49,389 nucleotides of DNA from Magnetococcales bacterium. GTDB lineage: Bacteria; Pseudomonadota; Magnetococcia; Magnetococcales; UBA8363. Below are positions 1 to 49,389 of the stretch, piece after piece. Where the stretch lies: NCBI GenBank assembly GCA_015232865.1, contig JADFYU010000019.1:1-49389 (forward strand), given 5' to 3'. The position numbers and the translations under genes were made by a program. The notes under the pieces were generated by a model. That model worked only from the letters and a program-made list of their open reading frames with translations, was not told the DNA's origin and searched no databases. Within the stretch, counting starts at the first letter, position 1, and the number at the start of each line of letters is the position of its first letter.

Positions 1-53
1 AGCACTCATCAATTGATGGGCAGGCCGAAGGCCAAAAAAACAATTAAAAAAAA

Positions 54-114
54 GGGGTGGGGTCTGGGGCGGTTCTCCGCCTCAGTGGGGTGCGGGGCAA
101 AGCCCCGAAAAAAA
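54..114 (+). repeat. Dispersed G-rich repeat R1, copy a
   Basis: The core reads GGGGTGGGGTCTGGGGCGG and ends with the small hairpin CGGGGC-AAA-GCCCCG followed by seven A. Two shorter relatives lie at 2549-2583 and, inverted, at 3895-3930. The hairpin is followed by A rather than T on this strand, and on the other strand the T run precedes the stem, so it does not look like an intrinsic terminator. Function unknown. Confidence 0.7.
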
Positions 115-198
115 CAGCCCGTTTTAACTTATGGTCGTGCAGATTTTAACCTGTCAATTAACGAGAGCAAGAGCACTAGCTTGACCGATCAACCAGAA

Positions 199-234
199 TT
201 CGACAGTTGGGTGTGTATGCGGACAACTGCCGAA
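199..234. repeat. Palindromic repeat R2, copy a
   Basis: Arms TTCGACAGTTG and CAACTGCCGAA pair with one mismatch around a 14-base loop. The same arm motif (GGCAGTTG and its complement CAACTGCC) recurs in intergenic spaces at 2624, 3161, 3775-3850, 34878-34922 and 45043-45187. It sits 78 bases before the chosen rel start, so it lies in the rel leader. Confidence 0.6.
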
Positions 235-311
235 CTTTGGTTGAAGGGTGCAGGAGGTTTGCACAGGCCCACTTTGTATTTTTTTCTCTTCTTGACAATG
301 GAGGAAAGCCG

Positions 312-2495
312 TTGAAGCAGTGGGCGGAGTTGGTCAAGAAAATTCTTGAGTATAACCCCAGAGCCGACCAGGCGTTTTTGGGTCAGTTGTACGATTTTAT
401 CAGTGAAATTCTCCAAAAAAATGAACAAAAGGGAAGTTATTACCACGCGTTATCGGTGGTTCGAACCCTGGTGGAACTGCGTATGGATACCGCATCCATC
501 GCAGCTGCGTTACTCTCGGAGTTGGTTGAGTCCAATTTAGTCACTCTGGAGACCGTTCGCGAGGTCTTCGGGGACGATGTGGCTTTTCTCACGGAGAGCT
601 TGACCAGAATTCTAAAGCTCTCTCCTCGTACCCGTTCAGAAATTCAAGCGGAAGAGTTCCGAAAAATGATCCTGGCCATGGCCAAGGATATCCGGGTGAT
701 TTTGATCCGCCTGGCTTTTTGTTTGCAGCAGCTGCGCATTGCTGTTGAACAAGAGTTGGAAGTATCCGAAAAGTTGACCCGTGAAGTGATGGAGACTTAC
801 GCGCCCATCGCCCATCGTTTGGGCATCTATTGGATTAAAAATGAACTGGAGGATCTGGCCTTTCGTCTCCAAGATCCCGTCGCCTATAATACCCTGAACG
901 AGACGGTCAAGCTGCGCCGCCAAGGTGGGGAAGATGTGGTGCGAAAGGTGGTTGCACTTCTCAAAAAGCGCTTACGAAAAAACCATATCGAAGCGGAAGT
1001 GTTTGGACGGGAAAAGCATCTTTATTCTATTCACACCAAGTTATTGCGTAAAAATATCGGTATCGAAGAGCTGTACGATATCATTGCCTACCGGATTATT
1101 GTTCAAAAAAAATCGGATTGCTACAAAGTTTTTGGCATGATTCATAGTGAATTCAGCCCGGTTCCCGGTCGATTCAAAGATTACATCGCCATGCCCAAGA
1201 GCAACGGTTACAAATCGTTGCATACGGTTGTCATCGGTCCCTTTGGCAACCGCATAGAGATCCAGATCAGAACCGACAAGATGCATCAGGTGGCCGAGAG
1301 CGGCGTTGCCGCTCACTGGACCTATAAAGGTCGGGGCGGATTGGATACCAAAAAACGGTCGGCGGCTACCGGTTATGCTTGGTTGAAACAAAAATTGGAG
1401 GTTCATCAAAAAACGGTTGATCCCGGCCTGTTTTTGGAACATGTCAAAATCGATCTGTTCCCCAACGAAATCTACGTATTTACTCCCAATGGAGATATTC
1501 GCACTCTGCCGCAAGGGTCGACTCCAGTGGATTTTGCCTATTCTGTTCATTCCGCTGTTGGCAATCATTGTCAGGGTGCCAAGGTCAATGGCCGCATGGT
1601 TCCGTTGAAGACTGTCCTTGAAACGGGGGACCGGGTTGAAATCATTACCAATAAAAATCAAACTCCCAACTCAGCCTGGTTGGGCTTTGTCGTAACCGGA
1701 CAGGCGAAATATCGCATCAACCGTTGGGAAAAAACCCGCCGAAGAGAGCAGGGGGTGATGTTGGGTCGGGAGCTTTTGACACGGGAGGTTCAAAAAGCCG
1801 GGCAGGGATTGATATTGGGCAACAAGGCTCTGGCGCGGGGAGCGGCCGCCTTCAATATGGACACTGAGGAGGAGTTTTTATATCAGATCGGTATTTCTCT
1901 CATCAGCCCTCTTCAGGCCATACATGTGATTTTTCCTCAAACTTTAAAAAGTAAAGAGGAGGAAAAAGAGGAGGGGGGTGAGTTTGCCGAGAAGATGCTC
2001 GCCTCCGTATCCCGCTCCAGAAACGCAAGTGAAAAAAAATCGGCCAAAAGCATTCGTCTTATGGGCTTATCCCCAGAGATGGCCATCTCGACTGCCCGTT
2101 GTTGCAACCCGGTTCCTGGGGATTCGATTGTCGGAATTATCAGTACTGGCAAAGGGGTTGTTCTCCACGGTATCGGCTGTCCGAATCTGACCGCCATGGC
2201 CAACCAGCCGGAGCGATGGGTTGAGGATATCTTCTGGCCTGCAACATCGTCGCAAAATTATCGAACCCGATTGCGCATCATGGCGCAAAATAAACGGGAT
2301 GTTCTGCCAACGGTCAGTCAGATTATTACCACGGCCCAGGGCATCATTGTTCAGATCAAGATTCAAGATCGGGACCGGGACCCCATCGTCATGATTTTGG
2401 ATATCGAGGTGGAGGGGCTGGGCCTGTTGCAGGAGATTATCAGCAAACTCAAGGCGTTGGATATTGTCGAAGCGGTGGAGCGTATTCGGGGTTAG
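312..2495 (+). CDS. Rel/SpoT-family (p)ppGpp synthetase with degenerate hydrolase domain
   Basis: Long RelA/SpoT homologue of 727 aa, predicted to make (p)ppGpp from ATP and GTP/GDP in the cytoplasm. Domains in order: degenerate HD (about 25-145), synthetase (230-340), TGS (386-447), a conserved CC at 597-598, and a C-terminal ACT (650-727). In the HD region the usual LLHDvvED is LLSELVES (67-74), and the later KLADRLHN is RLAFCLQQ, so hydrolysis is probably lost. The synthetase keeps EIQIRT (316-321) and has RFKD (287-290), the RxKD form typical of bifunctional Rel/SpoT rather than the ExDD of RelA. The start chosen is TTG 312, with GGAGG seven bases upstream; an earlier TTG at 207 lacks a site. 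The rel-ridA neighbourhood matches spoT loci in other proteobacteria. Whether to call it relA or spoT is open. Confidence 0.93.
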   Translation: MKQWAELVKKILEYNPRADQAFLGQLYDFISEILQKNEQKGSYYHALSVVRTLVELRMDTASIAAALLSELVESNLVTLETVREVFGDDVAFLTESLTRILKLSPRTRSEIQAEEFRKMILAMAKDIRVILIRLAFCLQQLRIAVEQELEVSEKLTREVMETYAPIAHRLGIYWIKNELEDLAFRLQDPVAYNTLNETVKLRRQGGEDVVRKVVALLKKRLRKNHIEAEVFGREKHLYSIHTKLLRKNIGIEELYDIIAYRIIVQKKSDCYKVFGMIHSEFSPVPGRFKDYIAMPKSNGYKSLHTVVIGPFGNRIEIQIRTDKMHQVAESGVAAHWTYKGRGGLDTKKRSAATGYAWLKQKLEVHQKTVDPGLFLEHVKIDLFPNEIYVFTPNGDIRTLPQGSTPVDFAYSVHSAVGNHCQGAKVNGRMVPLKTVLETGDRVEIITNKNQTPNSAWLGFVVTGQAKYRINRWEKTRRREQGVMLGRELLTREVQKAGQGLILGNKALARGAAAFNMDTEEEFLYQIGISLISPLQAIHVIFPQTLKSKEEEKEEGGEFAEKMLASVSRSRNASEKKSAKSIRLMGLSPEMAISTARCCNPVPGDSIVGIISTGKGVVLHGIGCPNLTAMANQPERWVEDIFWPATSSQNYRTRLRIMAQNKRDVLPTVSQIITTAQGIIVQIKIQDRDRDPIVMILDIEVEGLGLLQEIISKLKALDIVEAVERIRG

Positions 2496-2548
2496 CGAAC
2501 CCCGTGCCTCACCTGAACGGCCGATGGCAATAAAAACGATAAAAAAAA

Positions 2549-2583
2549 GGTGAGGTCTGGGGCGGTTCAACGCCCCGAAAAAA
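2549..2583 (+). repeat. Dispersed G-rich repeat R1, copy b
   Basis: Short form of R1 between rel and ridA: GGTCTGGGGCGG, then CGCCCCG followed by six A. It can fold as GGGGCG-GTTCAA-CGCCCC. The next 100 bases also carry a single R2-like arm (ATCGACAGTTG near 2625). Confidence 0.65.
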
Positions 2584-2680
2584 CATGAACCAGTCAACAA
2601 ATCAACCGGACCATTGAGCCGAGAATCGACAGTTGTTGGCAAACCCGACTGCAACATCTGGGATTAAGGAGCTACCCATT

Positions 2681-3112
2681 ATGACAACCAGAAAAGAGGT
2701 CATAGCGACCAAAAACGCCCCGCAGGCCGTAGGCTCTTATAGCCAGGCGATCAAGAGCGAGGAGTGGCTTTTCCTTTCTGGCCAAATTGGACTCAATCCT
2801 CTTGATGCGATCATGGTCGAAGGCGGCGTGGAGAAACAGACCGAGCAGATCATGAAAAACCTGCAAGCCATTTTGCAAGAGGCCGGTGGGGGATGTGACG
2901 ATCTGTTAAAAGTAACCATCTATCTGGTGGATCTCACCCATTTTCAAGCGGTCGATGCCATTTATGCCCGATATCTAAAAGCACCATATCCGGCTCGGGC
3001 GACAGTTGGTGTGGCGGCTCTTCCCAAAGAGGCCTTGGTGGAGATGGATGCGGTGGCTCGGATCAAACAGGGGTTTTCCGGTTTTCTGCACCCCGATGAT
3101 GTGGAGGTTTGA
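2681..3112 (+). CDS. ridA: RidA family reactive imine/enamine deaminase
   Basis: A 143-aa protein of the RidA/YjgF/UK114 family, which hydrolyses 2-aminoacrylate and related imines released by PLP enzymes. It shows the family features: a conserved SYSQAI near the N-terminus, LSGQIGLNP, and the substrate-binding arginine in PARATVGVAALP followed by VEMDAVA. ATG 2681 is chosen because AAGGAG lies nine bases upstream and the family motif begins shortly after; an in-frame earlier start at 2633 would add 16 unrelated residues. Lies 185 bases after rel on the same strand, a pairing seen at spoT loci of several proteobacteria. Its last base overlaps the next start. Confidence 0.95.
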   Translation: MTTRKEVIATKNAPQAVGSYSQAIKSEEWLFLSGQIGLNPLDAIMVEGGVEKQTEQIMKNLQAILQEAGGGCDDLLKVTIYLVDLTHFQAVDAIYARYLKAPYPARATVGVAALPKEALVEMDAVARIKQGFSGFLHPDDVEV

Positions 3113-3753
3113 TGAGGGCTATGAGTCAGGATTCGCCACTCGTTTCCACGATCTTGACCCTAGAAACGGCAGTTGTCGGTACGTACTTGGCGCAACCCAT
3201 TGATTCACCATTCACAAAAATAATTCTCAGCACCAATAACCTGTCTTCAATCTTTTTCGTCAAACCTGAAAAAACGGTTGGTTATGCCAGATACAGACCT
3301 TCAACAGCCAAATTTGGCCTGAACCATCTGGTCTGGATTCTGTTGGTTTTGTTCATGGGGATGGGAGAGGCTTGCGCAGATCTCTATTGTGTCGTTGATT
3401 TTAGCGGTCAACGCTGTATCTATCCCGATCTCGCCAGCTGCAAAGGGGCTGTTGGGGAGTCGGGTGGTTCTTGCATTTTAAACCGATCGGAGATGATCGC
3501 TCCGGTGGGAGGTGCCGCTTTTTGTCTGGTTGAACAGTGGAAGACGGAATGTCTCTATCGGGACCGAGCCAGTTGTGAACGATTGGGCGCGGCACGAGGT
3601 GCCATCTGCATCGCCAACCCCAATCTGGCAGCGGAAATCCCTTATACGATCAACCCGCCCATTGCTGACGATTGGGGCAGCGGCCACTCTTTACCAGGTG
3701 GTGACCGCTATCTGCCCAGTCCTGGCTACGATCCACGCCCGGGAGCGCGATAG
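3112..3753 (+). CDS. Exported protein with two cysteine repeats
   Basis: Unrecognised protein, 213 aa from ATG 3112, which overlaps the ridA stop by one base and has GGAGG just upstream. The first 70 residues look non-native, because residues about 17-32 are encoded by repeat R2. A hydrophobic segment at about 71-89 ending in ACA resembles a signal peptide, so translation may really begin near it at a non-ATG codon. The exported part has two tandem units, each exactly C-x8-C-x7-C-x10-C (Cys 93, 102, 110, 121 and 138, 147, 155, 166), both with ASC at the third cysteine. This spacing suggests two small disulphide-bonded domains, resembling in style DUF3551-like proteins. The tail is rich in Pro and Gly. 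Function unknown. Confidence 0.6.
   Translation: MRAMSQDSPLVSTILTLETAVVGTYLAQPIDSPFTKIILSTNNLSSIFFVKPEKTVGYARYRPSTAKFGLNHLVWILLVLFMGMGEACADLYCVVDFSGQRCIYPDLASCKGAVGESGGSCILNRSEMIAPVGGAAFCLVEQWKTECLYRDRASCERLGAARGAICIANPNLAAEIPYTINPPIADDWGSGHSLPGGDRYLPSPGYDPRPGAR
3161..3208 (+). repeat. Repeat R2, single-arm copy c
   Basis: TAGAAACGGCAGTTGT followed by CGGTACGTACTTGG and CCATTGAT. It is a diverged direct repeat of the left half of the element at 3775-3850, and lies inside the apparent N-terminal coding region of the cysteine-repeat gene. Confidence 0.55.
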
Positions 3754-3774
3754 GGTGGGATTTTGATTGTGCCT

Positions 3775-3850
3775 TAGAAACGGGCGGTTTACGGTGCGTA
3801 CCTGGTGTAATCCATTGATGTGACTGCGTGCCGACACAACTGCCGTTTCT
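3775..3850. repeat. Palindromic repeat R2, copy d
   Basis: A 76-base imperfect inverted repeat with outer arms TAGAAACGGGCGGTTT and AACTGCCGTTTCT. Its left half matches 3161-3208 in order (AGAAACGG, CGGT-CGTAC, CCATTGAT). It occupies the convergent gap between the cysteine-repeat gene and ccmH, where it could also act as a bidirectional terminator. Confidence 0.6.
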
Positions 3851-3894
3851 GGGATTATTATAATGTGGTTTTTTTGAGTTGATTGAGTGACTGG

Positions 3895-3930
3895 CCTTTT
3901 TTCGGGGCGTTGCCCCGGACCCCACCCTTT
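3895..3930 (-). repeat. Dispersed G-rich repeat R1, copy c (inverted)
   Basis: Inverted copy of R1: on the minus strand it reads GGGTGGGGTCCGGGGC, AACGCCCCG, then six A. With copies a and b it brackets the rel-ridA block. It lies 28 bases beyond the ccmH stop. Confidence 0.65.
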
Positions 3931-3958
3931 CTTTTTGCTACGAGCATTTTGATTACCC

Positions 3959-4447
3959 TTAGATTTCTATGTCATTCAGCTCTTTTTCAATACGAGCGCG
4001 CATGGCATTTTGATTTTCCAGCGGTTTGTCGGATTGCTCCTGACCCTCCAAGCTGCGTTTCCGCCATTTTTTGAAGGCTGACAACAGAGCCAATGTGCCG
4101 ATGATCAGCCCCAAAAGTGGGCCGAACCAGAGCATGAGATTCATCCCCTTTTTGGTCGGCTCCAGATAGATGTAATCCCCATATCGTTGGAAGAAAAAGT
4201 CGCGAATCGCCGCCTCACTCTCGCCGGCATTAACCTTTTCTCGAATGATATCCAACATATCCTTGGCCAGATCGGAGTTTGATTCATAGACCGATTGGTT
4301 TTGACAGACTGCACAGCGCAACTCCTTGGCAATGGCTCGAACCATGCCTTCGCTGGGATCTTCGTTCAAAGTCTGGGATTGGAGCAAAGAGAGGGTGGAA
4401 AACAGAAAAAAAACAGCCAAAGAGAATATTGTCGCCATTCGATCCAT
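3959..4447 (-). CDS. ccmH: Cytochrome c maturation protein CcmH (heme lyase subunit)
   Basis: A 162-aa membrane-anchored CcmH/CycL-type protein that reduces apocytochrome c cysteines and presents them to the CcmF heme lyase on the periplasmic side. It has an N-terminal signal or membrane segment (about 4-22), the signature LRCAVCQ with Cys45 and Cys48, and a C-terminal membrane segment followed by a charged cytoplasmic tail. ATG 4447 is chosen because GGGAG sits six bases upstream; a longer frame to 4504 would overlap ccmG. One base separates it from ccmG. It is the short CcmH form without the TPR part, and no ccmI follows: downstream come only repeats R1 and R2. Confidence 0.95.
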   Translation of the reverse strand: MDRMATIFSLAVFFLFSTLSLLQSQTLNEDPSEGMVRAIAKELRCAVCQNQSVYESNSDLAKDMLDIIREKVNAGESEAAIRDFFFQRYGDYIYLEPTKKGMNLMLWFGPLLGLIIGTLALLSAFKKWRKRSLEGQEQSDKPLENQNAMRARIEKELNDIEI

Positions 4448-4448
4448 C

Positions 4449-5000
4449 TTATTCTCCCGAAGTTGTGGCACGCTTTTCAATGTGGGGAAGAGCCACCCGT
4501 TCAAACCATCCGGGATAGAGCGGGCCGGTGTGTTTCAGCACGATCGTGCCATCTGGATCGACCAGGTAGGACTCTGGAGCGCCATAAACGCCCCAACCAA
4601 TGGCAATTTTTTGTTTGGGATCAATCGCGTGGCGATAACCGGGATCTCCATGCCGACGTAAAAAAAACTGCGCCCCTTCAATGGTGTCACGAAAATCGAC
4701 TCCGATAATGACAAAATCGTCTCGACTGCGAGCTGTTTTAGCCAGCTTGATCAGGTAGGGATGCTCGGCTACGCAACTGACACACCAGGAGCCCCAAAAA
4801 TTGACCAAAACCCACTTCCCCCGATGTTCCTCAAGAGAGATCGGCCCGTCCCCATCCAGAGCCGGAGCGACAAAGTTCGTCGCCGGTTTGTTGACCAAAG
4901 GCGAGGGGATATCCCGAGGATCATTGCTCAATCCACCGGCAAACAGGGCCAGAATGACAACGATGCAAAGCAGCAGAACAATTTTCCAGGAATTTTTCAT
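4449..5000 (-). CDS. ccmG: Thiol:disulfide oxidoreductase CcmG/DsbE
   Basis: A 183-aa thioredoxin-fold protein anchored by an N-terminal membrane helix (about 5-24) with its domain in the periplasm. It supplies reductant to apocytochrome c or CcmH. The active site is WGSWCVSC with Cys73 and Cys76, and the cis-proline loop is GVYGAPESYLVD, both as in DsbE. ATG 5000 overlaps the ccmF stop by four bases (ATGA), which implies translational coupling. Confidence 0.96.
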   Translation of the reverse strand: MKNSWKIVLLLCIVVILALFAGGLSNDPRDIPSPLVNKPATNFVAPALDGDGPISLEEHRGKWVLVNFWGSWCVSCVAEHPYLIKLAKTARSRDDFVIIGVDFRDTIEGAQFFLRRHGDPGYRHAIDPKQKIAIGWGVYGAPESYLVDPDGTIVLKHTGPLYPGWFERVALPHIEKRATTSGE

Positions 5001-6964
5001 TTTGTGGCCGATTTTCTTTTAATGATGCGCCCCTGCATGAGGGAGACAAAAACACCGAAGGCCATGACCCCGGCCCCAAACCAGACCCAGACCACCAGCG
5101 GGTTGCGATAGATCCGAATAGACCAGAGATTGGTTTTGACCTCGTCGCCCAACACCACATAGAGATCTTCGAACCAAGTGGTATAAATGGCCGCCTCCGT
5201 TGTCGGCATGGATGATTTTTGGTAGGTGCGTTTTTGTGGTCTCAGCTCAATGTTCAAGCCGTTGTCATGTTTGGCATACAACACCGCTTCGATGGCAACC
5301 CAGTTGTATTTACGAGCCTCTCCGACCGAGTCCAGGGTCAGAGTCCAACCGCCGGCCTTCACCGTATCACTCGGAGACATGAAAAGGTTTTTCTCCTCTT
5401 GAAAAATACCCGAGCCGATAAAACCAGCGGCCATGACCAAAATACCGAAGTGGACGATAAAGCCACCATAACGCCGTTTGTTTCGGCCAACCAACTGTGC
5501 CAGTGCGTTCAGTGCCGAGGTTAAACCGGGGCTTTTCATGCGGGCCAGAACACCACGGTACGTATCCAATAGGTGAGTCGCCAGGACAAAAACGATCAGA
5601 ATGGCCGTAATGACTCCGTACAGATTGTGAATTCCAGCGATCCAGGTGGCGACACCCGATAGCAGAGAGAGAACGACGGGCAGCAATAAATTCCGCTTGA
5701 CCTGAAGCCAGGTCGCCTTGCGCCAGGCCACGACCGGCCCCACCCCCATCAAGAACATGATGCCGAGAATGATGGGAACAAAAACAGTGTTATAATAGGG
5801 TGCACCGACCGACACCTTGGAGTCGGTCCAGGTCTCTACCGCCAACGGATAGAGGGTGCCCAACAACACGGTCAGGGTGGCCACCAGCAAAAAAAGATTG
5901 TTGAATAAAAAAGCCGACTCTTTGGAGAGGGGGTTTTCCAAGCGGATGTCGGTCTCCAATTGTTCGGATTTCAGGGTCAGAAGGCCGAAGGAGAAGAGCA
6001 GCAAGATCGTCATGAATAACAAAATATAGACCCCTCGACCCGGATCGGCGGCAAAGGCATGGACCGAAGAGAGGACGCCGGAACGGACCAAAAAGGTGCC
6101 GAGAATCGAGAGGGCAAACGTGGTGGTAATCAGGAAGACGTTCCAGACCTTAAACATCTGTCGCCGCTCCTGGACCATGACCGAATGGAGAAAGGCGGTT
6201 CCCGTCAGCCAGGGCATGAAGGAGGCGTTTTCAACCGGGTCCCAAGCCCAATATCCACCCCAACCCAACTCATAATAGGCCCAGTATGCCCCAAAAACGA
6301 TGCCGGTGGTCAACATGGACCAGGAAAAAAGAGTCCAGCGGCGGGTGGCCAGCAACCACTCCTCTTTGGCCTGGCCGGTGATGAGTGCGGCCATGGCAAA
6401 AGCGTAAGGAATGGCAAAACCCACATAGCCCATATAAAGAAAAGGCGGATGAAAGACCATTCCCGGATCTTGCAGCAGTGGGTTTAAATCCCGTCCGTCC
6501 AACGGTGGCGGCAACAACCGCTCAAACGGAGAGGAGAGAAAAAGAACCAGCAGTAAAAATCCGATCAGTACCACGCCCAAAATAGCCAGAACATAAGGGA
6601 TGGAGAGGGCGTGGCTTTTCCAGTGTCGCCAAGCGGCGATGGCGATATAGATCGACAAAAACCAGGCCCAAAGCAACAAGGAACCCTCGTGTCCGCCCCA
6701 CATGGCCGTTGCCAGATAAAAGATCGGCAGATCCAAAGAGGCGTGTTTGGCGACGTAGAGGACTGAAAAATCGTGGTTGAGAAAAGAGATGATCAGGCCA
6801 ATTGAGGAGAGACTGAGCAACAGTGCGACAACAATGGCCGCCTGTCGGCCTACCCGCACCCAGCCCGGATTGTCCTTTCGGACGCCATAGAGGCAAGAGA
6901 CGATTTGAACAGCAGTTAAAACGAAGGCCAACAGGGCCGAAAAATGAGCAATTTCAATCCACAC
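4997..6964 (-). CDS. ccmF: Cytochrome c-type biogenesis protein CcmF (heme lyase)
   Basis: Polytopic membrane protein of 655 aa that attaches heme to apocytochrome c after receiving it from holo-CcmE. The tryptophan-rich heme-handling WWD motif GWGGYWAWDPVENAS lies at about 234-248, among about a dozen hydrophobic helices. The early MWGGHEGS motif is also typical. Translation starts at GTG 6964, preceded by AAGGA at six bases. A 66-base space separates it from ccmE, the only real gap inside the ccm operon. Confidence 0.97.
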   Translation of the reverse strand: MWIEIAHFSALLAFVLTAVQIVSCLYGVRKDNPGWVRVGRQAAIVVALLLSLSSIGLIISFLNHDFSVLYVAKHASLDLPIFYLATAMWGGHEGSLLLWAWFLSIYIAIAAWRHWKSHALSIPYVLAILGVVLIGFLLLVLFLSSPFERLLPPPLDGRDLNPLLQDPGMVFHPPFLYMGYVGFAIPYAFAMAALITGQAKEEWLLATRRWTLFSWSMLTTGIVFGAYWAYYELGWGGYWAWDPVENASFMPWLTGTAFLHSVMVQERRQMFKVWNVFLITTTFALSILGTFLVRSGVLSSVHAFAADPGRGVYILLFMTILLLFSFGLLTLKSEQLETDIRLENPLSKESAFLFNNLFLLVATLTVLLGTLYPLAVETWTDSKVSVGAPYYNTVFVPIILGIMFLMGVGPVVAWRKATWLQVKRNLLLPVVLSLLSGVATWIAGIHNLYGVITAILIVFVLATHLLDTYRGVLARMKSPGLTSALNALAQLVGRNKRRYGGFIVHFGILVMAAGFIGSGIFQEEKNLFMSPSDTVKAGGWTLTLDSVGEARKYNWVAIEAVLYAKHDNGLNIELRPQKRTYQKSSMPTTEAAIYTTWFEDLYVVLGDEVKTNLWSIRIYRNPLVVWVWFGAGVMAFGVFVSLMQGRIIKRKSATK

Positions 6965-7030
6965 GTCAGTTCCTTGATCGGGTTGTCGGAGCCGGTCATT
7001 CCCCTGGCCGCCACTACCCGGCTTTCTTTT

Positions 7031-7486
7031 TTACTTCATTGATTTTAAAATGGACTCTTTCGCCTTGGCGATACCCTCTTCGGACATCTCCACCGGCATA
7101 TAATCCTCGGAGTGCTTGGCCAGAATCGTGGCGGCGTTAAAATCCTGGCCAGATTTCCAGACCCCCTCTACGATGACGCCCTGGCCCTCTCGGAACAGGT
7201 CCGGGAGCATTCCATCATACCGAACCGGGAAAAATTGATCGCCGTCGGTAACCAAAAAACTGATTTTCAGGGTTCCCGACTCCTTGATCAAGGAGCCTTC
7301 CTGGACCATCCCGCCGATCCGAACCTTTTTTCCTTCCAGGGTGTCGGCCTTCTGAAGAATTTCAGATGGTGTATAAAAGTAGACCAAAGCACCGGTAAAA
7401 GAGGAGAAAACCAGAGAGATCAGCGCGCCTCCGACCAGAAGAACGGTCAGAATGAGAAAAATCCGCTTTTTTTGTTTTTTATCCAT
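7031..7486 (-). CDS. ccmE: Heme chaperone CcmE
   Basis: A 151-aa periplasmic heme chaperone with one N-terminal membrane helix (about 9-30) and an OB-fold domain. The covalent heme ligand is His125 in AKHSEDYMP, matching the conserved AKHxExYMP. ATG 7486 is preferred over an in-frame GTG at 7501; its first eight bases overlap the end of ccmD. It takes heme exported by CcmABCD and passes it to CcmF. Confidence 0.95.
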   Translation of the reverse strand: MDKKQKKRIFLILTVLLVGGALISLVFSSFTGALVYFYTPSEILQKADTLEGKKVRIGGMVQEGSLIKESGTLKISFLVTDGDQFFPVRYDGMLPDLFREGQGVIVEGVWKSGQDFNAATILAKHSEDYMPVEMSEEGIAKAKESILKSMK

Positions 7487-7613
7487 GAGGTTCAAGCTCA
7501 CTCAGTTGTTTTTGGGCCTGTTTAAGCCCCCGTTGCCATTTCAGGGTCAGCAGACCGTAGACTGCGACACAGATTCCGTAGACTGCAATAACATAGGCGG
7601 AGTAATCAACCAT
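7479..7613 (-). CDS. ccmD: Heme exporter protein CcmD
   Basis: A 44-aa protein, easily missed. It overlaps the ccmC stop by eight bases and the ccmE start by eight bases. It has one membrane helix near the N-terminus (starting MVDYSAYVIAVYG) and a charged tail (LKWQRGLKQAQKQLSEL), the usual CcmD layout. In the family it helps release holo-CcmE from the CcmABC complex. The identification rests on size, topology and position between ccmC and ccmE. Confidence 0.88.
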   Translation of the reverse strand: MVDYSAYVIAVYGICVAVYGLLTLKWQRGLKQAQKQLSELEPHG

Positions 7614-8301
7614 TCTCTTCCATCCTTTCCACATCCAGAGCTTCCAACTGACGGGCAGCGGCTATTTCACGGGTTTTGAGAACCACCATGTAGGCACCGA
7701 GCAACAGAAAAGCCACACTCATGACCAGAAGGGGTGGCAACAGATCCCCGGCAATGGCAGGAGTTCCAGAACCACCGCTGAAAGAGGGCGGCTGGTGGAG
7801 GGTGCGCCACCAGACGACCGAAAAATGGATGATGGGCAGGTCCACCGCCCCGATAATCGCAAGAACAGCGGTAGCCCGCGCCGCTTTCAGCGGTTCATCC
7901 AACGCGTTACGCAGGGCCATCAATCCCATATAGATGATCAACAGCACCAACATGGAGGTCAATCGGGCATCCCAGGCCCACCAGGTGCCCCACATGGGTT
8001 TTCCCCAAATGGAACCGGAAGCCAAGGTCACGGCGGTGAAGGCGGCTCCGACCGGTGCGGAGGCTTCGGCGATGATGTCGGCCGTTTCATTTTTTTTCCA
8101 GAGATAAAAAATGCTCGAAACGGTCAGCAGAATGTAACAAAAAAGGGCCATTTTTGCTGAGGAAACATGGGCATAGAGAATACGAACCGAGTTTCCCTGC
8201 TGAAAATCCAGCGGTGCATTGAAAACCATCCAAAGGCCGACGCTGAGTGTCAAAACGGTTGCCAACCCCAACGGGCGTTGAATACGGGCTAAAAAATTCA
8301 T
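7606..8301 (-). CDS. ccmC: Heme ABC exporter permease CcmC
   Basis: A 231-aa protein with about six membrane helices that loads heme onto CcmE. It carries the WWD motif WGTWWAWDARLTS, and conserved His residues in loops (for example YAHVSSAKMA and PIIHFSVVWWRTLHQP). Starts at ATG 8301, nine bases after the ccmB stop, with a GGAGGAG sequence within the ccmB end. Confidence 0.97.
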   Translation of the reverse strand: MNFLARIQRPLGLATVLTLSVGLWMVFNAPLDFQQGNSVRILYAHVSSAKMALFCYILLTVSSIFYLWKKNETADIIAEASAPVGAAFTAVTLASGSIWGKPMWGTWWAWDARLTSMLVLLIIYMGLMALRNALDEPLKAARATAVLAIIGAVDLPIIHFSVVWWRTLHQPPSFSGGSGTPAIAGDLLPPLLVMSVAFLLLGAYMVVLKTREIAAARQLEALDVERMEENG

Positions 8302-8310
8302 TGTATGACG

Positions 8311-8976
8311 TTACTCCTCCACCAGCCAACCAAACCCCCAGGGGGCTAGCGCCAGATATACCGTATCAAAAATAAGCAAAAGTTTAATCCAAGGTTCCGG
8401 CTGTCCGTCAACCAACATGACACCGGCTGTTGCCTGGACCCCGGCAATCAGCAGGGGGGCAACCAGCGGCAGTAACAGCAGGGCCAAAAGAGTCTCACGG
8501 GAGCGGGCAGCCTGGGTCATGGCTGCCAACAATACACCAAGACCGGTCAGTCCCAGAATACCCAGAAACAAAACCGCAAAAATTTTGTGGATGATGTCCC
8601 AAGCGTCCACATTGAAGAGAATCATCGTCAAGGGCAACATCATGGCCTGCACCAATAAGGTTAATAACAGATTTCCCAGCCATTTTCCGAGAAAAATAAT
8701 TCCTCGGGGGACCGAAGCCAGCATCAATCCCTCAAATGCCCCATTCTCTTCCTCGGCCTGAAAAACACGCCCCAACCCCATCAGACTGGTAAACAGTACG
8801 GTCGCCCAAAGCAGGCCGGGCAGCAGTTTGGTGGCAGCCTGTCGGTCCGGTTCAAAGGCTGCTTGAAAAACCACCAGGACGGCAATGGAGAAAAACAGCA
8901 TGGAAGAGAGGGTGGCCCGACGGCGCAGATCTCCGACCACATCCTTCCAGGCGATTCGATAGGCGGCTTTCAGCAA
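8311..8976 (-). CDS. ccmB: Heme exporter permease CcmB
   Basis: A 221-aa ABC-2 type permease of the CcmB family with about six hydrophobic helices, partner of the CcmA ATPase. Starts at TTG 8976 with AGGAG eight bases upstream, overlapping the last seven bases of ccmA. The PDRQAATKLLPGLLWATVLF region is characteristic of CcmB. Confidence 0.95.
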   Translation of the reverse strand: MLKAAYRIAWKDVVGDLRRRATLSSMLFFSIAVLVVFQAAFEPDRQAATKLLPGLLWATVLFTSLMGLGRVFQAEEENGAFEGLMLASVPRGIIFLGKWLGNLLLTLLVQAMMLPLTMILFNVDAWDIIHKIFAVLFLGILGLTGLGVLLAAMTQAARSRETLLALLLLPLVAPLLIAGVQATAGVMLVDGQPEPWIKLLLIFDTVYLALAPWGFGWLVEE

Positions 8977-9629
8977 CTGACCGGCTCCTGTAGGGGGGTC
9001 AATCTTCCCCTATGTAGACGCAAAGGACGATGGGGAAGAACGGCAACCCGATTCGGATCGTGGCTGGCCATCAGGATCATGCCGCCCTGTTTTAAAAAAT
9101 CGATCAACATGCTGTTCAACCAGTCAACCCCTTGGACATCCAGAGCCGAATAGGGTTCATCCAGAAGCAAAAGATCGGGTTGGGCAATCAGCACGCGGGC
9201 CAGGGTCAACCGTTTTTTCATTCCGGCAGAGAACCAACGGGTTGGCCGGTTGGCAAACGGACTCAATCCGACCCGGTCGATGGCGGATCGCAACTGGGCT
9301 TCACTCTGTTTCAATCCGCGAAGATCAGCGAAAAAAATCAAATTTTCCAAAGAGGTCAAATGGCCGTACAGGTGGCTGTTGTGGCTGATAAATACCAGCT
9401 TGGCCCGAATCTCATCACCCTGTTCGCCGGAGTCCATCCCATCGAGGGTATAACCCCCTTCTTGTAGAGAAAATCGCGTGGAAAGCAGGGTCAACAGCGT
9501 AGATTTTCCAGAGCCATTGTCACCGAACAGCACCACGCAATCCCCCGCTTCCATGGTGAGGTCCACGCCGTTCAATACCTGCTGGCGGCCAAAACGATGA
9601 CGAAGGCCGGTAACGGCTAGTTTTGCCAT
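8970..9629 (-). CDS. ccmA: Heme exporter ATP-binding protein CcmA
   Basis: A 219-aa ABC ATPase. Walker A is GDNGSGKST, the signature is FSAGMKKRL, and Walker B is LLLLDEPYSALD. In System I its ATP hydrolysis drives release of holo-CcmE from CcmC. It is the first gene of the ccm operon, 11 bases after the SPOR gene, so that gene may be cotranscribed. Confidence 0.96.
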   Translation of the reverse strand: MAKLAVTGLRHRFGRQQVLNGVDLTMEAGDCVVLFGDNGSGKSTLLTLLSTRFSLQEGGYTLDGMDSGEQGDEIRAKLVFISHNSHLYGHLTSLENLIFFADLRGLKQSEAQLRSAIDRVGLSPFANRPTRWFSAGMKKRLTLARVLIAQPDLLLLDEPYSALDVQGVDWLNSMLIDFLKQGGMILMASHDPNRVAVLPHRPLRLHRGRLTPLQEPVSC

Positions 9630-9640
9630 GACGCGATGCC

Positions 9641-10627
9641 CTATTGTCCAGTCGGATTGATGATTTGACCGCTGATTCCAGCTTTGGATTTGATCAGACT
9701 GTTGGCTCGGTGGGCCTTGTCGAGAGAAGAAAAAGGACCAAGACGCACCCGATAATAGGTTTTACCCTGAACAACGGCCTGACCTTGATAGACCGGCACT
9801 CTTCTGCCATCCAGCATATAGGCGTTGAGTTTGTTCTGCATGGCATCGGCCCGTTCACTGCTGGAGAAGGAGGCCACCTGCACGGAATAACCGTTGTTGG
9901 TGGTTATCTGAGCAGGAGTCGGCTCCGGTTCGGGCTGCGCCAATACCGGAGCGGGACTGACGGCTGGAGCCGATTTGATGATTTGGATGGGGGGTGGAGC
10001 CGGTTGTGGAGCCGGTAACACCGCTACAGGTTTGTCAACCGTTTGCTGAGGGGGAACCACAGCCTGGGCCTGCTTTTTCTTGTTCATCATGTCAGCGATG
10101 GCCTGGCTAAAATCGGTTACCGGCTCCGCATTTTTGCTGGGCTTGTTTTGGTCGCGTTTAACCGAAAGAGTGGGAATTTTCGGGGTTTCGGCGGCCTTTT
10201 TTTGCGCCAGCTTCAGGCTGTTTTCTTGCCGAGCCGCTTCCAAGCTGCCGGGAGAACGGTTCCAACCACCAGTCAACCGTTCATCCGGAGTCTCTCCACC
10301 CAAAATATGCTCCGGGTTGCTGTTCATGGCCATCTCCGCCTGCTGGCCGGGTTTGATCACCGCCTGATTGATGATCTGCTCGGTGGAGATTTCCGGTTCG
10401 TTGCCATGATTGCTAAAAACCGGGGCGGGACCGATCCGTGGGTATTGGCCGCTGATTCGTCCAGAGGAGTCAGTCAATTTGACCACAGGTCGAACCGGCA
10501 CCTCATCCGTAATGCGTTCAGCCGGATAGCGGACCATATTGAAAATGACCACCGCCAGTATCAGGAGCAGGATAACACCACCGGTTATCAAAAAAAGTTG
10601 CTGTTCTCGATTGGGCGAAGCTTTCAT
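9641..10627 (-). CDS. SPOR-domain membrane protein
   Basis: A 328-aa protein with one membrane helix (about 12-34), a long low-complexity region rich in Pro, Ala and Gln (about 50-245), and a C-terminal SPOR domain (about 246-322; NGYSVQVASFSS...YYRVRLGPFSS). SPOR domains bind denuded glycan strands at the division septum, so the protein is predicted to act in the periplasm at the divisome, like FtsN or DedD, but the linker is unlike those. It lies directly upstream of ccmA on the same strand and is divergent from the ACT gene. Confidence 0.9.
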   Translation of the reverse strand: MKASPNREQQLFLITGGVILLLILAVVIFNMVRYPAERITDEVPVRPVVKLTDSSGRISGQYPRIGPAPVFSNHGNEPEISTEQIINQAVIKPGQQAEMAMNSNPEHILGGETPDERLTGGWNRSPGSLEAARQENSLKLAQKKAAETPKIPTLSVKRDQNKPSKNAEPVTDFSQAIADMMNKKKQAQAVVPPQQTVDKPVAVLPAPQPAPPPIQIIKSAPAVSPAPVLAQPEPEPTPAQITTNNGYSVQVASFSSSERADAMQNKLNAYMLDGRRVPVYQGQAVVQGKTYYRVRLGPFSSLDKAHRANSLIKSKAGISGQIINPTGQ

Positions 10628-10692
10628 TGAAAATATGGAACCCCTATTTTTGACCTTGACGAAACCCGCATTTTCCAGGCACCCTTCTTTGT

Positions 10693-11238
10693 ATGAAACA
10701 CTGTGCGTTACTCACACTATTTGGTCAGGACCGAACTGGTATCGTTGCCGAACTAACCCGGGTCCTGTACGAAACAGGCTGCAACATCGCGGACTCCAGC
10801 ATGACCCGTCTGGGTGGGGAGTTTACGGTGATGTTGGTGGTCTGGCTACCGGAAAATTTCTCTACGGCCGACCTTTCAGAGCGGCTGACACCAGTGGTCA
10901 ATAAAATGGCGCTGGAGCATCACATTAAAGAACTGGATCCGAACACCGTACTGAATCCTAATCCAACACAGCCCGAAAGGGAATGTATTATCAGCGTTTT
11001 GGGAGCGGATCAACCCGGTATTGTCTATCGAGTGGCCAAAGCGATTCATGCAACTGGTGGAAATGTGAGCGATTTATATACTCAGGTAATCGGTTCGGCC
11101 AAACGTCCGATCTACTCCATGATTATTGAGACAGAATATTCAAGCAACATTGAGGCCATTAAAGAAGAGTTGGATCAGTTGGCCAAGGCGTTACAGGTAG
11201 AAATTTCCATCCGCCCTGTTGAGTCCGATCCCCTATAG
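10693..11238 (+). CDS. ACT-domain protein, GcvR-like
   Basis: A 181-aa protein made of two ACT domains (about 3-75 and 95-175), the architecture of GcvR, the glycine cleavage system transcriptional repressor. Both domains start with the ligand-loop pattern (LFGQDRTGIVAELT and VLGADQPGIVYRVA). GcvR proteins sense glycine and modulate GcvA; no gcv gene is present here, so the target is unknown. ATG 10693 is the first good start; no strong ribosome binding site is seen. Confidence 0.85.
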   Translation: MKHCALLTLFGQDRTGIVAELTRVLYETGCNIADSSMTRLGGEFTVMLVVWLPENFSTADLSERLTPVVNKMALEHHIKELDPNTVLNPNPTQPERECIISVLGADQPGIVYRVAKAIHATGGNVSDLYTQVIGSAKRPIYSMIIETEYSSNIEAIKEELDQLAKALQVEISIRPVESDPL

Positions 11239-11288
11239 CCCGGATCGCTTTCGAGCCATTTTTTTTCTTGAGTTAAGTGACATTCCCC

Positions 11289-11816
11289 ATGGCCGTGTTG
11301 GACATTCTGACCTATCCGAATGAGCAGTTGAGGGCGATCTCCGAGGAGGTGGTTGATTTTGATGATCCCGATCTCCAGAATTTTATCGATGATCTGATTG
11401 AAACCATGCAGGCCGGGCCAGCCTGTGTCGGGGTTGCCGCCCCCCAGACCGGAAGAGCGGTTCGTCTGCTGATCATTGATTGCAGTCTGGCTCGAAAACC
11501 GGCTGCGGACCACCACGGCCTGTTGGTCGTCATCAACCCGGTCATTCTCAATTGGTCCGGTATGGAGGTGGCGCGCGAAGGGTGTCTTTCGCTTCCAGAT
11601 TATACCGGCAACGTTATGCGGGCGGTGGATATAACGGTCCAATTTCAAGATCGGCATGGTCGAGAGCAGGCACTGAGCATGACCGACTTTGAATCCCGTG
11701 TCATTCAGCATGAGATGGACCATCTCGACGGCAAGCTGTTTACTGACCGCATCGTCAGTCGAAAAGCCGACCTGTTCCGTCGCAAGGTACGGGGCAGGGA
11801 TCGCGGAAAAAATTAA
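11289..11816 (+). CDS. def: Peptide deformylase
   Basis: A 175-aa metalloenzyme that removes the N-formyl group from new polypeptides. The three motifs are present: GVAAPQTG (usual GxGLAAxQ with V for L), EGCLSLP with the metal Cys, and QHEMDHLDG with the two metal His and catalytic Glu. Start ATG 11289 (MAVLDILTYPN) fits the family; an in-frame GTG at 11277 would add four residues. The usual partner fmt is not next to it. Confidence 0.95.
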   Translation: MAVLDILTYPNEQLRAISEEVVDFDDPDLQNFIDDLIETMQAGPACVGVAAPQTGRAVRLLIIDCSLARKPAADHHGLLVVINPVILNWSGMEVAREGCLSLPDYTGNVMRAVDITVQFQDRHGREQALSMTDFESRVIQHEMDHLDGKLFTDRIVSRKADLFRRKVRGRDRGKN

Positions 11817-11955
11817 TCAAGCATCGGTTTTCCCACAGCCCCGACCAAAAAGAGGAGAGCGCCTCGCAAACCTGTATTTTCCCCACTCTCAAGAAACTTC
11901 TTGACCCCAGGAGGGAAGTGGTTCATCATTAACCGCTTTTCCATCAGGCTCAATT

Positions 11956-11984
11956 TTGTTGTCAACCCAAATTTACAGTATGGT
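11956..11984 (+). promoter_or_regulatory. Possible sigma-70 promoter for rpmH-rnpA
   Basis: TTGTTG and TATGGT are separated by 17 bases, 70 bases before the rpmH start, in a 237-base gap after def. The match to consensus is modest. A second TTGACA at 11984 has no good -10 box. The rest of the gap shows nothing else I can name; no clear cluster of DnaA boxes is seen. Confidence 0.3.
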
Positions 11985-12053
11985 TGACATTCCTTGATAA
12001 CGGTATTTCCCTGGACTGATTCCTGGGAGTCAATTGACAGAGGTACATCGATC

Positions 12054-12188
12054 GTGAAACGGACTTTTCAACCCAGCACCATTCGCCGCAACCGCACCCA
12101 CGGATTCCGGGCTCGCATGTCAACCCGTGCCGGACGTAATGTTTTGGCTCGTCGCCGGGCTCGTGGTCGCAAGCGGTTGTGTCCCTGA
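12054..12188 (+). CDS. rpmH: 50S ribosomal protein L34
   Basis: A 44-aa, very basic protein with the full L34 signature ([31 protein letters not shown]). Start is GTG 12054 with AGAGG ten bases upstream. First gene of the conserved rpmH-rnpA-yidD-yidC-mnmE group that usually lies near the replication origin; dnaA is not in the window. Confidence 0.98.
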
Positions 12189-12298
12189 TCAGCCGTTCTA
12201 GCGCATTGTGATGGACCCCTCCCTCTGCTTTTGCGGTTTTTTAACGAATAGGTGGTTGCGGTGGCCTCCTTTTGAAGGTTGAAGAGAGGGAGCCGGAG

Positions 12299-12649
12299 TT
12301 GGTCGGGTTGAGCTTTCCAAAATCGGCCCGACTGCTGACTTCCGCCGAATTTCGTCGGGTAACCGGGCCGGGTCGCAAGAGCGTTTCCCCGTATTTCCTT
12401 CTGTTCACGACGGTTGGAGAGCAGGGGAGCGGTCCCCGATTGGGCATGACCGTCAGCCGAAAAGTGGGTAATGCGGTTGTTCGCAACCGGATCAAGCGGA
12501 CAATTCGGGAGTTTTTTCGGAAAAATCGAGGTCAACTTGTGCCAGCACTTTCCTGTGTCGTCATTGCCCGACCTCGGGCTGGTCAAACGGCCAACTCGGA
12601 ATTGACCCAGAGTCTGACCACGCTTTTTCTGCCCTATGACGCCTCTTGA
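12299..12649 (+). CDS. rnpA: Ribonuclease P protein component
   Basis: Basic protein subunit of RNase P, which trims tRNA 5' ends together with the RnpB RNA. The conserved RNR motif is present as VGNAVVRNRIKRTIREFF, preceded by GMTVSRKVG. The start is uncertain: TTG 12299 has GAGAGGGAG at a good distance, while TTG 12272 and TTG 12308 are alternatives; from 12299 the product is 116 aa, close to family length. Confidence 0.93.
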   Translation: MVGLSFPKSARLLTSAEFRRVTGPGRKSVSPYFLLFTTVGEQGSGPRLGMTVSRKVGNAVVRNRIKRTIREFFRKNRGQLVPALSCVVIARPRAGQTANSELTQSLTTLFLPYDAS

Positions 12650-12759
12650 TCGATCCTGGATTTGACCGGTGCAGGTTGAATAACGGCTCAATCTGGTTTT
12701 ATTGTTTTATTTGCCATTTTTTCGATGAACCGCTCTTTTTTTGTAAAATGAGACGCTGA

Positions 12760-12984
12760 GTGAAATTTATAATTTTGGCATTCGTCAACTGTTATCGGTA
12801 TTGCATATCGCCATTGCTTCCGAAAAGCTGTCGTTTCTATCCCACCTGCTCGGAGTATGCTGTTGGGGCCGTAACGACCTTTGGGGCCGTAAAGGGCAGT
12901 TGGTTGGCCCTCTGTCGTCTCGTTAAATGTCATCCTTTCCACCCTGGTGGAGTCGATCCCGTTCCCGAAAAAATCAAACACTAG
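12760..12984 (+). CDS. yidD: Membrane protein insertion efficiency factor YidD
   Basis: A 74-aa protein of the YidD (DUF37) family, a small membrane-associated factor that aids YidC-dependent insertion. The signature CRFYPTCSEYA with its two cysteines and the C-terminal CHPFHPGGVDPVP are both present. Starts at GTG 12760. Eight bases separate it from yidC. Confidence 0.95.
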   Translation: MKFIILAFVNCYRYCISPLLPKSCRFYPTCSEYAVGAVTTFGAVKGSWLALCRLVKCHPFHPGGVDPVPEKIKH

Positions 12985-12992
12985 GAAATCCC

Positions 12993-14663
12993 ATGGACCA
13001 GCGTACACTTCTGGCCATCAGCCTCTCTTTTTTATTGCTGGTGTCCTATCAATATTACATGGACAGCAATGCGGTTGTTCAACCGGCTCCACAGCAGATT
13101 GAGCAAGCGCAGATCGATTCGACCGACCTCCAAACCTCTAAAGAGCCGGTACCGAGTTTGGTGGATGGGGTTCAGGTGGGCAAGGGGATTTCGGGACCGG
13201 TTCTTCTGGAGCCGGCTCCGGCGATGATGACCCCTTCGAATCCAATCGCCAAGGGAGAGCGGGTAAAATTTGAAAACAGTCTGGTTCGGGGCGAGGTGGA
13301 TCAGACCGGGGCGCGGGTTGCTTCGTTATCCTTTCTAAGACATTTGGACTCTCTTCCCCCCAAGGGACGGCCGATCCAATACATCAATCAAGACTCACGG
13401 GAGTTTTTCTTCTCTGAAACTGGATTTCTGGGTGCTGCTGGTCAGGATGTTCCTGGTCGGGACACCCCGTGGCATCTGGAAGGGCCGGATAACCTCAACG
13501 GTGCAGGAGATTTACGGTTTGTCTGGCGCAACAAGCAGGGCATCAGCTTTGAAAAGACCTACTCCTTCAAAAAAGATTCGTATCTGTTTACGGTAACGGA
13601 TCGGGTGGTCAACCATTCACCGCAGGCCATTGATCTCTATCACTTTGCCCAATTTGTTCGGGTCAAGCCGACCGCAGGCGATGGGGCGCCGGCCATGGCC
13701 ATCGCCGACTTTGAAGGGCCGATGGGTTTTCTTGACGATGTTCGGGTGCAACACACCTATGAAGATCTGCAAACAGCGGATCAGCGGCACAAGGCAAGTC
13801 GGGGTTGGGCTGGAATTAGCGACAAGTTTTTCTTGGGCGCGTTGATTCCGACCGATACCGTCAGCAACAAGAATTTCTACTTTGACTATGACGCTCCTGC
13901 CCATCGGGCGGGTCTGGTTTCAGATAAACGTATGGTTGAGTCGGGACATGATCTCTCCATTCAGACCCAACTGTTTATCGGCCCCAAAGAGGTCAAGGTT
14001 TTAGAGCGGCAGCACCTGGAACTCAACCGGGCCATCGACTATGGATGGTTTCATTTTCTAGCCGAGCCGATCGTTATTGTTCTGCTGTATTTGAATAGCT
14101 ACTTCCATAACTTTGGCGTGGCCATCATCTTGCTGACCTTGAGCATGAAGATTATTTTGTTTCCGTTGGCCAACAAGAGCTATGTCTCGATGAACGCCAT
14201 GAAAAAGCTTCAACCCAAGATTGAGGAGTTGAAGAAAAAACACGGTGATAACAAGCAGGCTCTCAACGAAGAGATGATGAAGCTGTATCAGACCCACAAG
14301 GTCAATCCTCTGGGTGGATGTCTGCCGATTGTCATTCAGATTCCGGTATTCTTCGCACTGTATAAGGTGTTGTTTCTATCCGTGGAGATGCGTCACGCGC
14401 CGTTTATGTTGTGGATTCACGATCTCTCGGTAATGGACCCCTATTATGTCCTGCCGATATTGATGGGTGCTTCGATGTTTTTCCAATCCAAGCTCAACCC
14501 GACCCCGGCTGACCCGGTTCAGGCCAAGATCATGATGTTCCTCCCCTTGATCTTTACCTTCATGTTTTTGACCTTCCCGGCGGGATTGGTTCTCTATTGG
14601 TTGTTGAACAACGTTCTCTCCATCGCTCAGCAGATGTATATTCTCAAAAAGCATCCGGCCTAA
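12993..14663 (+). CDS. yidC: Membrane protein insertase YidC
   Basis: A 556-aa Gram-negative type YidC that inserts membrane proteins alone or with SecYEG. It has an N-terminal membrane helix (about 5-20), a large periplasmic beta domain (about 60-345) and a C-terminal five-helix insertase domain (about 360-550) with the conserved NPLGGCLPIVIQIPVF. ATG 12993 is chosen because AGGAA lies five bases upstream and residues match MDQRTLLAI; a longer frame from 12927 would overlap yidD. Confidence 0.97.
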   Translation: MDQRTLLAISLSFLLLVSYQYYMDSNAVVQPAPQQIEQAQIDSTDLQTSKEPVPSLVDGVQVGKGISGPVLLEPAPAMMTPSNPIAKGERVKFENSLVRGEVDQTGARVASLSFLRHLDSLPPKGRPIQYINQDSREFFFSETGFLGAAGQDVPGRDTPWHLEGPDNLNGAGDLRFVWRNKQGISFEKTYSFKKDSYLFTVTDRVVNHSPQAIDLYHFAQFVRVKPTAGDGAPAMAIADFEGPMGFLDDVRVQHTYEDLQTADQRHKASRGWAGISDKFFLGALIPTDTVSNKNFYFDYDAPAHRAGLVSDKRMVESGHDLSIQTQLFIGPKEVKVLERQHLELNRAIDYGWFHFLAEPIVIVLLYLNSYFHNFGVAIILLTLSMKIILFPLANKSYVSMNAMKKLQPKIEELKKKHGDNKQALNEEMMKLYQTHKVNPLGGCLPIVIQIPVFFALYKVLFLSVEMRHAPFMLWIHDLSVMDPYYVLPILMGASMFFQSKLNPTPADPVQAKIMMFLPLIFTFMFLTFPAGLVLYWLLNNVLSIAQQMYILKKHPA

Positions 14664-14680
14664 TTTTGGGGCGAGTTAAA

Positions 14681-14700
14681 CCTAGAAAAAAATTTCTAGG
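14681..14700. repeat. Perfect palindrome after yidC
   Basis: CCTAGAAA, four A, TTTCTAGG: an 8-base perfect stem 18 bases past the yidC stop and just before the stronger hairpin at 14708. Possibly part of the yidC 3' end structure or a protein binding site; no assignment. Confidence 0.45.
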
Positions 14701-14707
14701 ATAAATC

Positions 14708-14750
14708 AAGACCCGCCCAGGAAGGCAGATCCTGGGTGGGTCTTCTCTCT
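14708..14750 (+). terminator. Terminator-like hairpin between yidC and mnmE
   Basis: A 15-base stem, AAGACCCGCCCAGGA with TCCTGGGTGGGTCTT (one G-T pair), loop of seven, followed by CTCTCTGTTTT. The tail is only moderately T-rich, so it may be an RNA-stability hairpin or attenuator. It ends 28 bases before the mnmE start. Confidence 0.6.
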
Positions 14751-14771
14751 GTTTTCCAGGTTCCAGAACTC

Positions 14772-16172
14772 ATGCGCTCTCCTCTTTCCACCGATCCCAT
14801 TGCCGCACTGGCCACCCCACCCGGACGATCCGGTGTTGCCATCATTCGTATCAGCGGCGAGTCGATCTGGCAAAAAATCGCCCCCCTTTTGCGGCGGCCC
14901 AACGGTCACTCTCCCGGCCCGGAAACCCCCACCCCCCGACTGTTGCAACGATTGGATTTTCTGGAAGCAAATCGGCAGTGTCTGGATCAGGCGTTGGTGG
15001 TTTATTTTGCGGGACCGAACTCCTTTACCGGGGAAGATCTGGTTGAGATTCAAGGCCATGGTTCTCCGGTAGTCACGGCTCGGATAATGGAACGGTTGAC
15101 CGAGGTGGGCATACGACCGGCTGATCCGGGTGAGTTTTCCCGGCGGGCTTTTCTCAATGGGAAAACCGATCTGGCTCAGGCGGAAGCGTTGATGACGTTG
15201 ATCAATGCCTCCTCACTGCGGGCGGCCCGAGAGGCGGTCCGACAGATGGAGGGGGCACTTTCTGCGCGCCTGCTGGCCAACCGATCCAGACTGTTGGAAG
15301 CCTTGGCCCATTTGGAAGCCACCCTTGATTTTGCCGATGAGGATATCTCTCCCGACGATCAAAAAGCCATTGTCAGCCGTTTGATTGCCAGCTCTGAAGA
15401 TTTGGGAAAATTGGTCCGGGGTGCGATGTTGGGACGACAGTTGGCCGAAGGGTTTCAATTGGCCATTGTTGGCCGGCCAAACGTGGGGAAGTCCAGCCTG
15501 TTTAATCTGTTGTTGGGACAAAACCGGGCGATTGTGACCGCTCAACCCGGCACCACGCGGGATCTGTTGGAGAGCAGCCTGGAGATTCAGGGTATTCCCG
15601 TCCAATTGACCGACACCGCCGGGCTTCGGCAGACCGACGAGATTATTGAGCAGGAGGGGATTCGCCGGGCTAAAGAGCGGTTGCAAGAGGCGGATGCGGT
15701 TTTATTCTTATTGGATGCCGGAGCTGGTATTTTGCCGGAGGATCGGGATATTGCCGGTTTGATTCCGGCTGAGCGGACCTTGGTGTTGTGGAACAAAACG
15801 GATTTGCTGGGTGAAGCTCCCGTCGGCGATCTTCAAGCACTGGCGTTGCCTGAAACGGTGACCACCCATGCCATCTCCTGCAAAAGCGGCGAGGGTCTGG
15901 CGGAATTGTTGGAGAAAATCGCCGGTTATTTTGCCTCGTTACCCATCGATGGAGAGGGGAGTGTGGTGATGGTGGCCAGGCAACGGCAGGCTCTGCAAAA
16001 GAGCCTTTCCCATTTGGCTCGTGCCGAGGCGGTATTGGTGCACGGTCAAAACGAAGAGTTGGTGGCCATCTCTATCCGCGAGGCTTTGCATGAATTGGGA
16101 GAGCTGGTTGGCCAGAGCAGCCACGACGATCTGCTGGACGTCATTTTCAGTTCATTTTGTATCGGTAAATAA
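14772..16172 (+). CDS. mnmE: tRNA modification GTPase MnmE
   Basis: A 466-aa GTPase that, with MnmG, makes cmnm5U34 in tRNA. It has the N-terminal formyl-THF-binding domain (TDPIAALATPPGRSGVAIIR near the start), a G domain with GRPNVGKSSL, DTAGLR and NKTD, and the C-terminal CIGK. ATG 14772 is chosen since the family motif follows directly; the frame is open to 14736 but that start would sit inside the hairpin. The usual downstream genes (mnmG, rsmG, parAB) are absent; a minus-strand accessory operon follows after 25 bases. Confidence 0.97.
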   Translation: MRSPLSTDPIAALATPPGRSGVAIIRISGESIWQKIAPLLRRPNGHSPGPETPTPRLLQRLDFLEANRQCLDQALVVYFAGPNSFTGEDLVEIQGHGSPVVTARIMERLTEVGIRPADPGEFSRRAFLNGKTDLAQAEALMTLINASSLRAAREAVRQMEGALSARLLANRSRLLEALAHLEATLDFADEDISPDDQKAIVSRLIASSEDLGKLVRGAMLGRQLAEGFQLAIVGRPNVGKSSLFNLLLGQNRAIVTAQPGTTRDLLESSLEIQGIPVQLTDTAGLRQTDEIIEQEGIRRAKERLQEADAVLFLLDAGAGILPEDRDIAGLIPAERTLVLWNKTDLLGEAPVGDLQALALPETVTTHAISCKSGEGLAELLEKIAGYFASLPIDGEGSVVMVARQRQALQKSLSHLARAEAVLVHGQNEELVAISIREALHELGELVGQSSHDDLLDVIFSSFCIGK

Positions 16173-16197
16173 AAAGCCCGACCATTGAGCACAGACC

Positions 16198-17442
16198 CTA
16201 CCAGGGTACGCTCTGACCGTTGACCAATTCCCGATTAAAACTATATCTATCCAAAAATTCAGAAACCTTGGCTAGATCCTCTTCCGTTTCGGAAATTGTA
16301 TAATAAGATAATAAAAACAGAGCGATACCCTTTGGAATAAATTCGTGTTGGTTTTTGTCCGGGTCACCAAAAATATGAATGCCCAGGGCCAACAGCTCCT
16401 GGCGTTTTTTGTAGAGCTGTTTTTCAATGTTGGCCAGAGTTTTAAACAGTTTGAAGGTGGCCAGCGATTGAAAAAGCGGTTCGGCGTTCTTAGCCTGATA
16501 CATCAATCGGGTGTTGTAGGTGTCCGAAATCAATTTATCAAAATTACGGGCCAGTTCGTTGGATAGGATAAAATCGTCCACATTTTCCAGGGTGATAAGT
16601 TCCGGAGTGGCGATCAGGGGAATGCGGGTGATTTTTTCGATAGAGGGGAGAAAAATTTTAGCGGCCGGTGTGGCGACCTTGGCGGGTGCTTCAACGGCAA
16701 GTTCTTTAACCTCAATTGTCTTTGGCGATTTTTTCGATTCGACAGCAGAAAACTCCAGGTTGCCGGATTCGGTCAAATTAAACCGGGCGCTGGCTCTTGT
16801 TTTGTTGCCCTTGATCTTATCCTGAAGAATCTCCCATTGATCCAGGTTGCCGCGTATGTTGTTCAATTCCGAATCGGCCAACTCCAGCATATAGGCCAGA
16901 TGCATATATTCACGCAGATACTCTTTGGGAAACGAGTCGGCCGAATAGCCGATATGACGTTGGATTTTTGACCAGGTATCCTGAAAAAGCGAGTAGATCT
17001 GGACTTCGATGACAAAACCGGAAAAGCGTTGATATTCATCGAGCTTGATCCGATTTTTATCCAGTTTCAAAACCAGGGCAGAACCGGGATAACCTATTTT
17101 TTCGGCATCGTCGGGATGGGGCTTGATGGCGGAATCGACCAACTCGAAGGTATCCATCAGGCAATTCAGGGCCAGGGTCACATCTTTTTCATAAAAAGTG
17201 ACCAGGCGCAAGACCATGAGATTTTTAAAATCCGACAGAATCGGGTAGCGGCCATCGGGCAGGGCGTCGATTTCCTGTCGGAGCCGATCAATGGATTTCA
17301 GATGTCCAGTGATCTGGACGACACCAATCTGCTTCTCCTTGGCGATCGATACCTGAACAAGGGACCGGAACGTATCGATGAACTCCAGATACAATACCCG
17401 GTTTTCCTTGAAATCATTTAAAGCTTCGTCACTTTTTGCCAT
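16198..17442 (-). CDS. RelA/SpoT-fold protein B, probably catalytically altered
   Basis: A 414-aa protein, third gene of a three-gene operon. The N-terminal half (about 20-200) fits a small alarmone synthetase-like fold: GHLKSIDRL (46-54), VTFYEKDVTLAL (81-92), IGYPGS (116-121), IEVQIYSLFQDTW (145-157) and ELADSELNNIR. Compared with active synthetases it keeps the Glu of ExQIRT (Glu146) but has Tyr-Ser for Arg-Thr, and the RxKD-type motif is missing. The C-terminal half (about 280-410) is shared with the neighbouring protein (IPKGIALFL) and unknown to me. It could bind nucleotides without synthesis, or be a diverged toxin-type synthetase. Start ATG 17442 has ACAGG eight bases upstream; 27 bases from the upstream gene. 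Confidence 0.75.
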   Translation of the reverse strand: MAKSDEALNDFKENRVLYLEFIDTFRSLVQVSIAKEKQIGVVQITGHLKSIDRLRQEIDALPDGRYPILSDFKNLMVLRLVTFYEKDVTLALNCLMDTFELVDSAIKPHPDDAEKIGYPGSALVLKLDKNRIKLDEYQRFSGFVIEVQIYSLFQDTWSKIQRHIGYSADSFPKEYLREYMHLAYMLELADSELNNIRGNLDQWEILQDKIKGNKTRASARFNLTESGNLEFSAVESKKSPKTIEVKELAVEAPAKVATPAAKIFLPSIEKITRIPLIATPELITLENVDDFILSNELARNFDKLISDTYNTRLMYQAKNAEPLFQSLATFKLFKTLANIEKQLYKKRQELLALGIHIFGDPDKNQHEFIPKGIALFLLSYYTISETEEDLAKVSEFLDRYSFNRELVNGQSVPW

Positions 17443-17469
17443 GCCGCAAACCTGTCTTTATCCTAGGGA

Positions 17470-18669
17470 TTAACTGCTTTTGAAGGCATTATTGACAATT
17501 GATGAGATGACATCAACCGCCTCTTTATTTTCCTTCGTATTTTGATTTTCCGCAGCCAACGCCATTGTAAAAAAGTACATTAAAATTGAGATACCGCGCG
17601 GAATGACCAACGCACTGTATTCGCTTTGGGCCTCCATCAACTCGTTGGCGTTGATAAAAATATTTTGTTCCTGGTGTTTGATTTGCTTAACCAGTTTTTC
17701 CTGGGACGAGATGCGGAAATAACTGGAAACTTCACAAAGCCGATCGATAAACTTTGCATCGAATTTAAGCCGTCCGTTAAAACCGTTGGAGATTTCCCGG
17801 TCCAGTTTAAGGATGGTACTCTCATCCAGGATGATTTTTGAGATATTTTCCGTAGACCAAAAAACGGGATCATGAAGTTCATTCTCAATCGTTGCCGATT
17901 TTTTGGTGGTATTGGCCGGTTTAATCTGTTTGATCACATCGTCAATGGTGTTGATGGGGGCCTCCAACGCCCGAACCTTATCGGAACGGGCCGGTCGCTT
18001 GACGTGATCGGCTGCGGCGGGTTCCAAAGCCGGCATCTGACCGTTTTTTCCCAGGTTCAGCGGCAGGGTTTTTCGCAGATGATTGAACTCTCGATCCGCC
18101 AGTTCGAACAGGCCGACAATTCTGGCTGTGTTGCGCAGTTGCTGTTTGGGGGTCTGTTGATTGATGCCCAAACGACCCTGAAGACTGGACCAGGTGTGTT
18201 GCAGCAGAGAGCAGACCTGAATCTTGACCTGACACTCTTCAAAGCGTCGATATTCAATCCACTCCAGGCGGGTATCCATCATGCCGATGGTAAAAAATTG
18301 CGATTGATAGCCAAAACGCAGGGGGTTGGGAGTGACCCGCTTATCGATCGCCCCTTTGAGAATTTTAAATTCCGTCTCCAAAACGTTGATGATGGCCTCG
18401 ACGTCATCTTCAAAATAGGTGATCACCTGCATGGTCACCATGTCGTCAACCTCTTTCAAAGAGCGGGCGTTCACCCCGTTGTTGACGAGATTTTGCAGAG
18501 AATCTCGGCTTTTTACCGCCCCATTATAGGAGTAGACCCCCACGGTGTTCTCACGAATGAACTCTCCGAGCAGGCGCAGGATCATCACCCGGAAGTCGTC
18601 GTAAAGCTCTCGTTTCTGGTCATACTCCAACAGAAGCTTATGATTTGAATTCTCTTGTATCTCAGCCAT
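17470..18669 (-). CDS. RelA/SpoT-fold protein A, probably catalytically dead
   Basis: A 399-aa paralogue of the next gene with the same two-part layout. Synthetase-like positions: GAVKSRDSL (50-58), VDDMVTMQVITYFEDDV (74-90), FGYQS (119-123), VKIQVCSLLQHTW (148-160), ELADREFNHLR (189-199). The catalytic Glu of ExQIRT is Lys149 and the following Arg is Cys, so (p)ppGpp synthesis is unlikely. A Lys/Pro-rich linker (about 205-260) leads to a C-terminal region ending with IPRGISILMYFF, shared with protein B. ATG 18669 starts 14 bases after the small upstream gene, implying cotranscription. Function unknown; a regulatory nucleotide sensor or a partner of protein B are the simplest ideas. Confidence 0.75.
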   Translation of the reverse strand: MAEIQENSNHKLLLEYDQKRELYDDFRVMILRLLGEFIRENTVGVYSYNGAVKSRDSLQNLVNNGVNARSLKEVDDMVTMQVITYFEDDVEAIINVLETEFKILKGAIDKRVTPNPLRFGYQSQFFTIGMMDTRLEWIEYRRFEECQVKIQVCSLLQHTWSSLQGRLGINQQTPKQQLRNTARIVGLFELADREFNHLRKTLPLNLGKNGQMPALEPAAADHVKRPARSDKVRALEAPINTIDDVIKQIKPANTTKKSATIENELHDPVFWSTENISKIILDESTILKLDREISNGFNGRLKFDAKFIDRLCEVSSYFRISSQEKLVKQIKHQEQNIFINANELMEAQSEYSALVIPRGISILMYFFTMALAAENQNTKENKEAVDVISSIVNNAFKSS

Positions 18670-18683
18670 CAGGACGCTCTATC

Positions 18684-18872
18684 TCAAGCCGACATGAATT
18701 TACGGTAATAGTAGTCAAGAATACCGTCCATCTGCCGACGTTTATCGGCATCAAAAATATCCTCTTCCACCAATCCCTCCTGGTTTAGACGGGCGATTAA
18801 CTTATGATAAACCCGAGGCATTCCTTTAAGAAGATCTAGTTTAAGCTGGGTCAGATCCGCACATTCCAACAT
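18684..18872 (-). CDS. Small protein upstream of the RelA/SpoT-fold pair
   Basis: A 62-aa protein, first gene of the operon, not recognised. It is charged, predicted helical, without a membrane segment or cysteine motif (one Cys only). ATG 18872 is chosen because AGGAG lies eight bases upstream; an in-frame TTG at 18899 would overlap that site. Its size and its place before two toxSAS-like genes resemble an antitoxin or an adaptor, but nothing in its sequence proves either. Confidence 0.65.
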   Translation of the reverse strand: MLECADLTQLKLDLLKGMPRVYHKLIARLNQEGLVEEDIFDADKRRQMDGILDYYYRKFMSA

Positions 18873-18929
18873 AGACGTGGCTCCTGTTTTTTGAACCAAT
18901 CATTTATCGAGCCGAAACAGTCATGGCTG

Positions 18930-18990
18930 CCCAACGGCAAAACGGGCTCGAACCGACGACCGATCTGACGATCAGTCGAATTACCCGTTT
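18930..18990 (-). other. tRNA-like 3' fragment
   Basis: On the minus strand, GGTCGTCGGTTCGAGCCCG (complement of 18943-18961) reads like the variable loop, T-stem and T-loop (TTCGAGC) of a tRNA. Directly 5' of it is an 8-bp hairpin (18958-18977, GACCGATC-TGAC-GATCAGTC on the plus strand) in the place of an anticodon arm. No D arm, matching acceptor stem or canonical anticodon loop is found, so it is not a functional tRNA. It may be the remnant of a tRNA gene, possibly from an integration event, or a chance similarity. Confidence 0.35.
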
Positions 18991-19045
18991 GGAAAGCAAT
19001 TTTTGTGCCGGAAAGTTTTGATAATTGGAATAACGACGCCAAAGC

Positions 19046-20695
19046 TCAAGCCATCAGTCGTTTGGTCAGGTAGAGTCGCATGGGGGCCGATTCGGTTAGC
19101 TTGTGGAAAAGGTGATGGGGGCCGGTGGCCTGATTTTTCAGGTCTTCCAGGTCATCGGAACGTTCGGAATAATAAGCCAGAAGCTTGGGATCAAAAGCGG
19201 CCAAAGCGGCGGCCAGCGGATCTTTTTCATAGCGTTCGAAGAGCGATTCTCCCTCTTCGATCAGGTTGCCCATCCAGATGTGCGCCGCCGAAAAAAGCGT
19301 CACCGATCCGTCATACCAGATCATGGGATCGATATCAAAACATTCTCCGGGTGGGGGGCCTTTCTCCAACACCTGGGTCAGGTAGGCCCGTTCGTTGATA
19401 TATTCACTGGGGTTGAGCAGAGCGGCTCGCCCGTAGGCGTCGATGCTGGAACTCATCAGAAGCAGTGGATGTTGCGGATATCCTTGAAGGGTAAACTGAA
19501 CCTCACGAATCACCCCTTTTTTTTGATCGGTCTGGATGGGGTCAACCTTGGGGCGGGGAGCGGTTTGCCACTGTATCTGTTCGATGGGGTACCCGAGACG
19601 GGACAGGGTTTTGGATAGTCGGGAGAACACACCGAAATTAAAAAGATTTTTTGAAAAATTCAGCCGGTTTTGTTTGTGCAGCAGCAGGCAGTCGATGTCG
19701 GCATGGTGCAGAGATTCAATCAAAAGATGAGCCATATTGACGACTGGAATCCGCTCTCTCAGTCGCCCATCGTCGCGGCTGAGAATCTCCTGGTGATATT
19801 CGTCAAAGCTGATTTGAAGGGAGACCTGTGCCGGACTAAAATGGCCAGGCCGGTTGTCCAGTGCTTGACGAATCGAGTCAAAAATTTGTTTGGCTTCCCA
19901 TTGACTGCCAGCGGCGGCACCGTTGAGTAAAATGGCAAAGTGTTGAATCCGATCCATCTCGCCAATGGCCCGATGCAGCTCCTTTAGATGATGGCTCAAA
20001 TCTCCACCGGTAAAAAGCAGATTTTCGGTACGTCGGTTTACACAGCGCAACAATGGAGCGGGATCGGGCAGATTTTTGAGCGGAGGTCGCCAGACAAACA
20101 TGCAGTGTCGGCAGTTTTGCGGGCAGGCCATTCGGGGTATCAGTCCCATTTTGCCAAAGCGGGAAACGGCGGCAAATCGTTTTGGCAGCGAATCGACCAA
20201 GGCCATTCTCTGGCGGTCTTCTTCGGCACCGACCGACTCTCCGATCTGTTTTTGATGGATCTGAATTTCACGGACCAAGGCCGAATGGCTGTGTTGAAAA
20301 AGGCCCGACGCCTGCCAAAGTTCCAACAGCTTTTGGCTGCCCAAATCCGTCTGGTTTTCATGGCAGCTCAACCAGGAGCCAACCGAGAGATGGTGGGGGT
20401 GTGTCGCATCGGGGTTTTGTCGCCAGTAGATCAATAAAGCCTGGATGACGTCGGAACTGTCTGAGTCGGCCAGTAGAACCGGTTGCAAGGGGTCGGGAGC
20501 CAAACCCGATAGAGAGAGCAAAATAGGCCGATAGGTTGGGGAAATCTCCCGGTGCAGCCAGTGAAACAGATAGAGGGTCTCAAGAAAAAGTGGAATATGG
20601 GCATGGGTCTGCCTGAAATGGATCAAGGCACCGTTCAACCGCTGACGCTGGTTGGTCAGGTACTCTTTTTCAAGATTGTCAGACTCAACTGTCAT
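19046..20695 (-). CDS. Radical SAM protein of unknown function
   Basis: A 549-aa protein with a central radical SAM core. The 4Fe-4S motif is C-PQN-C-RH-C (Cys191, 195, 198), followed by LLFTGGD in the place of the SAM-binding GGE. The N-terminal 180 residues and C-terminal 200 residues match no domain I know. There is no cysteine-rich C-terminal SPASM-like region. ATG 20695 overlaps the stop of the upstream glycosyltransferase gene by four bases, so the two are translationally coupled, which suggests one pathway. The substrate is unknown. The adjacent transferase type is often found near radical SAM genes. Confidence 0.8.
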   Translation of the reverse strand: MTVESDNLEKEYLTNQRQRLNGALIHFRQTHAHIPLFLETLYLFHWLHREISPTYRPILLSLSGLAPDPLQPVLLADSDSSDVIQALLIYWRQNPDATHPHHLSVGSWLSCHENQTDLGSQKLLELWQASGLFQHSHSALVREIQIHQKQIGESVGAEEDRQRMALVDSLPKRFAAVSRFGKMGLIPRMACPQNCRHCMFVWRPPLKNLPDPAPLLRCVNRRTENLLFTGGDLSHHLKELHRAIGEMDRIQHFAILLNGAAAGSQWEAKQIFDSIRQALDNRPGHFSPAQVSLQISFDEYHQEILSRDDGRLRERIPVVNMAHLLIESLHHADIDCLLLHKQNRLNFSKNLFNFGVFSRLSKTLSRLGYPIEQIQWQTAPRPKVDPIQTDQKKGVIREVQFTLQGYPQHPLLLMSSSIDAYGRAALLNPSEYINERAYLTQVLEKGPPPGECFDIDPMIWYDGSVTLFSAAHIWMGNLIEEGESLFERYEKDPLAAALAAFDPKLLAYYSERSDDLEDLKNQATGPHHLFHKLTESAPMRLYLTKRLMA

Positions 20696-21741
20696 GGCTG
20701 CCGCTGCTCGCTCCAGGCAAAATAGAGGGCGCTTGTTCTAAACCAAACCCAGGTTAACAGAGCGGTGAGTAGATCAAAGGGAAAAGAGCGGGTCAAGGGG
20801 TGAAAAACCCGGTCATGGAAGGCGAGAAAGGGTTTTTTCTGGCGACTGAACCGACTCGAAAGATGCAAATCCAGAATATAAAAAAGTTGCCAGGCCGCCT
20901 CCCGGACATATTGGCCGATCCGCCGCCAGCGACCAAAGGCGACCGCCCATCCGGCCTCTTGGTTAAGTTGATCGACGAGCTTGAAAAAGGGGGACATCTG
21001 CAAAGGCTTGGTCTGATCCTGCTGAAGATAGATCGAGGGTGCTCTGTCGAAAAAGAGCTTGAAACCGGTGTAATGAAAAGCCATGATCAGGGCATTCAAA
21101 ATCATCCGTCTGCCGAAACCCTCCTGGGTAAAGCGACGGGCGGAGGTGGTCAAAGTGCCGGGCAGGGTGATCCATTGTCCCTGCTGGTGAATCTGGGAGG
21201 CCAAAACCTGATCTTCCAAAAAGGGCAGGGACTCATCAAACCCACCCAACTGCCAAAAAAAATCCCGGTTCAATAAAAATCCCTGATCGCCATTGGTACA
21301 TTGGCGACGATTGAGAGCGGTTTTGGCTTCGTAGAAGGCGGTCAGGCTCGCTCGTTTAGTCGGAGGTTGGTCAAATTTGAGCATAAAATGGCCAGCCAGA
21401 CGACTATTTTCCCATTTTTGGCACTCTTCGTGCCAGTAGTGGATAGCCTGGATCAATAAATGGGGGTCAGGAAGAGAGGAGTCGGCATGTAGAAAGAGCA
21501 AAATCGGTTGTGTGGCCCGTTTGGCTCCGGCATTCATCTGCACTCCACGACCAAGGGGGGTCTGAATGGCGCAAACCGGCAAGCTGGCGAGTGCCTCCCA
21601 AGTCCCATCCGTAGAGCCGCCGTCGGCGATGATAATTTCCAGGCTACATCCGACCTGTTGTTGAAGTTGCCGAATCAAGCGAGGCAGATGGTTTACTTCA
21701 TTCAACGCTGGAATGATTATTGAAAGTTTGGGCTTAATCAT
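20692..21741 (-). CDS. Family 2 glycosyltransferase with C-terminal membrane segment
   Basis: A 349-aa GT-A fold transferase: LSIIIPALNEVNHLP at the start, ADGGSTDGT for the nucleotide site, and the DxD-like LHADSSLP for metal. It resembles the rSAM/selenodomain-associated transferase 2 group (TIGR04283), which uses similar GRGVQMNAGA and GDQGFLLNRDFFWQLGGF motifs. One hydrophobic segment lies near the C-terminus (about 325-340), so it may sit at the inner membrane. ATG 21741 fits the family start; an in-frame ATG at 21798 is an alternative. First gene of the pair with the radical SAM gene, divergent from the thioredoxin-like gene. Confidence 0.85.
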   Translation of the reverse strand: MIKPKLSIIIPALNEVNHLPRLIRQLQQQVGCSLEIIIADGGSTDGTWEALASLPVCAIQTPLGRGVQMNAGAKRATQPILLFLHADSSLPDPHLLIQAIHYWHEECQKWENSRLAGHFMLKFDQPPTKRASLTAFYEAKTALNRRQCTNGDQGFLLNRDFFWQLGGFDESLPFLEDQVLASQIHQQGQWITLPGTLTTSARRFTQEGFGRRMILNALIMAFHYTGFKLFFDRAPSIYLQQDQTKPLQMSPFFKLVDQLNQEAGWAVAFGRWRRIGQYVREAAWQLFYILDLHLSSRFSRQKKPFLAFHDRVFHPLTRSFPFDLLTALLTWVWFRTSALYFAWSEQRQP

Positions 21742-21843
21742 GCTATGCTGGCGAACTCCGATTGGGTCTACTCGAATCAATATTTTTTGTATAGCCATGT
21801 TTTCCGCAGTTTTTCGGGATTTTGGCCGGGCTGAGGTCAAAAA

Positions 21844-22233
21844 ATGTTTCTGGAAACAAAAATAAAAAAAACGCTGAATTCCGCTCTGTTGTTGCTCGTC
21901 GTTCTACTCTTTTCCAGTTTAGCACAGGCGCAATCCAAAGGGCGATTGATCGTTTTTACAACGGAGTATTGCCCCTACTGTCGGGCTTTCATGACGGAGG
22001 TGGGTGCTTTATACGGCAAGACAGAGATTGGTCGGGTTTTCCCCTTGCTTGAGGTGGATAACCACAATCCTCCCAAGGAGTTTGAATCCCTCTCCTGGCA
22101 GATCCGTTTTTTTCCGACGTTTGTCGTGATGGATCAAGCCAACACCGAGCTGGCCCGGTTTCGGGGTTATCGGGGCGAGGAGTTTTTTTGGATGGATATG
22201 GAGGAGTTGGTCAACAAAGTCTCGGATCGATAG
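21844..22233 (+). CDS. Exported thioredoxin-like protein
   Basis: A 129-aa protein with a signal peptide (about 1-29, ending AQA) and a thioredoxin fold with the redox pair C-PY-C (Cys43, Cys46) and a cis-proline at RFFPTFVVMD. It is thus a small periplasmic oxidoreductase, of the thioredoxin-2/SoxW style; CPYC is also the glutaredoxin active site. GAGG lies before ATG 21844. Substrate unknown. Divergent from the glycosyltransferase gene. Confidence 0.85.
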   Translation: MFLETKIKKTLNSALLLLVVLLFSSLAQAQSKGRLIVFTTEYCPYCRAFMTEVGALYGKTEIGRVFPLLEVDNHNPPKEFESLSWQIRFFPTFVVMDQANTELARFRGYRGEEFFWMDMEELVNKVSDR

Positions 22234-22314
22234 TTTTCTGTATTTTGTAGCAGGTGATTGATTTTTGATAACGGCCATATCTTTAAAATCATACGGTTGG
22301 TCAAGGACTAAAAG

Positions 22315-23220
22315 ATGTCTTTTTTTAAACAGTTAAAAGAGGGTTTGAGCAAAACCCGCCAGAAATTCACCAAAGGTTTGGATACGATAATTCCCGGTCG
22401 CGTGGTCGATGAGGGATTGATGGAGGAGCTGGAGGATTTGATGATCTCCTCCGATTTTGGCTTGGATACGACACTTTCCATCCTGGAGGAGTCCCGCGAG
22501 CGTTTTCGTTCGGTCAAGGGCAACGAAGCGGAGGCCTTTAGAGCGGTTCTCAAGGAGGTGATCCAAGATCGGCTGTTGGCCCATGCGGTGCCGCCGGTCG
22601 CCGTCGACAAACCACCACGGGTGGTTTTGGTGGTCGGAGTCAACGGGGTGGGAAAAACCACCACCATCGGCAAGATGGCCGCGCACTATTCTTCGCGGGG
22701 AAAAAAGGTCATCTTGGCCGCCGGAGATACCTTCCGGGCGGCGGCGGTGGAGCAACTTCAGGAGTGGGGAAGACGCTGCAAATGTCCGGTTATCGCTCAG
22801 GGCGCCAAAGCCGATAGTGCGTCGGTCATCTTCGATGCCCACTCCGCAGCCATTGCCCGTGGCATGGATATTCTCTTGGCCGACACCGCCGGTCGACTGC
22901 ACACCAAAACCCATTTGATGACCGAATTGAAAAAAATCAAACGGGTGTTGGGTCAACAGGATGCGGCCTCACCTCATGAAGTTTTGATGGTTTTGGACGC
23001 CACCACCGGACAGAACGCCATCAGCCAGGTTCGTCATTTCAACGACGATCTGGGTTTGACCGGTCTGGTCATCACCAAGCTCGATGGTACGGCCAAAGGG
23101 GGGGTGTTGGTCAGCCTCAGTGAGCAATTTGGTCTGCCCATCCACTTTATCGGGGTCGGAGAGGGGATAGAGGATTTAAAACCCTTTGATCCGGTTCAGT
23201 TTGCCGATGCACTCTTTTGA
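22315..23220 (+). CDS. ftsY: Signal recognition particle receptor FtsY
   Basis: A 301-aa SRP GTPase that docks Ffh-bound ribosomes at the inner membrane. It has N and G domains with GVNGVGKTTT, DTFRAAAVEQL, DTAGRLHTK and TKLDGTAKGG. The acidic A domain of enterobacterial FtsY is missing; only a short amphipathic N-terminus (MSFFKQLKEGLSK) precedes the NG core, as in many other bacteria. AAGGA lies seven bases before ATG 22315. Confidence 0.97.
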   Translation: MSFFKQLKEGLSKTRQKFTKGLDTIIPGRVVDEGLMEELEDLMISSDFGLDTTLSILEESRERFRSVKGNEAEAFRAVLKEVIQDRLLAHAVPPVAVDKPPRVVLVVGVNGVGKTTTIGKMAAHYSSRGKKVILAAGDTFRAAAVEQLQEWGRRCKCPVIAQGAKADSASVIFDAHSAAIARGMDILLADTAGRLHTKTHLMTELKKIKRVLGQQDAASPHEVLMVLDATTGQNAISQVRHFNDDLGLTGLVITKLDGTAKGGVLVSLSEQFGLPIHFIGVGEGIEDLKPFDPVQFADALF

Positions 23221-23222
23221 CC

Positions 23223-25184
23223 ATGGTTTCCAATAAAATCAGATTCGCTCTTCTGTTGCTGATTCCCCTCTCAGTCTGGAGCTTGACTCTGCCGGTGGCC
23301 ATGGCCAAGGATTCTGAGGAGGTCAAAAAATTCAAAGCTCTGTTTAAGACTTTGCAAGGTCAGGGTAGTTTGCAGACGGTAATGGATCGATCGACCTGGC
23401 CAAATAACGACCGTTTGGCCTCCTACCTGGAGATGGAGCTTCTGTTTCATCCCAACTATGAGGCTTCGGTCGCCCGGCTGAAACGGTTTGTCGAGCGTTG
23501 GCCCAACCATCCTCACATTGAAGATGTTCGTCGGTTTCTGGAAATTCGCATCAGTCGAACCAGTCAGAATGACGAGGCGTTGGCCTGGTACGACAGCAAC
23601 AAGCCGGTATTGGGATTGTCTCAACTGCGCTATCTGGAGTTGCTGATTGCGGCCAATCGCCATAAAGAGGCGCGCTCTTTATGGCGAACCCTCTATACTT
23701 CCGGGACCATGTTTTCTCCGCTGATTGAGCGGAAAATGGCGGACAACATTCATAACATGACCGCCTCGGAGCACGAAAAGCGGGCCAGGTATTTTTTAGG
23801 TCGGGGTCAGTCCAAACCGTTTAGGGAGGTTTTGAAGCGGCTCTCTTCTCAGACCAAAAATTATCTGTTAACCCTGGAGGCGGCCAAAAAATCTCAGATC
23901 AAATTTGAATCCCTGGTCGGCCGATTGCCAAAGGAACAGGCTCGATCTTCTGAGTTGTGGTTGGCTCGAATCGATGGATTGCGACGGTCCGGCTATCGTG
24001 AAAAAGCCAAGGATCTTCTGTTTGGGGCCGAAGGGGAGTATTTGACAAGTCAGGATCGACAAAGACAGCGTTATCGTCTGGCCAGACTGTACGCCCTGCA
24101 TGGGGAGACAAAAACCGCCGTTGAGATCCTGGAGCCGAACATTCAAGAGAGCGATGGAAAGCTGGAGGACTCTCTGTGGCTGGCCGCCTGGTATGCCCAT
24201 ATGAGCGGAAACAAGGAAAAAGCCAACCGTTTTTTTGAAATGTTGGCCGATAAAGGGGCCAGCATGTATCGGCGCAGTCAGGGGGCCTATTGGGCAGCTC
24301 GCACCACGACCGGTAACCAAGAGGAGCGTCAGTCGTGGTTGAAAAAGGCTGCGGCCTACCCGGAGACCTTTTACGGTTTGATGGCCATCGAAGAGGCGAG
24401 CGGCACCTTGCTGATCCCGGATCAGGAGACCATCCCCTGTCCGCCACTGTCAGATCCAGCTCTGGCTTCGGAGTTGGAAACATTGCAGTTATTGGTCGAG
24501 GTCGAACGGGACTATTATATCGGCCCTGAGATTGAACGGATTGCCAAAAACAGAGGGTTGAGCCAAACCGATCAACTCTGTATGGCTCAGTATTTTACGG
24601 TTCCTGATTGGATGATAAAGAGTGCCAGACTTCTGAAAAGAAAGGGTGAAAAACACTGGAGCGGGCTGTTCCCCGTACCCAATTGGAAGCCACGTTGGGG
24701 CTGGCAGGTGGACCCGGCACTGATCTGGGGCATGGCGAGACAGGAGAGTCTCTTTTTTCATCGGGCCAAATCATCAGCCAACGCATACGGATTGTTGCAG
24801 TTGATCCCGGAGACGGCCCGACAGGAATCTGCCGCTTCCGGTTTTCCGGTCTCCAACAGCTTTTTGTTAAAACAACCGGACTATAACATTTCGGTTGGCC
24901 AGGCCTACATCAAACGCATGCTTACCCGTTTCGACGGTGACTTGGTTTTGGCTTTGATCGCCTACAATGCCGGTCCGTCCCGAGCGGATCGATGGTGGAA
25001 TGAGCGTCGCAATGAGCCGGACCCTTTGACCTACATCGAGAATATTCCCATTGGTGAAACCCGGCACTATGTCAAACGGGTCATCGCCGGTTGGATGGTC
25101 TACCAGCTCAACCTCTATGGAAAAGCATCGATGAAGACGGTTTTGGGGGCTGGGCAACCCGGCATCGAAAGCCTGGTGCAATAG
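23223..25184 (+). CDS. Soluble lytic murein transglycosylase
   Basis: A 653-aa periplasmic Slt70-type enzyme that cleaves glycan strands between MurNAc and GlcNAc, forming 1,6-anhydroMurNAc. It has a signal peptide (about 1-28), a long alpha-helical superhelix region (about 30-480) and a C-terminal SLT domain with the catalytic Glu in ARQESLF, then NAYGLLQLIPETA and AYNAGPSR. ATG 23223 comes two bases after the ftsY stop; a TTG at 23217 is an alternative. Convergent with prfA. Confidence 0.94.
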   Translation: MVSNKIRFALLLLIPLSVWSLTLPVAMAKDSEEVKKFKALFKTLQGQGSLQTVMDRSTWPNNDRLASYLEMELLFHPNYEASVARLKRFVERWPNHPHIEDVRRFLEIRISRTSQNDEALAWYDSNKPVLGLSQLRYLELLIAANRHKEARSLWRTLYTSGTMFSPLIERKMADNIHNMTASEHEKRARYFLGRGQSKPFREVLKRLSSQTKNYLLTLEAAKKSQIKFESLVGRLPKEQARSSELWLARIDGLRRSGYREKAKDLLFGAEGEYLTSQDRQRQRYRLARLYALHGETKTAVEILEPNIQESDGKLEDSLWLAAWYAHMSGNKEKANRFFEMLADKGASMYRRSQGAYWAARTTTGNQEERQSWLKKAAAYPETFYGLMAIEEASGTLLIPDQETIPCPPLSDPALASELETLQLLVEVERDYYIGPEIERIAKNRGLSQTDQLCMAQYFTVPDWMIKSARLLKRKGEKHWSGLFPVPNWKPRWGWQVDPALIWGMARQESLFFHRAKSSANAYGLLQLIPETARQESAASGFPVSNSFLLKQPDYNISVGQAYIKRMLTRFDGDLVLALIAYNAGPSRADRWWNERRNEPDPLTYIENIPIGETRHYVKRVIAGWMVYQLNLYGKASMKTVLGAGQPGIESLVQ

Positions 25185-25196
25185 CCATATTTTTCA

Positions 25197-26282
25197 TTAC
25201 TGTTCTCCCAGTTGTGCCAGCAGGTCCGCCTGGTTCTGAGTGGTAAGGGCGGAAAAAATTTCGCCCAGATCGCCTTGAATGATCGCGTCCAGCTTGTGCA
25301 GGGTCAGGTTGATGCGATGATCGGTCAGACGGTTTTGAGGAAAATTATAGGTGCGGATTCGCTCGGATCGATCCCCGGACCCCACCTGCCCGCGCCGGGC
25401 CTGGGATCGCTCGTCGTCAACCGCTTGCTGCTCCATATCGAAAAGCCGGGCTTTTAATACCTTCAACGCCTGGGCCTTGTTTTTCAACTGAGATTTTTCA
25501 TCCTGGCAGATCACCACCAGACCGCTGGGAATGTGGGTGATACGAATGGCTGAATCGGTGGTGTTGACGCTCTGACCGCCCGGACCGGAGGCACGAAAGA
25601 CGTCAATACGCAGATCCTCTTTTTCGTTGATTTTAATATCGACCTCATCGGCTTCCGGTAGAATGGCCACCGTACAGGCCGAGGTATGAATCCGTCCACC
25701 GGTCTCGGTGGTGGGAACCCGTTGTACCCGATGGACGCCGGACTCAAATTTGAGTGCCGAAAAAGCCCCCCTGCCAGTGATCATGGCCACCACCTCTTTG
25801 AATCCACCCAAGGCGGTCGGGCTGCTGGATAAAATCTCCATGCGCCAATTGTTGGCCTCGGCATAACGGCTGTACATCCGAAACAGATCACCGGCAAACA
25901 GTCCCGCTTCATCGCCGCCGGTTCCGGCACGAATCTCCAGAATCACATTTTTGTTTTCGTTGGGATCTTTTGGTAACAGCATGATTTGCAGATGATGCCA
26001 CTTGTCGGTCAAAACCCCCTTCAAAGATTCCAACTCATCCCGAGCCATCTGTCTCATCTCCAGGTCCGAATCGGAATCAGCCAACATCAGTTCCGTCTCT
26101 TCAATCTCACTCTCGGTATCCTGAAAATCTTTGAAGGCTTCAACCACCGGGTCCAAATCCGAATATTCCTTGCTCAATCGCGTAAACTGATCGGAATCGG
26201 CCATGGTCTCTGGCCGTCCCAGCAAAGCGCTGAGTTCAGCGTGGCGACGGGAGAGGGTTCTGAGTTTGTCAAGAAAAGACAT
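25197..26282 (-). CDS. prfA: Peptide chain release factor 1
   Basis: A 361-aa class I release factor recognising UAA and UAG. The GGQ motif is at 235-237 ([14 protein letters not shown]). The block [23 protein letters not shown]... matches RF1, not RF2, and no programmed frameshift is needed, as expected for RF1. ATG 26282 is three bases after the hemA stop. prmC is not adjacent. Confidence 0.97.
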
Positions 26283-26285
26283 GTT

Positions 26286-27554
26286 TTATAATTTCCGATC
26301 CAATTCAAAGAGTTTACGAGCGGCATCAACGTATAGCCCGCTATCCTCTTCCGCCGCAATGGTGCGAAGCTGTTTGAGGGGGTGGTGTAAAATTTTGTTC
26401 ACCAACAGTCGAGCAAATCGGTCAACTTTGTCTCTCTCTTGGGAAGAGAGGGAAGGCCAGCTCTTGTGAAAATTTTCCAACTCCTGATCACGCATGTGCT
26501 CCATCTTTTCGCGTAGAGCAACCACGGTTGGGGTGACAGCCAGGCTTTTCTTCCACTGCACAAAAGGGGCGATCTCCATTTGAATGATCTCTTCCGCCGC
26601 TCGAACCTCGCGGCCTCTATCCTCTTTATTGTCTTCAACAATCTGTTTGAGATCATCAATATCGTACAGGTAGGCATTTTCAATTTCGGAAATAGCCGGG
26701 TCCAGATCCCTTGGAACCGCGATATCGATATAAAATTGAGGTTTTTGCCGTCGATCTTTGAGAGATTGTCGTACCGCGTCCGCCTCAATCATCAACTGAG
26801 CCGCTCCGGTTGAAGAGAGAATGATATCGGCTCGGGTCAACTGCTTTTTCAACGCATCCAGGCTGAACCCTTCACCATTGAACTGAGCAGCCAGGGTCTG
26901 GGCATTTTTCAGGGTGCGATTGACAACCAGAATTTTCACGCCCTGAGAAACCAGATGTTGCGCCGCCAACTCGCACATTTCACCGGCTCCGATCAGCAGG
27001 CAGGTATGACCGCTCAGTTGACCGAAAATATGCCGGGCCAGATTGACCGCTACCGAAGCGATGGAGACCGGATTTTTGGCGATACCGGTTTGGGTTCGGA
27101 TTTTTTTGGCCACCTGAAAAAGACGGTGGAATAATTTGTTGAGAATGGTTCCGGTGGCTCCAACCTTGCTGGCCTCTTGAAAGGCCTGCTTCATCTGGCC
27201 TAGAATCTGCGCCTCGCCCACCACCAGCGAGTCCAGGCTGGCCGCCACCCGAAGGCCCTGCTCCACAGCCTCCTCTTCATGGTAGGTATACAGATGGGGG
27301 AGTAACTCAGCCGACTCTATCTGATGGGTTTGACACAGCCACTGTTTAACCGCCGCCGCCGCCTCCCGAGTGTCGTGGCAGGCACAGTAGACCTCCAGCC
27401 GATTACAGGTCGAGAGCACCAGTCCTTCTGAAATGGCTTGCAGAGAGACCAAACTCAACAGTTGTTGCTCCAGGGATTCCCCCGCCATCGCCACCTTTTC
27501 GCGCAAGGCAACCGGAGCGGTTTTGTGGCTTAGTCCGACGATGACGATTTTCAT
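26286..27554 (-). CDS. hemA: Glutamyl-tRNA reductase
   Basis: A 422-aa NADPH-dependent enzyme that reduces glutamyl-tRNA to glutamate-1-semialdehyde, the first step of C5 tetrapyrrole synthesis. The nucleophile is Cys50 in LSTCNRLEVY; the NADP fold shows LLIGAGEM; GEAQILGQ is also typical. The hemA-prfA order is widely conserved. The C5 route argues against most classical Alphaproteobacteria, which use 5-aminolevulinate synthase, and fits a basal or other proteobacterial lineage. Confidence 0.97.
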   Translation of the reverse strand: MKIVIVGLSHKTAPVALREKVAMAGESLEQQLLSLVSLQAISEGLVLSTCNRLEVYCACHDTREAAAAVKQWLCQTHQIESAELLPHLYTYHEEEAVEQGLRVAASLDSLVVGEAQILGQMKQAFQEASKVGATGTILNKLFHRLFQVAKKIRTQTGIAKNPVSIASVAVNLARHIFGQLSGHTCLLIGAGEMCELAAQHLVSQGVKILVVNRTLKNAQTLAAQFNGEGFSLDALKKQLTRADIILSSTGAAQLMIEADAVRQSLKDRRQKPQFYIDIAVPRDLDPAISEIENAYLYDIDDLKQIVEDNKEDRGREVRAAEEIIQMEIAPFVQWKKSLAVTPTVVALREKMEHMRDQELENFHKSWPSLSSQERDKVDRFARLLVNKILHHPLKQLRTIAAEEDSGLYVDAARKLFELDRKL

Positions 27555-27602
27555 CGATAAAAGGGTATTGGGAGAGATTTTTTTAAAATAAAATAAAAAC
27601 CA

Positions 27603-27619
27603 AAGATCATTTTGATCTT
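27603..27619. promoter_or_regulatory. Palindrome upstream of hemA
   Basis: AAGATCA-TTT-TGATCTT, a perfect 7-base inverted repeat 49 bases before the hemA start. On the minus strand it is followed by a T-rich run (TTTTTATTTTATTTT), so it may be a weak terminator for the upstream gene or an operator. The rest of the 256-base gap 27555-27810 shows no gene. Confidence 0.4.
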
Positions 27620-27810
27620 CGATGGAAAATCCAGCATAAAATCAACCTCTCCTTATGCCATGAACAACAGCCTTTGTGCAAGTTGATAAGCGTTTTTTTA
27701 ACCATTTTATCCCAAAATCCCGAATTGATCCGCACTCAGACAGGATCTTGAGATCTCCAGCGTTGAATCTGAAAACGGTGCGCTCGTGCTGAGAGAAACC
27801 GAGCAACGGA

Positions 27811-28176
27811 TCAGGACATGGCATCAATTTCCATCTGTCTGAGAATGGCATCGACGATCAGGAGAATAATGGAGACGATATTGGCGATTACAGCTCCCCA
27901 AGCCAGAGAAGTGGCAACGGTCGGATTGTTGAAATAATATAAAGCCCAGAGAGCCGGTACCAGATGAAAGTCGGCCACCAGACTGGCCGCCATGGTCATG
28001 GCTCCGGTGGTTTTTCGTGCTCCGAGTTTGAGCGTGGTGGCGATCAGGTTCATGCTGACTGCGATGATCAACTCGTAGCCGTTGTTATCCAGACCGTTGT
28101 TTAGAGAGAGATAGCTAACCGTTGTCGTCAATGCCATCATTAGAAAAAAAGTGGTCCAAACCATACGCCATTCCAT
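27811..28176 (-). CDS. Small membrane protein of unknown function
   Basis: A 121-aa protein with four hydrophobic segments and no cysteine or charged catalytic motif. ATG 28176 is chosen because GGAGAGG lies six bases upstream; the frame is open to 28212. The size and topology could match the DUF6394 group, but I am not sure of that. It follows the K+ channel gene by 101 bases on the same strand, so a role next to ion transport is possible but unproven. Confidence 0.75.
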   Translation of the reverse strand: MEWRMVWTTFFLMMALTTTVSYLSLNNGLDNNGYELIIAVSMNLIATTLKLGARKTTGAMTMAASLVADFHLVPALWALYYFNNPTVATSLAWGAVIANIVSIILLIVDAILRQMEIDAMS

Positions 28177-28277
28177 AGGGGGCCTCTCCTGATTGATTAT
28201 CTCGTTGGTCAAACTGAATCACGTCAAACATATTTTTCTAAAACGGGTTTCTACCGACCGCAACCGAGCAGTTTGTG

Positions 28278-29366
28278 CTAATTGTCCTCAGAGGTTTCGG
28301 GCTTTTGCGGGCGTAGATATTCGGGCAGTTTTTGCAGTTGAGCCAGGGTTCCCATGATTAAAACCTGATCGCCCGCATGAATGTGTATATCCGGGTTGGG
28401 CATCAACATCAATCGACGATTTCCCCGCCTTTGAATACCCAGTATGTGTGCCCCCAAATCTCGCCGGATATTGGTTTCTCGAATGGAAACACCATCTAGT
28501 GTCGAGCTTTTGTCAACGTTGACTTCTCGAATGTCCAAATTTAAAAATTCACCGAACGCCACTCGATCCAAAAAACTGCTCTGGCCATCATCCGTCGGGT
28601 GGATGGCCATGGCCGAAATTCGTTGGCCAATCAGTTCATTGGGCAGGATAACCGTCGTCGCACCAACCTTGCGCAGTTTTTCGCGAGATTCATGATGACC
28701 GGCAACGGTGATGATCTGAATGGAGCGGTTGATCTCATCTTCAAGAATCTTTCCGGTAACGACGACGGTGATATTGTCTGAATCGTCTTGAAAAGCGGCA
28801 ACAATTCCGCGAGCATGGAGAATATTGGCGCGACGAAAACTATCGTTTAAAAAGGGATTTAAGCTGAGAATCTCGACAATACCATCTTCATCAGCCTGCG
28901 TTATCCGAGCCGGATCGTCATCTATGACGATATAGGGAATGCCCTGTCTAAGCAGGCTGCGAACCACCTGACGGGTAATTTCAGTATATCCGGCGATGAT
29001 AAAATGGTTAGAAAACTTCCTGGCTCTGTTCTCCATGAATGATTCCTGAATTTTTCCGATAAGATCGTGGCTTACCACCACATTGATGGTAACGGCAATG
29101 GCATATGACCAGACACCGACGCCGCCCAGAATCAAAACCACGACAAATATCCGGCCCTCCTGAGAGATGGGGTGAGTCTCTTGGTATCCGACCGTGGTGA
29201 GTGTGAAGACTGTTTGATAAACCGCATCCAAGAAGGGATAGTCATCGATGATCATGAACCCCAGGGTGCCGATGGTATTGACAAGAATCAGAGCGATGAT
29301 CGGCATCTGAAACCGAACCAGAATGTCGCTTAAATCGTTATGGCGTTTTGAAAAACGGTTTAGCAT
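28278..29366 (-). CDS. Two-helix potassium channel with RCK domains
   Basis: A 362-aa protein with two membrane helices (about 22-40 and 73-97) flanking a pore loop with the K+ selectivity filter TVGY (58-61), then a TrkA-N/RCK domain (about 120-240) and a TrkA-C domain (about 265-350). This is the MthK/Kch-like layout, gated by ligands bound to the cytoplasmic RCK ring. The Rossmann glycine motif is unusual, IIAGYTEI, in place of GxGxxG, so the ligand may not be NAD. No Trk/Ktr transporter partner is nearby. Confidence 0.9.
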   Translation of the reverse strand: MLNRFSKRHNDLSDILVRFQMPIIALILVNTIGTLGFMIIDDYPFLDAVYQTVFTLTTVGYQETHPISQEGRIFVVVLILGGVGVWSYAIAVTINVVVSHDLIGKIQESFMENRARKFSNHFIIAGYTEITRQVVRSLLRQGIPYIVIDDDPARITQADEDGIVEILSLNPFLNDSFRRANILHARGIVAAFQDDSDNITVVVTGKILEDEINRSIQIITVAGHHESREKLRKVGATTVILPNELIGQRISAMAIHPTDDGQSSFLDRVAFGEFLNLDIREVNVDKSSTLDGVSIRETNIRRDLGAHILGIQRRGNRRLMLMPNPDIHIHAGDQVLIMGTLAQLQKLPEYLRPQKPETSEDN

Positions 29367-29427
29367 TATCTCTCAGGCTCTGACAAATGACCGGGTTTCT
29401 CAAAAAGGCGTTTCCTGGTTCATCACT

Positions 29428-29473
29428 GGAAAACAGGAACCCTCCCCATCATTAAAAAAGGCAGGGTTCCTGT
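29428..29473 (-). terminator. Intrinsic terminator after pckA
   Basis: On the minus strand ACAGGAACCCT (29473-29463) pairs perfectly with AGGGTTCCTGT (29443-29433), 11 bp, ending with TTTTC. The loop is 19 bases. It begins six bases past the pckA stop. Confidence 0.75.
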
Positions 29474-29478
29474 CGGCT

Positions 29479-31083
29479 TTATAACTGCGGTCCCGCCGCG
29501 ACCAATGCGGCTCCTTCGTCCGTATCGGTGTATTGGACAAAATTATCGATGAACATGGTTGCCAGTTTGGTGGCTTTTTTATCCCATTCTGCTGGGTTGG
29601 CGTAGGTGTTCCGTGGGTCAAGAATGTCTGAATTGACTCCGGGCAGAGCGGTGGGAACAGCCAGATTGAACAGGGGAATGGTTTTACATTCGGCCAGATC
29701 GATAGAGTCGTTCAGGATGGCGTCGATGATGGCGCGGGTGTCTTGGATGGAAATCCGTTTTCCGGTTCCGTTCCAGCCGGTATTGACCAGATAGGCGGTA
29801 GCTGAGCAGGCCTCCATCCGTTTAACCAACTCAACCCCGTATTGAGTGGGGTGCAGCGTTAAAAAGGCGGCTCCGAAACAGGCGGAAAAGGTCGGGGTCG
29901 GCTCATTGACGCCACGCTCGGTTCCGGCCAACTTGGCCGTAAAACCAGACAAAAAGTGATACTTGGTCTGTTCCGGGGTTAGTTTGGAGATCGGGGGCAA
30001 TACACCAAAAGCGTCTGCCGTCAAAAAAATCACCTTGGAGGCGTGACCACCCTTGGAGGGGGAGGGGACGCTGTTCTCAATGTGATGAATGGGGTAGGAG
30101 ACCCGGGTATTCTGAGTGACGGAGGCATCGGCATAATCTATTTTACCGTTGGCATCGACGGTGACGTTCTCCAGAAGAGCGTCACGGCGAATGGCCTTGA
30201 AAATGTCCGGTTCGGCAATCGGGTCCAGGTTGATGGTCTTGGCATAACAGCCGCCCTCGAAGTTGAACACACCATCGTCGTCCCAGCCATGTTCGTCATC
30301 GCCGATCAGTTTGCGTTTGGGATCGGTGGAGAGGGTGGTTTTGCCGGTTCCCGATAAACCGAAGAAGATGGCCGTCCGACCGTCATCCCCAACATTGGCC
30401 GAGCAGTGCATGGCCGCCATGCCCCGTAGAGGCAGGTAGTAGTTCATCAGGGAGAACAGCCCTTTTTTCATCTCGCCACCGTACCAGGTGCCGCCGATGA
30501 TCTGGATTTTTTCAGTCAGGTTGAAGGCGGAGAAATTTTCTGAATTCAGCCCCATGGATTTATAGTCGGGATTACTGGTTTTGGAACCGTTCATCACCAC
30601 AAAATCCGGCTCGCCATAGTCGGCCAGTTCGGAGGCGGTCGGACGAATGAACATGTTGGTTACGAAATGAGCCTGCCAGGCCACCTCAACGATAAAGCGA
30701 ACCTTCAGACGGCTCCCTTTATTGGCACCGCAAAAGGCATCGACCACAAACAGCCGCTTGCCAGAGAGTTGTTCCGCGACCAATTTTTTACAGTGCTCCC
30801 ATTGGGATTGGCTCATGGGTTTGTTGTCAGATCTGTTTTCAGCCGTCCACCACCAGACATTCTGCTCGGAGGAGGCGTCTTTGACGATATATTTATCTTC
30901 GGGAGAGCGACCAGTAAAAATTCCGGTCATGACGTTGACTGCACCACTCTCCGTTACAACCCCTCTCTCAAATCCCTCCAAGCCCGGTTTGGTCTCTTCT
31001 TCGAAGAGTTGTTTGAACGATGGATTGTAAACCAGGTCACTGATGTTGGTAATACCATATTTTTCAATGTCTTGAGGGGTCAT
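29479..31083 (-). CDS. pckA: Phosphoenolpyruvate carboxykinase (ATP)
   Basis: A 534-aa ATP-dependent PEPCK converting oxaloacetate and ATP to PEP, the entry to gluconeogenesis. It shows the kinase-1a P-loop [12 protein letters not shown], the metal motif GDDEHGW, the substrate loop TGRSPEDKY, and [12 protein letters not shown]. Length is as usual. ATG 31083 has TAGGAAA upstream. Next to pgi, consistent with growth on organic acids or carbon fixation products. Confidence 0.97.
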
Positions 31084-31146
31084 AGGATTTTCCTAAAAAT
31101 TTATAGTTGGAAACTCTACCGTCAAATTTTGTAAAATTATGGGTAT

Positions 31147-32433
31147 TTAAATAAAATCTGACGATTTCGCTAAATATTCTCGGGCTCTGATCTTACCGTC
31201 TTCGACCGCCGGTTGATCATAGGCGTCAATTCCGAAAAACTGCGCCAATAATGCCGTCTCAGATTCTAACAAAATGATCATCTCACCGAAAGCTTTGCAA
31301 TCTCCCCTGGCCATATTAAATGTTCGAACCGGAGCTTGGCGATTGATCAGGGCGTCGCGGGTGCCAAAAAACTCGGCGGAAAACAGAGCTCCGGTTGTTC
31401 GTCCGGCCAGGGAGGAGACGGCTGGCAGCTCTTTGTATTTATTTCCAATATCCCGACCCTTGGTCTGGGTCAGAGGGTCAAAAAACAGGGTAAACTGTTT
31501 GTCGGCCGGTCCGTCCAGATAGAGTTGCAGCTGAGAGTGTTGGTCGGTGACGCCACGAGCGGAAACCGGCGTCAGTCCGTGGGCCTGTCCGGCTGGATCG
31601 GTTTTGCCCAGACTTTCCCCCCACAATTGACTTTGCCAGGCGGCCACGCGATCCAGCTTTTGTCCATAACTCATGTAGATGCTGATATTTTTGCCCGCCT
31701 TGGTCATTAAATATTGGGCCACGGCACCTTGCAGAGCCGGATTGGAGTTGAGATCGGAATTCAAACAGCGTTTTCCCATGCTGGCGGCTCCGTCCAAAAT
31801 CTTCTTCACGTTGGCTCCAGCCACCGCCGCCGGCAGAAGACCGACCACACAGAGGGCGGAAAACCGACCACCCACCGCCGGATGTTTAATAATGGGCAGT
31901 GCCAGGCTGTTGGCGATTTTAGCCAGATCCCCCGTCAGGTTTTCGGTGATGACAGCCACCTGCCTGTTCAGTTTTTTGCCCAACTGTTTTTGCAGGTCCG
32001 GCAGAGTGGTCAAAAATTGACTGAGCGTCTCAGCCGTTCCACCGGATTTGCTCACCACCAATAAAAAGGTTTTTTTCCAGCAAACCCCCTTGAGGTCGGC
32101 CAGGGTTCCGGGATCGACGTTGTCATAAAAACGGACGGGCAACCCGTTGTTTTTTCTCAATCCGTTGACCAACATTTCGCCGCCAAGAGAGCTGCCGCCG
32201 ATGCCAAAAATAATCAATTGTTCGGATCGTTTGCAGATGATTTTTTGCCATTTTTTCAGAATTTTCAGCGTTTCAAGCGTTGAATCTTCGGTTACCAGAT
32301 CCAAAAATGGTGGAATCTCTCCCCTCCGCCAGCGAGAAATCTCCTGTTGAACCCGATTGAGCTGTTGGGTATCGATTTGATCCAAAGCGGGAAAAAACGT
32401 TTTGTCTTCAATTTGAAGTCCAAAAGATGTCAT
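31147..32433 (-). CDS. pgi: Glucose-6-phosphate isomerase
   Basis: A 428-aa enzyme interconverting glucose-6-phosphate and fructose-6-phosphate. The SIS-fold motifs are present: FGIGGSSLGGEML, VVSKSGGTAETL, GGRFSAL and GVTDQHSQLQLYLDGP. It is of the short bacterial type (about 430-450 aa) rather than the 550-aa type. ATG 32433 is chosen because the protein family starts here; the frame runs open to 32610 through the 3' end of the nlpD gene, which is an overlap artefact. Confidence 0.95.
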   Translation of the reverse strand: MTSFGLQIEDKTFFPALDQIDTQQLNRVQQEISRWRRGEIPPFLDLVTEDSTLETLKILKKWQKIICKRSEQLIIFGIGGSSLGGEMLVNGLRKNNGLPVRFYDNVDPGTLADLKGVCWKKTFLLVVSKSGGTAETLSQFLTTLPDLQKQLGKKLNRQVAVITENLTGDLAKIANSLALPIIKHPAVGGRFSALCVVGLLPAAVAGANVKKILDGAASMGKRCLNSDLNSNPALQGAVAQYLMTKAGKNISIYMSYGQKLDRVAAWQSQLWGESLGKTDPAGQAHGLTPVSARGVTDQHSQLQLYLDGPADKQFTLFFDPLTQTKGRDIGNKYKELPAVSSLAGRTTGALFSAEFFGTRDALINRQAPVRTFNMARGDCKAFGEMIILLESETALLAQFFGIDAYDQPAVEDGKIRAREYLAKSSDFI

Positions 32434-32446
32434 GGTTTCAGGTACT

Positions 32447-33436
32447 CTAATTTCTTGAGGGAAGATGACGGAGCGGGTCCAGGGGTTTGACCTGGTAGCG
32501 AATTTCAAAATGGAGCCGGGGAGTCGGTGCATGACCCGATTGACCGGCCAGCGCAATCCGTTGACCGGCCTTGATGGGTTGACCACGACGGACCAGAATC
32601 TGATTGACATAACCGTATGCGGTCATATACGAACCGCCGTGGCGGAGTAAGATCATGTTGCCGTAACCGGGCAGTCCGCTGTCGGCATAAGCGACGATTC
32701 CATCAGCCGCGGCCCGAACCGGATCGCCGACTCGAACAGCAATGTCGATACCGTTGTTGCGATGCTGACCTTTGCTGCCAAAGCGGTTGATCAGTTTGCC
32801 ATTGTGAGGCCAGTCCCATCGATCCGGCTTTTCCAGGGGAAGCTTCCAGCGACTGGAATGGTTGTTGCTGGTTTCGGTATGACTCTTGGTCCGTTTCATC
32901 GGACCCTTGGTCGCCGATTTTTTGGCAACCGCTTGTGCCTCCGACTTGCTGACTGGTCGCACTTTGGGTTTGATCTCCGGCAGAGTGCCGTTCTCAACCG
33001 TGTTGGTCTCTGTCTGTTTGGGTTGGGTTATTGTCGGGTGGGAGACGGGTTGTTGACTCATGGCCGGCTTTACGACCACCACCGTTTTTTCAACGGCTGC
33101 GGATTTGTTTATTTTAGGCGGGGAAAGATACAGTCCCTGGCCAACCCAAAGCAGTTCGGTGTTGTCAATTTTGTTCCAACTGGCCAGATCCTCCAGTTCG
33201 ACACCATGCACCGCTGCAATGGCCCATAAGGTATCACCCGGTTGAACCAAATAGATATTACCGGCCGATTTGTTGATGCGTTCCGCCGGATTCTCTCCCC
33301 ACGCCAGAGGGGGGCCACTGGCAATGCGAACCGTCGGTTTGGGCGGCTTGGAGGTGCATCCGACGGCGACAAAGCCGGCCAACACGACCAAAACAGCAGC
33401 CAGAGGTTGAAAGGAATATTTCTGATGAATAGTCAC
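32447..33436 (-). CDS. nlpD: NlpD-like LysM/M23 lipoprotein
   Basis: A 329-aa outer-membrane lipoprotein candidate: signal peptide with lipobox VAVGC (Cys27), LysM at about 61-104 (YLVQPGDTLWAIA), a Thr/Lys/Pro-rich linker, and a LytM/M23 domain at about 222-325. The M23 site is incomplete: PRLHFEIRY has Arg where active enzymes have the first His of HxH. E. coli NlpD has the same change, so this is more likely an amidase activator than a peptidase. HRNNGIDIA does keep a His and Asp. GTG 33436 follows the yqaA-like stop directly. The order pcm, yqaA-like, nlpD recalls gammaproteobacterial surE-pcm-nlpD-rpoS, but surE and rpoS are absent. Confidence 0.85.
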   Translation of the reverse strand: MTIHQKYSFQPLAAVLVVLAGFVAVGCTSKPPKPTVRIASGPPLAWGENPAERINKSAGNIYLVQPGDTLWAIAAVHGVELEDLASWNKIDNTELLWVGQGLYLSPPKINKSAAVEKTVVVVKPAMSQQPVSHPTITQPKQTETNTVENGTLPEIKPKVRPVSKSEAQAVAKKSATKGPMKRTKSHTETSNNHSSRWKLPLEKPDRWDWPHNGKLINRFGSKGQHRNNGIDIAVRVGDPVRAAADGIVAYADSGLPGYGNMILLRHGGSYMTAYGYVNQILVRRGQPIKAGQRIALAGQSGHAPTPRLHFEIRYQVKPLDPLRHLPSRN

Positions 33437-34015
33437 TTACAAAATTTTTACCAAAGCAAGAGCGGCCATAGCCAGCAAGAGAATTCCGACGGTTACCAAT
33501 TCCAGATGATTTTCCACAACCATCCGTAACCGTTCACCGCCCCATTTTAACAGACCGGCAACCAGAAAAAAACGGGCGCCACGCGAGAGAAACGAAACCA
33601 GAATGAAAATTGCAAAATTGGAACCCAATGCTCCGGCTGTCAGGGTAAATAATTTATAGGGTATGGGTGAAAATCCGGCAATGGCGATAATCCAGACGTC
33701 ATACTCTACAAAAAGGGCCGACAACTGCTCATAACGTTCTTGAGCGCCATAAAATGCGATGATCGGTTGACCGATAATCGGCATGAATGTCTGTCCGATC
33801 AGATACCCCAATGCGCCACCGATGGTGGACCCTGCCGTGCAGACCAAAGCCATGATCAAAGCCCGGCTGGGACGGGCCAGGGCCATGGGAATCAGCAACA
33901 CATCGGGCGGAATGGGAAAAAAAGAGGATTCTGCCAGTGCGACAAAAAAAAGGGCTGGCAGCGCATAGGTCGATGCCGCCAGATTCATGGTCCAATGATA
34001 AAGGCGACGTATCAC
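33437..34015 (-). CDS. YqaA/DedA-like (VTT domain) membrane protein
   Basis: A 192-aa integral membrane protein of the SNARE-associated/DedA superfamily. It shows ESSFFPIPPDVLLIPMAL, GSTIGGALGYLIG and SPIPYKLFTLTAG, which mark the reentrant-loop fold. Members are linked to phospholipid flipping and envelope homeostasis. Starts at GTG 34015; ATG 33988 is an alternative. Its stop abuts the GTG of nlpD, implying coupling. Confidence 0.88.
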   Translation of the reverse strand: MIRRLYHWTMNLAASTYALPALFFVALAESSFFPIPPDVLLIPMALARPSRALIMALVCTAGSTIGGALGYLIGQTFMPIIGQPIIAFYGAQERYEQLSALFVEYDVWIIAIAGFSPIPYKLFTLTAGALGSNFAIFILVSFLSRGARFFLVAGLLKWGGERLRMVVENHLELVTVGILLLAMAALALVKIL

Positions 34016-34143
34016 GTTAAAAATAATCCCGGTGTGGGGTGAATCGAGGGGTTGCGGAAAAAATTAATCATCCTTATATGGTCTCTCTTCTGGCCCACCT
34101 GTCGTTTCCAGGTTGATGCCCCACGCCCCAGCCGAATTTTGAA

Positions 34144-34815
34144 TCAACTGGCTTCCGACCACCCTTTAATACCGACCAGAGGGACAAATCGGCAAGGCTC
34201 CAAAACCTCTCGTTTGCTATCCTGGGTGCTGATTTTTGTCAATTTTACCAACTCTTGAGACTCTTTTCCTCCTTCAGGAATGAGAAGAAATCCGCCGATG
34301 GCCAACTGGTCAATCAAATTTTCTGGAATGACCGGAGCTCCAGCCGTGACCAGAATCCGATCAAATTGTCGTTCTTCAGGCCAACCCAGGGTTCCATCCC
34401 CACATCGATAGATGACATTGTGAATGTTGAGACGACGTAGTCTGCGTCGAGCGGTATCGGCCAATTTTTCGAGTCGTTCGATGGTATAGACTTTTTGGCA
34501 GAGGTTGGCTAGAACCGATGTTTGATAGCCTGAACCGGTCCCAATTTCCAGAACCTCTTCGGTGCCCGTCAGTTGTAGAGCCTCGGTCATGCGGGCGACG
34601 ATAAACGGTTGCGAGAGGGTCTGACCCTCGCCAATGGGTAAGGTTGCATCGCTGTAGGCCCGTCCGGCCAGAGCCTCATCGACAAACAGATGTCGCAGAA
34701 CACGGCGCATCGTTTCGATCACCCGCGCATCGACAATGCCGCGTTTAATCAGTTGCTCACGCACCATTCTCTCTCTGGCACGCACGGAGACCAATCCATG
34801 CTCTAGGTTTTTCAT
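34144..34815 (-). CDS. pcm: Protein-L-isoaspartate O-methyltransferase
   Basis: A 223-aa SAM-dependent enzyme that methylates isoaspartyl residues to start repair of damaged proteins. It shows the family signature: SDATLPIGEGQTLSQPFIVARM, the SAM motif LEIGTGSGYQTSVLA, and VTAGAPVIPENLIDQL. ATG 34815 chosen over TTG 34821. The 128-base gap to the yqaA-like gene contains a partial R2-type arm but no gene. Confidence 0.95.
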   Translation of the reverse strand: MKNLEHGLVSVRARERMVREQLIKRGIVDARVIETMRRVLRHLFVDEALAGRAYSDATLPIGEGQTLSQPFIVARMTEALQLTGTEEVLEIGTGSGYQTSVLANLCQKVYTIERLEKLADTARRRLRRLNIHNVIYRCGDGTLGWPEERQFDRILVTAGAPVIPENLIDQLAIGGFLLIPEGGKESQELVKLTKISTQDSKREVLEPCRFVPLVGIKGWSEAS

Positions 34816-34865
34816 TGTCAAAACCCGGTTTTCCGATCTGCTGTGTCAGCACTGATACAGGCACA

Positions 34866-34922
34866 AAAATCGATAAACTTAAATTCGGCGGTTTCCTGCT
34901 CCCGTCCAACTGCCGAATTAAG
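34866..34922 (-). terminator. R2-type palindrome after ihfA, likely terminator
   Basis: Plus-strand arms CTTAAATTCGGCGGTTT and CAACTGCCGAATTAAG (34878-34922) form a long stem. On the minus strand the hairpin is followed by TTTATCGATTTTTG, so it can terminate transcription from ihfA, whose stop is at 34960. The arm sequence is that of the R2 repeats, so a repeat may have been recruited as a terminator. Confidence 0.6.
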
Positions 34923-34959
34923 GGTAAATGACTCAGGCTGTCTGTATAATAGGCGTTGG

Positions 34960-35238
34960 TTATCCGTTGTTTACGCGGTCTCTTAAAATTTGACTGGGTT
35001 TAAAAGTCAAAACCTTGCGAGCAGTAATTTCTATCTCTTCACCGGTTTTTGGATTGCGACCCCGGCGTGGTACCTTACTGCGGATGATGAAGTTTCCAAA
35101 TCGAGGAATTTTAACGGATTCCCCATTTTCAAGTTGGGTTCTGATCATCTCAAAAACTTCGTCGACCAACTCTGCCGATTCTTTTTTTGATAAATTGATC
35201 TGTTGGTAAACAGCTTCAACAATCTCAGCTTTTGTCAT
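34960..35238 (-). CDS. ihfA: Integration host factor subunit alpha
   Basis: A 92-aa DNA-bending protein of the HU/IHF family. The beta-arm RGRNPKTGEEIEI with the intercalating proline and the start MTKAEIVEAVYQQI fit IHF-alpha; position after pheT is the classical ihfA locus. ATG 35238 is chosen since GGAG lies six bases upstream; ATG 35250 would put that site inside the gene. The 154-base gap to pheT holds no gene. Confidence 0.93.
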   Translation of the reverse strand: MTKAEIVEAVYQQINLSKKESAELVDEVFEMIRTQLENGESVKIPRFGNFIIRSKVPRRGRNPKTGEEIEITARKVLTFKPSQILRDRVNNG

Positions 35239-35392
35239 GGACGGCTCCATTTCTTGAACAATTTACCGAACTATAGAGTGGTTGATCTTTCTCGACAGCC
35301 TAAACAAACAATCTCCTCCGAGGATAGTGATATTTGATTAAGCTGTCAAGATGATTGGTTTTTTCTGCAACATTGTTGCGATTGGAAAGCGG

Positions 35393-37768
35393 CTACCGTT
35401 GGCAGGCCCCAAATCGTTCTCCAACATGAGCGATAATTTGATCGCTCAATTTTTGTGTTTCACCATCGGTCAAAGTTCGATCGTCAGCCTGGACGGTGAC
35501 CCGCAACGCCAGGCTTTTTTGTCCTTCGCTGATGTGTTTTCCGGTGTAGACGTCAAACAGGGTTACCTGACGAATAAGCTGTTTGTCCACTGCGACAATG
35601 GCATCCAAAAAGGGCTGGGCCGGCAGGCTATCGGCCACCAAAAAAGCAAAATCCCGATCCACGGAGGGATAACGGCTCAGGCGTTCTTGACCTTTTTGCC
35701 CCTGTTTTTTGTCCGCTGACGGGGTGACATATCGGCTTTCAAGTTCAAACAAATAAACGGGTTGTGTCGAATCCAGACTCTCCTGGATGCCGGGGTGCAA
35801 CTCGCCCATCCAGCCGATGGGCTGGGGGTTGCGGCCAATATGCAGCTGAGCTTTGCGACCTGGATGGAGAAAATCCGGCCCTCCCGCTTCAAAACGCACA
35901 TTTTCGTCGATCAATCCCGAAAGCAGCGCGGTGAGGTCTCCTTTGAGATCAAAAAAATCGACCAAGCGAGCCTGCCTGAGCCAGTTTTGAGCAACGATCG
36001 GTCCCGATAAAAGAGCCGCTATCCGCTCCTCCTCCAAAAGAGTTTGATCCTCACCGGGACGAAAAACCCGTCCGACCTCAAAGAGCTTCAAGGTTAAATT
36101 CCCCCGGCTAAAATTGCGCCGGGCAGACTCCATCAAACCACAAATCAGGGTCGAACGCATGACCGCCTGATCCTCGGAGATGGGGTTTAGCAAAGTGGTG
36201 GTGGTAACACCCGGATCGAATTGATCTTGAAGGTTCTGATGAACAAAAGCATAGTTGATGGCTTCGAAGTAGCCAAGACCGGTCATCAATCGGCGCGTTT
36301 TTCGGGTTGTGCTCATGCCCGGATTCACCTCAGGAATATCGACCTCAATACGGGGCAGAGCGGCGGGAACCCGATCATATCCGTACAGACGGATAATCTC
36401 CTCCAATAAATCCTCTTCTCGGACCAGATCATGGCGATGGGAGGGGGGTTGAAAAAGACCCGCTGTCGTTTTTTGACAACCCAGGCGACTCAACATCTCT
36501 TCCATCTCGGCATGGGGCAGGTCGATTCCACCAAGCTGATTGACCCGCTCCGGCCTGAAGGGGATGGCGGCCGCCGGTTGCCAGCTACCGGCGTCAACCA
36601 TATTGATGGGACCAGCCCGACCGCCAGCCATCTCCAGTATCAACTCGGTGGCCCGATCCAAAGCCTGCGTCAAACCCATGGGATCAACCCCTCGTTCGAA
36701 TCGGTAGCGGGCGTCACTCAGCAAAGAGAGGCGGCGACCGGTACGGGCGGTACGAATCGGATTGAAATAGGCCCCCTCCAAAAAAATGTCCGTGGTCCGG
36801 TCGGTAATGCCACTGTTTTCACCGCCCATGATTCCAGCCAGTGCCAGAGGCCGGACTTGATCGGCAATCAGGGTCATCTCCGAGGTCAGGCTGCGTTCCA
36901 CCTCATCGAGTGTGGTCAGTTTTTCACCCTCGTTGGCACGACGGACGACGATTGGCAGTTGCAGCTCGGCCAGATCGAAGGCGTGCAAGGGATGGTTGAG
37001 ATCCATGAGAATATAGTTGGTAATGTCCACCACGTTGTTGATGGGTCGCAGACCCACCGATTCCAATCGCTGACACAGCCACTCCGGGCTGGGTCGGATG
37101 GTCACACCGCGAATGATCCGGCCGCCATAGCGGGGACACCCTTCACGATCTTGAATCTCCACCAGAGCCTGACTGTCATCGGTTACCGCAACACACGCAG
37201 TGACCGGTTTGAGCGGGGTTTTGGTCAATGCGCCCAACTCACGGGCGATGCCGCGCACGCCCAGACAATCGCCTCGGTTCGGGGTCAGGTCCAGTTCGAA
37301 CAGCGTGCCGGAAAGACCCAGCAAATCGGCCACAGGGGTTGCGTCCAAGCTATCAGCAGGCAATATTAAAATACCGTCCGCCTCATCTGCCAGCCCCAGC
37401 TCGGCCACCGAACAGAGCATCCCTTCAGAGAGTTCACCGCGAATTTTACCTTTTTTTATTTTCAAGCCGTTGGGCAGTTGCGCGCCGATACGAGCGACGG
37501 CGACTTTATCACCGGTTTTGTGATTTTTTGCGCCACAGACAATGCTCAGGATCTCCTCGCCGATTTGAACCCTGCAACAGGTCAGTCGGTCAGCGTTGGG
37601 GTGGGGAGCCACCTCAAGCAGGGTGCCCACCTGAACATTTTCCAATCCGGCACCCAGATCAGTCAATCCATCCAACTCCAGACCGGCCATGGTCAGTCTG
37701 GCGCCCATCTGTTCGGGGGTCAAATCGATGTCAATATGGTCGGCGAGCCACTCTTGAGTAAATTTCAT
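35393..37768 (-). CDS. pheT: Phenylalanyl-tRNA synthetase beta subunit
   Basis: A 791-aa beta chain of the alpha2-beta2 PheRS. It contains the tRNA-binding EMAP-like domain (about 40-150), B3/4 editing domain (about 205-380), B5 domain (about 400-470) and the C-terminal anticodon-binding FDX domain (SRYPSVDRDFAFLV). ATG 37768 lies one base after the pheS stop; the frame extends to 37789 but inside pheS. Full length for the family. Confidence 0.97.
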   Translation of the reverse strand: MKFTQEWLADHIDIDLTPEQMGARLTMAGLELDGLTDLGAGLENVQVGTLLEVAPHPNADRLTCCRVQIGEEILSIVCGAKNHKTGDKVAVARIGAQLPNGLKIKKGKIRGELSEGMLCSVAELGLADEADGILILPADSLDATPVADLLGLSGTLFELDLTPNRGDCLGVRGIARELGALTKTPLKPVTACVAVTDDSQALVEIQDREGCPRYGGRIIRGVTIRPSPEWLCQRLESVGLRPINNVVDITNYILMDLNHPLHAFDLAELQLPIVVRRANEGEKLTTLDEVERSLTSEMTLIADQVRPLALAGIMGGENSGITDRTTDIFLEGAYFNPIRTARTGRRLSLLSDARYRFERGVDPMGLTQALDRATELILEMAGGRAGPINMVDAGSWQPAAAIPFRPERVNQLGGIDLPHAEMEEMLSRLGCQKTTAGLFQPPSHRHDLVREEDLLEEIIRLYGYDRVPAALPRIEVDIPEVNPGMSTTRKTRRLMTGLGYFEAINYAFVHQNLQDQFDPGVTTTTLLNPISEDQAVMRSTLICGLMESARRNFSRGNLTLKLFEVGRVFRPGEDQTLLEEERIAALLSGPIVAQNWLRQARLVDFFDLKGDLTALLSGLIDENVRFEAGGPDFLHPGRKAQLHIGRNPQPIGWMGELHPGIQESLDSTQPVYLFELESRYVTPSADKKQGQKGQERLSRYPSVDRDFAFLVADSLPAQPFLDAIVAVDKQLIRQVTLFDVYTGKHISEGQKSLALRVTVQADDRTLTDGETQKLSDQIIAHVGERFGACQR

Positions 37769-37769
37769 C

Positions 37770-38816
37770 CTATTCGCCTCCCACTGCATGCCGGTTTAAA
37801 AACCGCATATCATTTTCAAAAAAAGTACGCAGGTCATTGATCCCATATTTAAGCATGGCCAGCCGTTCGACCCCCATTCCGAAGGCAAAACCGGAATATC
37901 GCTCCGTATCGATCTGAACGTTCCTCAAGACGTTGGGATGGATCATGCCGCAGCCGAGAATTTCGATCCAGCCGCTGTTTTTGCAGATTCGACAACCTTT
38001 GGCGGCACAAAAAATACAGCCCATATCCGCCTCAGCCGACGGTTCCGTAAAAGGAAAAAAAGAGGGGCGAAAACGCACCGGAAGTTCCCGTTCAAAAAAT
38101 CGGGCCAAAAAGGTCTCCAACAGCCCTTTCAACTGACCGAAATGGACCCCCTCATCAACCAAAATCCCCTCAACCTGATGAAACATGGGGGTGTGGGTAA
38201 TGTCGGAGTCGCAGCGAAACACCTTGCCGGGGGCAATCATGCGAATGGGGGGGGTGCGGTTCTCCATGAAGTGAACCTGAACCGAAGAGGTGTGGGTTCT
38301 CAACAGTCGTTTGCCACCATCGGCGGCCGGCGGCAGATAAAAGGTGTCGTGCATTTCCCGTGCGGGATGATCAGCCGGAATGTTCAAGGCCTCAAAGTTG
38401 TACCAGTCATTCTCCACCTCTGGCCCGGTCGCTGGCGGAAAACCCATGTGGGTAAAGAGGGTGGTGATCTCCTCCATGGCGCGGGTGACGGGGTGAATGC
38501 TGCCGACCGGATGTTGACGACCCGGCAGGCTGACGTCCAGTTGTTCCGTGGCCAGGCGCTCATTCAAAGCTTGATGTTTGAGATGGGCCTGTTGACTCTC
38601 CAGCGTTTGGTTGAAAGCATCTTTAAGCTGATTGGCCAAAACGCCAAGTTGCGGCCTCTCTGCCGGGGAGACTTGGCCCAAACCTCGCAGAAGGCCGGTC
38701 AACGCCCCTTTTTTACCCAATATCCGTACCCGTACCGCTTCCAACTCCTCAATGGATATAGCCGCCTGAAGTTCGGTTAAAGCCTGTTTTTTGAGTTCTT
38801 CTAGTTGATCACGCAT
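37770..38816 (-). CDS. pheS: Phenylalanyl-tRNA synthetase alpha subunit
   Basis: A 348-aa catalytic subunit of PheRS: N-terminal coiled coil (about 1-90), then class II core with motif 2 ([18 protein letters not shown]) and motif 3 ([16 protein letters not shown]). It carries the cysteine pairs CIFC and CRIC in the segment before GWIEILG, a small metal-knuckle variant found in several bacterial PheS. Starts at ATG 38816. The upstream 140 bases may hold a promoter, but I see no convincing boxes or Phe leader peptide. Confidence 0.97.
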
Positions 38817-38950
38817 AGGAATGGTCTACTTCATATATTGGCATGTCTGAAACGACAGATGACTGGGCCGTCTCTTTTGATGACATCGATTCTTGGACAA
38901 AATAGAGGCGCGGTATAACCTGCATTCGGCGTTTAACGTAGGCTCTAGGA

Positions 38951-38987
38951 TAAAGGCAAAAGGCCCGGAGAATATCTCTCCAGGCCT
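38951..38987 (-). terminator. Intrinsic terminator after rplT
   Basis: On the minus strand AGGCCTGGAGA, loop GATAT, TCTCCGGGCCT (one G-T pair), followed by TTTGCCTTTAT. It lies 25 bases past the rplT stop and separates the infC-rpmI-rplT unit from pheST. Confidence 0.8.
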
Positions 38988-39012
38988 CGCACTATACCGT
39001 TAAGACGATACT

Positions 39013-39366
39013 CTATAAAGCAGCCTTTGCACTCTCAGCCAATTTTGCGAAATCAGCCGGTTGTGAAACCGCGAGCTCGGCCAGCACTTTACGGTCCAGC
39101 TCAATTCCGGCCTTCATCAGACCGTTAATGAAGCGACTGTAGGATAACCCACTCAAGCGGGCTGCGGCATTGATACGGGCGATCCAGAGACGACGGAACT
39201 CCCGTTTTTTGTTTTTACGGTCCCGATAGGCGTACTGTAGCCCCTTCTCAACCTTCTCGGTTGCAATCCGGTAACAGGATGAATTGCGTCCTTGATAGCC
39301 TTTGGCCCGTTTCAATATTTTTTTATGACGTGCGTGTGTCGTTACACCCCGTTTTACTCTCGGCAT
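39013..39366 (-). CDS. rplT: 50S ribosomal protein L20
   Basis: A 117-aa basic protein with the L20 signature ([38 protein letters not shown]). It is needed early in 50S assembly and often represses its own operon by binding the mRNA. AGGAG precedes ATG 39366. A 126-base gap separates it from rpmI, longer than usual. Confidence 0.98.
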
Positions 39367-39492
39367 TGCCGTTACTCCTGAAAATCTTTTTTAATGTTCA
39401 AACCCTTGAAAGTTAGACTTTTAAAAGGTTTCTCTTTTAGTGGGACTCTCCTCGGTGTCAGGTCATCCACACTGGTGCTGTAGGTTTTAACC

Positions 39493-39690
39493 TTACAGTC
39501 CGGGAAGCATCTTACGAATGGCTGCCGTGTCTGCCGCACATACCAAGTTTGTACCACGCATATTGCGTTTGCGTTTGGTGCTCTTCTTGGTCAAAATGTG
39601 TTGCTTGAAGGCGTTGGTCCGTTTGAGCTTCCCCGTTCCCGTTACTTTGAACCGTTTGGCGGCTCCACGGTGGGTTTTGATCTTGGGCAT
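39493..39690 (-). CDS. rpmI: 50S ribosomal protein L35
   Basis: A 65-aa protein starting [18 protein letters not shown], the L35 signature. ATG 39690 is chosen by family fit; the frame is open to 39747 but that would run into the terminator hairpin. Lies between infC and rplT. Confidence 0.98.
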
Positions 39691-39716
39691 CGTACTTCCA
39701 CTTTTGCTAGGGGTTG

Positions 39717-39750
39717 ACAAAAAAAGTTTGTCTGGAAAACCAGACAAACT
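39717..39750 (-). terminator. Intrinsic terminator/attenuator between infC and rpmI
   Basis: On the minus strand AGTTTGTCTGG, loop TTTT, CCAGACAAACT: a perfect 11-bp stem directly followed by seven T. It starts 28 bases past the infC stop and 27 bases before the rpmI ATG. It should terminate or attenuate transcription into rpmI-rplT, unlike the E. coli layout where control here is translational. Confidence 0.8.
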
Positions 39751-39777
39751 AGTAAAAAAACTTGTAAAAATTGCCCG

Positions 39778-40350
39778 TTAAACAGACGACTTCTTCTCTT
39801 TAGCCGTCTGGGTCGGCGCAATAACCATGGTCATCTGGCGTCCCATCATCTTTGGATACTGCTCGACCTTGGCCTCTTCGATGAGATCATTCTCAACCCG
39901 CTTCAGCAGTTGTAGGCCGATGTTCTGATGGGCCATCTCCCGACCGCGAAATCGCAACGTGCATTTGACCTTGTTGCCGACAGCCAAAAACTTTCGCATG
40001 CTGCGGATCTTGACATCATAGTCATGGGTATCGGTTCCAGGTCGGAACTTGATCTCCTTGATCTCGACGCGGGTCTGTTTTTTCCGGGCCTGCCGCTCTC
40101 GTATCGATTGCTGATACTTAAACTTGGCATAATCCATGATTTTGCAGACCGGTGGCCGTGCCGCTGGCGAAACCTCAACCAGATCAAGACCTGCCTCCAT
40201 GGAACGACTGAGAGCGATATACCGTTCCACAACACCGACTTGTTGACCGTTCTCGTCGATTAGCCGTACCTCCGGTACGCGAATCATTTCGTTGATTCGA
40301 GTGCCGTCTTGTGGGGGAGGCACTCTATCTTTTACTGGTGGTTTGGCGAT
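39778..40350 (-). CDS. infC: Translation initiation factor IF-3
   Basis: IF-3 binds the 30S subunit and checks start codon and initiator tRNA pairing. The chosen start is ATC 40350: GAGGAG lies nine bases upstream, no ATG, GTG or TTG is suitably placed there, and the residues that follow (IAKPPVKDR then [19 protein letters not shown]) fit the family. The next in-frame start, GTG 40323, has no ribosome binding site and gives 181 instead of 190 aa. Non-AUG starts (AUU, AUC, AUA) are a known conserved autoregulatory trait of infC. The N- and C-domains are complete ([17 protein letters not shown] linker). Confidence 0.95.
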
Positions 40351-40405
40351 GGGTTTATACTCCTCATATAATCGTTATTTACTCTATTCATCCCATTCAT
40401 TCGTC

Positions 40406-40472
40406 GGTCGTTTGTCGAGGCGGTTCTGCCAAAAACCCATCGACTCTCTCCACTCAAGGCAGAAAGACGACC
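40406..40472 (-). promoter_or_regulatory. Inverted repeat in the thrS-infC gap (infC leader)
   Basis: On the minus strand GGTCGTCTTTCTGCC pairs in two blocks with GGCAGAA and ACGACC further on; within it GTCGA and TCGAC can form an alternative stem. The 174-base gap has no gene. The structure could regulate infC or be the thrS 3' end, but no T run follows, so it is not a standard terminator. Confidence 0.35.
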
Positions 40473-40524
40473 ACACATATTTGGATGATCCATGATAATT
40501 GCGGATTTTTTCCAAAATTCCAAG

Positions 40525-42438
40525 CTATTTTTTGCTTTCAATCTCTTTAAGTAAATCTGTTATTACATCGTTTAGGGGGGTAATGCCAAGGTTTTTCCCG
40601 GATTTATCTCTGGGGCTGACCGATTTTTCCTCCTGTTCCTTCTCTCCGACGATGAGCAACCAGGGGGTTTTCTTCATGGAGTGGGCGCGAATTTTATAAC
40701 CGATTTTTTCATTTCTGATATCGGCATCGGCCCGAATACCCGCTGCCCTGAGTTGATCACGCACCTCAATGGCCCAATCGGAATAGGCTTCGGTAATGGT
40801 CAGTACCACGGCCTGAACCGGAGCCAGCCAGAGAGGGAATCGACCGGCGTAGTGTTCGACCAGAATTCCAAAAAAACGCTCCAAAGAGCCTAACAACGCC
40901 CGGTGGATCATGATGGGCTGATGCCGGTTGCCATCCTCGCCGATGTAGGATATGTCAAACCGTTCCGGCAGGTTGAAGTCCAACTGAATGGTCGAACATT
41001 GCCATTTACGTCCCAGAGTGTCGGTAATCTTGACGTCAATTTTGGGGCCGTAAAAAGCACCGCCTCCGGTATCCTCGACATAATCCAAGCCCCGATGGTT
41101 GATGGCGGAAGCCAACGCTTGGGTGGCTTTTTCCCAGATGGACTCGGAGCCGACCGATTTTTCCGGTTTGGTCGAGAGAAAAATTTCAAACTCCTTGAAA
41201 CCAAAGGTCTGCAGGGTGTTGAGAGTCAACTCCAGAATTTCGCGAATTTCCGCTTCAATCTGATCTTCCCGGCAAAAAATATGGGCGTCATCCTGGGTAA
41301 AACCCCGGACCCGAAACAGCCCGTGTAACGCCCCGGACATCTCATACCGATAGACAGTTCCCAGCTCCGCCCAGCGCATGGGAAAATCACGATGGGAGTG
41401 CAGTTGGGATTTGTAGATCAGGATATGGAACGGGCAGTTCATGGGCCGAACCTGATACGACTGCTCATCCACCTTCAAAGGCTGAAACATCGATTCACTG
41501 TAAAAATCCAGATGACCGGAGGTCTTCCAGAGATCAATGTTGGCAATGTGCGGGGTAAAGAGAAATTCGTAACCGGCGCGGGTATGAGACTCTTTCCAAT
41601 AATTCTCAATGGTTGTCCGAATACGCGACCCCATGGGATGCCAAAAGACCAAACCGCCTCCAGCCTCATCCTGGATGGAGAAAAGGTCCATCTCCTTGCC
41701 CAGTTTTCGATGATCGCGCTTTTCAGCCTCTTCCAACAGGTGTAAATAGGCCTTCAACTGTTTTTTGTCGGCAAATGCGGTTCCATAGATTCGCTGAAGC
41801 TGCTTATTGCGGGAGTCGCCACGCCAATAAGCACCGGCTACCCGCAACAGTTTGAAGGTTTTCAGGTGACCGGTATTGGGTACGTGGGGACCACGGCACA
41901 GATCGATAAAATCTCCCTGGCTGTATAGGGAGATCGACTCTCCGGCTGGAATTTCGCCGATAATCTCCGCCTTGTAGGCTTCGCCCATTTCCTGGAAAAA
42001 GGTCACCGCCTCATCCCGGTCCATCACCCGCCGGGTGATGGCGAAATTCTCCTCAGCCAACTGCTCCATTTTTTTCTCGATTGCAGCCAGATCATCCAGG
42101 GTAAACGGACGCTCATAGTCAAAATCGTAGTAAAAGCCATTTTCCACAGAGGGTCCGATGGTGACCTGAGCGGTCGGAAACAGGCTTTTGACCGCCTGAG
42201 CCATCAAATGGCTGGTCGAGTGACGGATGATATCCAGAGCCTCGGGAGATTTTCCAGTAATCAGGGCGATCTGAGCATCTTTTTCGATGAGTTGGCTCAA
42301 ATCCGCCAGTTGACCATCAACCATCCCAGCCAAAGCCGCTTTTTCCAAGCCCGGTCCTATGGACGCGGCGACGTCGGCCAGAGTGACTGGTGACTCAAAC
42401 TCCTTGCCTGTTCCATCGGGCAATGTGATACAAATCAT
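40525..42438 (-). CDS. thrS: Threonyl-tRNA synthetase
   Basis: A 637-aa class II synthetase: TGS domain (about 1-62), the editing domain with [11 protein letters not shown] and the [16 protein letters not shown] motifs, catalytic core (about 240-530) with the zinc ligands including the Cys in [12 protein letters not shown], and the anticodon-binding domain. ATG 42438 overlaps the glmM stop by four bases (ATGA). The frame is open to 42477 but inside glmM. Confidence 0.97.
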
Positions 42439-43823
42439 TGTGCTTGTTCCCCTGAGGCTTTTTTGATGGTTTGACATAAATCATCAACAATTTCTGTTAT
42501 TTCTTGTAGTGAGTCACCTTCCATCATGACTCGAATTTTTGGTTCGGTGCCCGATTTTCTGACCAAAACACGCCCGCGTCCCTTGAGTTTGTTCTCAGCG
42601 GCATTAATGGCTTTGATGACGGATTTGTGAGCCAGGGGGTCACTGTTGGGATCGACCATGACATTTTTCAAGAGTTGCGGCACCGTTACCATGCCCGCGT
42701 CCAGCTCCGACAACGGTTTGCCACTATCGGCCATCAACTCAAGAATTTTCAACGCTGAAATCAGACCGTCGCCGGTAGAGTTATGGTCCAGGAAGAGCAG
42801 GTGGCCCGACTGCTCGCCACCCAGATTATAGCCGTTGCTGAGCATATGTTCCAAGACATAGCGATCACCAACCTGGGTTCGGATTAATTTCAGATTCTGC
42901 CCGGCCAAAAACCGCTCCAACCCCAGGTTGGACATCACTGTGGCGACTACCCCGCCCCCTTTCAGGCTTTTCTTTTGTTTCATGGCCAGAGCGCTCATGG
43001 CCAGCAGATGGTCGCCATCGAGCACGTTGCCCTTTTCATCGCAGACCAAAAGACGATCGGCATCGCCATCCAAGGCGATGCCGATATCGGCACGAACCTC
43101 CTGAACCTTTTTCCGAATCTGTTCCGGGTGCAAGGAGCCGAAACCATCGTTGATGTTCAAGCCGTTAGGCGTGTTGCCTATGGCGATGACCTCGGCACCC
43201 AATTCCCAGAATATGGCCGGAGCCACTTTATAAGCGGCACCATTGGCACAATCAACCACCACCCGCAGACCGGTCAATCGGCGGTTTTTCGGAAAACTGT
43301 TTTTACAAAATTCGATATATCGACCGCGAGCATCTTCGATCAGCGTCGCCCGGCCTATGTCATCGTCCTTCGGCGGATAGTTGTCCATCTCACCGGAAAA
43401 CATCACCCGCTCGATTTCGGCCTCCATCTCATCGGGCAATTTCATGCCGTTGGGGTCGAAAAATTTGATGCCGTTATCGTGATAGGGATTGTGGGAGGCT
43501 GAAATCATGACACCGGCATTGGCCCGCAACGCCCGTGTCATATAGGCCACAGCCGGAGTCGGCAAAGTGCCCAACTGCATGCAGTGTATGCCCATGGAGG
43601 TAAACCCGGCCCTCAAGGCCGACTCAAACATATAACCCGACAGGCGGGTATCCTTGCCGATGACCACCGTATGCCGGCTGTCATCCTGACGAAAAACATA
43701 TCCGGCAGCCCGTCCCAATTTTAATACCTGTTCCGCCGTCATCGGGCTGATGTTGGCTCGGCTGCGAACTCCGTCGGTGCCAAAAAATTTTCGGACCGGC
43801 TTGCTCTCTTCTTGTTTTGCCAT
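42435..43823 (-). CDS. glmM: Phosphoglucosamine mutase
   Basis: A 462-aa enzyme converting glucosamine-6-phosphate to glucosamine-1-phosphate for peptidoglycan and LPS precursors. It has [10 protein letters not shown] at the start, the phosphoserine loop ISASHNP (Ser110), metal loop DGDADR, sugar loop GGEQSGH and phosphate loop [12 protein letters not shown]. Three bases separate it from folP. Confidence 0.97.
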
Positions 43824-43826
43824 GTT

Positions 43827-45026
43827 TTATACCGTCTCCTCCAGCCCATTCCACCATCCAGACGCCACAGAAAGAGCCTGTTTTGCGCCCGCTACATCGT
43901 GTACCCGAAAAACCGCTGCTCCGGCCAGATATCCCAAGGCAGCCAAAACATGACTGCCCACATCGCGACGATTGGCGACTGGCTCCCGAGCCAGTTGACC
44001 GACGATGCGCTTGCGTGAGAGTCCCAGCAGGAGGGGCGCACCCAAGCCACAAAGTGTTCGTTGTCGGCTCATCAGAGTCAAATTATGCACCGCCTCTTTT
44101 CCAAAACCAATGCCTGGGTCTACCATCAATCGATTCGGCTTGATTCCGTTCTCCAGGCAAAAATCCATCCGCTCCGCCAAAAAACCATACACTTCGCTCA
44201 AGACATGGTCATAATGTGGAGCTTGCTGCATGGTGGCCGGTTTGCCACGCATATGCATGAGAATCAGTGGACAGTCGGCTTCGGCCAGCACAGCAGCGAT
44301 CGATCGACTCTGACCTGGATCGCCAGCCAACGCCGTCACATCGTTGATCAATGCGGCTCCGGCCTCTAAAACGGCCTCCATCACCTCGGGCTTTGAACTG
44401 TCTACACTGATGGGAATATCCAGTGTTTCCGAGAGCGTACGCACCACCTCGACGACCCGTCGTAACTCCTCTTCCAGCGAAACCGGATCGGCACCGGGTC
44501 GGGTGGATTCCCCGCCAATATCCAGAATGTCCGCCCCATCCCGAGCCATCTGCAACCCTTGAGCAATGGCCCGCTGTACGGTTTGGCTGCCGTCACCGGA
44601 AAAGGAGTCATGGGTAACGTTGACGATACCCATGACTGTCGGACGGTTAAAATCCAGTTGCCACGATTTGACCTTTCCCCGCCAATGCCAAAGCGGAGGT
44701 GCGGCGCAGTGGGCAGCCAAGGTTTTGCTCAAACAGTTGGCCGCCATGTCGTTTCCCTGTTGGTTGAGGGTTTCAATCCACAGTCTCAGTTGGTTGGTGC
44801 GAAGGCGGCCGACGGCGTGTTGACCGCCATCACGTTGTTTTTCTATCAGCACCCCCGGTGGCAACCTTCCCCAACCGCTCCGCCAATCGGTCAGTCGCAC
44901 CATCCACAGAGCCTCGGCATCGGCTCGGTGTGGAAGAGAGTCGGCTAGAGGACGGGTCGATCCATCGGTATCTGTTTTCCAGGAGGTAAGACCAATAAGC
45001 GGTTCAAGCAGAGCGTAAACAGCCAT
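43827..45026 (-). CDS. folP: Dihydropteroate synthase with N-terminal extension
   Basis: A 399-aa protein. Residues about 128-395 are a dihydropteroate synthase (joins pABA to the pterin pyrophosphate for folate): GIVNVTHDSFS, GADILDIGGESTRPGA, SVDSSKPEV, INDVTAL, DPGIGFGK and LLGLSRKR. The first loop has THDSFS where most have TPDSFS. The N-terminal 125 residues are extra compared with the 280-aa family and have no clear catalytic motif; such extensions occur in alphaproteobacterial FolP. ATG 45026 has AGGA six bases upstream. Confidence 0.93.
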   Translation of the reverse strand: MAVYALLEPLIGLTSWKTDTDGSTRPLADSLPHRADAEALWMVRLTDWRSGWGRLPPGVLIEKQRDGGQHAVGRLRTNQLRLWIETLNQQGNDMAANCLSKTLAAHCAAPPLWHWRGKVKSWQLDFNRPTVMGIVNVTHDSFSGDGSQTVQRAIAQGLQMARDGADILDIGGESTRPGADPVSLEEELRRVVEVVRTLSETLDIPISVDSSKPEVMEAVLEAGAALINDVTALAGDPGQSRSIAAVLAEADCPLILMHMRGKPATMQQAPHYDHVLSEVYGFLAERMDFCLENGIKPNRLMVDPGIGFGKEAVHNLTLMSRQRTLCGLGAPLLLGLSRKRIVGQLAREPVANRRDVGSHVLAALGYLAGAAVFRVHDVAGAKQALSVASGWWNGLEETV

Positions 45027-45042
45027 CTATTATCCTAAGTCA

Positions 45043-45187
45043 GGCAGTTGCACGGGTGTACCTGATGCAAAATAGCGGTTTGTCTGGTGAATGGAAAGAA
45101 AACGCCGTCACCTGATTGGTGATAAAGCTCTCTTCCCATTCGCCTGAAGAATCGAGAGGCTGGGCCTTGTGCATACGTTCAACTGCC
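45043..45187. repeat. MITE-like imperfect palindrome bounded by R2 arms
   Basis: A 145-base element with terminal arms GGCAGTTG and CAACTGCC. Inner arms GGTGAATGGAAAGA and TCTTCCCATTCGCC also pair, so the whole could fold as one long imperfect hairpin. It fills the gap between ftsH and folP, starting four bases past the ftsH stop. No coding capacity. Ends match the other R2 repeats. Confidence 0.55.
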
Positions 45188-45191
45188 GAAT

Positions 45192-47141
45192 TCAAGATTT
45201 TTCGTCGGTCGAATCGGGCTTGTCGTCTCCCTCATCGGTTTTGGCTGAAATATCGACGGTATCGACAACCTTCAAGTGAGGGGGTTCCGTCACTTTTTTA
45301 GCCAGGATCGGTTTTTTTTCGCGCGGTTTCAAGGCCTCTTCCAACGGTAGACCCTCAACCAGTTTGATTACCTCGTCTCCATCAATGGTTTCACGTTCCA
45401 GCAAGGCAGCCGCCATGTTTTTCAACACATCGACATTATCCTGAAGAATGGTTCTGGCCCGCTGATCGTTGCGGTCGATAATGGCTCGAATCTCATGGTC
45501 AATGGCCCGAGCGGTGTCTTCGGAGACATTCTTATGCTGGGTGATCTCCCGTCCGATAAAAATTTCCTCTTCGTTATCGCCATAGGCCAAAGGCCCCAAC
45601 GCTTCGGACATGCCAAAATCGCAGACCATCTTCCGGGCCAGATCCGTCGCCCGTTTAATGTCGTTTCCGGCACCGGTGGTCATTTGGTTCAACTCGATCT
45701 GTTCGGCAATACGACCACCCATCAAGATAGAAATATTGTTCTCCAGTTGCTCCTTGGAGTAGGTGTAACGATCTTCGGTCGGCAACTGCATGGTCAGGCC
45801 CAAAGCCCGGCCACGCGGTATGATGGTCACTTTGTGGACCGGATCAGTGCCGGGAAGAATGGTTGCGACGATGGCGTGTCCGGCCTCATGGTAGGCCGTG
45901 GTCTTGCGCTCTTTATCGGAGATGATGGCCGAGTTCCGGGGTTTGCCCATCATCACCTTGTCTTTGGCGGTTTCAAAATCCTCCATCTCAACCAATTTCT
46001 TGTCGGATCGGGCCGCCCCCAAAGCTGCCTCATTGACCAGATTGGCCAGATCGGCGCCGGAGAATCCCGGTGTGCCACGGGCGAGTACCTCGGCATCGAC
46101 ATTTTCAGAAACGGGAACCCGCCCCATGTGAACCAATAAAATTTGTGTCCGACCGTTGATATCGGGGTTGGGTACTTCGACTTGGCGGTCAAAGCGACCT
46201 GGTCGCAGAAGGGCCGGGTCCAAAACATCCGGGCGGTTGGTCGCCGCGACCAGAATGACCCCCTCAGCCGACTCAAATCCGTCCATCTCGACCAAAAGTT
46301 GGTTCAAGGTCTGCTCCCGTTCATCATGGCCACCGCCCAATCCGGCTCCCCGGTGGCGACCGACGGCGTCAATTTCGTCGATGAAGATGATGCAGGGCGC
46401 GTTCTTCCGACCCTGTTCAAACATATCCCGAACCCGTGCCGCACCGACACCGACAAACATTTCAACAAAATCAGAGCCGGACAGGTTGAAAAAAGGAACG
46501 TTGGCCTCGCCGGCAATGGCGCGGGCCAGCAGGGTTTTACCGGTTCCCGGAGGACCGATCAACAGCAGCCCTTTGGGAATTTTTCCACCAAGACGTTGAA
46601 ATTTTTGCGGGTTTCTCAAAAACGAAATAACCTCCTCCAACTCCTCCTTGGCCTCTTCAATACCGGCAACGTCGGCAAAGGTTACTTTGTTTTGCTTGTC
46701 GTCTGAGAGCATTTTTGCTTTGGACTTGCCAAAAGACATGGGTCCACGGCCACCGCCGCCACCCTGCATCTGCCGCATGAAGAAGATCCAGACGCCGATC
46801 AAAAGCAACATGGGGAACCAGCTGATCAGCAGGGTCAGCAGCAGGGAGGCCTCATCCGGGGGACGGGCGTTGATGTTGACTTTTTTCTCCCGCAGCATGC
46901 GAACCAGATCCGGGTCATCCGGCGTATAGGTAGAGAAGGTGCCGCCATCAGAGAGAATGCCGGTCAGGTTCCGACCTTGAATGGTCACATCCGTGACACG
47001 ACCCTGTTCCAACTGATAGTTGAATTCCGAAAACGGAACCTGTTGACTATGTTCAATGGGTTGATTGAACAGGTTGAACAACATGATCAACAACAGGCCG
47101 ATAACCAGCCACAAGGAAAGATTTTTGTAGAATCCGTTCAA
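45192..47141 (-). CDS. ftsH: ATP-dependent zinc metalloprotease FtsH
   Basis: A 649-aa membrane-bound AAA+ protease that degrades misfolded membrane and regulatory proteins. Two membrane helices (about 9-25 and 99-123) flank a periplasmic domain; Walker A is GPPGTGKT (196-203), Walker B IIFIDEID, the SRH region [12 protein letters not shown], and the zinc site HEAGH at 418-422. Translation starts at TTG 47141 with GGGAG eight bases upstream. The C-terminal tail is acidic. Confidence 0.97.
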
Positions 47142-47220
47142 AAAACTGTCTCCCGGATGTTTTTGGCATCCATGGTTATTAAAATAATTAAGGGGTGCTC
47201 ATAACCCCTGCCAACCAACT

Positions 47221-47249
47221 AAGATATTTATCAAATGGCGAAAGTTCAA
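47221..47249 (-). promoter_or_regulatory. Candidate sigma-70 promoter for ftsH
   Basis: On the minus strand TTGAAC, 17 bases, TATCTT, 80 bases before the ftsH start. The 178-base gap to tilS also has a short stem AGGGGT/ACCCCT between promoter and gene. Confidence 0.45.
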
Positions 47250-47319
47250 CGTTTTCCGTTCATTTTTGGAAAAACATCAACAGGCTATGAAAAAAACAAA
47301 TCCCCCGCTCTGCGCAGCC

Positions 47320-48420
47320 CTAATGGGTTGCCTCCGTTGATTCGCAAAAAACAAGCCGTAAAACCTCTCGGCGGATGATGGCTCCACGAATCCGTATTTC
47401 CCCCCGTCTTCTAGCCGACCTGACCAACCGGATAAAGGCGGTCGCCGCATTCTGGGATGGGGGGTGGGGCGATTGAGTCACCGTTTGATGACCGCGTCGC
47501 AGCACCCGGACCAGCAGTTCGTCCGGTAGTAAAACCAGCGCGGACTGGCTGATGGAGAGCTGCCCATCCTGTTGTTCCGGTTGCAGGTGGGGCCATTGCT
47601 GTTTCAGGCACCATTCCAAAGCCTGCTCGACCTGAGCCAACCGTTGAGTGGTGGCACAGATTCGCTGAGCGGATTTTGGTTCCAGTTCGGCCAGCCTGGG
47701 CAGAACCAGATGACGCAGATTAGCCCGTCGATAATCGGTGTTTTGGTTGCTGGGATCTTCCTGCCAGGGAATTTCCTGATTCTGCAACCAGTCTTGCAAC
47801 TGTGCCCGACTAAAATTCAGAAGTGGCCGAATCAGATTGATTTCAAAAGCTGAATCGGCAATCAATAGTCGTGATGGCGCCATGGCACACAGTCCGGTCA
47901 CGCCGCTGCCACGGATCAAGCGTTCCATGAAGGTCTCAACCTGATCATCTTGATGGTGGCCGGTTATCAGAGAGCGGGCACCAAATTCTGCGGCAGTCCG
48001 GGTTAAAAATTCATAGCGAGCCAGACGGGCTTGCGCCGGCAGGTTTCCCGTGGTCTCCGGTTGCAACCAGCGTTCTGCTCGGGTTTTCAAGCCCAGTTTG
48101 GCGGCTGACTGCTGAACAAAAATCGCCTCTTGAGCGGACGCGTCACGCAGACCGTGATCAAAATGTGCCACCAGCAATGCCGGCTCCCGACCATCGACCG
48201 CAAACATCCGGCTTTGAACCAGAAGATGGAGCAGGGCGATGGAGTCTGAACCGCCAGAGACCGCTACCACCGCTCGGGATGACTCACCAACAAGCGGACG
48301 CATCGCCCGACAAAACGCCCGAATAAGCGCGATATCGTTGTTTGCATCCGCTCTTCGAAATCGTTGCGTTGCGTCGCCCTCTTTTCTGAGGTGACTACGG
48401 TCGGCCAACCCGCTCTTCAA
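47320..48420 (-). CDS. tilS: tRNA(Ile)-lysidine synthase
   Basis: Up to 366 aa. It converts C34 of tRNA-Ile(CAU) to lysidine so that AUA is read as isoleucine. PP-loop is SGGSDS (55-60), with ITGHHQDDQVETFMERLIRGSG downstream and a TilS C-terminal domain. The start is uncertain: TTG 48420 and TTG 48408 overlap the cpoB end; ATG 48303 would leave only 15 residues before the PP-loop. Confidence 0.95.
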   Translation of the reverse strand: MKSGLADRSHLRKEGDATQRFRRADANNDIALIRAFCRAMRPLVGESSRAVVAVSGGSDSIALLHLLVQSRMFAVDGREPALLVAHFDHGLRDASAQEAIFVQQSAAKLGLKTRAERWLQPETTGNLPAQARLARYEFLTRTAAEFGARSLITGHHQDDQVETFMERLIRGSGVTGLCAMAPSRLLIADSAFEINLIRPLLNFSRAQLQDWLQNQEIPWQEDPSNQNTDYRRANLRHLVLPRLAELEPKSAQRICATTQRLAQVEQALEWCLKQQWPHLQPEQQDGQLSISQSALVLLPDELLVRVLRRGHQTVTQSPHPPSQNAATAFIRLVRSARRRGEIRIRGAIIRREVLRLVFCESTEATH

Positions 48421-49285
48421 TCATCTGTAACCGTTGGTTGGCCAATGAGACAGCGTTTGAAGTGGGATAGTCGTTGACCAAGCGGGTGAGGCTGGCCCGA
48501 GCGTTCTGCATGTCTCCCAGTTCATAGAAGGCAAAGCCGATCTTCAAAAGACAGGCTGGAACCTTGGTGCTGGCCGGCCACTGAACCAAAACATTGTTGA
48601 ATGCCTGAAGGGATTCGGGATACTGCTTTTGAACATAGTGAAGTTCGCCGATCCAATATTGCGCGTTGTCCGCCAGGGTGTCTTTTGGAAACCAGCGCAA
48701 GAATTGATTGAAATCATCCAGGGATTCTTGATATTTACCGCTGCGCAATTTTGCAAAAGCTGCTTCATAGGCCTCTCTTGAGGAGGCGGGTGGCCGTTGG
48801 TTGGTCAGAACCGCAGGAGCGGGGGGTGGCGCGACAATAATGGGTTCCGGTGCTGGAGCCGGGGCGACAACAATGGGTCGGGCTGGCGGATTGACCTCGA
48901 CGATCGGAACTGCAACCGGTACCGGTTCGGTACTCAGACGGCTTTGCAGTTTTTGGTTTTCCCGCCTGGCCAGATCCAGATCACCTCGCAGTTCATTCAG
49001 CTCCTTTTCCAACAAGGAGACACGCCGCTCCACGTCTCCCAAAGCCTTTTTCTGGATCGTGCTGTTTTTTTCGAGTTGAGCCGAAACCGAGCTGATTTCA
49101 CCCTTCCAGGGCGGCGCTGGAGTGGCTGGCGGGCCGAGTTGGGCCTGAGGTTGTCCAACTGCTGGTGGGGTGTGGGCACTCGAATCGATGGTATGGGGCT
49201 GGGCACCGATGCTGCAACCACCCAGAACAACGGAGAGAGCCAGTAACGCTCCCCATCCTCTGAGGCCAGATCGCGGATAACTCAT
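48395..49285 (-). CDS. cpoB: Cell division coordinator CpoB (YbgF)
   Basis: A 296-aa Tol-Pal associated periplasmic protein. After a signal peptide with a lipobox-like VVLGGC (usual CpoB is not lipidated), a coiled coil follows (about 65-115), then a Pro/Val-rich linker and C-terminal TPR repeats (about 170-290; AYEAAFAKLRSGKYQESLDDF). ATG 49285 is chosen because GGAG lies nine bases upstream; ATG 49300 is directly after the pal stop. It coordinates PBP1B activity with Tol during division. Confidence 0.9.
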   Translation of the reverse strand: MSYPRSGLRGWGALLALSVVLGGCSIGAQPHTIDSSAHTPPAVGQPQAQLGPPATPAPPWKGEISSVSAQLEKNSTIQKKALGDVERRVSLLEKELNELRGDLDLARRENQKLQSRLSTEPVPVAVPIVEVNPPARPIVVAPAPAPEPIIVAPPPAPAVLTNQRPPASSREAYEAAFAKLRSGKYQESLDDFNQFLRWFPKDTLADNAQYWIGELHYVQKQYPESLQAFNNVLVQWPASTKVPACLLKIGFAFYELGDMQNARASLTRLVNDYPTSNAVSLANQRLQMIEERVGRP

Positions 49286-49300
49286 GAAAAAAAACTCCAT

Positions 49301-49389
49301 TTAGTAGGGTGAAACGGTAATTTCAGCCCGGCGATTTTTTGACCAGGCCATCTGGCTGTGACCGCGAACCAGGGGCCGTTCCTTGCCAT
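49301..49389 (-). CDS. pal: Peptidoglycan-associated lipoprotein Pal, C-terminal end (partial)
   Basis: Only the last 28 codons are inside the window. They read GKERPLVRGHSQMAWSKNRR and end AEITVSPY. This is the C-terminus of an OmpA-like Pal domain, where GEERP, GH and AWxKNRRVE are conserved. The gene continues past the window edge. Its stop touches the first possible cpoB start. Confidence 0.85.
   Translation of the reverse strand, partial: GKERPLVRGHSQMAWSKNRRAEITVSPY

Follow-up and report, generated by a model that had tools for sequence, protein, structure and literature searches.

Tandem degenerate relatives of small alarmone synthetases in Magnetococcales: a possible two-chain pseudoenzyme

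Proteins with the synthetase fold and decayed RSH domains are already known (PMC3153485), and small alarmone synthetases that have not been assigned to a subgroup have been published under the name 'divRel'. Four RSHs, one of them an unassigned divRel, are listed for Magnetococcus in a table of the same survey (PMC3153485). For the toxSAS FaRel2 it has been described that Y128 serves the acceptor nucleotide and that R64 and R95 serve ATP, the two substrates thus being handled by distinct elements (PMC11782079). Among the titles and abstract beginnings of the literature matches listed, which were mainly open-access, there was no degenerate stand-alone synthetase pair in Magnetococcales. Such a pair, together with a small gene in front of it, is described here with the help of comparative genomics.

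The window, i.e. the whole stretch of 49,389 nucleotides that was analyzed (contig JADFYU010000019.1 of the Magnetococcales assembly GCA_015232865.1), carries three consecutive genes on the minus strand in the order s-A-B. The small gene s (18684-18872) encodes 62 amino acids from its ATG, and it is followed after 14 bases by gene A (17470-18669, 399 amino acids) and after a further 27 bases by gene B (16198-17442, 414 amino acids), both encoding degenerate RelA/SpoT-fold proteins; the ORF coordinates hereby confirm the three-gene layout described in a first-pass annotation of the sequence. An alternative frame of 71 amino acids for s, starting from a TTG at 18899, is also present in the ORF list, and the ATG was taken as the start because similarity in relatives begins there. 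Directly upstream of s lies a gene for a protein of approximately 550 amino acids (549 in the window; 19046-20695, minus strand), which matched the Pfam Radical_SAM model below the cut-off (E-value 0.0036), and upstream of this gene a family-2 glycosyltransferase gene (20692-21840). On the other side, mnmE (14736-16172, plus strand; Pfam MnmE_helical and TrmE_N) is convergent with B and lies outside the s-A-B run. Farther neighbors include yidC, rnpA, def (peptide deformylase), the gene of an SRP54-type GTPase, which we take to be FtsY, and a lytic transglycosylase gene. The surroundings of s-A-B are thus housekeeping genes (mnmE, yidC, rnpA, def, and the SRP54-type GTPase gene). A tRNA-like or other RNA element was also sought between the ~550-amino-acid gene and s, and the idea was dropped after ARAGORN returned 0 genes and Rfam a single sub-threshold match located elsewhere. 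Likewise, the position of mnmE next to B was considered as ancestral synteny, since an mnmE-clustered gene abuts related synthetase genes (class I, see below) in loci L148 and L149, and this was rejected because the abutting gene in L149 is Der.

That A and B are paralogs of the RelA/SpoT family, as had been proposed from the sequence, was borne out at several levels. The two proteins share 25% identity over 393 columns in a two-sequence comparison (E-value 4e-29), the Pfam RelA_SpoT model (PF04607) matched A above its curated cut-off (E-value 5.2e-7) and B below it (E-value 1.3e-3), and profile-profile comparison with synthetases of ~360 amino acids gave E-values of 1.5e-40 for A and 4.9e-34 for B, each referring to one profile pair. 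Judged by these sequence profiles, the membership of both proteins in the PF04607 synthetase family is clear. The synthetase-like halves as delimited by Pfam, residue alignment, and profile comparison cover approximately residues 20-200 of both proteins (18070-18612 in A and 16843-17385 in B, both on the minus strand). Protein searches retrieved 10 other full-length relatives of A and 12 of B, all named organisms among them being Magnetococcales; the next matches were 14 proteins of 336-591 amino acids that matched 33-63% of the query, and the nearest relatives outside Magnetococcales in these searches were the long-form (~360 amino acids) synthetases P0012-P0023, P0037, and P0038. The profile alignment of A and B with 13 of the outside synthetases spans 327 and 333 columns, respectively. 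Comparison of the C-terminal halves by hhalign (A, approximately residues 270-399, 17470-17862; B, approximately residues 285-414, 16198-16590; both minus strand) gave a probability of 96.3% and an E-value of 1.8e-9 for A against the outgroup and of 96.0% and 3.9e-9 for B, with 0.4 and 0.3% for the respective reversed controls; this comparison used nine of the 14 outgroup rows, and six of 19 B rows, three of 20 class I rows, and all 15 class III rows were absent from it. Since the C-terminal half is common to intact ~360-amino-acid synthetases of other bacteria, it is the family's own half and not the extra shared domain of unknown kind for which it was initially taken.

The predicted structures were poor (pLDDT 42.8 for B with 13 sequences in the alignment, 39.5 for A with 11 sequences). 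The poor B model had 42 Foldseek matches with E-values of at most 0.001 (best 2.1e-5, with low TM-scores), all of which were alarmone synthetases, CapRel, or Rel/SpoT proteins, and the best of which were RelP/RelQ (SAS2/SAS1: YwaC, YjbM). For the poor A model no Foldseek match reached an E-value of 0.001; its 16 top-ranked non-significant matches were small synthetases (best E-value 0.18).

The catalytic residues were compared at nine positions (Arg48, Lys50, Lys58, Asp74, Arg79, Tyr120, Glu148, Gln150, Arg152) numbered after the outgroup protein P0012, with P0021 aligned by its last 341 residues. By motif, we equate Tyr120 with the acceptor-site tyrosine of FaRel2 (Y128) and Arg48 with its ATP-site arginines (R64/R95). 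All nine positions are present in 13 of the 14 outgroup long-form synthetases and in 20/20 class I proteins (His124 in 5/20). Window A has Lys149 at the glutamate position of the ExQ(I/V)R motif, where window B has Glu146, and the arginine that follows is replaced by Cys153 (A) and Tyr150 (B); Lys149 of A and the missing arginine of both proteins had been reported in the first-pass annotation. Apart from Glu148, window A lacks Arg48 and keeps the aspartate and the GY tyrosine; in window B Asp74 is replaced by Asn and Arg48 by His, with Lys50, Tyr120, Glu148, and Gln150 kept. Neither chain on its own thus combines a catalytic Arg/Lys with both Asp and Glu. The aspartate (A) and the glutamate (B) survive in separate chains, and an odd activity may persist. 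The absence of RxKD, also read as a sign of degeneracy before, is not diagnostic, since in the description of the motif in PMC3153485 RFKD belongs to the long Rel/SpoT proteins and its phenylalanine is not conserved in small synthetases.

The relatives were compared in the same numbering. In B proteins of the window clade (n = 13) Arg48, Lys58, Asp74, and Arg152 are each absent from all 13, and Lys50, Arg79, Tyr120, Glu148, Gln150, and Tyr168 are each present in all 13; among the A proteins of this clade (n = 11) Glu148 is found in none, Lys50 in one, Asp74 in 10, and Tyr120 in 11. Outside the window clade, B (n = 6) has Arg48, Lys58, Asp74, and Glu148 in five proteins each and Arg152 in none (Cys in all six), and A (n = 6) has Glu148 in one, Lys50 in none, and Asp74 in six. 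Outside the window clade, A has thus lost more catalytic residues than B (five of six genomes), and inside it both are decayed. The roles are reversed in genome G046, where A keeps Asp74 and Glu148 and B neither, so that a rule by which A is always the dead chain fails there. The GY tyrosine Tyr120 is kept in 17/17 A and 19/19 B rows. Its retention could be structural. Overall, the losses fall mainly on positions that we assign to the ATP/metal side, with the GY tyrosine kept, and synthetase activity of A and B has probably been lost, in agreement with the earlier suggestion of probably inactive enzymes, as catalytic residues are missing from both chains. That B alone or a composite A-B site, with Asp from A and Glu from B, still makes alarmone or pyrophosphorylates another acceptor would fit the finding that both catalytic acids remain encoded across the two chains in 12/12 pairs, with B near intact in five of the 12. 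We nonetheless consider such a catalyst unlikely, given that Arg48, Lys58, Asp74, and Arg152 are missing throughout window-clade B and that the active site lies within one chain in the solved small synthetases.

A scan of genome contigs with A alone recovered no relative, and with the B alignment it recovered five loci, all from Magnetococcales and all with s-A-B in the same order (5/5), from which it follows that the arrangement is not due to chance. We further searched 48 genomes of the class (Magnetococcia, as inferred from the titles of the loci and from names in databases), in which absences may reflect incomplete genomes. A member of the family was found in 38 of the 48 and an A-B pair in 11, the two genes being adjacent and co-oriented in 11/11, as in the window; the gaps between A and B range from -4 to 58 bases, these and the gene lengths in relatives being approximate since the first ATG, GTG, or TTG was taken as the start. 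In these 11 genomes and the window the pairs have the makeup of an enzyme-pseudoenzyme pair, i.e. adjacent, co-inherited paralogs of which one is degenerate, B being near intact in five of the 12 and both chains being degenerate in the window itself. At the level of the phylum, the A profile matched 44 of 398 genomes, namely the same 38 and six others, in which simple patterns detected the Asp motif in five and the ExQxR motif in five. None of the three matches of B to phage records and none of the 13 matches of A to plasmid records covered 80% of the query.

For the phylogenetic analysis 88 rows were used; L164 (in two pieces), L179 (a fragment), and the duplicate P0003 were left out, and as L160 (G030) was missed by the simple ORF caller the class I counts cover 20 rows. 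A (17 rows), B (19), class III (15), class IV (2), and the outgroup (14) each fall on one side of a branch with 100/100 support, class I (20 rows with intact motifs) needs two changes on the tree, and a 100/100 branch separates the 73 rows of the taxonomic class from the outgroup. L073, a single gene of G005 with intact motifs, groups with the outgroup. The subtree of A resembles that of B, and over 12 pairs the pairwise identities of the two proteins have a correlation of 0.96, a value that has no unlinked control beside it; together these indicate that A and B are co-inherited, which does not imply contact between them. In the closest pair of loci (L001-L002) pN/pS was 0.03 for s, 0.36 for A, and 0.19 for B, and it stayed below 0.54 in all 45 comparisons, silent sites being saturated in many. 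No internal stop was found in the 18 genes compared from six loci. To judge from these sequence comparisons, A and B evolve under constraint though decayed in the window clade. It is therefore extremely improbable that they are decaying pseudogenes on their way out, as the lost catalytic residues and the faster change of A and B relative to s might suggest: the frames are open in the six loci compared, pN/pS is low, and non-catalytic motifs are strongly conserved. As the catalytic machinery is mostly lost and the pair is under selection, A and B probably sense or regulate rather than synthesize.

The distribution of s differs from that of the pair. Homologs of s with 73-81% identity stand in front of A-B in all five loci of the genome-contig scan, and s-A-B is kept together in 6/6 loci of the window clade. 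Matches to s occur in 22 of the 48 genomes of the class and adjoin A-B in five (G001-G005); 13 genomes have s without any A-B pair, and six of the 11 pairs have no s beside them (G013, G041, G044, G046, G047, G048). Among these six, s lies elsewhere in G041, G044, and G048, a weak match (E-value 1.3e-5, 31% identity) lies elsewhere in G013, and no match to s was obtained in G046 and G047 in the search of the 48 genomes. In G044 the contig ends just past s, and the A-B pair is on another contig. The ~550-amino-acid gene family directly precedes s in 10 relatives, five with A-B and five without; the latter (G041, G043, G044, G045, G048) have the glycosyltransferase and ~550-amino-acid genes followed by s. 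The other 14 of the 24 relative s loci (12 genomes, two of them with two copies) have different neighbors. In total 28 database matches to s were retrieved including the window's own, the named organisms being Magnetococcales, Magnetococcus, or Magnetaquicoccaceae. Since s occurs in many genomes without A-B and A-B occurs without adjacent s, the two are distinct units that have come together in a single clade. Co-occurrence of the homologs with the small gene thus exists, but in one clade only, and s is a conserved protein and independent neighbor of A-B that is the first cistron of s-A-B in this clade only. It would have become the first cistron here as an independent protein.

These data also bear on the initial proposal of a toxSAS-like toxin-antitoxin or phage-defense module with s as the antitoxin. 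The small gene just upstream at operon spacing, its constant association with A-B in the window clade, and the weak similarity of A to PDC-S33 in PADLOC (E-value 0.0016) are what such a module would predict. However, intact relatives match PDC-S33 better, the match lies over the synthetase part, no intact synthetase active site remains in A or B, and s is found without A-B as often as described above, including after the ~550-amino-acid gene in five genomes. The YXXY motif of pseudo-Zn-finger antitoxins of the tRNA-targeting type is absent from s of the window and of all window-clade loci; it occurs in five of 24 aligned s proteins, none of them from this clade. With s no dedicated partner, housekeeping surroundings, co-inherited pairs, and no phage or plasmid record covering 80% of the query, the toxin-antitoxin or defense layout was not borne out and we regard it as very unlikely. 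A RiPP system, in which the ~550-amino-acid protein would be a radical SAM enzyme and s the small peptide, is not favored either, as this protein is only weakly radical-SAM-like, has no Pfam match in two relatives, and is not encoded directly upstream of s in 14/24 relative loci.

The A-B pair is part of a wider radiation, present in 38 of the 48 genomes, to which further degenerate lineages belong. The degenerate class III retains Lys50 in 0/15, Tyr120 in 0/15, and Asp74 in 1/15 proteins, and it adjoins a gene for a phosphate-type ABC ATPase in 7/17 loci; NCBIfam models identified PstC and PstA above and two PstB-like proteins below the cut-off in L168, and PhoU above the cut-off in L173. In both class IV loci (2/2) the genes directly downstream are dnaG and rpoD (NCBIfam names in L072). 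Of the 20 loci of the intact class I, six have an NtrX-type regulator gene immediately before the class I gene (named in L157), and three have a Ppx/GppA-type gene close by (named in L146). The pst-phoU and dnaG-rpoD neighbors of these other degenerate classes hint at the processes worth examining. A tentative wider proposal, possible but on the unlikely side, is that in the Magnetococcales lineage a small alarmone synthetase gave rise to a set of receptors for nucleotides or alarmones that no longer catalyze and are tied to specific operons (A-B, the class beside pst, and one directly upstream of dnaG-rpoD); A-B would then be a receptor of two chains that differ in which catalytic acid each has retained. 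Class III lacks the GY tyrosine and several other positions, yet similar genes are found in many genomes, and this persistence indicates that the fold can be kept without either site. Taken with the loss of donor-side residues from both A and B, it lends weight to a structural or adaptor pair in which the synthetase fold is a scaffold for protein contacts without nucleotide binding; we consider such a scaffold rather unlikely for A-B, in which Tyr120 is invariant and Glu148, Gln150, and Tyr168 are likewise kept by every window-clade B.

Because the losses lie mainly on the ATP/metal side and spare the GY tyrosine, we favor, at a little short of an even chance, a heteromeric pseudoenzyme with a possible acceptor-type ligand. 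A and B would be its subunits, which would have arisen when the gene of a small alarmone synthetase was duplicated in the Magnetococcales lineage, and the pair, having lost the ATP-donor side, may bind an acceptor-type nucleotide and regulate. A and B would bind each other, the complex would make no alarmone, the acceptor side would still bind a guanine nucleotide, an alarmone, or a tRNA end, and the state of the ligand would be passed via the shared C-terminal halves to a target. Alarmone sensing, raised in the first-pass annotation, is thus supported as a possibility. In the older pairs (G013, G041, G044, G047, G048) B may be catalytic and A a dead regulatory chain, as in enzyme-prozyme pairs, the order of residue losses being read from present-day sequences. 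If true, stand-alone dead synthetase relatives that are paired and have radiated within one class would mark a route by which enzymes become receptors in stringent-response signaling, and the series from class I (intact) over older A-B (one chain near intact, one dead) to window A-B (both decayed) makes this route testable.

Compared with known systems, A and B share their two-part architecture with the long-form (~360 amino acids) small alarmone synthetases, which have intact motifs (the nine positions in 13/14) whereas A and B stand in tandem and are degenerate; these long forms carry no subgroup name and would fall under 'divRel', and the Magnetococcus divRel is perhaps a class I member. 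RelP/RelQ (SAS2/SAS1: YwaC, YjbM) are alike in the synthetase fold and give weak sequence matches, and A and B differ from them in that Asp and Glu are not combined in a single chain and that an additional half is present. The toxSAS systems (FaRel2:ATfaRel2, CapRel SJ46) resemble the locus in having a small gene beside a synthetase-fold gene, with CapRel among the matches of the B model, and differ in that A and B have no intact catalytic site, s is no dedicated partner, and the surroundings are housekeeping genes. Decayed RSH domains, such as the HD domain of RelA and the synthetase domain of some SpoT proteins, have likewise been kept after loss of activity (PMC3153485), but they sit inside long RSHs, whereas A and B form a stand-alone pair. 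Finally, the enzyme-prozyme pairs of trypanosomatids (AdoMetDC and deoxyhypusine synthase) combine a catalytic subunit with a dead paralog (PMC5201418, PMC3663545), as proposed here for the older A-B pairs; the proteins are unrelated, and in the window clade both A and B are decayed.

In the window, the conserved 62-aa gene s (18684-18872) is directly preceded by a gene of ~550 aa that is weakly radical-SAM-like (19046-20695); ten relatives show this arrangement too, whether or not the paired degenerate RelA/SpoT-fold genes A and B follow. In one locus (L001) the ~550-aa gene appears to be split over two frames. A second, divergent copy of s was present on the same contig in two genomes (L056 in G033 and L059 in G027). 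The genomes with s directly before A-B (G001-G005; L038-L042) each encode a frame of 635-671 aa with a RelA_SpoT match above the cut-off (5/5 genomes) and, besides this, a Rel-like frame of ~723-733 aa.

The genomic context of other lineages of the family was also recorded. Class I genes, which retain intact catalytic motifs, directly follow a gene for an NtrX-type regulator, itself preceded by NtrY- and LpxC-type genes, at six loci (L151, L155, L156, L157, L158, and L161). Of the 17 loci with a gene of the degenerate RelA/SpoT-fold class III lineage, 7 have a phosphate-type ABC ATPase gene directly adjoining it: L165 (G029), L167 (G028), L168 (G031), L169 (G030), L173 (G037), L176 (G034), and L179 (G032). 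At L168 PstC and PstA are followed by a tandem pair of PstB-like genes, and the surroundings of the class III gene in L173 encode a PhoU that carries a low-molecular-weight phosphatase-like domain. The class III gene of L164 (G002) is broken by an in-frame stop, reflecting either decay or an assembly error. Class IV genes, likewise degenerate, were found in two genomes and in both are located immediately upstream of dnaG-rpoD (L071:7469-8722 in G004 and L072:317-1522 in G003).
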